A stretch of 56,626 nt of DNA, taken from NCBI GenBank assembly GCA_005882985.1, contig VBEJ01000038.1:1-56626 (forward strand), given 5' to 3'. Positions 1-56,626 of this stretch are shown one piece after another (position 1 is the stretch's first letter; each line of letters opens with the position of its first letter). The DNA comes from Chloroflexota bacterium (lineage in GTDB: Bacteria; Chloroflexota; Dehalococcoidia; SM23-28-2; RBG-16-64-32). The notes below the pieces were generated by a model. The model did not search any database and was not told the DNA's origin. It saw only the letters and a list, made by a program, of their open reading frames with translations. A program made the translations under genes and the position numbers.

Positions 1-1227
1 GCTTCCCCGGATGCGAATGCGCTGAGGGCCGCGCTCCAAACGCCAGACGCGAATACGTTCTCCTTCAAGATGAGCAGTCCGTTCGTTCCGGCGTTTCGCG
101 AGATGTCCAATGCGACCTGGGCGATCGTTCCGGCGAAGGTCATCGAGAAATACGGTAGCTCGTTCACGTACGGCGGCCTTGGTCAGAAAGCTTGGGGCAG
201 CGGTCCTTATATGCTCAACGAGTTTCGCGGAACAGAGCGGATTATCTTGAAGAGACATCCCGAGTACTTTCTTTCCCCGAGGCCCTGGGTCGACGAGATC
301 CGTTACATCATCATCACGGAACCACAGTCGCTGCTCGCGGCCTTCGATTCCGGCCAGCACGACATCAACGGCGCTTTGATGAATAAGGCCCAGGCCGAAG
401 AGCGCATGAAGAAGAAAGACCTCATCGTCGTCAAAGCGCCCACCCGCTTCTACCCGGTGATCCACTTCAAGATCCGCCCGCCGTTCGACGACATACGCGT
501 TCGAGAAGCGCTCGACCTAGGGATCGACCGGGACGAGATCATCGACCTGATCTGGGACGGGGAGGGCAACTACAACGGCCCAGTTCAGTGGCTGTTGGCG
601 CGGTTCTCGCTACCACAGGACGAGCTGAGGGCGGCGATGCCATATGACCCGCAGAAAGCGAGACAGCTATTGACCGCGGCCGGCTACGATAACGGCATCG
701 AGGCCAAGATGAAGATTCCTCGGGTGCCGGGTGCTCCGTTCATCGCGGACCTGGCGTCGCTCCTTAAGGACCAACTGGGCAAGGTTGGCATCAAGCTTCT
801 TCTCGATGAGGTGGAGCTGGGCACATTCATCGCAAACGTTATTCTGCCGGGGAACTTCGATCTCGCGTTCTTCCCTAACCTCCCTTACGACGAGCCCGAT
901 CGCCCGTTGAGCTTCTACCATACTCGCGGCGTGACCGGCGTGGGCAACTGGAACAACTACACGAACCCAGACATTGACAAGCTAATCGATGCGCAATCCG
1001 TGGACTTCAACGAAGAGAGCCGGATCAAGACGATTCTCGAAGTGCAACGGATGATCCTTAAGGAGCACGGGCCTCAGATTACGATGCCGGGAGGCAACTT
1101 CTACGCCGCGCGGCACAACTACGTATACTTCCCCTACGAGTTCGGGGTTGACCCGGGCGAGGGCGCGCTGAAGGACAATGAAATCGGGCCGGAGGCGGCT
1201 GACATCTATACCACCGGCAAGACGTAG
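1..1227 (+). CDS. ABC transporter substrate-binding protein, peptide/SBP_bac_5 type (5' end outside window)
   Basis: Frame is open from base 1 through the ORF at 70; SBP_bac_5-like motifs (GTERIILKRHPEYF, FDDIRVREALDLGIDRDEII); followed by DppB/DppC-like permeases. Confidence 0.88.
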   Translation, partial: ASPDANALRAALQTPDANTFSFKMSSPFVPAFREMSNATWAIVPAKVIEKYGSSFTYGGLGQKAWGSGPYMLNEFRGTERIILKRHPEYFLSPRPWVDEIRYIIITEPQSLLAAFDSGQHDINGALMNKAQAEERMKKKDLIVVKAPTRFYPVIHFKIRPPFDDIRVREALDLGIDRDEIIDLIWDGEGNYNGPVQWLLARFSLPQDELRAAMPYDPQKARQLLTAAGYDNGIEAKMKIPRVPGAPFIADLASLLKDQLGKVGIKLLLDEVELGTFIANVILPGNFDLAFFPNLPYDEPDRPLSFYHTRGVTGVGNWNNYTNPDIDKLIDAQSVDFNEESRIKTILEVQRMILKEHGPQITMPGGNFYAARHNYVYFPYEFGVDPGEGALKDNEIGPEAADIYTTGKT

Positions 1228-1259
1228 CACCAGCCAGACGAGATGCTAGGGTCTGAACG

Positions 1260-2264
1260 ATGAGAGACTACATTGTCCGCCGACTGTTAATACTGGTTCC
1301 GGTCATGATCGGGGTTAGCCTCCTGACATTCTCGTTATTCAATATCATCCCCGGCGATGCGTGCGTCCTGAGACTGGGATTCGGGTCGACACCCGAGACG
1401 CTCAAAGCCTGCCGGGAAGCACATGGGCTTACCCGGCCACTCTTCCCAGTCTCGATTAATTCTGATGTACCAGTCATTCACGTGCAGGACAGTCAGTACG
1501 GTGGCTGGTTGTGGGATATCGTCGCCCACCAGGATCTGGGTCAATCGCTAGCCGAGGGGAGCGCTAAAGTTTCCACGGAACTCGAGCGCAGGCTGCCGAT
1601 TACCCTCGAGCTGATGATCATGACCGTAATATTCGCCCTTGTGCTTGGGATTCTTCCAGGGATGTTATCAGCGATCAGGCCAAACACGCCGATCGACTGG
1701 ATTGCCCGAGTTCTGAGTGTACTCTGGCTTTCAATTCCATCATTCTATTTAGCCATTCTGATGATTACTTTTGGCCTGCTGTGGTTCGGATGGACGCCAC
1801 CACAGTTCGGACGCGGCTACGTGCCGTTTATGGACGACCCCTGGGTCAACCTTCAACAGTTCGTCTTCCCAGCGCTGGTCCTCTCCGTGGGTATTGCGGC
1901 GGTGATCATGCGTTTGACACGATCGGCAATGCTGGAGGTTCTAAGGAACGACTATATACGCACTGCGTGGTCGAAGGGGTTGCGAGAGCGCACTGTCGTC
2001 TGGCGCCATGCTCTTAAGAACGCATTAATCCCAGTCGTTACCCTCATCGGCCTGCAGGTCGGAGCTCTCATCGGTGGCGCGGTAATCATCGAGTCGGTGT
2101 ACAACCTCAATGGTGTTGGCAAATACACGCTGGAAGCAATCATTCGGCGGGACCTCTTCGTCGTCCAGAGTCTGACACTCCTGTTTGCTTTCGTATATGT
2201 GTCCTGCAACCTGTTCGTTGACATCGCGTACGCGTGGCTCGACCCGCGTATTCACTACAACTAA
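1260..2264 (+). CDS. ABC transporter permease, DppB-like
   Basis: MRDYIVRRLLILVPVMIGVSLLTF N-terminus and EAA-type motif TRSAMLEVLRNDYIRTAWSKGL. Confidence 0.92.
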   Translation: MRDYIVRRLLILVPVMIGVSLLTFSLFNIIPGDACVLRLGFGSTPETLKACREAHGLTRPLFPVSINSDVPVIHVQDSQYGGWLWDIVAHQDLGQSLAEGSAKVSTELERRLPITLELMIMTVIFALVLGILPGMLSAIRPNTPIDWIARVLSVLWLSIPSFYLAILMITFGLLWFGWTPPQFGRGYVPFMDDPWVNLQQFVFPALVLSVGIAAVIMRLTRSAMLEVLRNDYIRTAWSKGLRERTVVWRHALKNALIPVVTLIGLQVGALIGGAVIIESVYNLNGVGKYTLEAIIRRDLFVVQSLTLLFAFVYVSCNLFVDIAYAWLDPRIHYN

Positions 2265-2272
2265 GGAGAGTT

Positions 2273-3529
2273 ATGGCGCGCGAAGTCGCACTACCGCTGG
2301 AGATTGAGGAAGAGCGCCCACGACGTAGACGTTGGCAGCGCATACTATCTACCGCCCGTAAGCATCCGCTGGGCGTCTTCGGATTGTCTTGCGTGAGCCT
2401 GCTTTTCTTCTGTGGCATCTTCGCGGATCTCATCGTTCCGTACGACCCGGAGGCCACGCTACGGGAGAGACAAACATTTGGAGCGCTTGTCAATACCATA
2501 AAGCCTACCGACACCAAACTCACAGTCGTCGACGCTCAGCTTGACGTGGGGACGAATTTCGATATCGATGGCGAGCGCATGACCGTAGTACCACCGGCCC
2601 CGATAGTGTCGGGCGCCGGTACGACGCTACACGTCCAGAGGGCGTCGTCACAAGCAACACACGAGGCAGGAGCGGCGCTAGAACTGGACGTCGCAATCGC
2701 TAATGCCGACCCGTCGTGGAGTCATCCTTTCGGGACTGACCACAACGCCAAAGACGTCCTGAGCAGAGTCATATTCGGCGCGCGCATATCGCTGCTCATA
2801 GGTCTCACCGCAATCATTACCGGAGTGACCGCAGGCGCGTTCTTCGGGGTCATTTCCGGCTATTTCGGTAAGATTGTCGATACCATCATCCAGCGCTGTG
2901 TCGACATTCTCCTGGCCTTTCCCGCGGTTGTTCTGCTGTTGGCAATCATAACGGTGGTTGGTGACGAAGACTCTTCAGTCCGCAGATTCCTTGCGAACAA
3001 CACACCTCTGCCCAAGGGGGAATTCATAGGTATCCCTACCTTCCTTGACGTCTTCATCGTTGCGCTCGTGATTGGACTCGCGGTGGCCGTGTTTACGACT
3101 CGAGTGGTGCGTGGAGCTGTGCTATCCATCAAGGAGAACGTCTATGTTGAAGCTGCGCGTGCGATGGGTGCCAGCGACGCACGCATCATGTGGCGACACA
3201 TCTTCCCCAATGTCGCGGCGCTGGTCGTAATCCTTGGTAGTGTTCTGCTTCCTGTAGCGATCCTCGCCGAGGCCGCCATCAGCTTTCTTGGCGTTGGCGT
3301 TCCTCTTGGCACGCCGTCCTGGGGAGCAGATCTGAGTGATGAGAAGAGCCGTCAGCTAATGCTCGAGGGCTATTGGTGGCCGGTGTTCTTCCCCGGGCTT
3401 GCTCTGAGCTTAGTCGTGCTTGGCTTCAACATGGTCGGCGATGCCTTCCGCGATCTATCGGACCCTCGCCTCCGGGGCAGCGGTCTCGGTGGCGGTGGCG
3501 GCGGCGGGGCCGGGCGCGGACCTATATAG
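2273..3529 (+). CDS. ABC transporter permease, DppC-like, with long extracytoplasmic insertion
   Basis: ATG at 2273 preceded by aaggagag; DppC motifs HPFGTDHNAKDVLSRVIFGARIS and EAARAMGASDARIMWRHIFPN; Gly-rich C-terminus. Confidence 0.9.
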   Translation: MAREVALPLEIEEERPRRRRWQRILSTARKHPLGVFGLSCVSLLFFCGIFADLIVPYDPEATLRERQTFGALVNTIKPTDTKLTVVDAQLDVGTNFDIDGERMTVVPPAPIVSGAGTTLHVQRASSQATHEAGAALELDVAIANADPSWSHPFGTDHNAKDVLSRVIFGARISLLIGLTAIITGVTAGAFFGVISGYFGKIVDTIIQRCVDILLAFPAVVLLLAIITVVGDEDSSVRRFLANNTPLPKGEFIGIPTFLDVFIVALVIGLAVAVFTTRVVRGAVLSIKENVYVEAARAMGASDARIMWRHIFPNVAALVVILGSVLLPVAILAEAAISFLGVGVPLGTPSWGADLSDEKSRQLMLEGYWWPVFFPGLALSLVVLGFNMVGDAFRDLSDPRLRGSGLGGGGGGGAGRGPI

Positions 3530-3589
3530 CGGTTCGATAGCGCAGGGACTGCGGGCCTCGAATGGCCAGTAGTGACGCCGTGGACGACG

Positions 3590-4543
3590 ATGCGTGACTA
3601 CATCCTGAGGCGCCTGATCCTTCTCATTCCCATCATGTTTGGTGTGACGTTCCTGACTTTCCTTGCATACAGAGTCATCCCGGGAAATGCGGCCGTCCTT
3701 ACTTGTGGGCTCGACTGTTCACCGCAGGTAATCAAGGACCTTGAACACGAGTACGGGCTGGACCGCCCTTGGTACGAGCAATATGTCGGATGGCTCTGGG
3801 ATGTCGCCCACGGTGACTTGGGTAGGTCTTTCGCATATAAGATCCCAGTGACCACGGAGCTCGGCCGTCGGGTGCCAATCACTGTGGAGCTTCTGGTGTT
3901 GACCTTGGTCCTGGCTCTGGGGCTCGGTCTATCAATCGGAGTGCTTTCCGCCATTCGGCCTGCTACCTCGATTGACTGGTTCTCGCGTTTGATAAGCGTA
4001 CTGTTCCTCTCGGTCCCGTCCTTTTATCTCGGCATATTGCTGATCACATTTGGCCTGCTTTGGTTCGGTTGGTCTCCCCCGCAGTTTGGCAAGGGGTACG
4101 TGCCTTTCTACCAAGATCCGTGGACGAACATCCAGGAATTCTTCTTCCCAGCCCTGGTGCTTGCGTTAGGGGAAGCAGCAGTGCTCATGCGCCTAACACG
4201 TTCCGCCATGCTCGAGGTGTTGCGCAACGACTATATTCGAACGGCATGGTCGAAGGGATTGCGAGAGCGGTCGGTTGTCTGGCGGCATGCACTCAAGAAC
4301 GCGATCATCCCGATTGTGACTGTGATCGGGCTTCAAATCGGGGGCCTTCTGGGCGGCGCGGTCATCGTAGAGTCGCTTTACAACCTCAATGGCATGGGGA
4401 AGTATATTCTCGAGGCGATCATCCGGCGCGATATCTTTGTCGTTCAGAGCGTGACTCTGCTCTTCGCAGTCAGCTACGTCATGGCGAACCTTTTGGTTGA
4501 TCTGACCTACGCCTGGCTGGACCCGCGGATTCGTTACGCTTAA
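3590..4543 (+). CDS. ABC transporter permease, DppB-like (second paralogue)
   Basis: Very similar to the 1260..2264 product (TRSAMLEVLRNDYIRTAWSKGLRER.VVWRHALKNA); ATG at 3590 (MRDYILRRLILLIPIMFGV) preferred over ORF start 3572. Confidence 0.9.
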   Translation: MRDYILRRLILLIPIMFGVTFLTFLAYRVIPGNAAVLTCGLDCSPQVIKDLEHEYGLDRPWYEQYVGWLWDVAHGDLGRSFAYKIPVTTELGRRVPITVELLVLTLVLALGLGLSIGVLSAIRPATSIDWFSRLISVLFLSVPSFYLGILLITFGLLWFGWSPPQFGKGYVPFYQDPWTNIQEFFFPALVLALGEAAVLMRLTRSAMLEVLRNDYIRTAWSKGLRERSVVWRHALKNAIIPIVTVIGLQIGGLLGGAVIVESLYNLNGMGKYILEAIIRRDIFVVQSVTLLFAVSYVMANLLVDLTYAWLDPRIRYA

Positions 4544-4959
4544 TGCTCGTTAACGAACAGTTCGATCCGCTTCCGGAGCTCATCACGGGCGATGCGAAAT
4601 GCGCCTGCCAAGGGGATTCCACGCGCTTCAATGTCTGACGGGTCTTCGATGTCCCAGTGAAGGCGCTCGCCTTCGCCGGGAAATACAGGACACACTTGCC
4701 GCGCGGAATCGCACACGGTGATCACGTGATCGAACTCCTGCCCCGCGAACTCGTCCACTGACTTTGAGCGCTGCCCAGAAATGTCGATTCCGATCTCTCG
4801 CATCGCCTCTATGGTGTACTCGGATATGCCGCTGGGTATCGTACCGGCGCTATATACCTCGAAGCGGTCCCCCGCGAGATCACGGAGAAGCCCCTCGGCC
4901 ATCTGACTACGTGCCCGGTTGCCCGTACAGACGAAGAGCACCCGCCTTCGGCTATTCAT
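4540..4959 (-). CDS. arsC: arsenate reductase, thioredoxin-coupled / LMW-PTP fold
   Basis: [23 protein letters not shown] (CX5R) plus [10 protein letters not shown] (C-x6-C pair typical of ArsC) and HWDIEDPSD; start overlaps trpB stop by 4 bp. Confidence 0.85.
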
Positions 4960-6167
4960 GTAATGTCGTGGCGAAGCTCCTGCGCGACGATGTCCATATC
5001 CTTGTCGCCGCGGCCGGATAGGCAGATGAGAATGACCTGTTCGTTGGAAAGCTTCCTCGCGATCGTCGCAGCATGGAAGATGGCGTGAGCAGGCTCCAGG
5101 GCAGGGATTATCCCCTCCGTTTCGCATAGCAGCGTCAGGCCCTGTAGTGCTTCGCGGTCGGTGACGCTGACGTATTCCGCCCGGCCGGAATCCCTGTAAA
5201 AAGCATGCTCGGGTCCTACGCCTGGGTAATCCAGGCCGGCCGATATAGAATGCGCCTCCTGGACTTGCCCGGCGCTATCTTGGAGGAGGTACGACATAGA
5301 CCCGTGGAGAACGCCCGGGCGACCCGCGCTAAGAGTTGCCGCGTGCTTCCCCGAAGCCACACCTGTCCCGGCCGCTTCAACACCGACCAGGTGAACAGAT
5401 TCGTCGGCATAGAACGGGTGGAACATGCCCATCGCGTTCGATCCCCCACCGACGCAGGCCACGGCGTAGTCGGGCAGGCGGCCTTCCTCCTCCAATATCT
5501 GCCCGCGAGCTTCCCTGCCGATCACCGACTGGAAATCGCGAACCATCATCGGATAGGGATGCGGCCCGACGACTGAGCCTAGCAGATAGTGGGTCGTTTC
5601 CACGTTCGTCACCCAGTCGCGGATCGCCTCGTTGATGGCGTCCTTAAGGGTGCGAGACCCAGACCCCACAGAACGCACTTCGGCGCCCAAGAGCTTCATT
5701 CGGAAGACGTTCAGCGCTTGGCGGCGGACATCTTCATCGCCCATGTAGACGACACATTCCAGTCCCAGCATCGCGCAGACAGTGGCGGCAGCGACGCCGT
5801 GTTGGCCGGCGCCTGTTTCGGCCACTACGCGTGGCTTGCTCATTCGCTTTACCAGCAATCCCTGCCCAACGGCGTTGTTAATCTTATGGGCGCCCGTGTG
5901 AGCCAAGTCTTCGCGCTTCAAGTAAACCTTCCCGCCCTCCAGGCGGTCTGTCAGGCGCCTTGCGAAGTAGAGGGGCGTGGGGCGGCCGACGTAGTCCGCC
6001 AGCAGCGCGTTTAGCTCTGCGCGGAATGAGACGTCGGCTTGGGCAGCGGCGTACTCGCGCTCGAGCTCGCCGAGCGCGGCCATTAGCGTCTCGGGCACGT
6101 ATTGCCCGCCGTACGGCCCAAAACGCCCGCGCTCGTCGGGAAGGGAATTTGGGGCGGCCGGGTTCAC
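4956..6167 (-). CDS. trpB: tryptophan synthase beta subunit
   Basis: [45 protein letters not shown] start at 6167 overlaps trpF stop by 4 bp. Confidence 0.97.
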
Positions 6168-6844
6168 TGTTCGGAGCCTTTCGCCGCCGCAATGAAGCCT
6201 CGAATCTTGTCGACGTCCTTCACGCCGTCGGTTTCCACGCCCGAAGAAACGTCGACCGCCCACGGGCTGACAATGCGAACCGCCTTGCCGATGTTCTGGG
6301 GCGTTAGTCCTCCCGCTAGCACGGTGGGAGTCTGTTTGGCGATTTCAGAGGCGACGCGCCAGTCGAGCGTCTTACCCGTCCCACCGTAGGTCCCCTCGAC
6401 GTAGGGGTCCAAGAGGACGATGGCACTGGCGTGGACATGTACCATGAGCTGCTCGGCCGTCTCGCCATCACGAACCTTCATGCATTTGAAAATCGGGCGC
6501 CGAATATGCGCGCATACTTCCCAAGGTTCTGAACCGGATAGTTGGACAAGGTCGAGGCCGACGTCGTCGCAAATCGCGTTTATCGTGTCAGCGTCTTGGT
6601 CGGCAAAGACGCCGACGAGGAGGGGCCGACGGTGGGTCAACTCTTCTTCCAGGGCATCGGCGTCGCCTGCGTCGGGGGCTGGCTCGCCGTCCTTCCGCAG
6701 GCCGCTTGCGATCCGTTTCGCCTGGCCGAGGGTGACTTGACGGCGGGAAGGAGCGAACACCATTCCGACGAAGTCCGCGCCCAGCGCTGCGGCCGCCCGC
6801 GCGTGCGCGACTTCCGAGACGCCGCAGATCTTCACGAGGGTCAT
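6164..6844 (-). CDS. trpF: phosphoribosylanthranilate isomerase
   Basis: [50 protein letters not shown]. Confidence 0.95.
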
Positions 6845-7695
6845 GGCTTCTCGCCGATGTAGAGAAGGTGCCAGGCGGAACCGATGATCGTCGGGTCGTT
6901 GGCGAGCTCGACCAGCTCGTCAAGCACCCATTTGTAGAGCTCCGGTTGCCTTTCAGCGAACAGCGCAAGATGCGCCTGCACGTCACCGGCCAGGCTCTGC
7001 GAAGATACGAGCTCGACAGTGCGAAAGCCCCGGCGTTCCATGAGGGGCGGCACGTCTCGCGGGTGCACCACCCAGGCTGGCGAGAAGATGCCGGCCACCG
7101 GGAAGTCCATCACGTGGTCATAGTGCCACCGCTTGACGATATCAAAGGTGTACGGGGTGAAGAACGGGATATCCTGATTGACGGCGGCTCGCAAGGCTTG
7201 CAGATGATTCAAGAAGGCGACGAAGGCATGGCCGCCGGGCTTAAGGACACGGATCAGCTCGCCCGCAACAGCCTGTCGGTCGGACTCCTCGAGCAGGTGG
7301 TACATGGGCCCGAGACAGAGAACGGCATCGAAGCTGTTGTCAGTGAAGATCGATAGGTCGACCGCATTCGCCTCTACCAACTGTTCGAGTTCGACTTCCT
7401 GCTCGTCGGTTTTTTCTCGCGCGATCGCCAATAGGTCCGGCGAAAGATCGCCCAGCGTAACGCAATAGCCCTGTGCGGCAAGCCAAATCGAGTATCTTCC
7501 CGGCCCGCCGCCGATATCGAGGATTCGTGAACCGGATCCCGGAAGGAACTTCTTTATCCACGCTTTGTTGATCGCAAACTCCAGCGCTCCCTGCGTTGGG
7601 TGCTCAAGGCGCTCCCACTCCCGCTGCGCGGAGATCTCGTAGAACCGCCGAACGCGGCGAATCGATTTTTCACGCTCACTCGCTGCTTCCGTCAT
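6841..7695 (-). CDS. class I SAM-dependent methyltransferase embedded in trp operon
   Basis: Motif I ILDIGGGPGRYSIWLA, LIRVLKPGG; ATG at 7695 overlaps trpC stop by 4 bp and its stop overlaps trpF start by 4 bp. Confidence 0.88.
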   Translation of the reverse strand: MTEAASEREKSIRRVRRFYEISAQREWERLEHPTQGALEFAINKAWIKKFLPGSGSRILDIGGGPGRYSIWLAAQGYCVTLGDLSPDLLAIAREKTDEQEVELEQLVEANAVDLSIFTDNSFDAVLCLGPMYHLLEESDRQAVAGELIRVLKPGGHAFVAFLNHLQALRAAVNQDIPFFTPYTFDIVKRWHYDHVMDFPVAGIFSPAWVVHPRDVPPLMERRGFRTVELVSSQSLAGDVQAHLALFAERQPELYKWVLDELVELANDPTIIGSAWHLLYIGEKP

Positions 7696-8492
7696 CCGAA
7701 GAGCTCTCGAATCTTTGCGCCGGGATCGCTCGCCATTACCAGGGCTTCGCCGATTAGCACGGCGCGCACACCGCAAGCGTTTAGCCGGCGGATGTCGGCG
7801 GGCGTAAAGATTCCGCTCTCTGCGACAAGAGTGGCGCCGGCAGTTACAAGCGGGGCCAGGTGCTCGGTAGTCGCAAGATCCACTTCGAAGCTGCGAAGGT
7901 CACGGTTATTGATGCCGATCAGATCGGCTCCCACTGAGACGGCCACCTGAAGCTCTTTCTCTTCGTGGACTTCGACCAGTGCGCCCATTCCCAGAGACTG
8001 GGCGCAAGTCATCAGTTCACGCAACAGTTCGGGTTCGAGTATCGCGCATATCAGGAGGACGGCGTCCGCACCCGTGCAGCGAGCTTCGTAAACCTGATAT
8101 TTGTCGATCAGGAAATCCTTCCGCAAGAGGGGCGGGCCATCGGGAAGCGCTTTGCGAATCGCGGCGAGATCGGCTAGCGAGCCCTGGAAGTATTTTTCGT
8201 CCGTGAGGACGGAGATCGCCGCCGCTCCCGCGGTCGCATACGCTGTCGCGAGAGCGGCTGGGTCGAAGTCTGCTCGTAAGAGGCCCCGCGAAGGTGACGC
8301 CTTCTTCACCTCGGCGATGAGTGCTACTCGCGCACCGCGGAGCGCCGGTGCAAACTGCCGCACCGGGGGCGCATTTCGCGCGCGGATCTGGAGTTCTGCC
8401 AACGGCAGATCGGATGTTGCTGCAGCAAGCTCGCCGCGCTTGTCAGCGACGATGCGGTCGAGGATCGTGTCTGTCTTCTGCGTCATGGCCAA
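7692..8492 (-). CDS. trpC: indole-3-glycerol-phosphate synthase
   Basis: LIAEVKKASPSRGLLRADFDP, LIGINNRDLRSFEVDL, VAESGIFTPADI. Confidence 0.97.
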   Translation of the reverse strand: MAMTQKTDTILDRIVADKRGELAAATSDLPLAELQIRARNAPPVRQFAPALRGARVALIAEVKKASPSRGLLRADFDPAALATAYATAGAAAISVLTDEKYFQGSLADLAAIRKALPDGPPLLRKDFLIDKYQVYEARCTGADAVLLICAILEPELLRELMTCAQSLGMGALVEVHEEKELQVAVSVGADLIGINNRDLRSFEVDLATTEHLAPLVTAGATLVAESGIFTPADIRRLNACGVRAVLIGEALVMASDPGAKIRELFG

Positions 8493-8504
8493 GAATCGCG
8501 GTGC

Positions 8505-9524
8505 TCAGGCGAAGCTTTGCGTTAGCTGCACCCACTCCTCCAACCGTCGCTTCGCGGCCCCGGAATCGACGGCATCCTCTGCTATGCGGGCACCCTCCTT
8601 TAGGCCGGTGGCTATATCCCCGGCTTGAAGAGCAGCGGCGGCGTTCAAGACGACTACGTCGCGAATGGGTCCGCGCTCGCCGTTCAACACATTCAGAAGA
8701 ACAGCCGCGTTCTCTTGCGAAGTACCACCCCTAATAGCGTGCGCCACTGCCCGGGGAAGTCCCGCGTCTTCCGGCGAGATTGTGTACTCGCGCACTCCTT
8801 CGCCGCGGACTTCGCAGATCAGCGAGGGGCTGCTAATGGACAGTTCATCGACCCCGTCATCTCCATGAACCACTAACGTGTGCCGGCCGTCCAGCCGCTG
8901 GAGCGCCGTAGCCATCTTCGACGCGATTTCCGGACTGGTGACCCCCAGCAGCTGGTGCTGCGCTCGCGCCGGGTTCGTCAGTGGCCCGAGGATGTTGAAT
9001 ACCGTGCGAACGCCGAGCTCCCGGCGCGGTCCGGCGGCGTACTTCATCGCCGGGTGGAACGCCTGCGCAAACATAAATCCGAAGCTGGTGCGCTCGATGC
9101 ATTCCGCCACTTGCTGAGGAGAGAGGTCGATCCTCGCCCCAAGCGCTTCGAGAAGATCAGCCGAACCGCAACCGCTCGTCATCGCCCGGTTACCGTGCTT
9201 GGCGATGCGCGCCCCCGCTCCGGCTGCTACGAATGCTGCCGCCGTCGATACGTTGAACGTGCCCTGATTGTCTCCGCCTGTCCCGCAAGTATCGAGCAGA
9301 GGCCCCTCAACCTCGACGCGCAGGGAATGCTCCCGCATAGCTTTTGCCAAGCCGGTGATCTCATCTACCGACTCGCCCTTCATCCGCAGCGCAATCAGGA
9401 AAGCACCCAGTTGAGCGGGCGTGGCTTTGCCGTTGAACACCTCGTGGATGGCAGAGGACGCCTCTTCTTCCTTTAGGTCGCGGCGGTCGTTAACGATCGC
9501 GGCGAGAGCTTCGCGAATACTCAT
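8505..9524 (-). CDS. trpD: anthranilate phosphoribosyltransferase
   Basis: DTCGTGGDNQGTFNVSTAAAFVAAGAGARIAKHGNRAMTS, GVRTVFNILGPLTNPA. Confidence 0.97.
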   Translation of the reverse strand: MSIREALAAIVNDRRDLKEEEASSAIHEVFNGKATPAQLGAFLIALRMKGESVDEITGLAKAMREHSLRVEVEGPLLDTCGTGGDNQGTFNVSTAAAFVAAGAGARIAKHGNRAMTSGCGSADLLEALGARIDLSPQQVAECIERTSFGFMFAQAFHPAMKYAAGPRRELGVRTVFNILGPLTNPARAQHQLLGVTSPEIASKMATALQRLDGRHTLVVHGDDGVDELSISSPSLICEVRGEGVREYTISPEDAGLPRAVAHAIRGGTSQENAAVLLNVLNGERGPIRDVVVLNAAAALQAGDIATGLKEGARIAEDAVDSGAAKRRLEEWVQLTQSFA

Positions 9525-9536
9525 CTGGCGCTGCTC

Positions 9537-10103
9537 TTAGCCCTCGAGGAAGTTCCGCAGAATGTCTTTGCCCACGGTAGTAAGAATCGATTCCGGATGG
9601 AATTGAACACCCTCGACTGGATAGCGCTTGTGGCGGACGCCCATGATCACTCCGCTGTCTGATTCGGCCGTCACTTCAAGCTCGTCTGAAGGGAAGCCCT
9701 CTTTCTGGATCGCGAGGGAATGATAACGTATCGCCTCGAACGGCTCAGGCAGCCCGCGCAAGACGCCCTCACCGCTATGCTTAATCTGAGAAGTCTTGCC
9801 GTGCAGGATTTCGCCGGCGCCGGCCACTACTCCGCCGAACGCTTCTCCGATCGACTGGTGTCCCAGACAAACGCCGAGGACAGGTGTCTTTCCGGCGAAG
9901 TGCCGGACGACCGGCACGCTTATTCCTGCGTCACTCGGCGTACCTGGGCCGGGTGAGATGACGATCTTGTCAGGCGCCATCACATCGATGTCTTCGACCG
10001 TCGCTTCGTCGTTTCGCACGACTTCAACGACCGCTCCAAGCTCGCTCAGGTACTGATAGAGGTTGTACGTGAAGCTGTCGTAGTTGTCGATGAGCAGAAT
10101 CAT
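9537..10103 (-). CDS. trpG: anthranilate synthase component II (glutamine amidotransferase)
   Basis: MILLIDNYDSFTYNLYQYL, ISPGPGTPSDAGIS, VLGVCLGHQSIGEAFGG, GVQFHPESI. Confidence 0.97.
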   Translation of the reverse strand: MILLIDNYDSFTYNLYQYLSELGAVVEVVRNDEATVEDIDVMAPDKIVISPGPGTPSDAGISVPVVRHFAGKTPVLGVCLGHQSIGEAFGGVVAGAGEILHGKTSQIKHSGEGVLRGLPEPFEAIRYHSLAIQKEGFPSDELEVTAESDSGVIMGVRHKRYPVEGVQFHPESILTTVGKDILRNFLEG

Positions 10104-10843
10104 GACTCGCCTCGGGTAACGAACAGCTCGCGGTCGAAGACCATGCCCGTATGCACGCCGCCTGAATCACTACAGAGAAAAGACACAAGCGGGACGAAGT
10201 CCTCGGGCCGGCCAACACGGCCCGACTTGAGAGCGGCTTCAATCTCCTCCTCGGACCGACCGAAACGCCAGAAGGCCGTATCGGTTGGGCCTGGTGCGAT
10301 CGCGTTGACGGTGATGCCGTAAGGGGCCACTTCCTGGGCGAGCGCGCGGGTAAGGTTCATGACCGCCGCCTTGGAAGCACCGTAGACAGCGCCGCCGGGA
10401 GAGCCGCGCAAGCCGCGCCCGGAGGCGTTGTTGATGATGCGTCCCCAGCGTTGCGGGACCATGTGGCGGAGGGCGGCGCGCGAGCAGAGGAAGGTGCCAC
10501 GAAGGTTAACGGCGATGATGCCGTCCCACTGCTCGTCGCTCATGTCTACGACGAGGTTGCGGGCGTACTTGCCGGCATTGTTGACCATGATGTCGAGGCG
10601 GCCAAGCTTTCCAACGGTCTGATCGACCATTGCGTCGACTCCGGCGGTCTGCGACACATCAGTGGTCAGCGCGATCGACTGGGCGCCGGTGCTCTTCAGC
10701 TCCGCCGCAACGTCCTCGGCCTTCGTACCGTCAATGTCCGCGATTGCTACTGCGCAACCCTCCGCAGCGAATCCACGAGCGATCGCGCGGCCGATGCCGC
10801 TTCCAGCGCCTGTTACGACCGCGACTTTTCCTTCTAGCTGCAT
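10100..10843 (-). CDS. SDR-family NAD(P)-dependent oxidoreductase embedded in trp operon
   Basis: TGAGSGIGRAIA, NNAG, YGASKAA catalytic motif; stop overlaps trpG start by 4 bp. Confidence 0.92.
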   Translation of the reverse strand: MQLEGKVAVVTGAGSGIGRAIARGFAAEGCAVAIADIDGTKAEDVAAELKSTGAQSIALTTDVSQTAGVDAMVDQTVGKLGRLDIMVNNAGKYARNLVVDMSDEQWDGIIAVNLRGTFLCSRAALRHMVPQRWGRIINNASGRGLRGSPGGAVYGASKAAVMNLTRALAQEVAPYGITVNAIAPGPTDTAFWRFGRSEEEIEAALKSGRVGRPEDFVPLVSFLCSDSGGVHTGMVFDRELFVTRGES

Positions 10844-10861
10844 AGGATCAGTTCGTCCCGC

Positions 10862-12369
<1,508 letters not shown>

Positions 12370-12373
<4 letters not shown>

Positions 12374-13422
12374 TTCAACACCTGGATCGCTTCTCGGTCA
12401 CGGAAGTACGTCAGCCCCATGGCGTCGCGTGCTTCGGATAGCGTCTGCAGGCACTCTTGACGCGCCCGCGCCGTACCCCGGCTCAGGATCTCCTCGACCA
12501 GCCCTTTCTCGGCCGCGAAACGAGCGCGCCGCTCTCGAATTGGTTCGAGGAATCGATTGAGACCGGCGATCAGCTTCTGCTTCACTTCGACGTCACCGAC
12601 CTTGCCCTTGTGGTAGCGCGCCTTGAGGTCCTCGACCTCGGCCTTATCATCGTTGAAGGCATCGTGATAGATGAAGACGGGATTGCCCTGAACGCGGCCG
12701 GGTATGTCAGCGCGGATACGTTTGGGGTCCGTGTACATCGACATCACTTTTCGCTTCACTGTCTCCGCATCGTCGCGCAGGAAGATAGCGTTCCCGAGTG
12801 ACTTGCCCATCTTCGCTTTACCGTCCGTGCCAGGCAGCGTCGGGACGTTGCCAACGAGCCCCTCCGGCGCCGGAAACACAGGCGCAAACGTATCGTTAAA
12901 GCGTCGAGCGATTTCACGCGTGAGCTCGATGTGCGAGAGCTGGTCCTTCCCTACGGGCACGAGGTTGCCCTTCACCATCAGGATATCGGCGGCTTGAAGG
13001 ACGGGGTATGAGAGGAGCGCCATCGAAGCGGTGTCGAGCTTGAGGTCACGCACCACTTCCTTCAGGGTCGGAATGCGCTGGGCTCTTGGCACGCTGACGA
13101 GGGACATAAAGATCCAGGCGAGCTCGAGGACCTCCGGGACGAGCGACTGCAAGTAGATCGTCGTCTTTTCGTGGTCGATGCCGACGCTCAGGTAGTCGAG
13201 CACGAGCTCGTGGATGTTGTGCCCAACTTCCTCGAGATCGCTTGTCCGGGTGGTGAGGAGGTGAAGGTCGGCGAGCAGCAGGAACGTCTCGTACTCGTCC
13301 TGCAGCCGGACCCGATTGGCGAGCGTGCCAACGTAGTTGCCGAGGTGGAAGGCATCGCTCGTCGGCCGGTCACCTGTGAGTATTCGTTTGCGTCTGTGGC
13401 TGTCTCTCAACTGTCTCCCCAA
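12370..13422 (-). CDS. trpS: tryptophan--tRNA ligase
   Basis: RILTGDRPTSDAFHLGNYVG, KMGKSLGNAIFL; first in-frame TTG at 13422, alternative TTG at 13410 behind a GGGGAG; sits just after the T-box terminator. Confidence 0.95.
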
Positions 13423-13427
13423 AATTG

Positions 13428-13458
13428 AAAAACCCCTGCGCCCAAGGGGCGAGGGGTT
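13428..13458 (-). terminator. intrinsic terminator (attenuator) of the T-box leader
   Basis: Minus strand AACCCCTCGCCCCTTGGGCGCAGGGGTTTTT. Confidence 0.88.
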
Positions 13459-13727
13459 CTCGCGGTGCCACCCTAATTGTCGCTTGAAGCGACATCTTTT
13501 CCAGGCACGCTCCGATGAAAAGCGGCTTCTCGAAGGATGCCCTGGGCGTGTAACGGTGCCCTCCCCGGCCTCGCCTACTGATCCACCTTCGTGGGATGTT
13601 GGGCGGGCGGCTCACAGGCCCATTCACCTGCTGCGCCGACGCCGGGCTCTCACCCTCCTCCCGGCTCTCTTGGCCTACGCCTTGCAGGCTACTATTCCCG
13701 TTCTCAGCCGCTGTCTGTTCGTTTGTG
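13428..13727 (-). promoter_or_regulatory. T-box riboswitch leader, predicted tRNA-Trp specific
   Basis: Exact T-box AGGGTGGCACCGCG (complement of 13461..13474), putative specifier TGG (complement of 13620..13622) in GTGAATGGGCC context, Stem I-like GGGAGGAGGGTGAGAGCCC, terminator, followed by trpS-trpE. Confidence 0.92.
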
Positions 13728-13733
13728 ATGCGG

Positions 13734-13762
13734 AGTGTAACAGGCGATATGCGATCCGTCAA
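13734..13762 (-). promoter_or_regulatory. predicted sigma70-type promoter for T-box/trp operon
   Basis: Minus strand TTGACG - 17 bp - TACACT, directly upstream of the T-box leader. Confidence 0.65.
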
Positions 13763-13808
13763 TCACGGGAAACGTGCACGGCCCTTCGCCTTACCAAGAG
13801 CATTCTCG

Positions 13809-14405
13809 CTAGACGATTATCTCGGCTCGATCCGGCCGGGAGCGCTCTTCGGACATGATCTGCTGGATTTCGTTCGCGCATTCCTCCAGATCGTCGTTGA
13901 TTACGTGATAGTCGAACTGGGGTGCCGCCGCCATTTCTTGCGTTGCCGTCTCCTCCCGGACTTGGACCTGCTCCTGGGTGTCAGCGCCGCGCTCGCGGAC
14001 GCGCCTTCGCAGTTCGGGTTCGGAGGGTGGCGAGACGAAGATAGTGGTGGTGCCGGGGACCAGTCGCTTGATCGTGCGGGCCCCCTGGATGTCTGTGCGG
14101 AGAAGGACGTCCCGCCCGCTCGCAAGCGCCTCCCGGATCGGCCCGCGAGGGACGCCTTTGTCCTGACCGTAAACGACCGCGTGTTCCAGCAATTCACTAT
14201 CGCGGCGAAGCCGCTCGAACTCCGCTTTCGACACGAAATGGTAGTCGACGCCTTCTTGCTCGCCGGCGCGCGGCGGGCGTGTTGTGACGTTAGCGACGAC
14301 GTACGACGAAGGATCTTGGGCTTTAACTTGGGTCAGGAGGGAGTCCTTTCCCGCCCCCGAAGGCCCGGTCAAGACGACGAGCAAGGGATCGCGCGCGTTC
14401 GTCAC
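13809..14405 (-). CDS. gmk: guanylate kinase
   Basis: VLTGPSGAGKDSLL P-loop, VTTRPPRAGEQEGVDYHFVS. Confidence 0.96.
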   Translation of the reverse strand: MTNARDPLLVVLTGPSGAGKDSLLTQVKAQDPSSYVVANVTTRPPRAGEQEGVDYHFVSKAEFERLRRDSELLEHAVVYGQDKGVPRGPIREALASGRDVLLRTDIQGARTIKRLVPGTTTIFVSPPSEPELRRRVRERGADTQEQVQVREETATQEMAAAPQFDYHVINDDLEECANEIQQIMSEERSRPDRAEIIV

Positions 14406-14680
14406 CTCGCCGATGGGCTGCGCTGGAAGTCTGCCAAGTCGACCAGAAGGCCCCGTGCTCTCAACTTTTTGGGCTGCGCAGAAACGAGCACGAGCTGGCC
14501 AGTATCCAGCGGGACAACAGCGGTCGTCCGCCGGCCGTTCGTCAGGTCAATCACCGCGCCGTTGGCCTTCTGCTCGCGGACAAGCTTTTGCACCTTCGCG
14601 GACTGAGGGGAGAGCACGCGATGCGTATGTTCCAGGGAGATAAAGCTACCAAAGCCAGCGTGCGCGAGTTTGATCGCCAT
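14402..14680 (-). CDS. RemA-like (DUF370) regulatory protein, copy 1
   Basis: RemA-family pattern HAGFGSFISL..VLSPQSAKVQKLVREQKANGAVIDLTNGRRTTAVV; overlaps gmk start by 4 bp. Confidence 0.82.
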   Translation of the reverse strand: MAIKLAHAGFGSFISLEHTHRVLSPQSAKVQKLVREQKANGAVIDLTNGRRTTAVVPLDTGQLVLVSAQPKKLRARGLLVDLADFQRSPSAR

Positions 14681-14982
14681 TACTCACCCTCTGCGAGGGA
14701 TTCGCGGGCAGTCCTTCCACTGACGCGACCGGCGACTGCCTCCGGGGTGATCGCCAGGAGCACGATGTGGCCGGACTGCGTAATCACAGCAGTTTTTGTC
14801 TTGCGCCCCGTCGTCATATCGACAATGTTGCCTCGTTTCTTCGCATCACGAACCAGCCGCTGGATGGGTGCGGTGCCTTTGCTCATATTGGCGAGTGCCA
14901 GAATCTTATCGACTGCGAGGAAATGACCGAAACCGACGTGCACTAGCTCGCTAGCGCCGTTGTGAGACTGCGCCACTACCAC
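14680..14982 (-). CDS. RemA-like (DUF370) regulatory protein, copy 2
   Basis: VGFGHFLAVDKILALANMSKGTAPIQRLVRDAKKRGNIVDMTTGRKTKTAVITQSGHIVLLAITPEAVAGR. Confidence 0.88.
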   Translation of the reverse strand: MVVAQSHNGASELVHVGFGHFLAVDKILALANMSKGTAPIQRLVRDAKKRGNIVDMTTGRKTKTAVITQSGHIVLLAITPEAVAGRVSGRTARESLAEGE

Positions 14983-15010
14983 TCCTCCTTCATCATCGTT
15001 CGCGGTGGTG

Positions 15011-16306
15011 TTATGCCAGGCAGAGTCGCTCTAAGTCCAGCCAAAAGCGCGGATATGATACCGAAACACTTTCCGCCTGGCGGACCACCGTTTCTCCTTG
15101 TGAGAGCGCTCCCGCCACGGCCAGCATCATAGCCAACCGATGGTCCCCATGTGAGGATACCACAGCACCACGTAGCTTTTGGGGGCCCCAGATGCGGAAA
15201 CCGTCCTGTCTTTCTTCCAGGTTCGCCCCCAGCGCCCGTAGACCTTCTACAGTCGTTCGAATACGATTCGATTCCTTGACGGCAAGCTCTGCTGCGTCCT
15301 TGATGATAGTCTCTCCCTGCGCCAAGCAACCCGCGAGGGCGAGAAGAGGTAGTTCATCAATCGAGCGTGCGATGAGATCGCCGTCAATGGTGATCCCGCG
15401 CAGCTGCGACGAACGGACGAAGATGTTCGCCACGGGTTCCGCTCCCCAGAACTCCCCACCTTCTAGACGGATGTCTGCTCCCATCAAGGTCAAACAGTCG
15501 AGGATGCCAGTGCGTGTCTGATTCACGCCAACGCCGGCAATTTGAATTTCGGCATCAGGGTGAGCGGACGCCAGCACCAACCACGGTGCCGCTGACGAGA
15601 TGTCACCGGGCACTCGCAGTGATATCGCCGTGAGTTCCCCAGCGAGCGGCCGAATTCGGACGGCGGGCCCTTCGCCGAACTGTAAGTCCGCGCCCATGTT
15701 GGCCAGCATCCGCTCAGTGTGGTCGCGAGTCGGCGCTGGCTCCTCGATGACCGTTTCACCGTCGGCGTAGAGGCCCGCGAGCAGTAGGGCGGACTTTACC
15801 TGCGCGGAAGCGGCGGGCATCCGATAGTGGATGCCGCGCAACGACCCTCCTCGTATGACGAGTGGAGCGAGGCGCCCGCCGTCGCGGCCGCTTATGTCGG
15901 CGCCCATCTGGGTTAACGGCTCAACGATTCTTGCCATCGGCCGCGCGTTGAGCGAGGCATCACCGGAGATCACCGATAGAAACGGTTGCGCCGAGAGGAG
16001 GCCCGCCAGCAGGCGTATGGTAGTGCCTGAGTTCCGGGCGTCGAGCACCGACGCGGGCTCGTGGAGACCCCGGCTGCCCAAGCCCTTGACGGCGAGTTCG
16101 GACTCGCCGCGCCACCGGAATGAACCGCCAAGCCGGCGCAGGCAACTGATTGTTGCCAGGCAATCGGCCCCGCGCTGGAAGTCTTCGATGATCGCTTCGC
16201 CCTGAGCGATAGCGTTTAGGATTACCGCTCGGTGTGAAATCGATTTATTGGCGGAGACGCCTAAGGTTCCGCGGAAAGCCTTCGCGGTCGTGACGGTCTG
16301 CTGCAT
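15011..16306 (-). CDS. aroA: 3-phosphoshikimate 1-carboxyvinyltransferase
   Basis: NKSISHRAVILNAIAQGE, LDARNSGTTIRLLAGLLS, GDHRLAMMLAVAG. Confidence 0.97.
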   Translation of the reverse strand: MQQTVTTAKAFRGTLGVSANKSISHRAVILNAIAQGEAIIEDFQRGADCLATISCLRRLGGSFRWRGESELAVKGLGSRGLHEPASVLDARNSGTTIRLLAGLLSAQPFLSVISGDASLNARPMARIVEPLTQMGADISGRDGGRLAPLVIRGGSLRGIHYRMPAASAQVKSALLLAGLYADGETVIEEPAPTRDHTERMLANMGADLQFGEGPAVRIRPLAGELTAISLRVPGDISSAAPWLVLASAHPDAEIQIAGVGVNQTRTGILDCLTLMGADIRLEGGEFWGAEPVANIFVRSSQLRGITIDGDLIARSIDELPLLALAGCLAQGETIIKDAAELAVKESNRIRTTVEGLRALGANLEERQDGFRIWGPQKLRGAVVSSHGDHRLAMMLAVAGALSQGETVVRQAESVSVSYPRFWLDLERLCLA

Positions 16307-16311
16307 TGCGG

Positions 16312-17466
16312 TTAAGTCTCATTATCGGGCTTGTCTTCCGTCTCTATCTGCTTCTCGGCCCGCTTCTGCTCCAGCTTCTCCAGGTCCCGCCGCACGTCCT
16401 CAGCGATTCGCTCAGCGAGAGTCGGCCGGCGTTTGCCGTCCTTCTCCTCGGCTTCTTGCGTTTGGCGCATCAGCTCCGGCAGCTGCTTTGCTCGCTGAAT
16501 ATTCTTGGCCAGCGCTCCACCCACGAGCATGCTCAGGAGCGCCTGGCCGGAGTCCACCTTGGCTGTGGCCGTTTCCATCTGCCTGCGGGGAGGCTGGCGC
16601 TGAAAAGCCTCGCGCTCTATCTGGGCTTTAAGGAACGTCTCCAGGAGGACCTCATCTTGCGCGTCCTTGAGCATGTCCCGGTAGCGTCGAAGTTCCTCCG
16701 CCATCCGCTCCAACCAGTGGATCAAAGCATCGCGGTTGGTTGCCCAAATGCCGTGGCTCATCGCAGGGTCGCTCGCCGCCAGGCGCGTGACATCGCTGAA
16801 GCCGGACGAGGCCATCATTCCCATGTCGTTCCAGGCGGGACTCGAACGCAGCATCGAGAAGAGGGCAGTCGACATCATCAGTGGCAGGTGGCTTACGGCG
16901 CCGGCGTAGATGTCGTGCTCTTCAGGATCGACAAAAAGGGGCTCCGAGCCGGCAAGCCGTACGAGCCCAAGGACCGTCTTCACGGCTGTGTCGGAAGCAT
17001 CGACGGCGGGGCAGATGCAGTACGCCTTCCCTCGAAACAGCGAGGCCTCGGCAGACGCGATGCCGGCCGTTTCTTTGCCAGCCATAGGATGGCCGCCGAC
17101 GAAGTTAACGTATTCGGGCAACGCCTCCTTTGCCCAACGCATAACGTGGGCCTTGGTGCTCGTTGTGTCGGTGACGACCGTCCCCTCAGCGAGATCAGGA
17201 GCCATTTGCTGCATTACCTCGCGCACGCTAAGAACGGGAACGGCAATGATAACCATACCCGCTCCGGAGACAGCTCGGGGCAGGTTGTGCTCCGTGCGAT
17301 CGATCGCTCCGGACTTCTCGGCTTGCGTCGCGTTAGCCCGATCCCGATCGTGGCCTATGACCTCGAGGCCCGGTAGCCGGGCGCCCTTAAGCGCCATTCC
17401 CAGCGACCCGCCAATCAGGCCGGTGCCGATGATGGTGATGCGCTTCTTGCCGTTAGATCTGTCCAT
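16312..17466 (-). CDS. tyrA: prephenate dehydrogenase with charged C-terminal extension
   Basis: ITIIGTGLIGGSLGMALK, GGHPMAGKETAGI, AVSHLPLM; C-terminal ~70 aa rich in K/E/R. Confidence 0.92.
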   Translation of the reverse strand: MDRSNGKKRITIIGTGLIGGSLGMALKGARLPGLEVIGHDRDRANATQAEKSGAIDRTEHNLPRAVSGAGMVIIAVPVLSVREVMQQMAPDLAEGTVVTDTTSTKAHVMRWAKEALPEYVNFVGGHPMAGKETAGIASAEASLFRGKAYCICPAVDASDTAVKTVLGLVRLAGSEPLFVDPEEHDIYAGAVSHLPLMMSTALFSMLRSSPAWNDMGMMASSGFSDVTRLAASDPAMSHGIWATNRDALIHWLERMAEELRRYRDMLKDAQDEVLLETFLKAQIEREAFQRQPPRRQMETATAKVDSGQALLSMLVGGALAKNIQRAKQLPELMRQTQEAEEKDGKRRPTLAERIAEDVRRDLEKLEQKRAEKQIETEDKPDNET

Positions 17467-17537
17467 CTCGCATTACGAGCTTATCAGGCTGTCTATGTGC
17501 TTACAATTTAAGACATGCGGTCTTCGCTAGCGTCCGA

Positions 17538-18062
17538 TCAGCAGGAATCGTCGGCCATACGGAGCAGGCGTTGACGCTCGTCGGGCATATCGATGTCTTC
17601 GTGTCCGCGGATGAGTTCCACGACGGCAATCGGGGCGCCGAGCGCCTCGGCTACCAGGGCGCCACGTTCGGCGTGCTGACTCAGCGCCGCCAGCCCGCTG
17701 CGCCCTCTCGCTAACCTGCGCAAGGCCCACGGCGCGCCGGTTTCCAGCAAAACATACGCGATCCGGTGCCATAGCCTCACCTTAACTCCCGCCAGTGGTG
17801 CTTTCCCGGAGTCGTGCAGAAGCGACGCGACCAGCAAATCGGGGTCTGTGTGGCCTTGGTCTTTGAGCGTCCAATATACGTCCAAACTGTGCCGCTGGTC
17901 CCGCTTGCTCATCGACTCAAAGAGGGGCGATAACTTGGGACCGAGCAGTTGCTCGGCATCTGATCGCTCGCTCCTGTCGATTCTCGGCTTGAGAGCGCCG
18001 ATCAGCTGCCGCGTTCGGTAGGCCGGTCGCTCAAACAAAGGGGTCGCCCGTTGTCCCGGCAA
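17538..18062 (-). CDS. HD-domain protein, putative phosphohydrolase
   Basis: RHSLDVYWTLKDQG...LLHDSGK...RGHED; TTG start, exact start uncertain. Confidence 0.75.
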   Translation of the reverse strand: MPGQRATPLFERPAYRTRQLIGALKPRIDRSERSDAEQLLGPKLSPLFESMSKRDQRHSLDVYWTLKDQGHTDPDLLVASLLHDSGKAPLAGVKVRLWHRIAYVLLETGAPWALRRLARGRSGLAALSQHAERGALVAEALGAPIAVVELIRGHEDIDMPDERQRLLRMADDSC

Positions 18063-18759
18063 ACAACCGTGCGAGCACCCTTATGACCGGCGACATAATC
18101 TCGAAGAGGAGAAACGTCCCCGTGAAGAACGGCAGGAGGAAGAGCGTTATCAGGATGATTGGACCATAGGGTTCGAGGCGTGCGAAGGAAAGAGACAGGT
18201 CGCGCGGCAAGAAACCCACCGCCACCTTGAACCCGTCCAGCGGTGCGATCGGAATGAGGTTGAAGACTCCGAGAATAAGACTGAAGAGGACTATCGCGCT
18301 CAGATAGACGCTAAGGTATTCGCCGGCCGTCCACCCATTGAGCGCAAGGATTTCTGCCCTGACCTTATCGAATGGGGACACCCATTCCACGAGGTCCAGT
18401 TTCATCGGCAGACCGGCGACCGCCGCAACAACGAAGTTTGAAAGCGGCCCGGCAGCGGCGGTGAAACCCAGCGCCGCCTTTGGGTTCCGCGTCGCGTTGG
18501 GGTTTACCGGCACGGGCCGGCCCCAGCCGAAGCCAACCATCAGCATAAGCAGCGTCCCGACGGGCTCCAGGTGTGCCAGAGGATTCAAGGTGAGACGCCC
18601 CATTCTTCTCGGCAGGCCATCGCCGAGCCGGTCAGCTACGAGAGCGTGCGAGAACTCGTGAAATGAGATGCCGAGGACCAACGCGGTGATGATTGCCCCG
18701 ACGAAAACGACTGCTGCGAAGAAGTTGATCGAGAGGAAGTCGAGGAAGATAAAGATCAT
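18031..18759 (-). CDS. site-2 protease family (M50) membrane metalloprotease
   Basis: [14 protein letters not shown] (HExxH-type), [13 protein letters not shown], multiple TM segments; ATG at 18759 preferred over long ORF start. Confidence 0.9.
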
Positions 18760-18810
18760 TCGCTCGTAAATGATAGCACGGGTCTCCCTCGCACCTTCCG
18801 CGCGCTGTCC

Positions 18811-18839
18811 TTTCGAGGGCGCCCTGCCTGACGTATAAT
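18811..18839 (+). promoter_or_regulatory. predicted promoter of nitroreductase-like gene
   Basis: Perfect TATAAT at 18834..18839, weak -35 (TTTCGA) at 17-bp spacing. Confidence 0.45.
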
Positions 18840-18876
18840 CGGTTCGCGAATCTCTCGAATTACGGAGGTGCTCCCA

Positions 18877-20220
18877 ATGGTTCTTACAAGAATGCCTGTG
18901 ACCGAACCCGTCGTGTCTATCGAGCCGGCTCAGCGCGCGTGGAATTACCCCCTCTTCGACGCGATCTTCCAGCGCCGGGCCCGCCGTTTCCCCCTCGGCG
19001 CCGAAATGCCGGGAGACCTCGCTCCGTTCAAGTCTACGAAGGAGCCCGTGCCGCTGGACGAGATCGAGGAAGCGATGTTGGTGATGGCGGGCACGGGCAT
19101 CAGCGGCGTAAACCTCGCGGACCTGCCGTTCAACGACCAGGCAGGCAGCAACTGGTGCGGCAACACCATGCTCCAGTTCGTCGGCCGCGTGTACGCGAGC
19201 GCCTGCGGCTCGCACGGCACAGAGCTCTTCTATACGAACGATGAGGGCACCTACATGGTGAAGCTCCGCGAGAAGCACGCATCCGCGATGCAGGAGTTTG
19301 AGTCGCTCGACGATCGCGAAAAGATCGTCCAGGCCTTCCGCGCGAATACCGTGCAGATTGGTAACGGGCGGCTTCAGGTACCGATGATCGCCGGCATCAC
19401 TCAGCCCTTCAACTGGTGGAACGTCAACCAGCCCGGTAGCACGCTCTTCATGCCGATCAGCGACGTCACCTGGGAGTACATCAACGTGCTGATGCTCCTC
19501 ATGGACGAGCCAAACTCCTACTACGTCTACGACGACCTAAACGGCAACGCCGAGCCCCTAAAGGAATGGGCCGACAAAGGCTATCTTGATCGCTCGCGCG
19601 GTTATCCGCTCTCCGGCCTCGAGAGCTCGATGCAGATGATCATCCCGGGCACCGAGCAGGCAATCATGCTCCAGAACATGTACCTGGCGCTGCAGGCGAT
19701 GGGCCTCGGAGGTTGGATCTTTACGTCGTCCGTGAGCGCTTTCATCTTTCCGATGATGGGCTTCCGCTTTCACATCCCCTCAAAGTTCGGGCCAATCAAG
19801 ACGCTGAACCAGGAGGCGGGTCCGCGACCGGTGCCGGTAGGCCTCGACAGCCACTTCCAGGCTTACTGTCCGCCGTACTACCCGGACATGGACGCGGCTG
19901 TCCAGGCGATCTTCGATGCGAAGTGGGGTGGCAGCGGCGTCTATAAAGAGGAAGGCGGCCCCGTGGGGCTCAAGGACAGGCAGTCGCTTGACAAGCTGGT
20001 CCAGAAGACGCCTGGCTGGTGTCTGGACGCCACGAAAGCGCTTTGCTCTTACATCTGGGAGACGTATGGCCGCTTTCCTGCAACGATCGATCCGATGATG
20101 ATGAACATCTGGTTCCAGGCACACCACTTGGAGACCGAGTTCTACGATCGCTATTACCAGCCCGGCGCCTACCACGAAACGATCCGGCAGCACATGGGGG
20201 TCTGGCACGGAGCCCGATAG
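18877..20220 (+). CDS. uncharacterised large nitroreductase-like protein
   Basis: ATG at 18877 with GGAGG; weak resemblance to nitroreductase fold (FNDQAGSNWCGNTMLQFVGR; EQAIMLQNMYLALQAMGLGGWIF). Confidence 0.6.
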   Translation: MVLTRMPVTEPVVSIEPAQRAWNYPLFDAIFQRRARRFPLGAEMPGDLAPFKSTKEPVPLDEIEEAMLVMAGTGISGVNLADLPFNDQAGSNWCGNTMLQFVGRVYASACGSHGTELFYTNDEGTYMVKLREKHASAMQEFESLDDREKIVQAFRANTVQIGNGRLQVPMIAGITQPFNWWNVNQPGSTLFMPISDVTWEYINVLMLLMDEPNSYYVYDDLNGNAEPLKEWADKGYLDRSRGYPLSGLESSMQMIIPGTEQAIMLQNMYLALQAMGLGGWIFTSSVSAFIFPMMGFRFHIPSKFGPIKTLNQEAGPRPVPVGLDSHFQAYCPPYYPDMDAAVQAIFDAKWGGSGVYKEEGGPVGLKDRQSLDKLVQKTPGWCLDATKALCSYIWETYGRFPATIDPMMMNIWFQAHHLETEFYDRYYQPGAYHETIRQHMGVWHGAR

Positions 20221-20412
20221 TTTTCCCGCGCGGCCGTAGCTCAGACCACAAGGAAAAATCGATGGCGCGATGCTAGCGGTGGTTAGCCCCGGTCCTGCCC
20301 TATGTTAGCCGGCGTCGCCGGGCGCGTATGTTGACGCACCGTCACTTCGGGACTACCTTAATTTCCGAACCGGTGCACGCAGGGCTTCGCTGGTAAGCGA
20401 AAGGAGACAGCC

Positions 20413-21804
20413 ATGCCGCATTTGTCACGGCGCTATCGGTGGCTCGTTGCTGCCGCCATTTTCTCAGGCTTGATTCTTACCTTGGCCTGCGGCGACGACG
20501 AGAAGGAGACGGGTGGAGGCTCGGCGGCAACATCGCCAGCCCAGAGCGCTCCCCTAAAAATAGGCGGGCTGATGTCGTTCACGGGCGACCTCTCCAAGTT
20601 TGGGCAACCCATTTTCAACGGCGCGGAACTCGCCGTCAGCGAGATCAATGAATCTGGAGGCGTGCTTGGCAATCCTGTTCAGCTCGTGCAAGCCGACGAC
20701 GGCACATCGCCGCAACTGGGTGTAAACGAAGCGCGCCGGCTCGTCGATGTGGAGAAGGTGCAGGCGATCATCGGTGGCCTCAGCAGCGGCGTCTCCCTTC
20801 AGGTTGCGGAGACTGTCACTGGGCCCGACTCCATCTTACAGATCTCGCCCGCGTCGACTTCGCCAGGCCTTACCGATGCGAATGATAAGGACTTTCTTTT
20901 CAGAACGACTATCTCGGACGCTGCTCAGGGTCTCGTCCTCGCTCAACTGGCAAACGATTCGGCGATCACAGAAGTGTGCACCATGTACATCAACAACGCC
21001 TACGGTAAGGGGCTCAGCAATGCGTTCACGACCGAATTCCAAGCGCTCGGCGGAACCGTAACAGACCAAGTCCCGCACGAATCGGCGCAGGCGACATACG
21101 CTAGTGAGCTGGACCGCTGTCAGGGCGCACAGGCGCTGGCGGCAATCGCCTACCCGGAGAGCGCCGGCGTCTTCTTGCGGGAAGCGATTGAGAAATCGAC
21201 GACGGACGAATTCTTGTTCGTGGACGGCACGAAGTCCGACAAGATGCTCGACCAACTGGGCTGGGACAACTTCGATGGAGTTAAGGGAACCTCGCCCGGG
21301 AATCTCCCGACCCAATCCTCAGGCAGTTTCGCGGACCGTTACAAAGCCAAGTATGGTCCGCTGCCGGCACTACCTTACATCAAGGAAGCATACGACGCCG
21401 TTTACCTCATCGCCCTCTCGGCCGAGGCCGCTGGCAGCACCGACCCGACGGCGATGCGCAATAAACTACGTGGTGTGGCGAACGCTCCCGGCAAGCAGTT
21501 CGGGCCCGGCAGCGCCAACTTCAAAGACGCGGTGGCAGCGCTCAAGAAAGGCGATGACATCGACTATGAGGGTGTCGTGGGGCCCTTCGAGTTCGATGAC
21601 AAAGGTGACCCGCAAATAGGCGCAATCGAGTGGTTCCATGTGGATGCAGCCGATAAAAAACTGGTTACTGACAAGGTATTCCGTGTGCACATCGTGAAGA
21701 AGGAAGTTACAGATATCACCGAAGTAGCACTCGCGACCCCCACCCCGGCAGTTGGCGGCGGAGAGAGCCCGAGTTCGACGTCGACGGGATCCTCCTCGTA
21801 CTAG
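20413..21804 (+). CDS. ABC transporter substrate-binding lipoprotein, branched-chain amino acid/LivJ-like
   Basis: Lipobox LTLACGDD; LKIGGLMSFTGDLSKFGQPIFNGAELAVSEINESGGVLG; adjacent to liv genes. Confidence 0.9.
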   Translation: MPHLSRRYRWLVAAAIFSGLILTLACGDDEKETGGGSAATSPAQSAPLKIGGLMSFTGDLSKFGQPIFNGAELAVSEINESGGVLGNPVQLVQADDGTSPQLGVNEARRLVDVEKVQAIIGGLSSGVSLQVAETVTGPDSILQISPASTSPGLTDANDKDFLFRTTISDAAQGLVLAQLANDSAITEVCTMYINNAYGKGLSNAFTTEFQALGGTVTDQVPHESAQATYASELDRCQGAQALAAIAYPESAGVFLREAIEKSTTDEFLFVDGTKSDKMLDQLGWDNFDGVKGTSPGNLPTQSSGSFADRYKAKYGPLPALPYIKEAYDAVYLIALSAEAAGSTDPTAMRNKLRGVANAPGKQFGPGSANFKDAVAALKKGDDIDYEGVVGPFEFDDKGDPQIGAIEWFHVDAADKKLVTDKVFRVHIVKKEVTDITEVALATPTPAVGGGESPSSTSTGSSSY

Positions 21805-21840
21805 TGCGTGAGATAAGGGGAGCTCCCTAGCTCGGCGGTG

Positions 21841-23022
21841 TTATCGGTTACTGGACGCACCTTCGGTTGGTGAACCGGCGGGTGCGGCTGGCCTTCGCCT
21901 TAACTGCCGCTCTACCCAGATTGATACCTGCCGCCTTTGGGGGAGCAATCCGGCGGGCCGGAGGAGAAGCACCGCCACTATCAGTCCACCGAGGACGAGC
22001 TCGCGAATGTACGGCATGCGGGTCTGGAGTAGGTCCGGCAAGTCGTAACTCTGAAACTGAAGAGTGATCGTCCAGAAGCCCCAAAGCACATAGGCACCGA
22101 CGATCGCGCCCCGATTATTGCCGCTTCCCCCAAGAATGAGCATCGCCCAGAAAAGGAACGTGGCAAAGAAGTGAGTGAAGACCTCCGGGGTGAGCGAGCT
22201 GCTCGCGTAGGCGTAAATCGCCCCTCCGGCGCCCATGATCGCGGCGCCCATCACGAAGCTCTGCATCTTGAAGGCGAAGACATTTTTGCCGCTCGCCTCC
22301 GTTGCCATCTCATCCTCGCGCAGGGCCATGAGCACGCGCCCCCACGGCGAGCGAATCGCACGCTCGATCAAGAAGTAGGTGAGGACGAGAAAGCCGCCGC
22401 AAATCGCGAGCAGGAGATACTTGTAGTCAGTGGAACCGACCAGGCCCCCCAGTGGTCTGGGAATGCCGGTTAGGCCCCGCGTCCCGTTGACGAGCCACGT
22501 CTCTTCGATAACCACGCGTCTCAGGACTTCAGCCACGCCGATCGTCGCGATCGCGAGGTAATCATCACGCAGGCGGAGCGCTGTAACGGAAAGCAGCAGG
22601 GCGACAAGCCCCGCCACTCCGGCAGCGGCAGCGAGACCGACCAGGTGAGGCAACCACTGCTCGCTGCTGAGCCAAGGCAGCAGGTTCAGGTCGCCGCCGA
22701 AGCCGCCGATGTAGTCGGTGAAGCTACCGCTTGCCGGCTCCTTCGTGACGATAGCTGCGGTGTATGCGCCAAGCATGAAGAAGCCCAGCACGCCGAAATT
22801 GAAGACGCCGCTGTAACCCCACTGGACGTTCAGACCAAGGGTAAATATCGCGTATATTGCGACGAACGTCAGGAAAGAGACAAGGAAGCTGATCACCCCG
22901 CTGGTGTCGCCGTTAGACCGCTCGAACGGGATCGCGATCAGGAGAGCCGTCACCAGGGCAACGGTTGCAGGAGCGATGAAGGAGCTTGGTTTCGCGCGGA
23001 AACGCGGCATGGCGAATCTCAC
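21841..23022 (-). CDS. livM: branched-chain amino acid ABC transporter permease
   Basis: LGLNVQWGYSGVFNFGVLGFFMLGAYTAAI and GGSGNNRGAIVGAYVLWGFWTI. Confidence 0.9.
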   Translation of the reverse strand: MRFAMPRFRAKPSSFIAPATVALVTALLIAIPFERSNGDTSGVISFLVSFLTFVAIYAIFTLGLNVQWGYSGVFNFGVLGFFMLGAYTAAIVTKEPASGSFTDYIGGFGGDLNLLPWLSSEQWLPHLVGLAAAAGVAGLVALLLSVTALRLRDDYLAIATIGVAEVLRRVVIEETWLVNGTRGLTGIPRPLGGLVGSTDYKYLLLAICGGFLVLTYFLIERAIRSPWGRVLMALREDEMATEASGKNVFAFKMQSFVMGAAIMGAGGAIYAYASSSLTPEVFTHFFATFLFWAMLILGGSGNNRGAIVGAYVLWGFWTITLQFQSYDLPDLLQTRMPYIRELVLGGLIVAVLLLRPAGLLPQRRQVSIWVERQLRRRPAAPAGSPTEGASSNR

Positions 23023-24116
23023 AGCCGGGCTCCAAACAGACCGCGCGGACGAATGAGCAGAATAAGTATAAGAATGACAAAAGCCACGGAGAACTTATAG
23101 CCGGGGCTGAGGAAATCGAACGTAACAACAACAGCCTGAACAATGCCGACGATCATGCCGCCGAAGAAGGCGCCCTGCGGATTGCCGACGCCACCGAGAA
23201 TCGCCGCCGCGAACAGCGGCAGAAGAAGGACGAAGCCCAGCTGCGGGTCGAGCTGTGCCTGGAGGGCGAGCAAGACTCCTGCGACCGCGACTAACCCTCC
23301 GGCCAGTGCCCAGGTCAGCGCGATCACCAGTTCCGTCCTGATCCCGCTGATAAGCGCCAGCTCGGGGTTATCGGCCATCGCTCGCATCGCCTTGCCTAGC
23401 TTGGTCCGGAACAGCAGGATGTAAGCCAGGACTGTCACCGTAATGGCGGCTGCGAGGATAAAAAGCTGGTCGGCGAGGATCGTGATATCGAACGGCAAGT
23501 CGATATTCTCTCGCACCGTGGTCGTGTATTTCCGAGGGGTCGGTCCCCACACCATCAGCACGAGACTGCGGATCGCAATCGCTAGCCCCAGTGAGGCGAT
23601 CGAAAATATGACGATCCCACTCTTGCGCTGCCTCAGGCGCCGGTAGACAAGCCGGTCCAGAACCACCAGAATGCCTGAAGTGACCAGCGCCGAGAGGGCC
23701 ATCGCCACGAGTAATCCGTATCCGAAAGAGAACTTCCAGACTTCGGTCGTCGCTCCTGGAAGGTCAGAGACCGTAATGGGTAGGACCTCGGCATCGACGC
23801 CGGGCCGGCTGCCGGAAACGACGCCTGAGAGTAGCAAGAAAGCGCAATAGGCGGAGAGCATCATGCTGTCGCCGTGGGCGAAATGGGCGAACTTGAGGAC
23901 GCCGTAGACGAGTGTCAAGCCGACGGCGCCCAGCGCAAGAATGCTTCCCTCGACTACTCCGATGACGACCGCGTCTCGCCGGTCGATCACTGCCCATATG
24001 AGGAAAAGGAGGATCAAGAGAAGCAGTCCTCCGCCGCTCAGGAAATCATCGGTGGCGCGCCGCGCGTCAACGAAGCGGTCTCGCCAGGTCCTCGGCCTCG
24101 CTTCTACTATCGCCAA
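23019..24116 (-). CDS. livH: branched-chain amino acid ABC transporter permease
   Basis: LVYGVLKFAHFAHGDSMMLSAYCAFLLL, AILGGVGNPQGAFFGGMIVGI; 4-bp overlap with livM. Confidence 0.92.
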   Translation of the reverse strand: MAIVEARPRTWRDRFVDARRATDDFLSGGGLLLLILLFLIWAVIDRRDAVVIGVVEGSILALGAVGLTLVYGVLKFAHFAHGDSMMLSAYCAFLLLSGVVSGSRPGVDAEVLPITVSDLPGATTEVWKFSFGYGLLVAMALSALVTSGILVVLDRLVYRRLRQRKSGIVIFSIASLGLAIAIRSLVLMVWGPTPRKYTTTVRENIDLPFDITILADQLFILAAAITVTVLAYILLFRTKLGKAMRAMADNPELALISGIRTELVIALTWALAGGLVAVAGVLLALQAQLDPQLGFVLLLPLFAAAILGGVGNPQGAFFGGMIVGIVQAVVVTFDFLSPGYKFSVAFVILILILLIRPRGLFGARL

Positions 24117-24119
24117 TGC

Positions 24120-24839
24120 TCAGGCGCCCAGGTACAATCTGCCAACTTCTTCGTTATTCAGCAGGTTCGAGGCTTCACCCTCCAGACGGTTTCGGCCCAT
24201 CGCGAGTACGTAGCCGCGTCGGCAAAGGCTCAGCGCCTCGCGCGCATTCTGTTCGACGAGCAGCACGGCCGTTCCCGCCTTGTTGACGACGTTGATACGT
24301 TCGAAAATGGCGCTCACCAACTTGGGCGAAAGACCCGCCGAAGGCTCATCGAGGAGGAGTATCTTCGGGTCAAGCATCAGGCCCCTCGCAAGCGCCAGCA
24401 TCTGCCGCTGCCCGCCGGAGAGCTTGCCCGTGTTTTCGCCCTTGCGCTTCGCTAGATCGGGGAACAGGCGGAACACCTCGTCTATTCGTTCGCGGACCCC
24501 GTTTCGTCGAATGAACGCGCCCATCTCTAGGTTCTCCTGGATCGTCAGGCTGGGAAACACGTTTTCGACCTGCGGGACATACGAGAGACCATTTTGAACG
24601 AGGCGATCGGGAGGCTTGCCTGTGACGTCGGCACCCCCGAGCAATACAGCGCCGGATTGCACCGGCAGCAAGCCGAAGATGCCTTTGAGGAGAGTCGATT
24701 TCCCGGCTCCGTTGGGTCCAATCACCGCCACCATCTCGCCGCTGCACACCGAGACCGAGACGCCGTGAAGTATTTCTAGTTCGCCGTACCCAGTCACGAG
24801 CTCTCGCGTCTCCAGGACGACTGTGCTATCTACCGACAT
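24120..24839 (-). CDS. livF: branched-chain amino acid ABC transporter ATP-binding protein
   Basis: Walker A GPNGAGKSTLLKGI, LSGGQRQMLALARGL, LLLDEPSAGLSPKLV. Confidence 0.94.
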   Translation of the reverse strand: MSVDSTVVLETRELVTGYGELEILHGVSVSVCSGEMVAVIGPNGAGKSTLLKGIFGLLPVQSGAVLLGGADVTGKPPDRLVQNGLSYVPQVENVFPSLTIQENLEMGAFIRRNGVRERIDEVFRLFPDLAKRKGENTGKLSGGQRQMLALARGLMLDPKILLLDEPSAGLSPKLVSAIFERINVVNKAGTAVLLVEQNAREALSLCRRGYVLAMGRNRLEGEASNLLNNEEVGRLYLGA

Positions 24840-24855
24840 CCGTCACCTGGCCGTC

Positions 24856-25641
<786 letters not shown>

Positions 25642-25727
25642 ACTCAGCGCGTCACGTCCTCGAACGCCAGTATACTAAGAGCCAATTTGGGCGTCTTTGG
25701 CACCCCTACCGCGGGGCCGTCTAGCTA

Positions 25728-26495
25728 ATGGACTGGCTGGAGGTGTTCGGGTTGCTGACCGCCGCAGCCCTGGGGGGCGCGGTCAATGCGGTGGCCGGCG
25801 GCGGTTCGCTGATTAGCTTTCCGGCTCTCCTCGCCGCCGGCTATCCGGCGAAGACAGCCAACGTGACGAACACCGTCGCCCTGTGGCCGGGCTATCTCGG
25901 CGGCTCGCTTGGTTATCGGGAGGAGCTACGATACCAGCGGTGTCGCATCGCGCGCCTCGTCGTCCCAAGCGTTCTCGGAGCTTTCGCGGGGTCCGCCATT
26001 CTTCTCGCGACTTCTGACGGCGCGTTCGAGTACATTGTCCCTTTTCTGATTATCTTCGCGACCGGGCTTACGGCATTCCAGCGCCGCCTTACGGAGCTAG
26101 CCGAGACGCATCGACTGGCCGCACGGAGCGCGGAGGACACGCCGGCGCTGCTCGTGGCGGCCGTTTTCCTCTTCGCTGTTTACGGCGCCTACTTCGGCGC
26201 GGGATTGAGCATCATGGTATTCGCGGTGCTCAGCGTGTTAGTGCCGGACGACTTGCAACGGCTTAACGCACTCAAGGGATTGCTCTCGCTAATCATCAAT
26301 GCGGTCGCTGTCATTTATTTCGCCGCGTTCGGTCCTGTGGAGTGGGGACCCGCGGCGGTGATGGCGGTCGGAGCTCTCGCCGGCGGCTACCTGGGCGCCG
26401 GACTTGCCCGCCGCCTCGGCCAGGAGAGGCTAAGGTCAGCAGTCGTGCTGTTTGGCGCGGCGATGGCGGTCGTCCTCTCCTTGCGGTTGTTGTAG
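25728..26495 (+). CDS. TauE/SafE-family sulfite exporter-like membrane protein
   Basis: AALGGAVNAVAGGGSLISFPALLAAGYPAKTANVTNTVALWPGYLGG. Confidence 0.9.
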   Translation: MDWLEVFGLLTAAALGGAVNAVAGGGSLISFPALLAAGYPAKTANVTNTVALWPGYLGGSLGYREELRYQRCRIARLVVPSVLGAFAGSAILLATSDGAFEYIVPFLIIFATGLTAFQRRLTELAETHRLAARSAEDTPALLVAAVFLFAVYGAYFGAGLSIMVFAVLSVLVPDDLQRLNALKGLLSLIINAVAVIYFAAFGPVEWGPAAVMAVGALAGGYLGAGLARRLGQERLRSAVVLFGAAMAVVLSLRLL

Positions 26496-26572
26496 GGCCG
26501 TCGGGAGAACCGTGCCCTGGTCGAATCTATCTTGCGATCTGAGAAGGATGCGGAGATATAATGTTCGCGCAC

Positions 26573-27571
26573 ATGAAGTACCGGACTCTCGGCGATACCT
26601 CGATCCAAGTATCGGCTGTCGGCTTCGGGCTGTGGACGATCAGCACCGGCTGGTGGGGCATTGAGGACGATCTGCGCGGCGTCGAGCTACTGAGGAGGGC
26701 TTTCGACTCCGGCGTCACGTTCTTCGATACGGCCGACGCGTACGGGCAGGGTAAAGGGGAAACGATTCTCGCAGACGCGCTCGGAGAAGTGCGCGATCGC
26801 ATCGTCATTGGGACCAAGTTCGGGTACGACTTCTATAACTATACGGGCGAACGGGACGGCCACAAGGAACTACCTCAGGATTTCTCGCCGAAGCACATCA
26901 CCTTCGCCGTTGAGCAAAGCTTGAGGCGCCTGCGTACGGATTACATCGACATCTACCAGATTCACAACCCGCGGATGTGGGCTGTCCGTAGCGATGAGCT
27001 TTTTGAGACGCTCGACAAGCTAAAGGCGGACGGTAAGATCCGCTGCTACGGCGCCGCGCTCGGCCCTGCTAACGGCTGGGAGGCTGAAGGGCTGGCGCTG
27101 CTGCGGGAGCGTGAGATCACGACTCTCCAGATCATCTACAACATGCTCGAGCAAGACCCGGGCCGCAGCCTTATCGCGGTTGCTGAAGACAACGGCGTGA
27201 GCGTGTTCGTGCGCGTGCCGCATTCGTCCGGGCTGCTGGAAGGAAGGTACACTCTCGAAACGACTTTCCCTGCGAGCGATCATCGCAGCCACCGGCCTCG
27301 CGAATGGCTCACCAAAGGGCTCCAGAAGCTCGAAAAGCTCGCGTTCTTGGCCGACGGCACAGGCAGAACGATCGGACAAGCGGCGATTCAGTTCGTGCTC
27401 GCTTCGCCCTCCGTCGCCTCCGTCCTGCCGAATATCTACGATGCGGAGCAACTCGCGGAGTTCGTCGCCGCCGCGGATACGGCTCCGCTAACGGAGGACG
27501 AGATGTCGTCCATCGCCGAGCTTTACGAACGAAACTTCGACCTGTCGACAGTGGTGGCCGCCCAAGGGTGA
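26573..27571 (+). CDS. aldo/keto reductase
   Basis: MKYRTLGDTSIQVSAVGFGLWTI, GVTFFDTADAYGQGKGE, LRTDYIDIYQIHNP. Confidence 0.93.
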   Translation: MKYRTLGDTSIQVSAVGFGLWTISTGWWGIEDDLRGVELLRRAFDSGVTFFDTADAYGQGKGETILADALGEVRDRIVIGTKFGYDFYNYTGERDGHKELPQDFSPKHITFAVEQSLRRLRTDYIDIYQIHNPRMWAVRSDELFETLDKLKADGKIRCYGAALGPANGWEAEGLALLREREITTLQIIYNMLEQDPGRSLIAVAEDNGVSVFVRVPHSSGLLEGRYTLETTFPASDHRSHRPREWLTKGLQKLEKLAFLADGTGRTIGQAAIQFVLASPSVASVLPNIYDAEQLAEFVAAADTAPLTEDEMSSIAELYERNFDLSTVVAAQG

Positions 27572-27599
27572 ACGGGAAGAATCGCCGGTTTGGCCGGCC

Positions 27600-28649
27600 A
27601 TGAGCGAAAGTCCGCAGGAGACCAAAGGCCGACGGCAGGTCGTGAAGTTCTCGTTCTATCACGTTGACCCCGCCTGGCGTGGGTTGCCCGAGGAGGAGCG
27701 AGAACGCGGCAAGCGAGCACTCGGGGACGTTGTGCGGGCGTTCTCTGACCGTGTACAAATCCGGAGCTACAGCCTCGTCGGCACGCGTGGAGACGCCGAT
27801 TTGCTGCTCTGGCAGATCTGTGACCGGCTTGATGATATTCATCAGCTTGCCGGCTTCATCAATGGCACGCCAATGGGTCCCTATCTGACGATGCCCTATT
27901 CGTACGTGGCGATGACGCGTCCTTCGGTCTATGTAGGTCGCAATGAGGCCCGAGCGGAACGAATGGTGCTGCATCCCCGAGATTCGAAGTACTTATTCGT
28001 CTATCCATTCGTGAAGACCCGCGAGTGGTACCGGCTGCCGCTTGACCACCGTCAGACGATGATGGACGAACACATCCGCATCGGCCGTAAATACCCCTCG
28101 GTCAAGTTGAATACGACATACTCGTTCGGTCTCGATGATCAGGAATTCGTCGTCTCATTCGAAACCGACGAACCGGCGGACTTCCTCGATCTCGTAATGG
28201 AGCTTCGCGAAGCCAGGACCAGCCTCTACACCCTGCGTGACACGCCCATTTTCAGCTGCCTCGCTATGGGCCTCGACGAGGCGCTGGATTCACTGGCCCG
28301 CGCGGGCGAGAATGGGAGCGTACCGGCGGCGAAAGTCACGTGGCAGAAAGTAGCTGACGCTTCGGACATCCCGCCAGGTTCCAGCCGAGTCGTGTACTAT
28401 GCGGGCGACCAAGTCGCGATATTCAACGTGAGTGGAGAGCTTCACGCCGTCAGCAATCGATGTCCACATGCCAACGGCGCGCTGGGCGACGGCGTTGCGG
28501 CGGATGGCTCGGTGACGTGTCCTTCCCACGGGTCTCGCTTCGACCTCGCCACTGGCCAGCCCCTCGAAGGCCCGGCAGCGCGTCCAGTGCGCACATATGG
28601 CCTTCGCGTCGAGCAGAACGGTGTATTATTGGGGCCGTCCAAGGGCTGA
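27600..28649 (+). CDS. chlorite dismutase/HemQ-family domain fused to C-terminal Rieske [2Fe-2S] domain
   Basis: Cld/HemQ-like KFSFYHVDPAWRGLP..., YLFVYPFVKTREWYRLPLDHRQTMMDEHIRIGRKY, FGLDDQEFVVSFETDE; Rieske CPHANG...CPSHGSRFD. Confidence 0.88.
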   Translation: MSESPQETKGRRQVVKFSFYHVDPAWRGLPEEERERGKRALGDVVRAFSDRVQIRSYSLVGTRGDADLLLWQICDRLDDIHQLAGFINGTPMGPYLTMPYSYVAMTRPSVYVGRNEARAERMVLHPRDSKYLFVYPFVKTREWYRLPLDHRQTMMDEHIRIGRKYPSVKLNTTYSFGLDDQEFVVSFETDEPADFLDLVMELREARTSLYTLRDTPIFSCLAMGLDEALDSLARAGENGSVPAAKVTWQKVADASDIPPGSSRVVYYAGDQVAIFNVSGELHAVSNRCPHANGALGDGVAADGSVTCPSHGSRFDLATGQPLEGPAARPVRTYGLRVEQNGVLLGPSKG

Positions 28650-28700
28650 ACCGCAGCCAACATAATCGCCTCCCAGCCCATCTACCTAAACGTATTGCAG

Positions 28701-29885
28701 ATGAGACTTACGTTTGCGCCGATACTTGCCGCTCTGGCGGTTCTGCTTCTCTCGGCTTGCGGCGGCAGCGACGCAGAACCTGCAAGTTCGCCTACGTCCT
28801 CGCCGCGCCCTCTTCGACCTCTGACAGTCGAGATGAAGGTTGTCGAGACCCCCGCTCCGCCCGCTGCTGAGACGCCGCCACCGGAGGTGTTTGTCGAAGC
28901 GTACCACCACCACGAGGGGCCGCCTGCCATCGTCTCTTCCGAACCCGAGGCAGGACCAGCCGCTCCGGCTGCTCCTAATACCCCTCCCTTGCCGGACAGG
29001 CCAATCGCCGAACTCCTTCATCCACCTCCGTACACCATTTTCGTTGACGCCGGTCACGGCGCGCTCGACTCCGGGGCCGGAAACGGCGACCTCGCGGAGA
29101 AAGACGTCAACGTCGATGTCGCTACTCGCCTCGCGCCGCTTCTCGGCGCCTCCGGATACAACGTGTACTTGTCCCGCTGGGGCGACTACACGCTCACGCC
29201 GTTCCCGGCAAACACGTACGAGAACCGGCGCGATGAGATCCAGGCCCGCGTCGATGTGGCAAACAGTGTTCACGCGGACATACTGGTCTCGATCCATCAC
29301 AACGGCGGACCGAAGAGCGCGCGTGGCCTCGAGGTTTACTACAACCCGAACCGCTCCTTCGGCCAGTACAACTGGACGCTGGCGGACCTCACGCGCCAGG
29401 GTGTGGTGAACCACATACGAAGCGCCGGTTACGATGTGCCCGACCGCGGGGTCAAGAACGATGCTGGCGTTTGCTGCAACCCGGCCAACCCACACTCCTG
29501 GATCCTCGGAACTAACGATGGCTTCCGGCCGAGCACGATGCCCGGAATCATCGGCGAGGCGATGTTCGTTTCGAACGATTTCGAGGCGCAGCAGCTATGG
29601 CGGCCGGAAATGCGTCAAGCCATTGCCGAGGGCTACAAAGCCGGCGTCGACGCCTACTTCGGGTGGCTTTTGCCCCAAGTGCCGCCGCCTCCACCGCCAA
29701 CGCCGGAACCGACACCGCCGCCCACTCCTGCGCCGACGGCGGCCCCGACGGACACCCCTGCGCCGACTCCTCCACCTCCGTCTTCGACGCCCAGTCCAGC
29801 GCCATCAACCACTCCATCGCCGGCCGGCGGGACGTCGACACCGAGCGCGCGGCGCTTGCCCGGGCCCTCGCCCGGCTCGAACTAA
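28701..29885 (+). CDS. N-acetylmuramoyl-L-alanine amidase, lipoprotein with Pro/Thr-rich tail
   Basis: Lipobox LLLSACGG; Amidase_3 motifs FVDAGHGALDSGAGNG, VSIHHNGG; C-terminal PPPPPPTPEPTPPP... Confidence 0.88.
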   Translation: MRLTFAPILAALAVLLLSACGGSDAEPASSPTSSPRPLRPLTVEMKVVETPAPPAAETPPPEVFVEAYHHHEGPPAIVSSEPEAGPAAPAAPNTPPLPDRPIAELLHPPPYTIFVDAGHGALDSGAGNGDLAEKDVNVDVATRLAPLLGASGYNVYLSRWGDYTLTPFPANTYENRRDEIQARVDVANSVHADILVSIHHNGGPKSARGLEVYYNPNRSFGQYNWTLADLTRQGVVNHIRSAGYDVPDRGVKNDAGVCCNPANPHSWILGTNDGFRPSTMPGIIGEAMFVSNDFEAQQLWRPEMRQAIAEGYKAGVDAYFGWLLPQVPPPPPPTPEPTPPPTPAPTAAPTDTPAPTPPPPSSTPSPAPSTTPSPAGGTSTPSARRLPGPSPGSN

Positions 29886-30544
29886 CGCGCTGCTGCGACG
29901 GGGGACTTCTTAACCTTAAGAAGCGGCGTAACCTTCCCAAGGTCCGCGATAAACGCCGCCATGGCCGATTGGCGCGATTCGTCGTCCGGCGCTCGCAGAA
30001 TCGACGAGGGATGGACGGTCGCGATCACGTGCTGCGCGAGCGAGTTTTGGATCAGCTTTCCACGGTTCTTCATAATCGAGAAGCCCGGCCCGAGGAGTTG
30101 CTGGGCAGCGGTTGCTCCAAGTAGGACGATAACCGTCGGCCGGAGCAGCTGAATCTCCGCTTCCAGCCAGGGCTTGCACGCTGCCATTTGTCGTGCGTTC
30201 GGCTTCTTGTGAATGCGCTTCTTGCCTCGCGTCTCGCTCCAGTTAAAATGCTTCACCGCGTTGGTCACGTAGGCCTGCCTGCGGTCGATGCCTGCCTCCT
30301 GGAGCGCGCGGTCCAGAATCCGCCCCGCTGGGCCGACGAACGGCTTGCCTTCAATGTCTTCGGCGTCGCCCGGCTGCTCGCCGACAAGCATTACGCTCGC
30401 CTTCTCGTCGCCTTCGCCGAAAACTGTCTGAGTGGCGCGCGCCCAAAGATCGCACGCCTTGCAGTCCGCGGCGGCGAAGCGCAGCCGTTCTAATGTGGGT
30501 TCCTCGGGAATGAGCTCAGCCGCCGTGCCGGTTGTCTTTGCCAT
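29882..30544 (-). CDS. uracil-DNA glycosylase, type 4/5-like Fe-S family
   Basis: GEQPGDAEDIEGKPFVGPAGRILDRALQEAGIDR, YVTNAVKHFNW, TVHPSSILR; Cys residues CKACDLW. Confidence 0.92.
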   Translation of the reverse strand: MAKTTGTAAELIPEEPTLERLRFAAADCKACDLWARATQTVFGEGDEKASVMLVGEQPGDAEDIEGKPFVGPAGRILDRALQEAGIDRRQAYVTNAVKHFNWSETRGKKRIHKKPNARQMAACKPWLEAEIQLLRPTVIVLLGATAAQQLLGPGFSIMKNRGKLIQNSLAQHVIATVHPSSILRAPDDESRQSAMAAFIADLGKVTPLLKVKKSPVAAAR

Positions 30545-30584
30545 TCCACCACCTCCCTAGCCGCTATCTCTCGGTACTAACGCC

Positions 30585-30661
30585 TGGCGCCCCCGGCAGG
30601 ACTCGAACCCGCAACCTCCTGATCCGAAGTCAGGCGCTCTGTCCAATTGAGCTACAGGGGC
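30585..30661 (-). tRNA. tRNA-Arg(UCG), CCA end encoded
   Basis: Minus strand GCCCCTGTAGCTCAATTGGACAGAGCGCCTGACTTCGGATCAGGAGGTTGCGGGTTCGAGTCCTGCCGGGGGCGCCA; 7-bp acceptor stem, anticodon loop CUUCGGA. Confidence 0.95.
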
Positions 30662-30759
30662 ATCTCCATTTCGAGTATAGCATCGCCCTAAGAGCGGTCG
30701 GGTTTCGCTTCGAAACGCGCGCCTCTATGCTCTAATCGAGGCTCGAACACGAGAGAACC

Positions 30760-32118
30760 ATGGTAACAAGGATCGAACCCGGCGACGCCGACCCGGCTGC
30801 TCGCATTGAAGAGCTCCTCACCGGCGACAACGTCGAGGCCGCCGCCGAGCTACTCGCGGACATGCATCCGGCTGACCAGGCGGACCTCTATGACCGCCTC
30901 GACGATGCTGAGCGCGAGACGATGCTCGCGCTGCTGTCCACCGAGGCACGGGCCCAACTGCTCGAGCACCTCGACGAAGAAACGCTCGAGGAGATCGCTC
31001 AGCGACTGCCCCGCGTGGAGCTTCCTAGAGTGCTTGATATCACTAAGAACGACATTGCTGCCGACGTGCTGCGAATGCTTCCGCCCGCGGAGGCCGCCCG
31101 TGCGCTGGCGCAGATGCAAACAGCATCCGATGTAACACCGCTGCTCATCCACCCGGACGAGAGCGCCGGCGGCCTGATGACGCGCGGGTTTGTGGCGCTC
31201 CATAAAGACATGACTGTCGGGGAGGCGATCACCTTACTGCGGGCGCGCAAGCCACTCGCCGAAGAGGCCTATTACCTGTACGTCCTCGACGCGCGAAACC
31301 GCCTCGAAGGCATCGTAAACCTGCGGCAACTTGTCGTCGCCGACCGGGACGTCAGGATAGAAGAGGTAATGACCCGCGACGTGGTGTCAGTGCGGCCCGA
31401 TACCGACCAGGAGGAAGCGGCCAACCTCCTCCAGCATTACCGTCTGCGCGCGCTCCCCGTCGTCGACGCATCCGGCGTGCTCAGCGGGATCATCACCGCG
31501 GATGACATCATCGACGTGATCGCCGAAGAAGCCACTGAAGACATGTACCGCATGGCGGGCCTCCCTGGGGACGAGAGCATCTTCGCGCCGGTCCGGGTTT
31601 CGGCCCAGCGGAGAATTCCCTGGCTGATGGTCAATCTCGCCACCGCGTTTCTGGCAGGCGGCATGGTCCTCATTTTCGAGGGGACGATCGCTAGGGCCGC
31701 CGGCCTCGCCGTCTTCATGCCGATCATCGCCGGTCAGGGCGGCAATGCGGGCATTCAGACGATTACCATCGTCGTACGCAGCCTCGCTCTCGGCGAAATA
31801 GAGCCGCGCGACGCGAACCGCATCCTGAACAAGGAGATAATGCTCGGTGTGATACGCGGCGTTCTCTTCGGGCTGATCGTCGGTATCGCCGCCTTCCTCT
31901 GGAAGGGCGAATGGGGGTGGGGGTTCGTGGTTGGTACAGCCATGCTTCTCAACATGCTGGTCGCGGGCCTGTTGGGAACGGTCATACCGCTCGGCATGAA
32001 GGCGTTTCGCCTGGACCCGGCGATCGCCTCCGGGGTTTTCCTCACCACCTTCACCGACATGCTCGGTTTCCTGTTCCTGCTCGGCCTCGCCACGCTGCTG
32101 ATTGACCAACTGACGTAG
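30760..32118 (+). CDS. mgtE: magnesium transporter
   Basis: MgtE N-domain repeats, CBS domains (VMTRDVVSVRPDTDQEEAANLL), C-terminal TM region PIIAGQGGNAGIQT. Confidence 0.96.
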   Translation: MVTRIEPGDADPAARIEELLTGDNVEAAAELLADMHPADQADLYDRLDDAERETMLALLSTEARAQLLEHLDEETLEEIAQRLPRVELPRVLDITKNDIAADVLRMLPPAEAARALAQMQTASDVTPLLIHPDESAGGLMTRGFVALHKDMTVGEAITLLRARKPLAEEAYYLYVLDARNRLEGIVNLRQLVVADRDVRIEEVMTRDVVSVRPDTDQEEAANLLQHYRLRALPVVDASGVLSGIITADDIIDVIAEEATEDMYRMAGLPGDESIFAPVRVSAQRRIPWLMVNLATAFLAGGMVLIFEGTIARAAGLAVFMPIIAGQGGNAGIQTITIVVRSLALGEIEPRDANRILNKEIMLGVIRGVLFGLIVGIAAFLWKGEWGWGFVVGTAMLLNMLVAGLLGTVIPLGMKAFRLDPAIASGVFLTTFTDMLGFLFLLGLATLLIDQLT

Positions 32119-32174
32119 CCAACCGCCGTTCAGTTCCTTGACCGCCTCGGGGTCTCGTGCTACGCTTCCGATTG

Positions 32175-32197
32175 GCCCCGGAGACGGGGCTGTTTTT
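32175..32197 (+). terminator. intrinsic terminator after mgtE
   Basis: GCCCCG GAGA CGGGGC followed by TGTTTTT. Confidence 0.65.
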
Positions 32198-32222
32198 CCC
32201 GCTGGCGGCGGGAGCGCGACGT

Positions 32223-32299
32223 GGTGGGCGTAGCGTAGCGGTTAACGCGCCAGGTTGTGGCCCTGGAGATCACGGGTTCAAATCCCGTCGTCCACCCCA
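32223..32299 (+). tRNA. tRNA-His(GUG) including G-1 and encoded CCA
   Basis: G|GTGGGCGTAGCGTAGCGGTTAACGCGCCAGGTTGTGGCCCTGGAGATCACGGGTTCAAATCCCGTCGTCCACCCCA; anticodon GUG. Confidence 0.96.
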
Positions 32300-32343
32300 A
32301 ACATTCTTTCTGCTTCAGGCCTCTCCGCCTTACACTTACTCTT

Positions 32344-33168
32344 ATGGCTGTATCAGCACTCGCTTGCCAGCGATGCGGCGCCCAGGTCCTGGCCGGTGCT
32401 GCTTTCTGTCAGAATTGCGGCGCCACGCTGGATGTCACCAGGGCGCAGACGGACAGAATGCCTTGGACGCCGGCCGACGTTCTTAAAGCGATCGGCATCG
32501 TTGTCGCCGTCCTGATCGGCACCTCGATTCCGGCCAGCATCAGCGCGCTCGTTATCGCGGGAAATGAGGACATTGAAAAGGATTCTCTGGCTCTCACGGT
32601 AGCGCTCGCTGCAAGCGTATTCCTCGAAATTGGCCTTCTTGCGGCGGCGATTTACTTCAGCATTCGCAAGTATCGACTTCCTTGGTCGGCTCTCGGGCTC
32701 CGCTGGCCGCAGCAGGGCGGCGTCTGGACGACTGCCGGATTGGTGTTCGGTCTTCTGATCGCGGGACTCGTTGTGAGCTTTGCGTACTTCGGGGCTCTCG
32801 CCGTGGTCGGAATTGAGCCGGACACCGAGATTAAGGAGACATATCAGAGCGCGGGGCCGCTCATCGTTCTTGCGATGCTTTCGCTTTTCTTCGCGCCGTT
32901 TGCTGAAGAGGTCTTCTTCCGCGGCTTCGTGTTTGGCGGTCTGCGCGGCCGGTGGGGGACCGCGTGGGCAGCAGTTGCGAGCGGGGCGTTGTTCGCGCTT
33001 GCGCACATCGGCAATCCGGGGACGATCTACCTTCTCCCTCCTGTGGCCGCTATCGGTGCTCTATTCGCTCTCGGCTATGCCTACTCAGGCTCAATCTTGA
33101 CCAGTCTGCTCGCTCACTTCCTGTTCAACTTGTTTGCCCTCGGCGCCGGCATCGCCGAGTATTCATGA
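32344..33168 (+). CDS. CPBP-family intramembrane metalloprotease with N-terminal zinc ribbon
   Basis: N-terminal CQRCGAQVLAGAAFCQNCGA; EEVFFRGFVFGGLRGRWG and HIGN motifs in multi-TM domain; ATG at 32344 downstream of tRNA-His. Confidence 0.88.
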   Translation: MAVSALACQRCGAQVLAGAAFCQNCGATLDVTRAQTDRMPWTPADVLKAIGIVVAVLIGTSIPASISALVIAGNEDIEKDSLALTVALAASVFLEIGLLAAAIYFSIRKYRLPWSALGLRWPQQGGVWTTAGLVFGLLIAGLVVSFAYFGALAVVGIEPDTEIKETYQSAGPLIVLAMLSLFFAPFAEEVFFRGFVFGGLRGRWGTAWAAVASGALFALAHIGNPGTIYLLPPVAAIGALFALGYAYSGSILTSLLAHFLFNLFALGAGIAEYS

Positions 33169-33998
33169 GCGCGGACGGGGCGCATAACCTGCCGCCCGGC
33201 CGAATCGAATCAGCGTTCGCCCGCATGAAGGCCGAAGGCCGAACGGGGTTCGTCGCCTTCCTTACAGTGGGCTATCCAGACGTTGAGTCGACGCTGCGCT
33301 TATTGCCCGCGCTGGTTGAAGGCGGCGCCGATATCATCGAGCTCGGCATACCGTTCTCAGATCCGCTAGCCGAAGGGCCGACTATCCAGCACTCGTCCTA
33401 TCGTGCGCTTCAGCAGGGTGTGACCCCCCGGCTGTGCCTGGACGTGGCTGCGAAGCTTCGCCAGTTGGGCGTTGAGACACCGCTTGTGCCGATGGGCTAC
33501 TACAACCCGATACTCGCCTACGGGATCGAGGCATTTGTGAGCGATGCTGCTTCTGCTGGCGTCGACGGTCTAGTCGTGGTAGACCTGCCGCCTGAGGAAT
33601 CCGCACCCGTGCGCGAAGCCTGCCTGGCTAAAAATCTCCGCCTGATCTACCTCCTTGCGCCCACGAGCACCGATGAGCGGATTAAGCTCGTCGCGTCGAT
33701 GGCGTCGGGCTTCATCTATTGCGTGAGCATCACCGGTGTCACGGGCGCGCGCGATGAGCTTCATCCGGGACTTGAAGAGTTCGTCAAGCGAGTCCGAAGC
33801 AATACACACTTGCCAATCGCGGTAGGATTTGGTATATCTCAGCCTAAGCACTTTCAGGCAGTGGGGCAGATCGCCGACGCTGCCGTCATCGGAAGCGCGA
33901 TCATCGACGAGATCGGCAAGAGCGATCCGTCACAGCAAGCAGCGAGGTTGAGAGAATATGCGGAGGTGGTCACCGGCCAGCGGAGGGCAGCCACTTAG
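33165..33998 (+). CDS. trpA: tryptophan synthase alpha subunit
   Basis: FVAFLTVGYPDVEST, IIELGIPFSDPLAEGPTIQ, VPMGYYNPI, VAVGFGIS; ATGA overlap with upstream CPBP gene. Confidence 0.96.
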   Translation: MSADGAHNLPPGRIESAFARMKAEGRTGFVAFLTVGYPDVESTLRLLPALVEGGADIIELGIPFSDPLAEGPTIQHSSYRALQQGVTPRLCLDVAAKLRQLGVETPLVPMGYYNPILAYGIEAFVSDAASAGVDGLVVVDLPPEESAPVREACLAKNLRLIYLLAPTSTDERIKLVASMASGFIYCVSITGVTGARDELHPGLEEFVKRVRSNTHLPIAVGFGISQPKHFQAVGQIADAAVIGSAIIDEIGKSDPSQQAARLREYAEVVTGQRRAAT

Positions 33999-34113
33999 GG
34001 CCGCTCGGATTCTCGCCTACGGCGAGAATTCCGTCGGCCGTGTCTATCGTGGCGGCTCCCGGGCCGGCGTTTTTGGCTCGCGCTAACCGTCCGGTCCGGC
34101 CGGAGGGTTCAGC

Positions 34114-34485
34114 ATGCTGACCAGGGGCGTGAGAGGGGCCACGACCATAGAGGCAAACTCCCCCGAGTCCATCCTCGACGCGACCAGAGAGCTCCTCGCC
34201 GCGATGCTGAAGGCCAATGACCTGGACGTGGAATACGTCGCCTCGGCCTTCTTCACCGTCACACCCGATCTAAACGCTGAATTCCCAGCCATCGCGGCAA
34301 GGAACATGGGCTGGAATACCGTTGCGCTCCTCTGTGGGCACGAGATGAACAAGCCTGGGGCTCTGCCGATGACGCTGAGGGTGCTCCTCCACGTCAATAC
34401 CGAAAAGGCGGCGCGTGAAATCAAGCACGTCTACCTGAGAGGCGCGCGGGTCCTTCGGCCGGACATCGATACCGAGATACGTTAG
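34114..34485 (+). CDS. aroH: chorismate mutase, AroH type
   Basis: RGVRGATTIEANSPESILDATRELLAAMLKAN, VASAFFTVTPDLNAEFPA, HVYLRGARVLRPD. Confidence 0.94.
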   Translation: MLTRGVRGATTIEANSPESILDATRELLAAMLKANDLDVEYVASAFFTVTPDLNAEFPAIAARNMGWNTVALLCGHEMNKPGALPMTLRVLLHVNTEKAAREIKHVYLRGARVLRPDIDTEIR

Positions 34486-34526
34486 AGCGCAGGGCGCGTC
34501 TTATCTAGGGCAAGGAGAAAAACATC

Positions 34527-35582
34527 ATGATCGTCGTCATGAAGACCAATGCAACGGAAAATCAGGTCGTTGGGGTACAAAAGGCGATACGGGAACTCGG
34601 CTTCAAAGACCACCGCATTCATGGTGAAGAGCGCAATGTTGTGGCCGTCCTTGGGCACGTCTACCCGGAGCTCGTCGACGAACTCGGCGTCCTCGAGGGT
34701 GTCGACACGGTCGTCCGCATCAGCAAGCCCTTCAAACTGGCGAGCCGCGAGGTCAACCCATACGACACGATCGTTCGCGTCGGCCCTGTGAAGATTGGGG
34801 GCGGCAGCATCGTGGTTATGGGCGGGCCGTGTTCCGTCGATACAGAAGAGAACGTCCTCGAAGCAGCGAGGGCCGTGAAGGCCGCGGGTGGGCACATCCT
34901 TCGGGGTGGCGCCTTCAAGCCGCGCACCAGTCCATACGCGTTCCGGGGCCACGGCGAGAAGGGACTGCACATCCTCGCGGCGGCCCGTGCCGAAACGGGG
35001 CTGCCGGTAGTCACAGAGGTGATGGATGCTAGGGATGTCCAGCTCGTCGCCAAGCATGCCGACATCCTTCAGATAGGCGCCCGCAATTCGCAGAACTACA
35101 CGCTGCTCGATGAAGTCGGCCGCTCCGGCAAGCCGGTCCTCCTGAAGCGCGGAATGTCTTCCACAATTGAAGAGTGGTTGCTCGCCGCGGAGTACATCCT
35201 ATCTCACGGCAACCGCGATGTGATCCTCTGCGAACGCGGCATCCGCACCTTCGAGACGGCGACGCGCTTCACCTTCGATGTCAACGCCATCCCCCTTGTT
35301 AAGAAGCTCTCTCACCTCCCCCTGATCGGCGACCCTAGCCACGCGACCGGTAAGTGGGACCTAGTGGAACCGGTCGCGCTGGCCGCGATCGCTGCCGGAG
35401 CCGATGGTCTTGAGGTGGAGGTGCACCCGAATCCAGACCACGCGTTGTCGGACGGAGCGCAGTCGCTGACGCCGAAGAACTTCGCCAAGCTCATGGACAG
35501 GGCACGCACCCTCGGCGACGCCATTGGCAGGCCGGTCGCTCCCGCATACAACGAGCCGGTCGCCGCTCGGAAGGCCTCCTGA
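34527..35582 (+). CDS. aroF: 3-deoxy-7-phosphoheptulonate synthase, type I-beta with N-terminal regulatory domain
   Basis: [15 protein letters not shown]-domain; [58 protein letters not shown]. Confidence 0.95.
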
Positions 35583-35701
35583 TCCGCATTTCCACGGGAG
35601 GGTCGAGGTACCTCTCGCCCCTCGAAGTGCCTTGACCGGTGATTCCCTATCCCGCACCCTAATCGCATGACTCCGTTTGTTCCGCAGAGGGACCCCTGGC
35701 G

Positions 35702-36709
35702 ATGACACCTCGCAACCGCCAGGCTAAGCGGAGCCCGCGTTCCGGCACGCGAGACCGCCCGACCGCGAAAGGATCAGTTGCCAAAGAAACGTCTGCCCTC
35801 AGACGCCGGGCCCCTCGACGGAGCGACAAGGCTGGTTCGACAGCGCTTGATTCTAGCCTCGTGCGAAATCTCGTCGCCGCTGCTCTAAGCGAAGATCGCG
35901 TGGCGGACGACGTTACTACGAGCGCTCTCGCGCCGAGTGACCAGACTGGTCGGGCGATAATCACCGCGCAGGCCGAAGGCATTCTCGCCGGCCTCCCGAT
36001 CGCTCAAGCAGCGTTTCTTCAGGTCGACCCGGAGTTCGGGTGGACTGGCGAGAAGACGGATGGCGACCGCATTTCGCCCGGGGACAGGATCGCGACGCTC
36101 GATGGCTCCTTGGCGTCGATCCTGCGCGCCGAGCGAGTCGCTCTCAATTTCGTCACGCACCTGAGCGGCGTGGCGAGTATGGCTGCTACGGTCGTTGCCC
36201 TATTGGCGGGTAGCAATTGTCGCCTGCGCGACACGCGTAAGACGACCCCTGGACTTCGCACCCTCGAGAAGTATGCCGTTCGGATCGGCGGCGGCGCGAA
36301 CCATCGCTTTGACCTGTCAGACGGCGTGCTCATCAAAGACAACCACCTCGCCGCGCTCCGCGCCCGTTTGCCGGCAGCAACCGACCCTATTCAAGAAGCG
36401 ATTCGCCTCGCCCGCAAGGACAATCCGAACATTCCGATTGAGATCGAGGTCACCAGCCTGGACGAAGCTCAGAGGGCAATTCAGGCCAGCGCCGACGAGC
36501 TCCTGCTGGACAATATGTCGCTGCGTGACATGAAGGACGCCGTGCGCCTAGCCGCCAGGCGGAAGCCGCGGGCTCTACTCGAGGCCTCCGGTGGAATCAC
36601 CTTAACCAGCGCGCGTGCCGTCGCCGACGTCGGCGTCGACTTCATCTCGATGGGCGCAATCACGCATTCAGCGCCGGCTTTGGATTTGAGCCTGGAAATC
36701 GAGGCTTAG
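35702..36709 (+). CDS. nadC: nicotinate-nucleotide diphosphorylase (carboxylating), possibly with basic N-terminal extension
   Basis: [52 protein letters not shown]; start uncertain. Confidence 0.94.
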
Positions 36710-36792
36710 CCGGAGTGATGACAAATTCGAAAAAGAGGTCCGCCGAGGCGGCCCTCGGGCGATCTGCTTTGACTGATCGGTCGTCTACTGGG

Positions 36793-37026
36793 CTACGACT
36801 GAGGGAACACGATCGCGATAACCGGCTGTATCAACCAGCCGACTGCGTAGCCCACGACCATCGTCATCAGAACCGTAAACGCCGCCTCTCCGGTCGGGAG
36901 TGGTTCCCCGAACTCAGAAGCGACGCTGACCACGCACAAAAGCCCGAAGATGAAACCGATGTACCCGGTTATCGTCCCTGCACTGTGCCTCTGGGCTCGT
37001 CTCATTGTCGGCTCCCGGTTTTCCAT
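36793..37026 (-). CDS. small membrane protein of unknown function
   Basis: Two predicted TM segments, ATG start at end of an AT-rich intergenic region. Confidence 0.55.
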   Translation of the reverse strand: MENREPTMRRAQRHSAGTITGYIGFIFGLLCVVSVASEFGEPLPTGEAAFTVLMTMVVGYAVGWLIQPVIAIVFPQS

Positions 37027-37255
37027 TCTACACCCCGCTCATACAAAATTCATATACCATTCTTATAATTTCCATAACACTTAATAGCGGCCTAGTGTCG
37101 GCATCTTGAAAGATGCGCTGCGGCGCCGGTGCGTTACGGCCCTAGTCTGTGAGAAGTTTGGTCAGCGCCGATCGCACACGAGAAGGCCGTTCGAACAGGA
37201 GGAACACGAGCGAGGCAATCCCGGTGGGACGTCGCACACGACGGGAGGCGAATGC

Positions 37256-37720
37256 CTAGGTCCGCCGCGGCCGCTGTAACTCTTCGCTGTCGATCACAAT
37301 CGTGACCGGTCCATCGTTCACGAGTTCGACCGCCATCTTCCCGCCGAAGCGGCCGGTTTGGACGCGGATTCCTGCGTGTCGCATTTCAGCGGCGAATGCC
37401 TCTACCAGAGGTTCAGCTGTTTTGGGTTCGGCAGCTTCGATGAAATTGGGCCGCCGTCCCCGCCGCGTGTCAGCTAGTAGAGTGAACTGGCTTACTACGA
37501 GCGCCTCGCTCGCAACATCAAGTAGCGACAAATTGAACCGTCCGGCCTCGTCCGCGAAGATGCGGATTTCGGCAAATTTCCGCGCCAGCCGCCGCGCCTC
37601 CTCCTCGCTATCCGTGCGCGCCACGCCGACAAGGAGCAAGAGACCCTTTCCGATAGATGCGACCGTTTTGCCGTCCACGGCCACGGCCGCCCGGGTCACT
37701 CGCTGCAATACGACCCGCAT
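37256..37720 (-). CDS. dtd: D-aminoacyl-tRNA deacylase
   Basis: [69 protein letters not shown]. Confidence 0.95.
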
Positions 37721-37832
37721 GCGCCAATCATATCTGTCGTCTCGGGTGTGGTTGAGCGCTGATGACCGCGAATGGAAAGGGCGGGCCGTTTTTGGCGACC
37801 CGCCCAAGCTCGTTTGACGCGCTCGCTAGCTG

Positions 37833-38138
37833 CTAGTCCGCTGCCGTGGCCTCCGCCTTCGGCGTCGTCTCGCCGCTGCCAGACCCCACGCCACCGCCGT
37901 GATCTTCGCTCGACGTACTTCCCGAGTCCTTGTCCGCCGACTTGCCGTTACCCCCGCGTGAACTACTGCGATTGTCCGTGCTGTAAAAGCCCGGTCCTTT
38001 GAAGATCACGGCGGGCAGGCTGATTTGTCGCCGCGCGAGTTTCCCGCATATTAGGCATTGCTGTTCGCGGGGCGCGTCGAAACCCTCCGTCTTGTCGTAA
38101 TGATGGCCGTCGGCGCATCGATATTCGTAAACCGGCAC
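37833..38138 (-). CDS. FmdB-family zinc ribbon protein with disordered tail
   Basis: MPVYEYRCADGHHYDKTEGFDAPREQQCLICGKLARRQIS; C-terminal Ser/Gly/Glu-rich low complexity. Confidence 0.85.
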   Translation of the reverse strand: MPVYEYRCADGHHYDKTEGFDAPREQQCLICGKLARRQISLPAVIFKGPGFYSTDNRSSSRGGNGKSADKDSGSTSSEDHGGGVGSGSGETTPKAEATAAD

Positions 38139-38309
38139 TCCTGGCTTGAACCTCCTCGGTAGGAAAAGCCGCCCCGCCTCAGCGGGACAGCCTCTTGTCT
38201 AATATAGCAAACGCTCAGCTACGTCGACAATAGATAGCAACGGCCGCGGCTCGCGCCGATAGGCTTCTGCTATACTTCTCCTTCGGAATAGCACAGTAAG
38301 GAGCGCCTA

Positions 38310-39245
38310 TTGTCAACACCCGTATCCATGAAGGCTTTGCTCGAAGCCGGGGTCCATTTCGGGCATCAGACCCGCCGATGGAACCCCAAAATGCGCAAAT
38401 TCATCTTCTCCGAGCGCAACGGCATCCACATCATTGATCTCCAGCAGACTGTAGACCGCCTCGAAGCGGCATGTGACTTCGTCAGCGACATGGTATCGAA
38501 CGGCGGGACGATCCTGTTCGTCGGCACCAAGCGCCAAGCTCAGGAGACGATCGAGGCTGAGGCCAAGCGCTGCGGAATGCCCTATGTAACTACACGATGG
38601 CTGGGCGGCACCCTCACGAACTTCGCCACGATACAGGGGCGTATCGACTACCTCGTTCGCACCGAAGATGCCAAGGCCCGTGGCGAGATGGACTATCTCG
38701 CAAAGAAAGAGCGACTGAAGCAGGAAGAGGAGCTGGCGCGCCTGAACCGCTATCTAGGAGGCATCAAGGCGATGACCGCTCTGCCGGGAGCGATTTACAT
38801 CGTAGATACCACGAAAGAAGACATCGCAGTCGCCGAGGCAGTGCGCATCGGAATTCCGATCGTCGCCCTCGTCGATACCAACTGCAACCCGGACGTAATC
38901 GACTATCCGATCCCGTCGAATGACGATGCGATCCGGGCGATCAAGTTAATAACCGCGCGGATCGCTGATGTCGTTCTCGAAGGCCTCACGGCTCGAGAGT
39001 ACGTTCAGCAGGCCGCGCTCGAAGCCGAGGACGTCGATGTGAAGGCCTACAGCGAGACCGGCTATATTGCGTCGCCGGACGAACCGTATCCCAGCGAAGT
39101 AGAAGCGCAGGCTGAAGCGGAGCCGGAAGACATGGCTGGCGCCGATCGCGCCGAGCCGCCGGCCAGCTCGAACGAGGCTGAGCCAGGCGCTGCCGAGCCG
39201 GTCGCCGAGCCCGCTGAAACGACCACTCCGGGTGAGCCCGGGTAG
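38310..39245 (+). CDS. rpsB: 30S ribosomal protein S2 (TTG start, acidic C-terminal extension)
   Basis: [41 protein letters not shown]; followed by tsf. Confidence 0.97.
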
Positions 39246-39263
39246 ACGTACGGAACCTTCGAG

Positions 39264-39788
39264 ATGACCTTTTCCACCGAAGAAGTTAAGCGACTGCGCG
39301 ATCTTACCGGTGCCGGAATGCTGGACTGCAAGAACGCACTTCAAGAAGCCGAGGGTGATCTAGAAAAGGCAAAGGATGTCCTCAGGCAGAGGGGCTTCGA
39401 GGCCGCCGCGAAGCGTTCGGAACGCGAGACCGCGGAGGGCGTCGTCCATTCGTACATCCATCACAACCGCCGCCTGGGAGCCCTCGTCGAAGTTAATTGC
39501 GAATCTGACTTCGTGGCCCGCACAGACGATTTCCAGAGGCTTGCGCAGCAGATTGCACTCCAGGTAGCTGCCGCAAACCCGCTATACATCTCCAAGGATG
39601 AAGTCACGAGCGGCACTGAAGGCGACCCAAAGGAGCTGTGCCTGCTCGAGCAACCGTTCGTTCAGGACGAATCGCGAACCATTCAGGACCTTCTAAGCGA
39701 CGTCATCAGCAAGACGGGTGAAAATATTCGTGTCCGCCGCTTCGCACGCTTCGAGCTCGGACGGTACGGCGAAAGGGCCACCCCATGA
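39264..39788 (+). CDS. tsf: translation elongation factor Ts (short form)
   Basis: [55 protein letters not shown]. Confidence 0.96.
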
Positions 39789-40546
39789 CAGAGGAGCGTC
39801 CCTACAAGCGGATCCTGCTTAAGCTCAGCGGCGAAGCACTCCAGGGTGATCTCCCTTATGGCATCGACGCGGCGATGCTAGATACGATCGCTCAGCAGCT
39901 TAAGACAGTCCAAGAGATGGGCATCGAGGTCGCCATCGTCGTTGGAGGTGGAAACATCTTTCGCGGCGCCGCCGCCTCCGACGCGGGGATGGACCGGGCC
40001 ACCGGCGACTACGCTGGCATGCTCGCAACGATTATCAACGGGCTCGCCCTTCAGGACGCTCTTGAGCGCAACGGCGTTACCGTTCGCACGCAATCAGCCA
40101 TTACGGTGACAGCCGTGGCGGAACCGTACATTCGGCGTCGAGCCATGCGACACCTTGAGAAAGGCCGCGTCGTCCTCTTCGCAGCTGGGACTGGTAATCC
40201 CTACATGACGACAGACACCGCTGCGGCCCTTCGCGCCATCGAAATCGACGCTGATGTCCTGCTCATGGCGAAAAAGAACGTGGACGGCGTCTACGAGGCG
40301 GATCCCTTCCAGGACGAGACGGCACGTAAATTTGAAACGCTGTCTTATCTGGAGGCTCTCAACCGCCGGCTTCAGGTTATGGACTCCACCGCCTTAACGC
40401 TCTGCATGGAGAACTCCCTTCCACTGGTCGTCTTTGATCTGCGCCTGCCGGAGAGTATCGTGCGCGTTGCCGCGGGCGAGCACGCCGGGACAAGAGTCGG
40501 CGACCTGCCGACCGAATTCGCGAAGGCGCCGGCACCGGCCAGATAG
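39785..40546 (+). CDS. pyrH: UMP kinase
   Basis: [69 protein letters not shown]. Confidence 0.97.
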
Positions 40547-40561
40547 ACGAGGAGCGATTGA

Positions 40562-41119
40562 GTGGTCCAAGAGCAGATCGACGATTCCAGAACAAGAATG
40601 CACAAGGCGGTCGAGTCTCTTCGCCAGGAACTCGGCAGCGTACGAACGGGACGCGCGAGCGCCGGGCTCGTCGAGCACCTTCGGGTGGAATACTACGGCA
40701 CACCCACCCCTCTAAATCAGCTCGCCACAATTTCTACGCCGGATGCGCGGCTTATCGTCATTCAGCCCTACGACCGAGGCTCCATGGGGGCAATCGAGAA
40801 GTCCATTCTGAGGTCGGACCTGGGATTGACGCCCTCGAACGACGGTACGGTCATTCGGCTCTCGATTCCGCCCCTGACTGACGAGCGTAGGCGCGAACTG
40901 GCCAAGCACGTACGAAAACGTGTGGAAGAAGCACGCGTTGCCGTCCGCAACGTTCGGCGCGACTGTCACGACCACATCCGTAAGTTGGAGCACGACCATA
41001 CGATCTCCCAGGACGACCTTCACCGCTCCGAGACTGAACTCCAGAAACTGACCGATGAGCAGGTCAAGGAAATCGACAAGGTCGGCGAAGTCAAGGAACA
41101 GGAACTGCTTGCCATTTGA
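40562..41119 (+). CDS. frr: ribosome recycling factor
   Basis: LRQELGSVRTGRASAGLVEHLRVEYYGTPTPLNQLATISTPDARLIVIQPYD. Confidence 0.97.
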   Translation: MVQEQIDDSRTRMHKAVESLRQELGSVRTGRASAGLVEHLRVEYYGTPTPLNQLATISTPDARLIVIQPYDRGSMGAIEKSILRSDLGLTPSNDGTVIRLSIPPLTDERRRELAKHVRKRVEEARVAVRNVRRDCHDHIRKLEHDHTISQDDLHRSETELQKLTDEQVKEIDKVGEVKEQELLAI

Positions 41120-41177
41120 AAACTGCTCTGTTAGCGGCGGCAAATGGTTCGCTCAACCGCTCTAGTCACTCCTGCGC

Positions 41178-42050
41178 GTGACCCCACCCGCCCCCAAACG
41201 TTCTATACTGATGGAAACCATGCGCAGTGCTACGCGCGCAAAGCCTGAAGCCGCACCTCCGCTCGACGTCGCTGCCGTACCTGTTCACGTCGCGATAATC
41301 ATGGACGGCAACGGGCGGTGGGCTAAACAGCGAGGCCGTCCACGTTTATTCGGCCATCGGGCGGGTACCGAAAACGTTCGCCGGGTGATAGAGCGCTTCG
41401 GTGATTACGGCGTGAAGTATCTCACGCTCTTCGCCTTCTCTACGGAGAACTGGGACCGGCCCCGCTACGAAGTGCGGGGTCTGATGTCGCTGCTCTCGCG
41501 TTTCCTCAAGCGGGAGACTCAGCACCTGCATAAGAACGGCATCCGTCTTCGCCACCTCGGAGACCTGAGCCCGCTTAGTCCGCGGCTTCAAGAGGAGGTC
41601 CGAGAGGCGATTGAACTAACTCGCGACAACCGAAGAATGACGTTGTCAATAGCGTTCAACTACGGGGGCCGCGCGGAAATCGTAGAGGCGGTACGCCGGA
41701 TAGTGGACGAGGGTGTTCCGGCGGACGAAATCGACGAGCAAGCGATCTCCAGTCGTCTCCTGACTGATGGACTACCTGACCCCGACCTCATCATCCGAAC
41801 CGCGGGTGAAATGCGGCTTTCCAACTTTCTTCTGTGGCAGGGCGCCTACGCGGAGTTCTGCTTCACGCCCGTCTACTGGCCGGACTTTGACATCAAGCAC
41901 ATAGACGAAGCGCTACTTACGTTCAGCCGTCGCACACGTCGCTTTGGCGGCCTGCCGCCGCACGAGGTGGATGCACCCGTGGTCAACGGTCACACGAATG
42001 GGCGAGACTCTGCCGAGCGTTCGGCTGTAAGTAGCGGACATCGCGCTTAA
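41178..42050 (+). CDS. uppS: isoprenyl transferase (undecaprenyl diphosphate synthase family)
   Basis: VAIIMDGNGRWAKQRGRPRLFGHRAGTENVRRVI, LFAFSTENWDRP, DLIIRTAGEMRLSNFLLWQGAYAEFCF; start uncertain. Confidence 0.95.
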   Translation: MTPPAPKRSILMETMRSATRAKPEAAPPLDVAAVPVHVAIIMDGNGRWAKQRGRPRLFGHRAGTENVRRVIERFGDYGVKYLTLFAFSTENWDRPRYEVRGLMSLLSRFLKRETQHLHKNGIRLRHLGDLSPLSPRLQEEVREAIELTRDNRRMTLSIAFNYGGRAEIVEAVRRIVDEGVPADEIDEQAISSRLLTDGLPDPDLIIRTAGEMRLSNFLLWQGAYAEFCFTPVYWPDFDIKHIDEALLTFSRRTRRFGGLPPHEVDAPVVNGHTNGRDSAERSAVSSGHRA

Positions 42051-42058
42051 CGCGCGAC

Positions 42059-42907
42059 ATGCTCCTTCGGCGGGTCCTATCCGCAGCCGTAGGCATACCC
42101 GTCATCGTGGCGCTGATTCTCATCGGAGGCGTACCGTACACGGTTGCTGTCGCGATTATTCTTGCTCTCGGAGTCCTCGAATTTTACGCGGCAACCGACC
42201 CCGAGACTTCCGCGACCAGCGCAGCGTACCCTCGCTTGCGCCGCGCGGCCCCGACCCTTTTCGGGCAGCGCATGCCCGCCTTTGCGGGGTGTGGAGGCGT
42301 CGTTCTACTCGTCGCTGCGGCATACGGTGGCTTGGATGAACTTACAGGCGCCCTTGCCGGATTGATCGCCGGTGTCTTCCTCATTCTCATTCTCCGACAA
42401 GACGCCCAAACCGGGCTTAGTGATTGGCTCTGGATTGTCGGTGGCCTGGCATATGTGGGTTTCCTCGGCGCGCACCTCCTGCTCCTGCGCGATTTGGACG
42501 ACGGCCGCGAATGGGTGTTCGTGGCGGTGTTCTCGACATTTGTCGCCGATACAGCAGCCTACTTTGTGGGCCGGGCGCTCGGGAGGCGCCAGATCGCGCC
42601 TGCCGTTAGTCCCGGGAAGACTGTGGAGGGTGGGATCGCCGGACTCGTGGCTGGGTTCGGTGCTGTCTTCATAATCGTGTGGGTGGTGGGCCTCGACGTC
42701 GATGAGCTGAAGCTGCTACCGCTGGCACTCCTACTCCCCGCTGTTGCCGTGGTAGGCGACCTCGGGGAATCCCTGATTAAACGCGGGGCGGGAGTCAAGG
42801 ATACGAGCGATTTAGTCCCGGGACATGGCGGTTTCCTGGACCGCCTGGACAGCGTCCTCTTCACAACGCCGTTGGTATACTACTTTGTGATATGGGTGGT
42901 GTTGTAA
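42059..42907 (+). CDS. cdsA: phosphatidate cytidylyltransferase
   Basis: C-terminal signature GDLGESLIKRGAGVKDTSDLVPGHGGFLDRLDSVLFTTPLVYY. Confidence 0.95.
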   Translation: MLLRRVLSAAVGIPVIVALILIGGVPYTVAVAIILALGVLEFYAATDPETSATSAAYPRLRRAAPTLFGQRMPAFAGCGGVVLLVAAAYGGLDELTGALAGLIAGVFLILILRQDAQTGLSDWLWIVGGLAYVGFLGAHLLLLRDLDDGREWVFVAVFSTFVADTAAYFVGRALGRRQIAPAVSPGKTVEGGIAGLVAGFGAVFIIVWVVGLDVDELKLLPLALLLPAVAVVGDLGESLIKRGAGVKDTSDLVPGHGGFLDRLDSVLFTTPLVYYFVIWVVL

Positions 42908-42920
42908 TGGGGGATGGGGA

Positions 42921-44135
42921 ATGCGAAATGGGGCCGGCATCGCCAGGCTTAAGTACCCATTCTCCTTCCCGATTTCCGTCGTGAAGCCGATTCGACTCGC
43001 CGTACTCGGCTCCACCGGCTCCATTGGGCGCCAGACGCTCGACGTCGTCCGCTCACTGCCGCGGCGATTTAACGTTATCGCTCTCGCGGCTGGGAATAAC
43101 GTCACCCTCCTCGAGGAACAGGTCCGCGAGTTTCGCCCGCGGTTCATCTACGCTGGCCGCGAAGCCGACTACTTGATGGCGCGCGGTTCTAGTGGTGGCG
43201 TTCCGGTCCGCTGGGCGGAGATGGAGGAAATGGCCGCGCATCCAGACGTTGATCTCGTCATCGTCGCTACGGTTGGCTCGGCCGGTCTCGGCCCGACACT
43301 TGCAGCTATTCGCGCGGGCAAATCGGTGGCCCTTGCGAACAAAGAAGTGCTGGTGATGGCTGGCCATATCATCACCGCCGAGGCCCGGCGGTACAACGTG
43401 GAGCTACGGCCAATCGATTCCGAACACTCCGCGATCTGGCAGTGCCTTTGGGGAGAGGGCCGCGAATCCGTAGAACGGATCACGGTCACTGCTTCCGGAG
43501 GGCCTTTTCGGGACACGCCGCTGCATGATCTGTCGCGGGTGACGGCGGATGAGGCACTTCGGCACCCGAATTGGCAGATGGGCCAGAAGATCACGGTCGA
43601 TACCGCCACGTTGTTGAATAAGGGTCTCGAATGCATCGAAGCTCGCTGGCTCTTCGACGTGCCACTCGAAAAGATCGACGTCTTGCTTCACCGCGAGAGC
43701 ATCGTGCATTCGCTGGTCGAGTTCTGCGACGGGTCCGTCAAGGCGCAACTGGGAATGCCGGACATGCGTCTACCTATTCAGTGCGCGCTCACGTACCCCG
43801 AGCGCCTGCGCGGTACATCAGTGCCGAGACTGGACCTGAGACTGATTGGAACGTTGAACTTCGGACGGCCGGACACGAAGCAATACCCATGCCTCACCCT
43901 CGCGCTCGAGGCCGGCCGGCGCGGCGGCAGCTGCCCCGCCGTTCTCGCGGCCGCCGATGAGATCGCCGTTCAGTACTTCCTCGCCGGGCACATCCGGTTC
44001 ACGGATATCGCTCGTATCGTCTCGGATGCCCTCAATGCACATGACCAGCTCGCCAACCCCAGCCTTGATGAAGTCCTTCAGGCCGACGACTGGGCGCGCT
44101 CCTACACCGAGGACTGGGTGAAGGCCAAGGCATGA
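42921..44135 (+). CDS. dxr: 1-deoxy-D-xylulose-5-phosphate reductoisomerase
   Basis: LAVLGSTGSIGRQTLDVVRS, ALANKEVLVMAG, PIDSEHSAIWQCL, TASGGPFRDTPL, NKGLECIEARWLF; GTG at 42981 is an alternative start. Confidence 0.96.
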   Translation: MRNGAGIARLKYPFSFPISVVKPIRLAVLGSTGSIGRQTLDVVRSLPRRFNVIALAAGNNVTLLEEQVREFRPRFIYAGREADYLMARGSSGGVPVRWAEMEEMAAHPDVDLVIVATVGSAGLGPTLAAIRAGKSVALANKEVLVMAGHIITAEARRYNVELRPIDSEHSAIWQCLWGEGRESVERITVTASGGPFRDTPLHDLSRVTADEALRHPNWQMGQKITVDTATLLNKGLECIEARWLFDVPLEKIDVLLHRESIVHSLVEFCDGSVKAQLGMPDMRLPIQCALTYPERLRGTSVPRLDLRLIGTLNFGRPDTKQYPCLTLALEAGRRGGSCPAVLAAADEIAVQYFLAGHIRFTDIARIVSDALNAHDQLANPSLDEVLQADDWARSYTEDWVKAKA

Positions 44136-45259
44136 CAGTCCTCTATTCGGTCCTTCCGTTCCTCGGTATGCTCGTGGCGCTGATCGTCGCTCATGAGCTG
44201 GGCCACTACTTCACGGCGAAGCTCTTCGGCGTAAAGGTCCTCGAGGCTGGTCTCGGCTACCCGCCTCGCATCTGGGGCTTCGAGTGGCGCGGGACGATTT
44301 ATTCTGTCAACTGGCTTCCGCTCGGCGGCTTCGTCCGGCTCCTCGGCGAAGAGGACCCCTCGGACCCCGAGAGTCTGGCAGCGCAGCCCGCCTGGAAGCG
44401 CCTCATCGTTCTCTTCGCGGGCTCCGGCATGAACCTCGTTCTGCCGGTACTGCTGTTCGCGCTCGCGTTCATGATCCCGCGCGATGTGCCTCTTGGCCCT
44501 GCCGTCATTCAGGTCGTTGAGCCCGGTTCACCGGCGGCCCAGGCCAGCCTACAACCAGGCGACCAGATCAAAGAGCTGGAAGGGCGCGAGGTGAAAAACA
44601 CGGCCGACGCGGGCCGCATCATTCGGCTGAACATGGGCAAGACGATTGACTTCAAAGTGGTACGCAGCGCCACCGGCGGCGGCGAGCAAGTCCTGGACTT
44701 GCCGGTAAAAGCGCGCTGGGATCCGCCTTCAAATCAAGGCCCGACGGGCATACGCATCGCTAATCTAGCGGCAACAATCCCGCAATGCACGACATTCACA
44801 AACCCACCGCCCGAATGTAAACCGACGGAGAGGCAAAGCTACAATCCGCTAAAAGCGCTCGGTAAAGGTTGGACATCGACCTGGGACTCATTGACGCTCG
44901 CCCGGAACCAGATTATCGCCATCTTCCACGGCGGCTCAGGCCCCGATGTTGCGGGACCCGTCGGAATCGCGCAAGCGACAGGAGAGGTCGTCAAGGAGTC
45001 GGGCTGGCAGACGTTGCTCGACTTCGCTGCGTTGCTCTCGATAAACCTCGCTATCATCAATGTTCTGCCGTTGCCTATGCTGGACGGCGGCCGCATGGCG
45101 TTCGTAATCCTTGAGGTGATCCGCGGCGGCCGGCGCATCGCTCCGGAGAAAGAAGCGATCGTCCATCTGATCGGCCTGGCGCTCATCATTACGATGGCCG
45201 TCATCGTGACCTACTTTGACATCCTGCGCATCATCGGCGGCGGGAGCCTGTTCGAGTAG
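44132..45259 (+). CDS. rseP: RIP metalloprotease RseP-like (PDZ, M50)
   Basis: IVAHELGHYFTAKLFGVKV, PDZ region PGSPAAQASLQPGDQIKELEG, NVLPLPMLDGGRMAF. Confidence 0.93.
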   Translation: MTVLYSVLPFLGMLVALIVAHELGHYFTAKLFGVKVLEAGLGYPPRIWGFEWRGTIYSVNWLPLGGFVRLLGEEDPSDPESLAAQPAWKRLIVLFAGSGMNLVLPVLLFALAFMIPRDVPLGPAVIQVVEPGSPAAQASLQPGDQIKELEGREVKNTADAGRIIRLNMGKTIDFKVVRSATGGGEQVLDLPVKARWDPPSNQGPTGIRIANLAATIPQCTTFTNPPPECKPTERQSYNPLKALGKGWTSTWDSLTLARNQIIAIFHGGSGPDVAGPVGIAQATGEVVKESGWQTLLDFAALLSINLAIINVLPLPMLDGGRMAFVILEVIRGGRRIAPEKEAIVHLIGLALIITMAVIVTYFDILRIIGGGSLFE

Positions 45260-45336
45260 GGGATCGCTCGCAATAAACCTGGCGGTCTGCTGCTGCGCTT
45301 GCCGCCGCACCTCGGGGCCACCACAATGGAAGCGGA

Positions 45337-46542
45337 ATGACAGACGAACCGTTCACACTCGCTCCTCGCCGAACATCCCGCCCGGTCTACGTCGGTGACG
45401 TTCAGGTCGGCGGCGATGCGCCAGTCGTCGTGCAGACGATGACCAATACGGACACTGCCGATGCGAGATCGACCGTCGAGCAAGTTGTCCGCCTGGCCGA
45501 CGCCGGCGCGGAGATCGTGCGCGTCGCCGTCCCCGACAAACGCGCGGCAGAGGCGTTGCCTGATATCGTCGGACGCACCCCTGTCCCTCTTATCGCGGAC
45601 ATCCACTTCGATCATCGTCTTGCGCTTGCTTCTATCGAGGCCGGTATCCACGGTCTGCGCCTGAACCCGGGCAACATCAGGGACGCCACCAAGGTGCGGC
45701 AAGTCGTCCAGGCGGCAAAGGAGCGCGGCATTTCGATCCGGATCGGTGTAAACGAGGGGTCACTTCCTCCGATTCCCGCTCTCGCCGACGGCGAACTGCC
45801 CCCGCCTAAGACGCAGCGCATGGTAGACGCCGCGCTGTGGGAGATCGGCATCCTTGAGGAGATGGGATTCGAGGATATAAAGCTGTCGCTCAAGGCGTTC
45901 GACGTGCCAACAATGGTGACGGCGTATCGCGAAATCGCCAGTCGCGTGCCCTATCCGTTGCACCTCGGCGTAACCGAGGCCGGGACTCCCGGCTCGGGCA
46001 CGGTGCGCTCAGCAGTCGGCATCGGTGTCCTCCTGGCCGAGGGCATCGGCGATACGATCCGCGTCTCGCTTGCCGCCGATCCGGTCGAGGAACTGCCCGT
46101 CTGCTGGGATATCCTCAAGTCGCTCAACCTGCGGCAGCGCGGAGCGACAATTGTCGCCTGCCCGACGTGCGGCCGCATCGAAGTAGATCTGATCCCTCTC
46201 GCTAATCAGGTCGAGGAGCATTTCAAGGCTTTGGGTAAACCGATCACGGTCGCCGTGATGGGCTGCGTTGTCAACGGCCCGGGCGAATCGCGCGACGCTG
46301 ACGTCGGCCTTGCAGCGGGCAAAGGGAAGGGCGCTATCTTCCGCAAGGGCGAAGTCGTCCGCACAGTGCGCGAGGATGAGTTCTTCAGCGCCCTGCTCGA
46401 AGAAGGGCGCAAAGTAATCGCGGAGCGCTTTGGCGAGGACGCCGCAACTAATGGCGAGGCATCGACGGTCGGCGAAGAGGTGATCGCGCTCACGCCGGCC
46501 GCGTCGCGGACGCTTCCCGGGCGGGCCGCGCGGCGGGGCTGA
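45337..46542 (+). CDS. ispG: 4-hydroxy-3-methylbut-2-enyl diphosphate synthase
   Basis: VVVQTMTNTDTADARSTVEQVVRLADAGAEIVRVAVP, LIADIHFDHRLAL, ACPTCGR, VMGCVVNGPGESRDADVG. Confidence 0.97.
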   Translation: MTDEPFTLAPRRTSRPVYVGDVQVGGDAPVVVQTMTNTDTADARSTVEQVVRLADAGAEIVRVAVPDKRAAEALPDIVGRTPVPLIADIHFDHRLALASIEAGIHGLRLNPGNIRDATKVRQVVQAAKERGISIRIGVNEGSLPPIPALADGELPPPKTQRMVDAALWEIGILEEMGFEDIKLSLKAFDVPTMVTAYREIASRVPYPLHLGVTEAGTPGSGTVRSAVGIGVLLAEGIGDTIRVSLAADPVEELPVCWDILKSLNLRQRGATIVACPTCGRIEVDLIPLANQVEEHFKALGKPITVAVMGCVVNGPGESRDADVGLAAGKGKGAIFRKGEVVRTVREDEFFSALLEEGRKVIAERFGEDAATNGEASTVGEEVIALTPAASRTLPGRAARRG

Positions 46543-46603
46543 CCTCTCCCGCGCTAACGCTAACACCTAACACCTAACGACGCCTCCCTGTAACCTCTAG
46601 GCC

Positions 46604-46915
46604 ATGACCACCGAGGCGCGCACCGCCTTCGTTCTCTTCTTCTTCGCCGTTTGGTGTTGCGTGGGCTTGGTCCCCTGGGCCATCGCCGCGGTTATCGCAC
46701 GGGGCCGGGGCGCATTGGCAGCCCTGCCAGTCGCGCTGGCGGCGGCCTGCGCTGCTGGCGTTGCGGTTCCTCTCATCGGCCTCGATAACTTCCGAGGATT
46801 CCTTCTCAGCCTTGTCGTCGCCGTCGTCGCCGCGGCTTTCGGCTCTGTTGCCGGAATCCGCATCTTCCAGCGGCTATGGCCTATGCGACCGGCCAATGAG
46901 CATCGTCATCGCTGA
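46604..46915 (+). CDS. small multi-TM membrane protein of unknown function
   Basis: Three hydrophobic stretches; ATG just downstream of ispG. Confidence 0.55.
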   Translation: MTTEARTAFVLFFFAVWCCVGLVPWAIAAVIARGRGALAALPVALAAACAAGVAVPLIGLDNFRGFLLSLVVAVVAAAFGSVAGIRIFQRLWPMRPANEHRHR

Positions 46916-46951
46916 GGAGCGAGAGCGGCAGCGGAACGCCGCATCTGACCC

Positions 46952-47947
46952 GTGGCCCTGACACCTGATAGACTCCACTACGTGACCCCGCCCCGATTGC
47001 CGACTCCAGTGCATGCCCTCTCGACGATGTGGTCCCAGGGCCGCTTTCGGCGCAATGGCAATAAGGCGGACGACATGCTCGCCTTCGCCGAAACTGCGGC
47101 CCGCCTCGGCTTCCCGGCGATCGAGATTAACTATGTGATCCCGCCGGAAGGCGTCGAGGAGCTTCTCTCCAACGATCACGTTGGCATTGTCTCGCTGCAT
47201 TCCCCGACACCCCGCGTTACAACGGCCGGTGGCAAGTCATCGGATGCTCTCAATCTTGCCTCCACCAACGAGGAGGAACGCGCCCTCGCAGTTCAACGCG
47301 CCCGCGTTACGGTCGATCATGCCTCCCGCTGCGGCGCGCGCTACATGGTCGTCCACCTCGGAGGGATCGATGGTGGCATCTTCGGTGAGGAGCGGGAGCT
47401 TCGAAAGCGCTACGACGCGGGCGAAAGGGATGGCGCTGAAATCGATGTGCTTCGCCGCGGCGCGGTGGAGCGTCGTGGCGAAGCGGCTCCTTCCCATCTC
47501 CCGCTGGCGAGGCGTTCCCTGACGGAAATTGCTGAGTACGCGGCTTCCCGGAATGTGTCGGTGGGGCTCGAGAACCGTTACCACTACCACGAATTTCCCG
47601 GCCCGGGCGAGATGCGGGAGTTGCTCGACGAGTACCCGCCGGAGGTCGCGGGGTTCTGGCTTGACGTTGGTCACGCGGAAGTCCTCGACCGTCTTGGCCT
47701 CGAGCGGCATGACCGCTGGCTCAACGAGCTGGGCGACCGCTGCATCGGCGCCCATGTGCATGATGTCGACGGCCTCGCCGACCACCGGGCGCCGGGCTAC
47801 GGCACGGCTGACTGGCCGCACTACGCTGAGAAGCTGCCGCCCGGCGTGCCCCGCGTCTTCGAGATAAATCAGAAGATCGATGAGCAGCAGGTCGCGGCTG
47901 CGATACCGTTCCTGCGGGAGCGGGGCATTCTGCCTCCATCCAGCTAA
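46952..47947 (+). CDS. sugar phosphate isomerase/epimerase-like TIM barrel protein
   Basis: AARLGFPAIEINYVIP, YMVVHLGGIDGG, VSVGLENRYHYHEFPGPGEMRELLDEYPPEVAGFWLDVGHAEVLDRLG, HVHDVDG; GTG start uncertain. Confidence 0.82.
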   Translation: MALTPDRLHYVTPPRLPTPVHALSTMWSQGRFRRNGNKADDMLAFAETAARLGFPAIEINYVIPPEGVEELLSNDHVGIVSLHSPTPRVTTAGGKSSDALNLASTNEEERALAVQRARVTVDHASRCGARYMVVHLGGIDGGIFGEERELRKRYDAGERDGAEIDVLRRGAVERRGEAAPSHLPLARRSLTEIAEYAASRNVSVGLENRYHYHEFPGPGEMRELLDEYPPEVAGFWLDVGHAEVLDRLGLERHDRWLNELGDRCIGAHVHDVDGLADHRAPGYGTADWPHYAEKLPPGVPRVFEINQKIDEQQVAAAIPFLRERGILPPSS

Positions 47948-48139
47948 TTAGCCTGTTGTCCGTTGACAGCCCATGAGCCGCGCTGCTACTATCCGCGTAC
48001 GATGAATCGCCGGGCCTACCCACCGAAAGCCGAAAACATCGCGCCGATGTTCGGGATGGACACCGGCTTGCTCATTACGTTCATCGGCGTGGCCCGGGTA
48101 TCGCAAACACACTGACAAGGCATAGAACGCGAGAACCGA

Positions 48140-48167
48140 GCCCGCCGAACCGGCGGGCTTTTGTTTT
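48140..48167 (+). terminator. intrinsic terminator/attenuator-like hairpin
   Basis: GCCCGCCG AACC GGCGGGC followed by TTTTGTTTTT. Confidence 0.75.
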
Positions 48168-48184
48168 TCGGGAAGGAGGATGAA

Positions 48185-48760
48185 ATGTTAGAGGGACGAT
48201 TAGTCCGCTTGCGGGCGCTGGAACCGTCGGATGTGGAACGCGCGTACACATGGGTCAATGACCGCGAGGTGACGCAGTTCCTGCTGCTGCGGTACCCGAT
48301 GTCGCGAACGCAGGAGGAGAAGTATTTGGCGGAGGCCGCGGAGCAGGGAAACGCCTACGCGGGCGTCCGTCTGGCTATGGAAACCAAGGACGGCCTTCAT
48401 ATCGGCATGTGCGGCCTGCATCACACTTCGCCCGAGAACAGGCACGCGTCGTTGGGCATCATGGTCGGCGATAAGTCGTACTGGTCAAACGGCTACGGCT
48501 CTGATGCCGTGATGACTCTCCTTCGCTTCGCCTTCGAAGAGATGAATCTAAATAGGGTCGAGCTCGGTGTGTTCGAGTTCAACGAGCGAGCGATCGCCTG
48601 CTACCTAAAATGCGGTTTCGTCGAAGAAGGCCGGCGGCGGGAGCATTACTTCCAGGAGGGTCGCTACTGGGACATCATCGACATGTCGGTTTTGCGGCGC
48701 GAATTCGAAGCGCCGCAGCAAAACCGGGTGCAGGCCGAGACGGCAAGTCTGGAAGCATAG
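48185..48760 (+). CDS. GNAT-family N-acetyltransferase (RimJ/RimL-like)
   Basis: MLEGRLVRLRALEPSDVERAYTWVND, GIMVGDKSYWSNGYGSDAVMTLLRFAFEEMNLNRVELGVFEFNERAIACYLKCGFVEEGRRR; GGAAGGAGG upstream. Confidence 0.92.
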   Translation: MLEGRLVRLRALEPSDVERAYTWVNDREVTQFLLLRYPMSRTQEEKYLAEAAEQGNAYAGVRLAMETKDGLHIGMCGLHHTSPENRHASLGIMVGDKSYWSNGYGSDAVMTLLRFAFEEMNLNRVELGVFEFNERAIACYLKCGFVEEGRRREHYFQEGRYWDIIDMSVLRREFEAPQQNRVQAETASLEA

Positions 48761-48854
48761 CACCACCGACAACCGAGGGGCGTTGTTATGAACCATGCCT
48801 TTTGCCTTGACGGTTGTGGGCCTGCATGCGACCTTAGGCGCCGGAGGTGCTCGC

Positions 48855-50285
48855 ATGAACGACGTCGCCCTACTGGACGCGACTGCTCAGGCCGAGCTCG
48901 TACGCAAGAAGGAAGTCAAGCCAATCGAATTTCTCGAGGCGGCGATCGAGAGGATCGAGCGGACTAACCCGCAGATCAACGCCGTCGTGACGTCGATGTA
49001 CGATATCGCGCGCAAAACAGCCGAAGGCCCGCTCCCCAATGGTCCCTTCGCGGGCGTGCCGTTCTTGATGAAGGACCTCGGCGCCGGGTATGCGGGCGTC
49101 CGCCAGACGCAGGGCTCCGAATTCCTCAAAGACTTCGTATCGCCATTCGACACCGAACTGACGGCGCGCTACAAGCGCGCCGGTCTCGTCATCACCGGAA
49201 AGACGAACACGCCTGAGTTCGGTCTCGTTCCGACGACCGAGCCGCGACTCTTCGGCCCAACGCGCAATCCCTGGGCACCGGAGCACTCGGTGGGCGGCTC
49301 GAGCGGCGGCTCTGCTGCGGCGGTCGCCGCTGGAATCGTACCGATGGCGCACGCGAATGACGGCGGCGGTTCGATTCGCATCCCGGCCTCGTGCTGCGGT
49401 CTGTTTGGCATCAAGCCGAGCCGGGCGCGCGTCCCTCTCGGCCCGCTCCTCGGCGATATGATGGGCGGCCTTGTCTGCGAGCACGCCGTGACGCACTCGG
49501 TGCGGGACAGCGCGGCACTGCTGGACGCGACCGCAGGGCCGGAGCTGGGCGATCCCTATTACGCGCCGCCTCAAAAGCGGCCGTACGCCGAGGAAGTGGG
49601 TGCAGACGCGGGAAAGTTGCGCATCGCGTTCCTGACGCGGACGGCCACGGGCACCCCGTTGCATGCCGACTGCATCGCGGCGGTGAAGGACGCCGCAGCG
49701 CTCTGCGAGGACCTGGGGCACGAGGTCGAGGAGGCGGCGCCACCTCCCATCAACACAGAGATGCTGGAGGAGGCGTTCCTGACGATCTGGGCGGCCGGTG
49801 TACCGTGGGGGATCGACGGCATCGGGCGGCTCACCGGCCGGCAGCCGTCGCGGGATAAATTCGAGCCGCTCACTTGGTCCTTATACGAGCAGGGCAAGGA
49901 GACGACCGGTGGCGACTATCTAATCGCCGTGACGGCCCTTCAGCAGATGTCGAGGACCGTTGCGCAGTACTCCGAGCGCTACGATGTCTGGCTGATGCCG
50001 ACGCTGGGCGCGCCACCGCCGAAGCTCGGTCACTTCGACGCCACGCGGGAGAATCCCAGGGCGGGCCTCGAACGAGCGATTGAGTTCGTGCCGTTCACGC
50101 CTCTCCAGAACGTAACCGGACAGCCAGCGATGTCAGTGCCGCTCTACTGGAACAGCGAAGGCCTTCCCGTGGGCGTACACTTCGCGGCGCGCTTCGGCGA
50201 GGAAGATGTGCTCTTTCGACTAGCCGCACAGCTTGAAGAAGCGCGTCCGTGGGCGAACAAGCGCCCGCCGATCAGCGCTGTGTAG
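48855..50285 (+). CDS. amidase (amidase signature family)
   Basis: [72 protein letters not shown]. Confidence 0.95.
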
Positions 50286-50311
50286 ATGTGGCCCTTGAGG
50301 CGCAGGCTGCT

Positions 50312-51481
50312 CTACTGCAAGGCGCTTGACCCGGCCAGGCTCGATATCGCCGTTACCCGCCGGCCGACCGTAAGCCAGTCGGTGAAGCCGTTCGTACAAT
50401 AGCCCAGCGAGATTCCGGTCATAGGATCGCCCCAGGCGATCTGCCCGCCGGCGCCTCCGTGCCCGAACGCGAGCGGTGAGCAGGTCCGCCCGAAACCGCG
50501 CATGAAGGCGTTTCCGTCGTCCCCCGCAATCACCATACTTAGGCCGCGGTTGGGCGGGATCTTCCATACCGGATCGAGCAGAGTTTCCAGCGTTCGTACT
50601 TTCGTGCCCAACTCAATAGTCTCTGTCTTGAGGATCCGCCCGCCGTTGGCCGTCTCGCCGCCGTTGATCAGCGGTTGGTAGAACATCGCCAGTTCGGCGG
50701 CGCCGGCTATCCCGCCCGCGCCGGGCAGCCCCGAGCGCCGCGCCTCAACACCGTTGAAGCGTAGAACGGCCTCCGGCGTTACCTCCCCCCAACCGCCGGG
50801 CGGCTCTACCGCCTCGCTTACCCAGCGTACTTCGGCCACACGCGCATCCTGCGCGGGCGGCAGCCCGACGAACAACTCGTTGAGGCCCATCGGTTCTGTC
50901 ACTCGCTTGCGGATGAACTCGCGAAAGTCGACGCCGGCGCGGCGGTTAATGATCTCCGACAGCACCCAGTGGGCTGAGGTTGGGTGGTACTCGTATCGGG
51001 TCCCCGGCTCCCAGTTCAAGCGCCAGCGGGCAAAGGCCTGGAGGAGCTTCTCGCGGTCGCCCCAGTATTCCGGGCGCAGGGGCGCGTAGGGAAAGCCACC
51101 GATATGCAGTAGAACTTGCTCGACAGTTACGACTTCTTTCCCGTTCGTCCCGAACTCGGGGATGATATCCGCCACCCGCTCATCGAGCTTCAGCAGGCCG
51201 TCTTCAAAGAGTAGCCAGACGGCAACGCCGACAACGGCCTTCGTTGATGAGAAAATGCTGTACAGCGTCTCGTTTGTGGCCTGGCGCTCTTCACCTCCCT
51301 GAATGGCAGAGCCGAACGTCCGCATTCCGGCCACCTTTCCATTCCTGGCGATGGCGACCTGGGCGCTTGGGAGTACACCGTCATCCACGTCCCGTCGTGC
51401 TCGGGCGAAGACCGTTTCCAGCTTTTCGCTGTCGATGCCAAGGTCTTCCGGTTTGGGCGCGATCAGTTCGGGATTTAGCAT
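50312..51481 (-). CDS. beta-lactamase-family serine hydrolase
   Basis: SxxK in LYSIFSSTKAVVGVAV, YEYHPTSAHWVLSEII, FGHGGAGGQIAWGDP. Confidence 0.92.
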   Translation of the reverse strand: MLNPELIAPKPEDLGIDSEKLETVFARARRDVDDGVLPSAQVAIARNGKVAGMRTFGSAIQGGEERQATNETLYSIFSSTKAVVGVAVWLLFEDGLLKLDERVADIIPEFGTNGKEVVTVEQVLLHIGGFPYAPLRPEYWGDREKLLQAFARWRLNWEPGTRYEYHPTSAHWVLSEIINRRAGVDFREFIRKRVTEPMGLNELFVGLPPAQDARVAEVRWVSEAVEPPGGWGEVTPEAVLRFNGVEARRSGLPGAGGIAGAAELAMFYQPLINGGETANGGRILKTETIELGTKVRTLETLLDPVWKIPPNRGLSMVIAGDDGNAFMRGFGRTCSPLAFGHGGAGGQIAWGDPMTGISLGYCTNGFTDWLTVGRRVTAISSLAGSSALQ

Positions 51482-51531
51482 CCGGCACCTCCCTCTGGAC
51501 GGGGCTCATTATAAGCCGACGATGGCTTGCG

Positions 51532-52242
51532 TTAAGCGCGAGGAGCCTGTTTCCTCCGAACGAGCATCAGGCCATCCCTGACCGTCAGGATGACGTTCGT
51601 GACCCGCTGATCTCGCGAGACGTGCTCGTTGAACGCGACGATAGCGCGGTCGCTCTCCTCTTTTGGGTCGAGGACGCGGCCGCTCCAGAGCACGTTGTCG
51701 ACGGCGATCAGGCCACTCTGTGAGAGAAGCCGCAACGCTTCCTCGTAGTAGGGAATGTAACTCTCCTTGTCGGCATCGATGAAGATGAGATCGAACGGAG
51801 GTTCGAGCGAACGCATGGTTTCTAGCGCTGGGCCTTCCTGAAGCGAGATCTTGTGCCCGTGCGGGCTACGCTCGAAGAAGCGGCGCGCGACTTCGATGGC
51901 CTTAGGGTCGACGTCGCAGGTGATCAGCTCCCCATTGTCCGGCAAGGCCACCGCCATCATCTGCGCGGCGAATCCCGTGAAGGTGCCGATCTCGAGGACC
52001 CGGCGTGCCTGCATGGAGGCGATAAGCATCTGGAGGAGCGTTCCCTCCAGTTGTCCAGAAAGCATGCGCGCCTGCCGCCCGAACCGTTCATGGGTAACCG
52101 AGATCAGCTCTTCGAGCAGCGGCGGCAAGGGCGTTGTGCGGGCCATGGCGTAGCGCTCGATGGGCTCGGGGACAAGCGCCAGCAGCGGTTGCTCGCGGCC
52201 CTGAGATGCGGGTTGTTGATCGCGCCCGCGGTCACTAGTCAT
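51532..52242 (-). CDS. O-methyltransferase (class I SAM-dependent, caffeoyl-CoA OMT-like)
   Basis: VLEIGTFTGFAAQMMAVALPDNGELITCDVDP, FDLIFIDADKESYIPYYEEALRLLSQSGLIAVDNVLWSG. Confidence 0.93.
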   Translation of the reverse strand: MTSDRGRDQQPASQGREQPLLALVPEPIERYAMARTTPLPPLLEELISVTHERFGRQARMLSGQLEGTLLQMLIASMQARRVLEIGTFTGFAAQMMAVALPDNGELITCDVDPKAIEVARRFFERSPHGHKISLQEGPALETMRSLEPPFDLIFIDADKESYIPYYEEALRLLSQSGLIAVDNVLWSGRVLDPKEESDRAIVAFNEHVSRDQRVTNVILTVRDGLMLVRRKQAPRA

Positions 52243-53938
52243 CGCGTGTCGCGTTCGCTTCGCCTAATTCGGCTCCGAGCATATCGAGACCCATTGGCCC
52301 GAGCGCGAGAGCCCGACTGTGGAAGTTTTTGAGGCTAAAAGAGACTCCGGCGCTTTGCCGAGCTGACTCTCGTGCTTCGAGCCATTTGCGCTCGCCTACC
52401 TTGTACGAAATGGCTTGCGCAGGCCAGCCGAGGTAGCGCAGGACCTCGCTTTCAAGGAACTCGCGCGGCCGCCGGGTGCGCTCAACGGCGAACTCCAGCA
52501 TCAGGTCGTGGTTCCACTTCTCGCCCGGATGGAAGCTTTCGGTCGCCGGAATCGCGAGTTCAAGATGCATTCCGATATCGATGATTACGCGGACACAGCG
52601 CAACGCCTGCGCGCTGAGCATCCCGAGGTAATAGTCCGGGTTCTCCAGATAGCCCAGTTCGCCCATCAGGCGCTCCGCGTACAGCGCCCAGCCTTCGCCG
52701 TGACCGGAAATGAAGGTCAGCGTTCGCTGGAAGCGCGACAACTCCTCGGCGAGCAGGCGTACACCCGCGACCTGAATGTGGTGGCCCGGCACGCCCTCGT
52801 GGTAGGCGATGCTCACCTCGCCCCATTTCGGGAAGCGCGTCCCGCCGTCCACCGGCCACCAGGTCCGGCCCGGGCGCGAGAAATCCTCCGAGGGGCCGGT
52901 GTAGTAAGGGATGAGGGCGCCGCCGGTGGGCGGGATCATGACCTCGATGCGGCGTATCTTATCGTCGATCTCGAAGTGCACGCCGTCCAGCGAGGCGATT
53001 GTCTCATCGTGCAGCTGCTGCAGCCAGTCGCGGTAGGCGTCGACTCCTTCGACAGCGCGGGCGGGGTCCGTCTGGAGCAGCTGTTTCGCCTCGTCGAGAG
53101 TAGCGCCGGGGGAAATCCGCCGCGCAGTCTCTGCCATCTCGCGCTCGACTCGATGCAGCTCTTCCCAGCCCCAGCGGTAGGTCTCCGGCAAATCGAGCGT
53201 CGCGCCTAAAAATAGGCGCGACAGCAGCTGGTAGCGCTCCTCGCCGCAGGCTTCGCGCTCTGTTGCTTTGGGCGCATACTCTTCGCGCAGCCAGCGGGAC
53301 ATTTCTGCATAGCCTTCGCGGGCGAGGCGCACCCCACGGCCCAGGTCGGTGCGGAGGGTTTCGGGCCCCGCTTCGGCTGCGTCGAACCGTGCCGCCAGTC
53401 CCGCGAAGAAGCCCCCTTCGCCGCTCCACACCTCTGCCTGCCGGACGCCTTCAAGGGCCTGACGGCGCGCTGCCGGCGTCGCGCGCTGCACGCCTTCCGA
53501 AAGCGCCTGCCGGTAGCCGGCGAGGGCGTCCGGCACCAGTTGAAGCCGTGCCGCCACGTTCGACCACTCCTCTTCTGTGGTGTACGGCATCTGGTCGAAC
53601 ACCTGGCGAATGTTCTGGAGCGGGCTCGCGATATTGTTCAAGTCCCGGAAGTGCTCACCCGCTGCGAAGAGGTCGAGGTGGACGCCGAGCCGCTCGAGCA
53701 TGACGCTACGCGCGATTCGATCTGCCCTTACTGACCCATTTGGATCGTCGGCGAGTGGTGCCGCTTCGAGATCTGCGACATAGCGGCGGTTGAAAGCGGC
53801 TATGGCAGCAACGCCGTCGGGCGAGAAGTCCGTCATCTCCCGTTCGTGGCCGGGGACGCCGATGTCCGTCGCGAGGATGGGGTCGAGCGCGGCGATCTCG
53901 TCGACGTAGCGGTGGGCGATATCGAAGACGTGGGACAT
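52235..53938 (-). CDS. DUF885-family protein
   Basis: AYHEGVPGHHIQVAG, GHGEGWALYAERLMGELGYLENPDYYLGMLSAQALRCVRVIIDIGMH; 8-bp overlap with downstream O-methyltransferase. Confidence 0.92.
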   Translation of the reverse strand: MSHVFDIAHRYVDEIAALDPILATDIGVPGHEREMTDFSPDGVAAIAAFNRRYVADLEAAPLADDPNGSVRADRIARSVMLERLGVHLDLFAAGEHFRDLNNIASPLQNIRQVFDQMPYTTEEEWSNVAARLQLVPDALAGYRQALSEGVQRATPAARRQALEGVRQAEVWSGEGGFFAGLAARFDAAEAGPETLRTDLGRGVRLAREGYAEMSRWLREEYAPKATEREACGEERYQLLSRLFLGATLDLPETYRWGWEELHRVEREMAETARRISPGATLDEAKQLLQTDPARAVEGVDAYRDWLQQLHDETIASLDGVHFEIDDKIRRIEVMIPPTGGALIPYYTGPSEDFSRPGRTWWPVDGGTRFPKWGEVSIAYHEGVPGHHIQVAGVRLLAEELSRFQRTLTFISGHGEGWALYAERLMGELGYLENPDYYLGMLSAQALRCVRVIIDIGMHLELAIPATESFHPGEKWNHDLMLEFAVERTRRPREFLESEVLRYLGWPAQAISYKVGERKWLEARESARQSAGVSFSLKNFHSRALALGPMGLDMLGAELGEANATRDD

Positions 53939-54092
53939 GCGCCAATGGTGCGGCGAGCGGCCGAGCGCTGTCAACGCAGCGACCCAGCGCTCCGCGCGTA
54001 TGATCGTGCGTCGTTGTTCGCTGCTGTCGGCGTCAAATGAGCAGGCAATTCGCGTTGCTATCTGCGTTGAAATCGGTTACAACGTTGGCACC

Positions 54093-54701
54093 ATGGGCGA
54101 TCCGGAGCCGCAAGAAAATTCTCAACTGCCTCGGCAGCCGGAGCCGCAATCAGGTGCAGAGCATGTGCCCGAGCGGCAACCCAGCGTGCCGTTCCCCCTC
54201 CAGCAGGGCGAGCGCGTGCTCCGCATCATCCGGCGGCACTGGTGGTTCCTCTGGCCGTACACTCTTTGGCTCGTCATCGTCGCCGTCGCGCCGGTCGTCG
54301 CCATCGCCTTGCTTTTCGACGCAATCGGCATCTTGGGCGACCTCGGCTGGTTCTTCTGGGTTCCGGCGTTGCTCTGGGTCCTCTACTGGGGGATTCGCGC
54401 TCTGTTCAACTGGTACCGCTATCACAACGACATCTGGGTGGTGACCAACCAGCGGCTAATCGACGTCTTCCGGAGCAACCCCCTCAACAAGCGGGTCTCA
54501 ACGGCGGACTTGGTAAACATTCAGGACATGAGGGTAGAGAGGCACGGCGTCACTGCCACGGTCCTTGGGTACTCGGACCTGCTCTGCAGCACAGCAGGAA
54601 CCGAGGGCGGTACTTTCACAATTAACGGCGTGCCTCAGGCGGAAGAGCTCCAACTCCTCATCGACCGCGAGCGCGACCGAGAGCGAATGAGGCGCGACTA
54701 G
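54093..54701 (+). CDS. bacterial PH-domain membrane protein
   Basis: Two TM helices then WVVTNQRLIDVFRSNPLNKRVSTADLVNIQDMRVERHGVTATVLGYSDLLCSTAGTEGGTFTINGV. Confidence 0.8.
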   Translation: MGDPEPQENSQLPRQPEPQSGAEHVPERQPSVPFPLQQGERVLRIIRRHWWFLWPYTLWLVIVAVAPVVAIALLFDAIGILGDLGWFFWVPALLWVLYWGIRALFNWYRYHNDIWVVTNQRLIDVFRSNPLNKRVSTADLVNIQDMRVERHGVTATVLGYSDLLCSTAGTEGGTFTINGVPQAEELQLLIDRERDRERMRRD

Positions 54702-54719
54702 GGCCACCGGCCGTCGCCG

Positions 54720-55637
54720 CTACTCGCCTGTAATCCAGTCGGCTACTTCGTCGCCCCCGGGGCTGTTCGTGAGGCGCCGCTGGTCGCTGCCGTCAGCGTT
54801 CATGACGTAGAGTTCCTGGTCGCCGTCGCGGTCGGAAGAAAACGACAGGCGCGTCCCGTCCGGCGACCACTGTGGGCATTCCTCTTTGCCGTCGGTTGAA
54901 GTCAATTGACGGAGGTCCGAGCCGTCGGAGTCGACGACATAGACTTCGAAGTCGCCGTCGCGGTCAGAAATGAAGGCGATGTGGCGCCCGTCAGGTGACT
55001 GCTTAGCTTCTGAGTCTGTGCCGTCGCTTCCCGTCACCCGTACAGCTCCGCCCCCGTCGATCGGTTGGCGGTAGACGTCGAAGCTGCCGGCCTGGTTGCT
55101 CTCGTAGAGGACGGACTTACCGTCTGCGGTGAAGCTAGGGGTGCTATCCCAGATGTTTGTTGTATTAGTCAGGGCCGACTCTTGGCCGGTCTGCGGGTCG
55201 ATTAGCCAGATGTCTGCGTACACATGCTTCTTGTCTTCCGAAATCACGGTCCGCTGAAAGACGATGCGAGTTCCATCGGGAGACCATTCGGGGTAATCAT
55301 CGAGCACGGTGCCCGGGCCGCCCGCGCTAAACGTTAGCCGTCTGACGTTCGAGCCGTCGATGTCCATCAAGTGAAGCTGCGCGCTCTCGCCGCTGGCACG
55401 CTGCGAGGCAAAGGCAATGGTCTTACCATCGGGGCTCGCGTCGGGCTCGTAATCGCGGCCGGCCTCGTTTGTGAGTTGGCGGACGTCCGTCCCATCTGCG
55501 GCGATGGTGTAGATGTCGGCATCGCCATCGCGTTCGGAATCGAATACGAGCCTTTGGGTGGCGTCACCGTTCGTTCCGCATGCGGTGGTTAGAAAAAAAA
55601 GAAAGAGGGCGAGCGGGAGGCTCGCCCTCCGGTAGAC
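54720..55637 (-). CDS. TolB-like / WD40-like PD40 beta-propeller lipoprotein (start unresolved)
   Basis: Repeats SERDGDADIYTIAADGTDVRQLT, SPDGTRIVFQR, SPDGRHIAFISDRDGDFEVYVVDSDGSDLRQLT; lipobox LTTACGTN; no ATG/GTG/TTG near the expected start. Confidence 0.82.
   Translation of the reverse strand, partial: VYRRASLPLALFLFFLTTACGTNGDATQRLVFDSERDGDADIYTIAADGTDVRQLTNEAGRDYEPDASPDGKTIAFASQRASGESAQLHLMDIDGSNVRRLTFSAGGPGTVLDDYPEWSPDGTRIVFQRTVISEDKKHVYADIWLIDPQTGQESALTNTTNIWDSTPSFTADGKSVLYESNQAGSFDVYRQPIDGGGAVRVTGSDGTDSEAKQSPDGRHIAFISDRDGDFEVYVVDSDGSDLRQLTSTDGKEECPQWSPDGTRLSFSSDRDGDQELYVMNADGSDQRRLTNSPGGDEVADWITGE
55593..55629 (-). terminator. strong intrinsic terminator downstream of surface protein
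   Basis: Minus strand GAGGGCGAGC-CTCCC-GCTCGCCCTC followed by TTTCTTTTTTTT. Confidence 0.88.
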
Positions 55638-55654
55638 TAGTGATGCGCCCGGCT

Positions 55655-56296
55655 TTAGCGGACGCGGCTGAGTACAAAGCGGCCACCGACGAACGCGGCT
55701 GCGCTGACAGCGGACACCGCCACGATCACCCAAGGAAAGCCGGAGCTGCCGTTGGAGCCACCGCCTGTCACCGGCAACTGAGCCGGCGCGTTGAAGGTGG
55801 GCGTGGGGCTGGCGGTTGTCGCCGCCACGGTCGCTGCCGTGGTTGGCGATGCCGTTGCTGTCGCCGACGCCGTTGGGGAGGCGCTGATCCAATCCTTGGT
55901 CACGTTATCACAGGCGAGCGGCACGCCCAACAGCACCCGGGCCGCGGGCAGCGTGAAGATACAGGCGCTGATCGCGTCGGTGCCGACGCCGCCGGCGCCT
56001 GTGTAAGTGAAGGTGGCCTGCCCGTTCACATCGGTTGTGGGGGACGCGGTCTGGCCCGCGTTGGGCCCGCTCGTTACGTTGAAGACGACCGTGGCCCCCG
56101 AGAGAGGCGAGCCGTTGAATGTTACCGTCGCGGTTACGGTGTGATCCGTGTTGATGACGTTCGTTGCCGTATTGGGGGTCGCATCAACGACGACGACCTG
56201 CCCGGCGCTCGCTCCATGCGGCCCCGCCGTCGCGGTTGAGACCGCCGCCGCGAGCAGCGCTGTGCATATCCCAACGACTGCGATGAGTCTAGTCAT
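55655..56296 (-). CDS. secreted surface protein with Big-1/Ig-like domain and LPxTG-like C-terminal anchor
   Basis: Signal peptide MTRLIAVVGICTALLAAAVSTATAG; Ig-like VTATVTFNGSPLSGATVVFNVTSGPNAGQTASPTTDVNGQATFTYT; LPVTGGG + hydrophobic helix + SRVR tail. Confidence 0.82.
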   Translation of the reverse strand: MTRLIAVVGICTALLAAAVSTATAGPHGASAGQVVVVDATPNTATNVINTDHTVTATVTFNGSPLSGATVVFNVTSGPNAGQTASPTTDVNGQATFTYTGAGGVGTDAISACIFTLPAARVLLGVPLACDNVTKDWISASPTASATATASPTTAATVAATTASPTPTFNAPAQLPVTGGGSNGSSGFPWVIVAVSAVSAAAFVGGRFVLSRVR

Positions 56297-56453
56297 GATG
56301 ATTGCCTCCTATTGGCCGCGACCTAGAGGTGGCCAGACGGCTTCACTGGAGACATAAACGCGGGCCGCGGCCCGGCGGTTAACACGGCTGGCCCGCAGCA
56401 CCAGCCAGCCGTTTATCAGTTGTCAGCTATCAGTTGTTGGTTCTCAATTGAGA

Positions 56454-56626
56454 CTAGCGGACGAACTCCCGTACCTGGCCGTAGACCGTGAGGTCGGTGC
56501 GGAGGGCTGAGTGGCCCATGCACGACGTCTGCGTGTTGCTGGCGCCGCTGAGGATGACGCTGGTATCGGGGTTAATCAGCTCGTCGCAGGGGGACCACCA
56601 GGTGCCGTAGTTGACGGCGCCGGGGG
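56454..56626 (-). CDS. C-terminal fragment of hypothetical protein (5' end beyond window)
   Basis: Frame open from window edge: PGAVNYGTWWSPCDELINPDTSVILSGASNTQTSCMGHSALRTDLTVYGQVREFVR*. Confidence 0.5.
   Translation of the reverse strand, partial: PGAVNYGTWWSPCDELINPDTSVILSGASNTQTSCMGHSALRTDLTVYGQVREFVR

What the first reader, a model, noticed from the sequence alone, without database searches (positions are those of the whole stretch)
27600..28649. Fusion of a chlorite-dismutase/HemQ-family domain with a Rieske [2Fe-2S] ferredoxin domain
N-terminal ~240 aa match the Cld/HemQ dimeric alpha+beta barrel. C-terminal ~100 aa carry a complete Rieske motif (CPH-x16-CPSHGSRFD). By eye, the MMDEHIRIGRKY His fits the proximal haem ligand. 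The residue aligned with the catalytic distal Arg of true chlorite dismutases seems to be non-Arg (VKLNTTYSFG), arguing against chlorite chemistry. A built-in 2Fe-2S centre suggests electron delivery to a haem/coprohaem site.
Basis: partly seen in the sequence, partly recalled or inferred. Interest (0 to 1): 0.68.

Follow-up and report, generated by a model that had tools for sequence, protein, structure and literature searches.

The report
Haem-making enzyme fused to iron-sulphur domain
This gene encodes a relative of coprohaem decarboxylase, the enzyme that finishes haem, with its own iron-sulphur electron carrier attached; it travels with an aldo/keto reductase gene in bacteria that appear to make haem from sirohaem, many of which lack the known oxygen-sensitive enzymes for the last steps.

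Summary
The fusion is real. One ORF (27600-28649, 349 aa) holds PF06778 (E 1e-57) and a complete Rieske domain (E 7e-20). It recurs in 22 genomes of the class and in other phyla, so it is not an assembly artefact. Catalytic Tyr135, Trp143 and proximal His158 of coprohaem decarboxylase (ChdC) are conserved; the chlorite-dismutase Arg position is Leu170. Fused relatives elsewhere lie beside HemH/HemE, which supports ChdC chemistry.

The larger result is the context. The gene follows an aldo/keto reductase (AKR). Among 294 class genomes the AKR orthologue is in 78 of 80 with Cld and sirohaem decarboxylase (AhbAB) but no ferrochelatase, in 0 of 15 with Cld and ferrochelatase, and in 1 of 58 with AhbAB+AhbC but no Cld. 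AhbC is missing from 55 of those 80. In two other lineages one polypeptide is Cld-Rieske-AhbA-AhbB, again downstream of the AKR.

I conclude: a Rieske-equipped ChdC-like enzyme ending a sirohaem-dependent, probably oxygen-tolerant haem route, with the AKR as candidate for the missing AhbC step. Loss of the loop His of unfused relatives fits Rieske-fed oxygen activation, but that correlation fails correction for ancestry. No activity was tested.

The parts
27600..28649 (+). Cld/ChdC-family + Rieske fusion protein, 349 aa
27702..28262 (+). Chlor_dismutase (PF06778) domain, aa 35-221
   Evidence: also the only PF06778 place found in this genome
27924..27974 (+). Interdomain loop (about aa 109-125) that holds the distal-base His in actinobacterial ChdC and a His (HxHEG or PEH type) in nearly all unfused relatives; no His at that place in the window (SVYVGRNEARAER)
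28002..28004 (+). Tyr135, equivalent of the catalytic Tyr of ChdC
   Evidence: invariant in alignment A1; aligned with S. coelicolor ChdC
28071..28073 (+). His158, proximal haem ligand
   Evidence: invariant in A1
28107..28109 (+). Leu170, position of the catalytic distal Arg of chlorite dismutase (Gln in the ferrochelatase-linked members L069 and L071)
28308..28334 (+). Linker aa 237-245, predicted disordered (pLDDT < 50)
28338..28598 (+). Rieske [2Fe-2S] domain (PF00355), aa 247-333, ligands C288 H290 C307 H310
26561..27571 (+). Aldo/keto reductase, 336 aa, 28 bp upstream on the same strand; catalytic tetrad D56 Y61 K86 H135 conserved in 38/38; candidate partner enzyme

Best explanation
The window protein is a coprohaem-decarboxylase-type (ChdC/HemQ-like) enzyme with a built-in Rieske [2Fe-2S] domain that carries out the last step of haem b synthesis (coprohaem to haem b) in bacteria that make haem from sirohaem instead of through uroporphyrinogen decarboxylase and ferrochelatase. 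Proposed route: sirohaem -> (AhbA-AhbB) 12,18-didecarboxysirohaem -> (the AKR encoded directly upstream where AhbC is absent; AhbC where present) coprohaem -> (Cld-Rieske protein) haem b. The Rieske centre is proposed to pass electrons to the coprohaem iron, so that O2 (or a reduced oxygen species made in place) can form the ferryl/Tyr135 radical that oxidises the propionates, in place of free H2O2 activated by a distal His. Shown here by computation: fusion, conserved ChdC residues, intact Rieske ligands, two genomic contexts, AKR/AhbAB/ferrochelatase co-occurrence, a Cld-Rieske-AhbA-AhbB polypeptide. Inferred: substrate, order of steps, electron flow and the role of the AKR.
For: PF06778+PF00355 in one ORF, conserved in 22 class genomes. 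ChdC Tyr135, Trp143 and His158 invariant across 29 aligned sequences; no Arg. Fold matches ChdC and Cld. Twelve homologues with the same fusion in Gemmatimonadota, Ktedonobacterales, Anaerolineae and others lie near HemH and/or HemE, none with AhbAB in its genome: the coproporphyrin pathway. In the window's class, no ferrochelatase in any fused-type genome and no full-length HemE there, only one partial hit in G217; AhbAB family present in nearly all. Clusters AKR > AhbAB > Cld > SirC > HemA in unfused relatives. AKR co-occurrence 78/80 vs 0/15 vs 1/58. Out-of-class test: 4 of 5 AKR-linked loci lie in genomes with AhbAB, 0 of 12 HemH/HemE-linked ones do. Cld-Rieske-AhbA-AhbB fusions L082 and L085 directly behind the AKR gene. 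Haloferax volcanii uses a ChdC-domain fusion (PitA) for aerobic haem synthesis although it has only Ahb genes upstream (PMC5746218).
Against: No biochemical data. The window protein scores below the NCBIfam HemQ equivalog cut-offs (122 vs 235 bits). The own genome is 83% complete, so each absence in it is weak alone; it rests on relatives. Its AhbAB is a divergent member below the AhbA/AhbB equivalog cut-offs and truncated at a contig end. The loop-His/fusion anticorrelation is not significant once ancestry is allowed for. The Rieske domain could serve another role, and its reductase is unidentified.
Confidence: 0.66

Rival explanations
1. The Cld-Rieske protein itself takes over the AhbC step (removal of the two acetate side chains of didecarboxysirohaem), or does both that step and the decarboxylation, and the AKR is only a supporting reductase.
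For: AhbC is missing from 55/80 Cld+AhbAB+ genomes; AhbA-AhbB is fused directly to Cld-Rieske in L082 and L085, which suggests hand-over of didecarboxysirohaem.
Against: Close homologues, fused and unfused, sit in HemE/HemH operons where the substrate should be coprohaem, so decarboxylation alone explains the conserved Tyr/His; the AKR, not the Rieske domain, tracks the sirohaem branch.
Confidence: 0.14
2. The protein is an ordinary H2O2-dependent ChdC; the Rieske domain serves a side role (priming reduction of ferric coprohaem, redox sensing, peroxide generation, or stability of the oligomer).
For: Catalytic residues are intact; many relatives work without a Rieske domain; the fusion state changes at least 3 times on the tree, so it is dispensable.
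Against: The Rieske ligands are invariant across the class members and the architecture recurs in several phyla; the loop His is missing in 36/41 fused but present in 69/76 unfused proteins (not corrected for ancestry).
Confidence: 0.25
3. Chlorite dismutase or a general haem peroxidase with a ferredoxin domain, not a biosynthetic enzyme.
For: PF06778 is named chlorite dismutase; Foldseek gives Nitrospira Cld as top hit.
Against: No distal Arg (Leu170); haem-synthesis neighbours; co-occurrence with AhbAB or ferrochelatase.
Confidence: 0.03
4. The AKR is unrelated to the AhbC gap; another unlinked enzyme does that step, or these bacteria import porphyrins.
For: Only the linked gene was profiled here, not all genes; 24 of 25 Cld+AhbAB+AhbC+ genomes have the AKR as well; all genomes are from one class and many are MAGs.
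Against: The AKR follows Cld+AhbAB even where it is not adjacent (for example G030, G089, G190, G230, G239, G292) and is absent with ferrochelatase; full catalytic tetrad.
Confidence: 0.35

Closest known systems
Coprohaem decarboxylase ChdC/HemQ, actinobacterial type (S. coelicolor 9MIQ, C. diphtheriae 6XUB)
   Same: Fold, catalytic Tyr135 and Trp143, proximal His158, non-Arg distal position
   Different: Extra C-terminal Rieske domain; distal-base His of the linker loop missing; below the equivalog cut-off; sirohaem-branch context without ferrochelatase
PitA of Haloferax volcanii (ChdC domain + ABM-like domain)
   Same: A ChdC-domain fusion protein in an organism with the Ahb sirohaem route and without UroD/CgoX/CpfC; supports aerobic haem synthesis (PMC5746218)
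   Different: PitA's partner domain is ABM-like with a His-rich linker, not Rieske; H. volcanii keeps AhbC and AhbD, while many genomes here lack AhbC
Sirohaem-dependent (Ahb) haem pathway: AhbAB, AhbC, AhbD
   Same: AhbAB family present; AhbA-AhbB even fused to Cld-Rieske in L082 and L085; SirC and HemA neighbours in relatives
   Different: Radical-SAM AhbC is often absent (55/80), and ChdC-like protein plus AKR take its place in the gene set
Rieske ferredoxins of ring-hydroxylating dioxygenases (HcaC, AndAb, BphF)
   Same: Rieske domain sequence and ligands
   Different: Tethered to a haem-enzyme domain; no ring-hydroxylating oxygenase partner

Membership tests
Coprohaem decarboxylase (ChdC/HemQ) | PF06778 alpha+beta barrel fold | tested here: met
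   Pfam E 1.1e-57; Foldseek to ChdC structures
Coprohaem decarboxylase (ChdC/HemQ) | Catalytic Tyr (C. diphtheriae Y135) and proximal His (H158) | tested here: met
   Tyr135 and His158 invariant, aligned with S. coelicolor ChdC
Coprohaem decarboxylase (ChdC/HemQ) | NCBIfam HemQ equivalog cut-off | tested here: not met
   122 vs 235 bits (NF042928) and 82 vs 253 (NF008913); I therefore call it ChdC-like, not a filed member
Coprohaem decarboxylase (ChdC/HemQ) | Distal-base His of the linker loop (actinobacterial type only) | tested here: not met
   No His in the loop of the window protein; missing in 36/41 fused, present in 69/76 unfused
Coprohaem decarboxylase (ChdC/HemQ) | Converts coprohaem to haem b with H2O2 | not testable with these tools
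   Needs biochemistry
Chlorite dismutase | Catalytic distal Arg | tested here: not met
   Leu170; also non-Arg in all aligned relatives
Rieske ferredoxin | CxH...CxxH cluster ligands | tested here: met
   C288, H290, C307, H310; motif in 22/22
Coproporphyrin-dependent haem pathway in this genome | HemE and ferrochelatase present | tested here: not met
   No HemE or HemH in G000 (83% complete) or its two same-genus genomes
Sirohaem-dependent (Ahb) haem pathway in this genome | AhbA/AhbB sirohaem decarboxylase | tested here: inconclusive
   Divergent member over the PF17805 cut-off but under the AhbA/AhbB equivalog cut-offs, truncated by the contig end
Sirohaem-dependent (Ahb) haem pathway in this genome | AhbC (and AhbD) | tested here: not met
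   Only generic radical-SAM matches in G000, G196, G252
Aldo/keto reductase (upstream gene) | PF00248 and Asp-Tyr-Lys-His catalytic tetrad | tested here: met

The most novel reading that the evidence does not exclude
An oxygen-tolerant sirohaem-to-haem route in which an NAD(P)-dependent aldo/keto reductase replaces the radical-SAM enzyme AhbC (redox-neutral loss of two acetic acids from didecarboxysirohaem) and a Rieske-driven, O2-using Cld-family enzyme replaces AhbD; in some lineages sirohaem decarboxylase, Cld and Rieske domains form one polypeptide that hands over the intermediates.
Probability: 0.35. Interest if true: 0.9.

Novelty: new variant of a known kind. Interest (0 to 1): 0.76.

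Why it matters
How aerobes make coprohaem from sirohaem without oxygen-sensitive AhbC is open; the H. volcanii study allowed for an unknown coprohaem-forming process (PMC5746218). This locus names two linked genes that make the question directly testable. If right, it adds an enzyme class to haem synthesis, could explain haem supply in deep-branching aquatic Chloroflexota whose annotated pathways look incomplete, and gives a Cld-family enzyme that may use O2 and electrons in place of H2O2.

Tried and rejected
Assembly artefact: rejected (22 fused genomes in the class, several phyla). Chlorite dismutase: rejected (no Arg). Ordinary coproporphyrin pathway in this genome: not supported (no HemE/HemH). 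Loop-His loss as proof that the Rieske domain replaces the distal base: tested with independent pairs on a tree; only 3 changes of fusion state, too few to be significant. Plasmid search: only unfused HemQ of 28-38% identity among the listed hits and no record covering 80% of the query. Literature searches for the Cld+Rieske architecture and for an AKR in sirohaem-to-haem conversion found nothing relevant in the open library. Key mechanistic and survey papers (ACS Catal. 2020 on the distal His; Kim et al. 2021 on haem auxotrophy) are not held.

Full report
OBSERVATION. The ORF at 27600-28649 (+) encodes 349 aa. Pfam finds Chlor_dismutase at aa 35-221 (E 1.1e-57) and Rieske at aa 247-333 (E 7.1e-20). 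It is the only PF06778 gene found in this 2.6-Mb, 83%-complete genome. Searching 294 genomes of the class gave 22 complete fused proteins counting the window's own (55-80% identity to it) plus one cut by a contig end; unfused relatives are common. A scan of named genomes found the same architecture in Gemmatimonadota, Ktedonobacterales, Anaerolineae/Thermoflexus and Hydrogenedentes MAGs. The fusion is real and conserved.

ACTIVE SITE. Tyr135, Lys139, Trp143 and His158 are invariant in 29 aligned homologues and align with the S. coelicolor enzyme. The position of the chlorite-dismutase Arg is Leu170; two ferrochelatase-linked members (L069, L071) have Gln there. The loop that holds the distal-base His in actinobacterial ChdC (17 residues before the catalytic Tyr in the aligned structures) has a His in 69 of 76 unfused relatives but lacks one in 36 of 41 fused proteins. 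On a tree the fusion state changes only 3 times, so this association is descriptive and not statistically independent. The AlphaFold model has pLDDT 83.6, pTM 0.65 and a disordered linker at 237-245; Foldseek matches are Cld and ChdC.

TWO CONTEXTS. (A) In Gemmatimonadota, Ktedonobacterales, Anaerolineae and others, twelve fused genes lie near HemH and/or HemE, and none of these genomes has AhbAB: the coproporphyrin pathway, where the substrate should be coprohaem. (B) In the window's class the gene follows an aldo/keto reductase gene (window 26561-27571, 28 bp upstream; overlapping or nearly touching in many relatives). In unfused relatives the cluster reads AKR > AhbA-AhbB sirohaem decarboxylase > Cld > precorrin-2 dehydrogenase > HemA. 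One genome has a second Cld copy fused to a precorrin-2 dehydrogenase domain (L045).

GENOME-WIDE TEST. In the class, ferrochelatase is absent from every fused-type genome and from most others with Cld. Full-length HemE was found only in two genomes with ferrochelatase, with a partial hit in fused-type G217 and a weak one in G230, out of 45. AhbAB family proteins are present in 80 of 89 Cld+ genomes without ferrochelatase but in 1 of 15 with it. AhbC is strong in 58 of 69 AhbAB genomes without Cld but in only 25 of 81 with Cld. The AKR orthologue (E < 1e-80) is in 78 of 80 Cld+AhbAB+HemH- genomes, 0 of 15 Cld+HemH+ genomes and 1 of 58 Cld-AhbAB+AhbC+ genomes, and in none of 103 genomes with none of these genes. 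It follows even where it is not linked. Its catalytic tetrad is conserved in 38/38. AhbC, where present, usually stands beside a second radical-SAM gene (TIGR04053/AhbD-like), so it looks like a separate, probably anaerobic alternative, as AhbD is in H. volcanii.

OUT-OF-CLASS TEST. Before searching the named genomes for AhbAB I expected it in AKR-linked and not in HemH/HemE-linked ones. Result: 4 of 5 versus 0 of 12. Two AKR-linked loci (L082, 726 aa; L085, 791 aa) encode Cld-Rieske-AhbA-AhbB in one polypeptide directly downstream of the AKR. This ties the Cld-Rieske unit to sirohaem decarboxylation.

MECHANISM. Shown by computation: architecture, residues, co-occurrence, fusion with AhbAB. 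Inferred: the Cld-Rieske protein turns coprohaem into haem b; the Rieske centre supplies electrons for O2-based formation of the oxidant; the AKR fills the AhbC step. By formula (own calculation) didecarboxysirohaem C40H44FeN4O12 minus coprohaem C36H36FeN4O8 is two acetic acids, so the step is redox-neutral overall and does not by itself require radical-SAM chemistry. That is a consistency argument only.

LITERATURE. H. volcanii PitA (ChdC + ABM) supports aerobic haem synthesis in an organism with Ahb genes and without UroD/CgoX/CpfC, and its authors leave open an unknown route to coprohaem (PMC5746218). A review notes mixed pathway enzymes in Chloroflexota, citing Kim et al. 2021 (PMC10991733). 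No paper in the open library combines chlorite dismutase with a Rieske domain or an AKR with sirohaem-to-haem conversion; subscription journals were not searchable.

LIMITS. Most genomes are MAGs; absences rest on many relatives, not on one. The window genome's AhbAB is divergent and truncated. The Cld list was cut at weak matches, so very divergent Cld proteins are not counted. AhbC calls used E < 1e-95, none over the curated cut-off. Genomes of one class are not independent observations. No enzyme activity was measured.

Noticed in passing
L082:4998-7175 and L085:1180-3552: Four-domain polypeptides Cld-Rieske-AhbA-AhbB (726 and 791 aa) directly downstream of an AKR gene.
   Followed up: yes
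L045:1826-3253 (genome G212): A second Cld-family copy fused to a precorrin-2 dehydrogenase (SirC/CysG-N) domain, 476 aa, without Rieske, beside a CheW-domain gene.
   Followed up: partly
L100:712-1443 and 1543-1845 (Rokubacteria MAG): Cld-family protein and a 101-aa Rieske ferredoxin as separate adjacent genes, the split form of the fusion.
   Followed up: partly
control genomes Sulfolobus acidocaldarius and Deinobacterium chartae: Both have Cld and AhbAB-family matches but no ferrochelatase and no AhbC match below 1e-20, the same gap as in the window's class.
   Followed up: no
L156, L157 (genomes G148, G016): A second AhbA/AhbB set as two separate adjacent ORFs in addition to the fused AhbAB; function unknown.
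   Followed up: no
L152:3902-4987 (genome G111): A radical-SAM gene related to AhbD/TIGR04053 between HemE and ferrochelatase in a Cld-containing coproporphyrin operon.
   Followed up: no
window 25728-26495: TauE/SafE-type sulfite exporter gene upstream of the AKR, kept at that place in several genomes of the same family (window, L003, L032, L034, L049).
   Followed up: no
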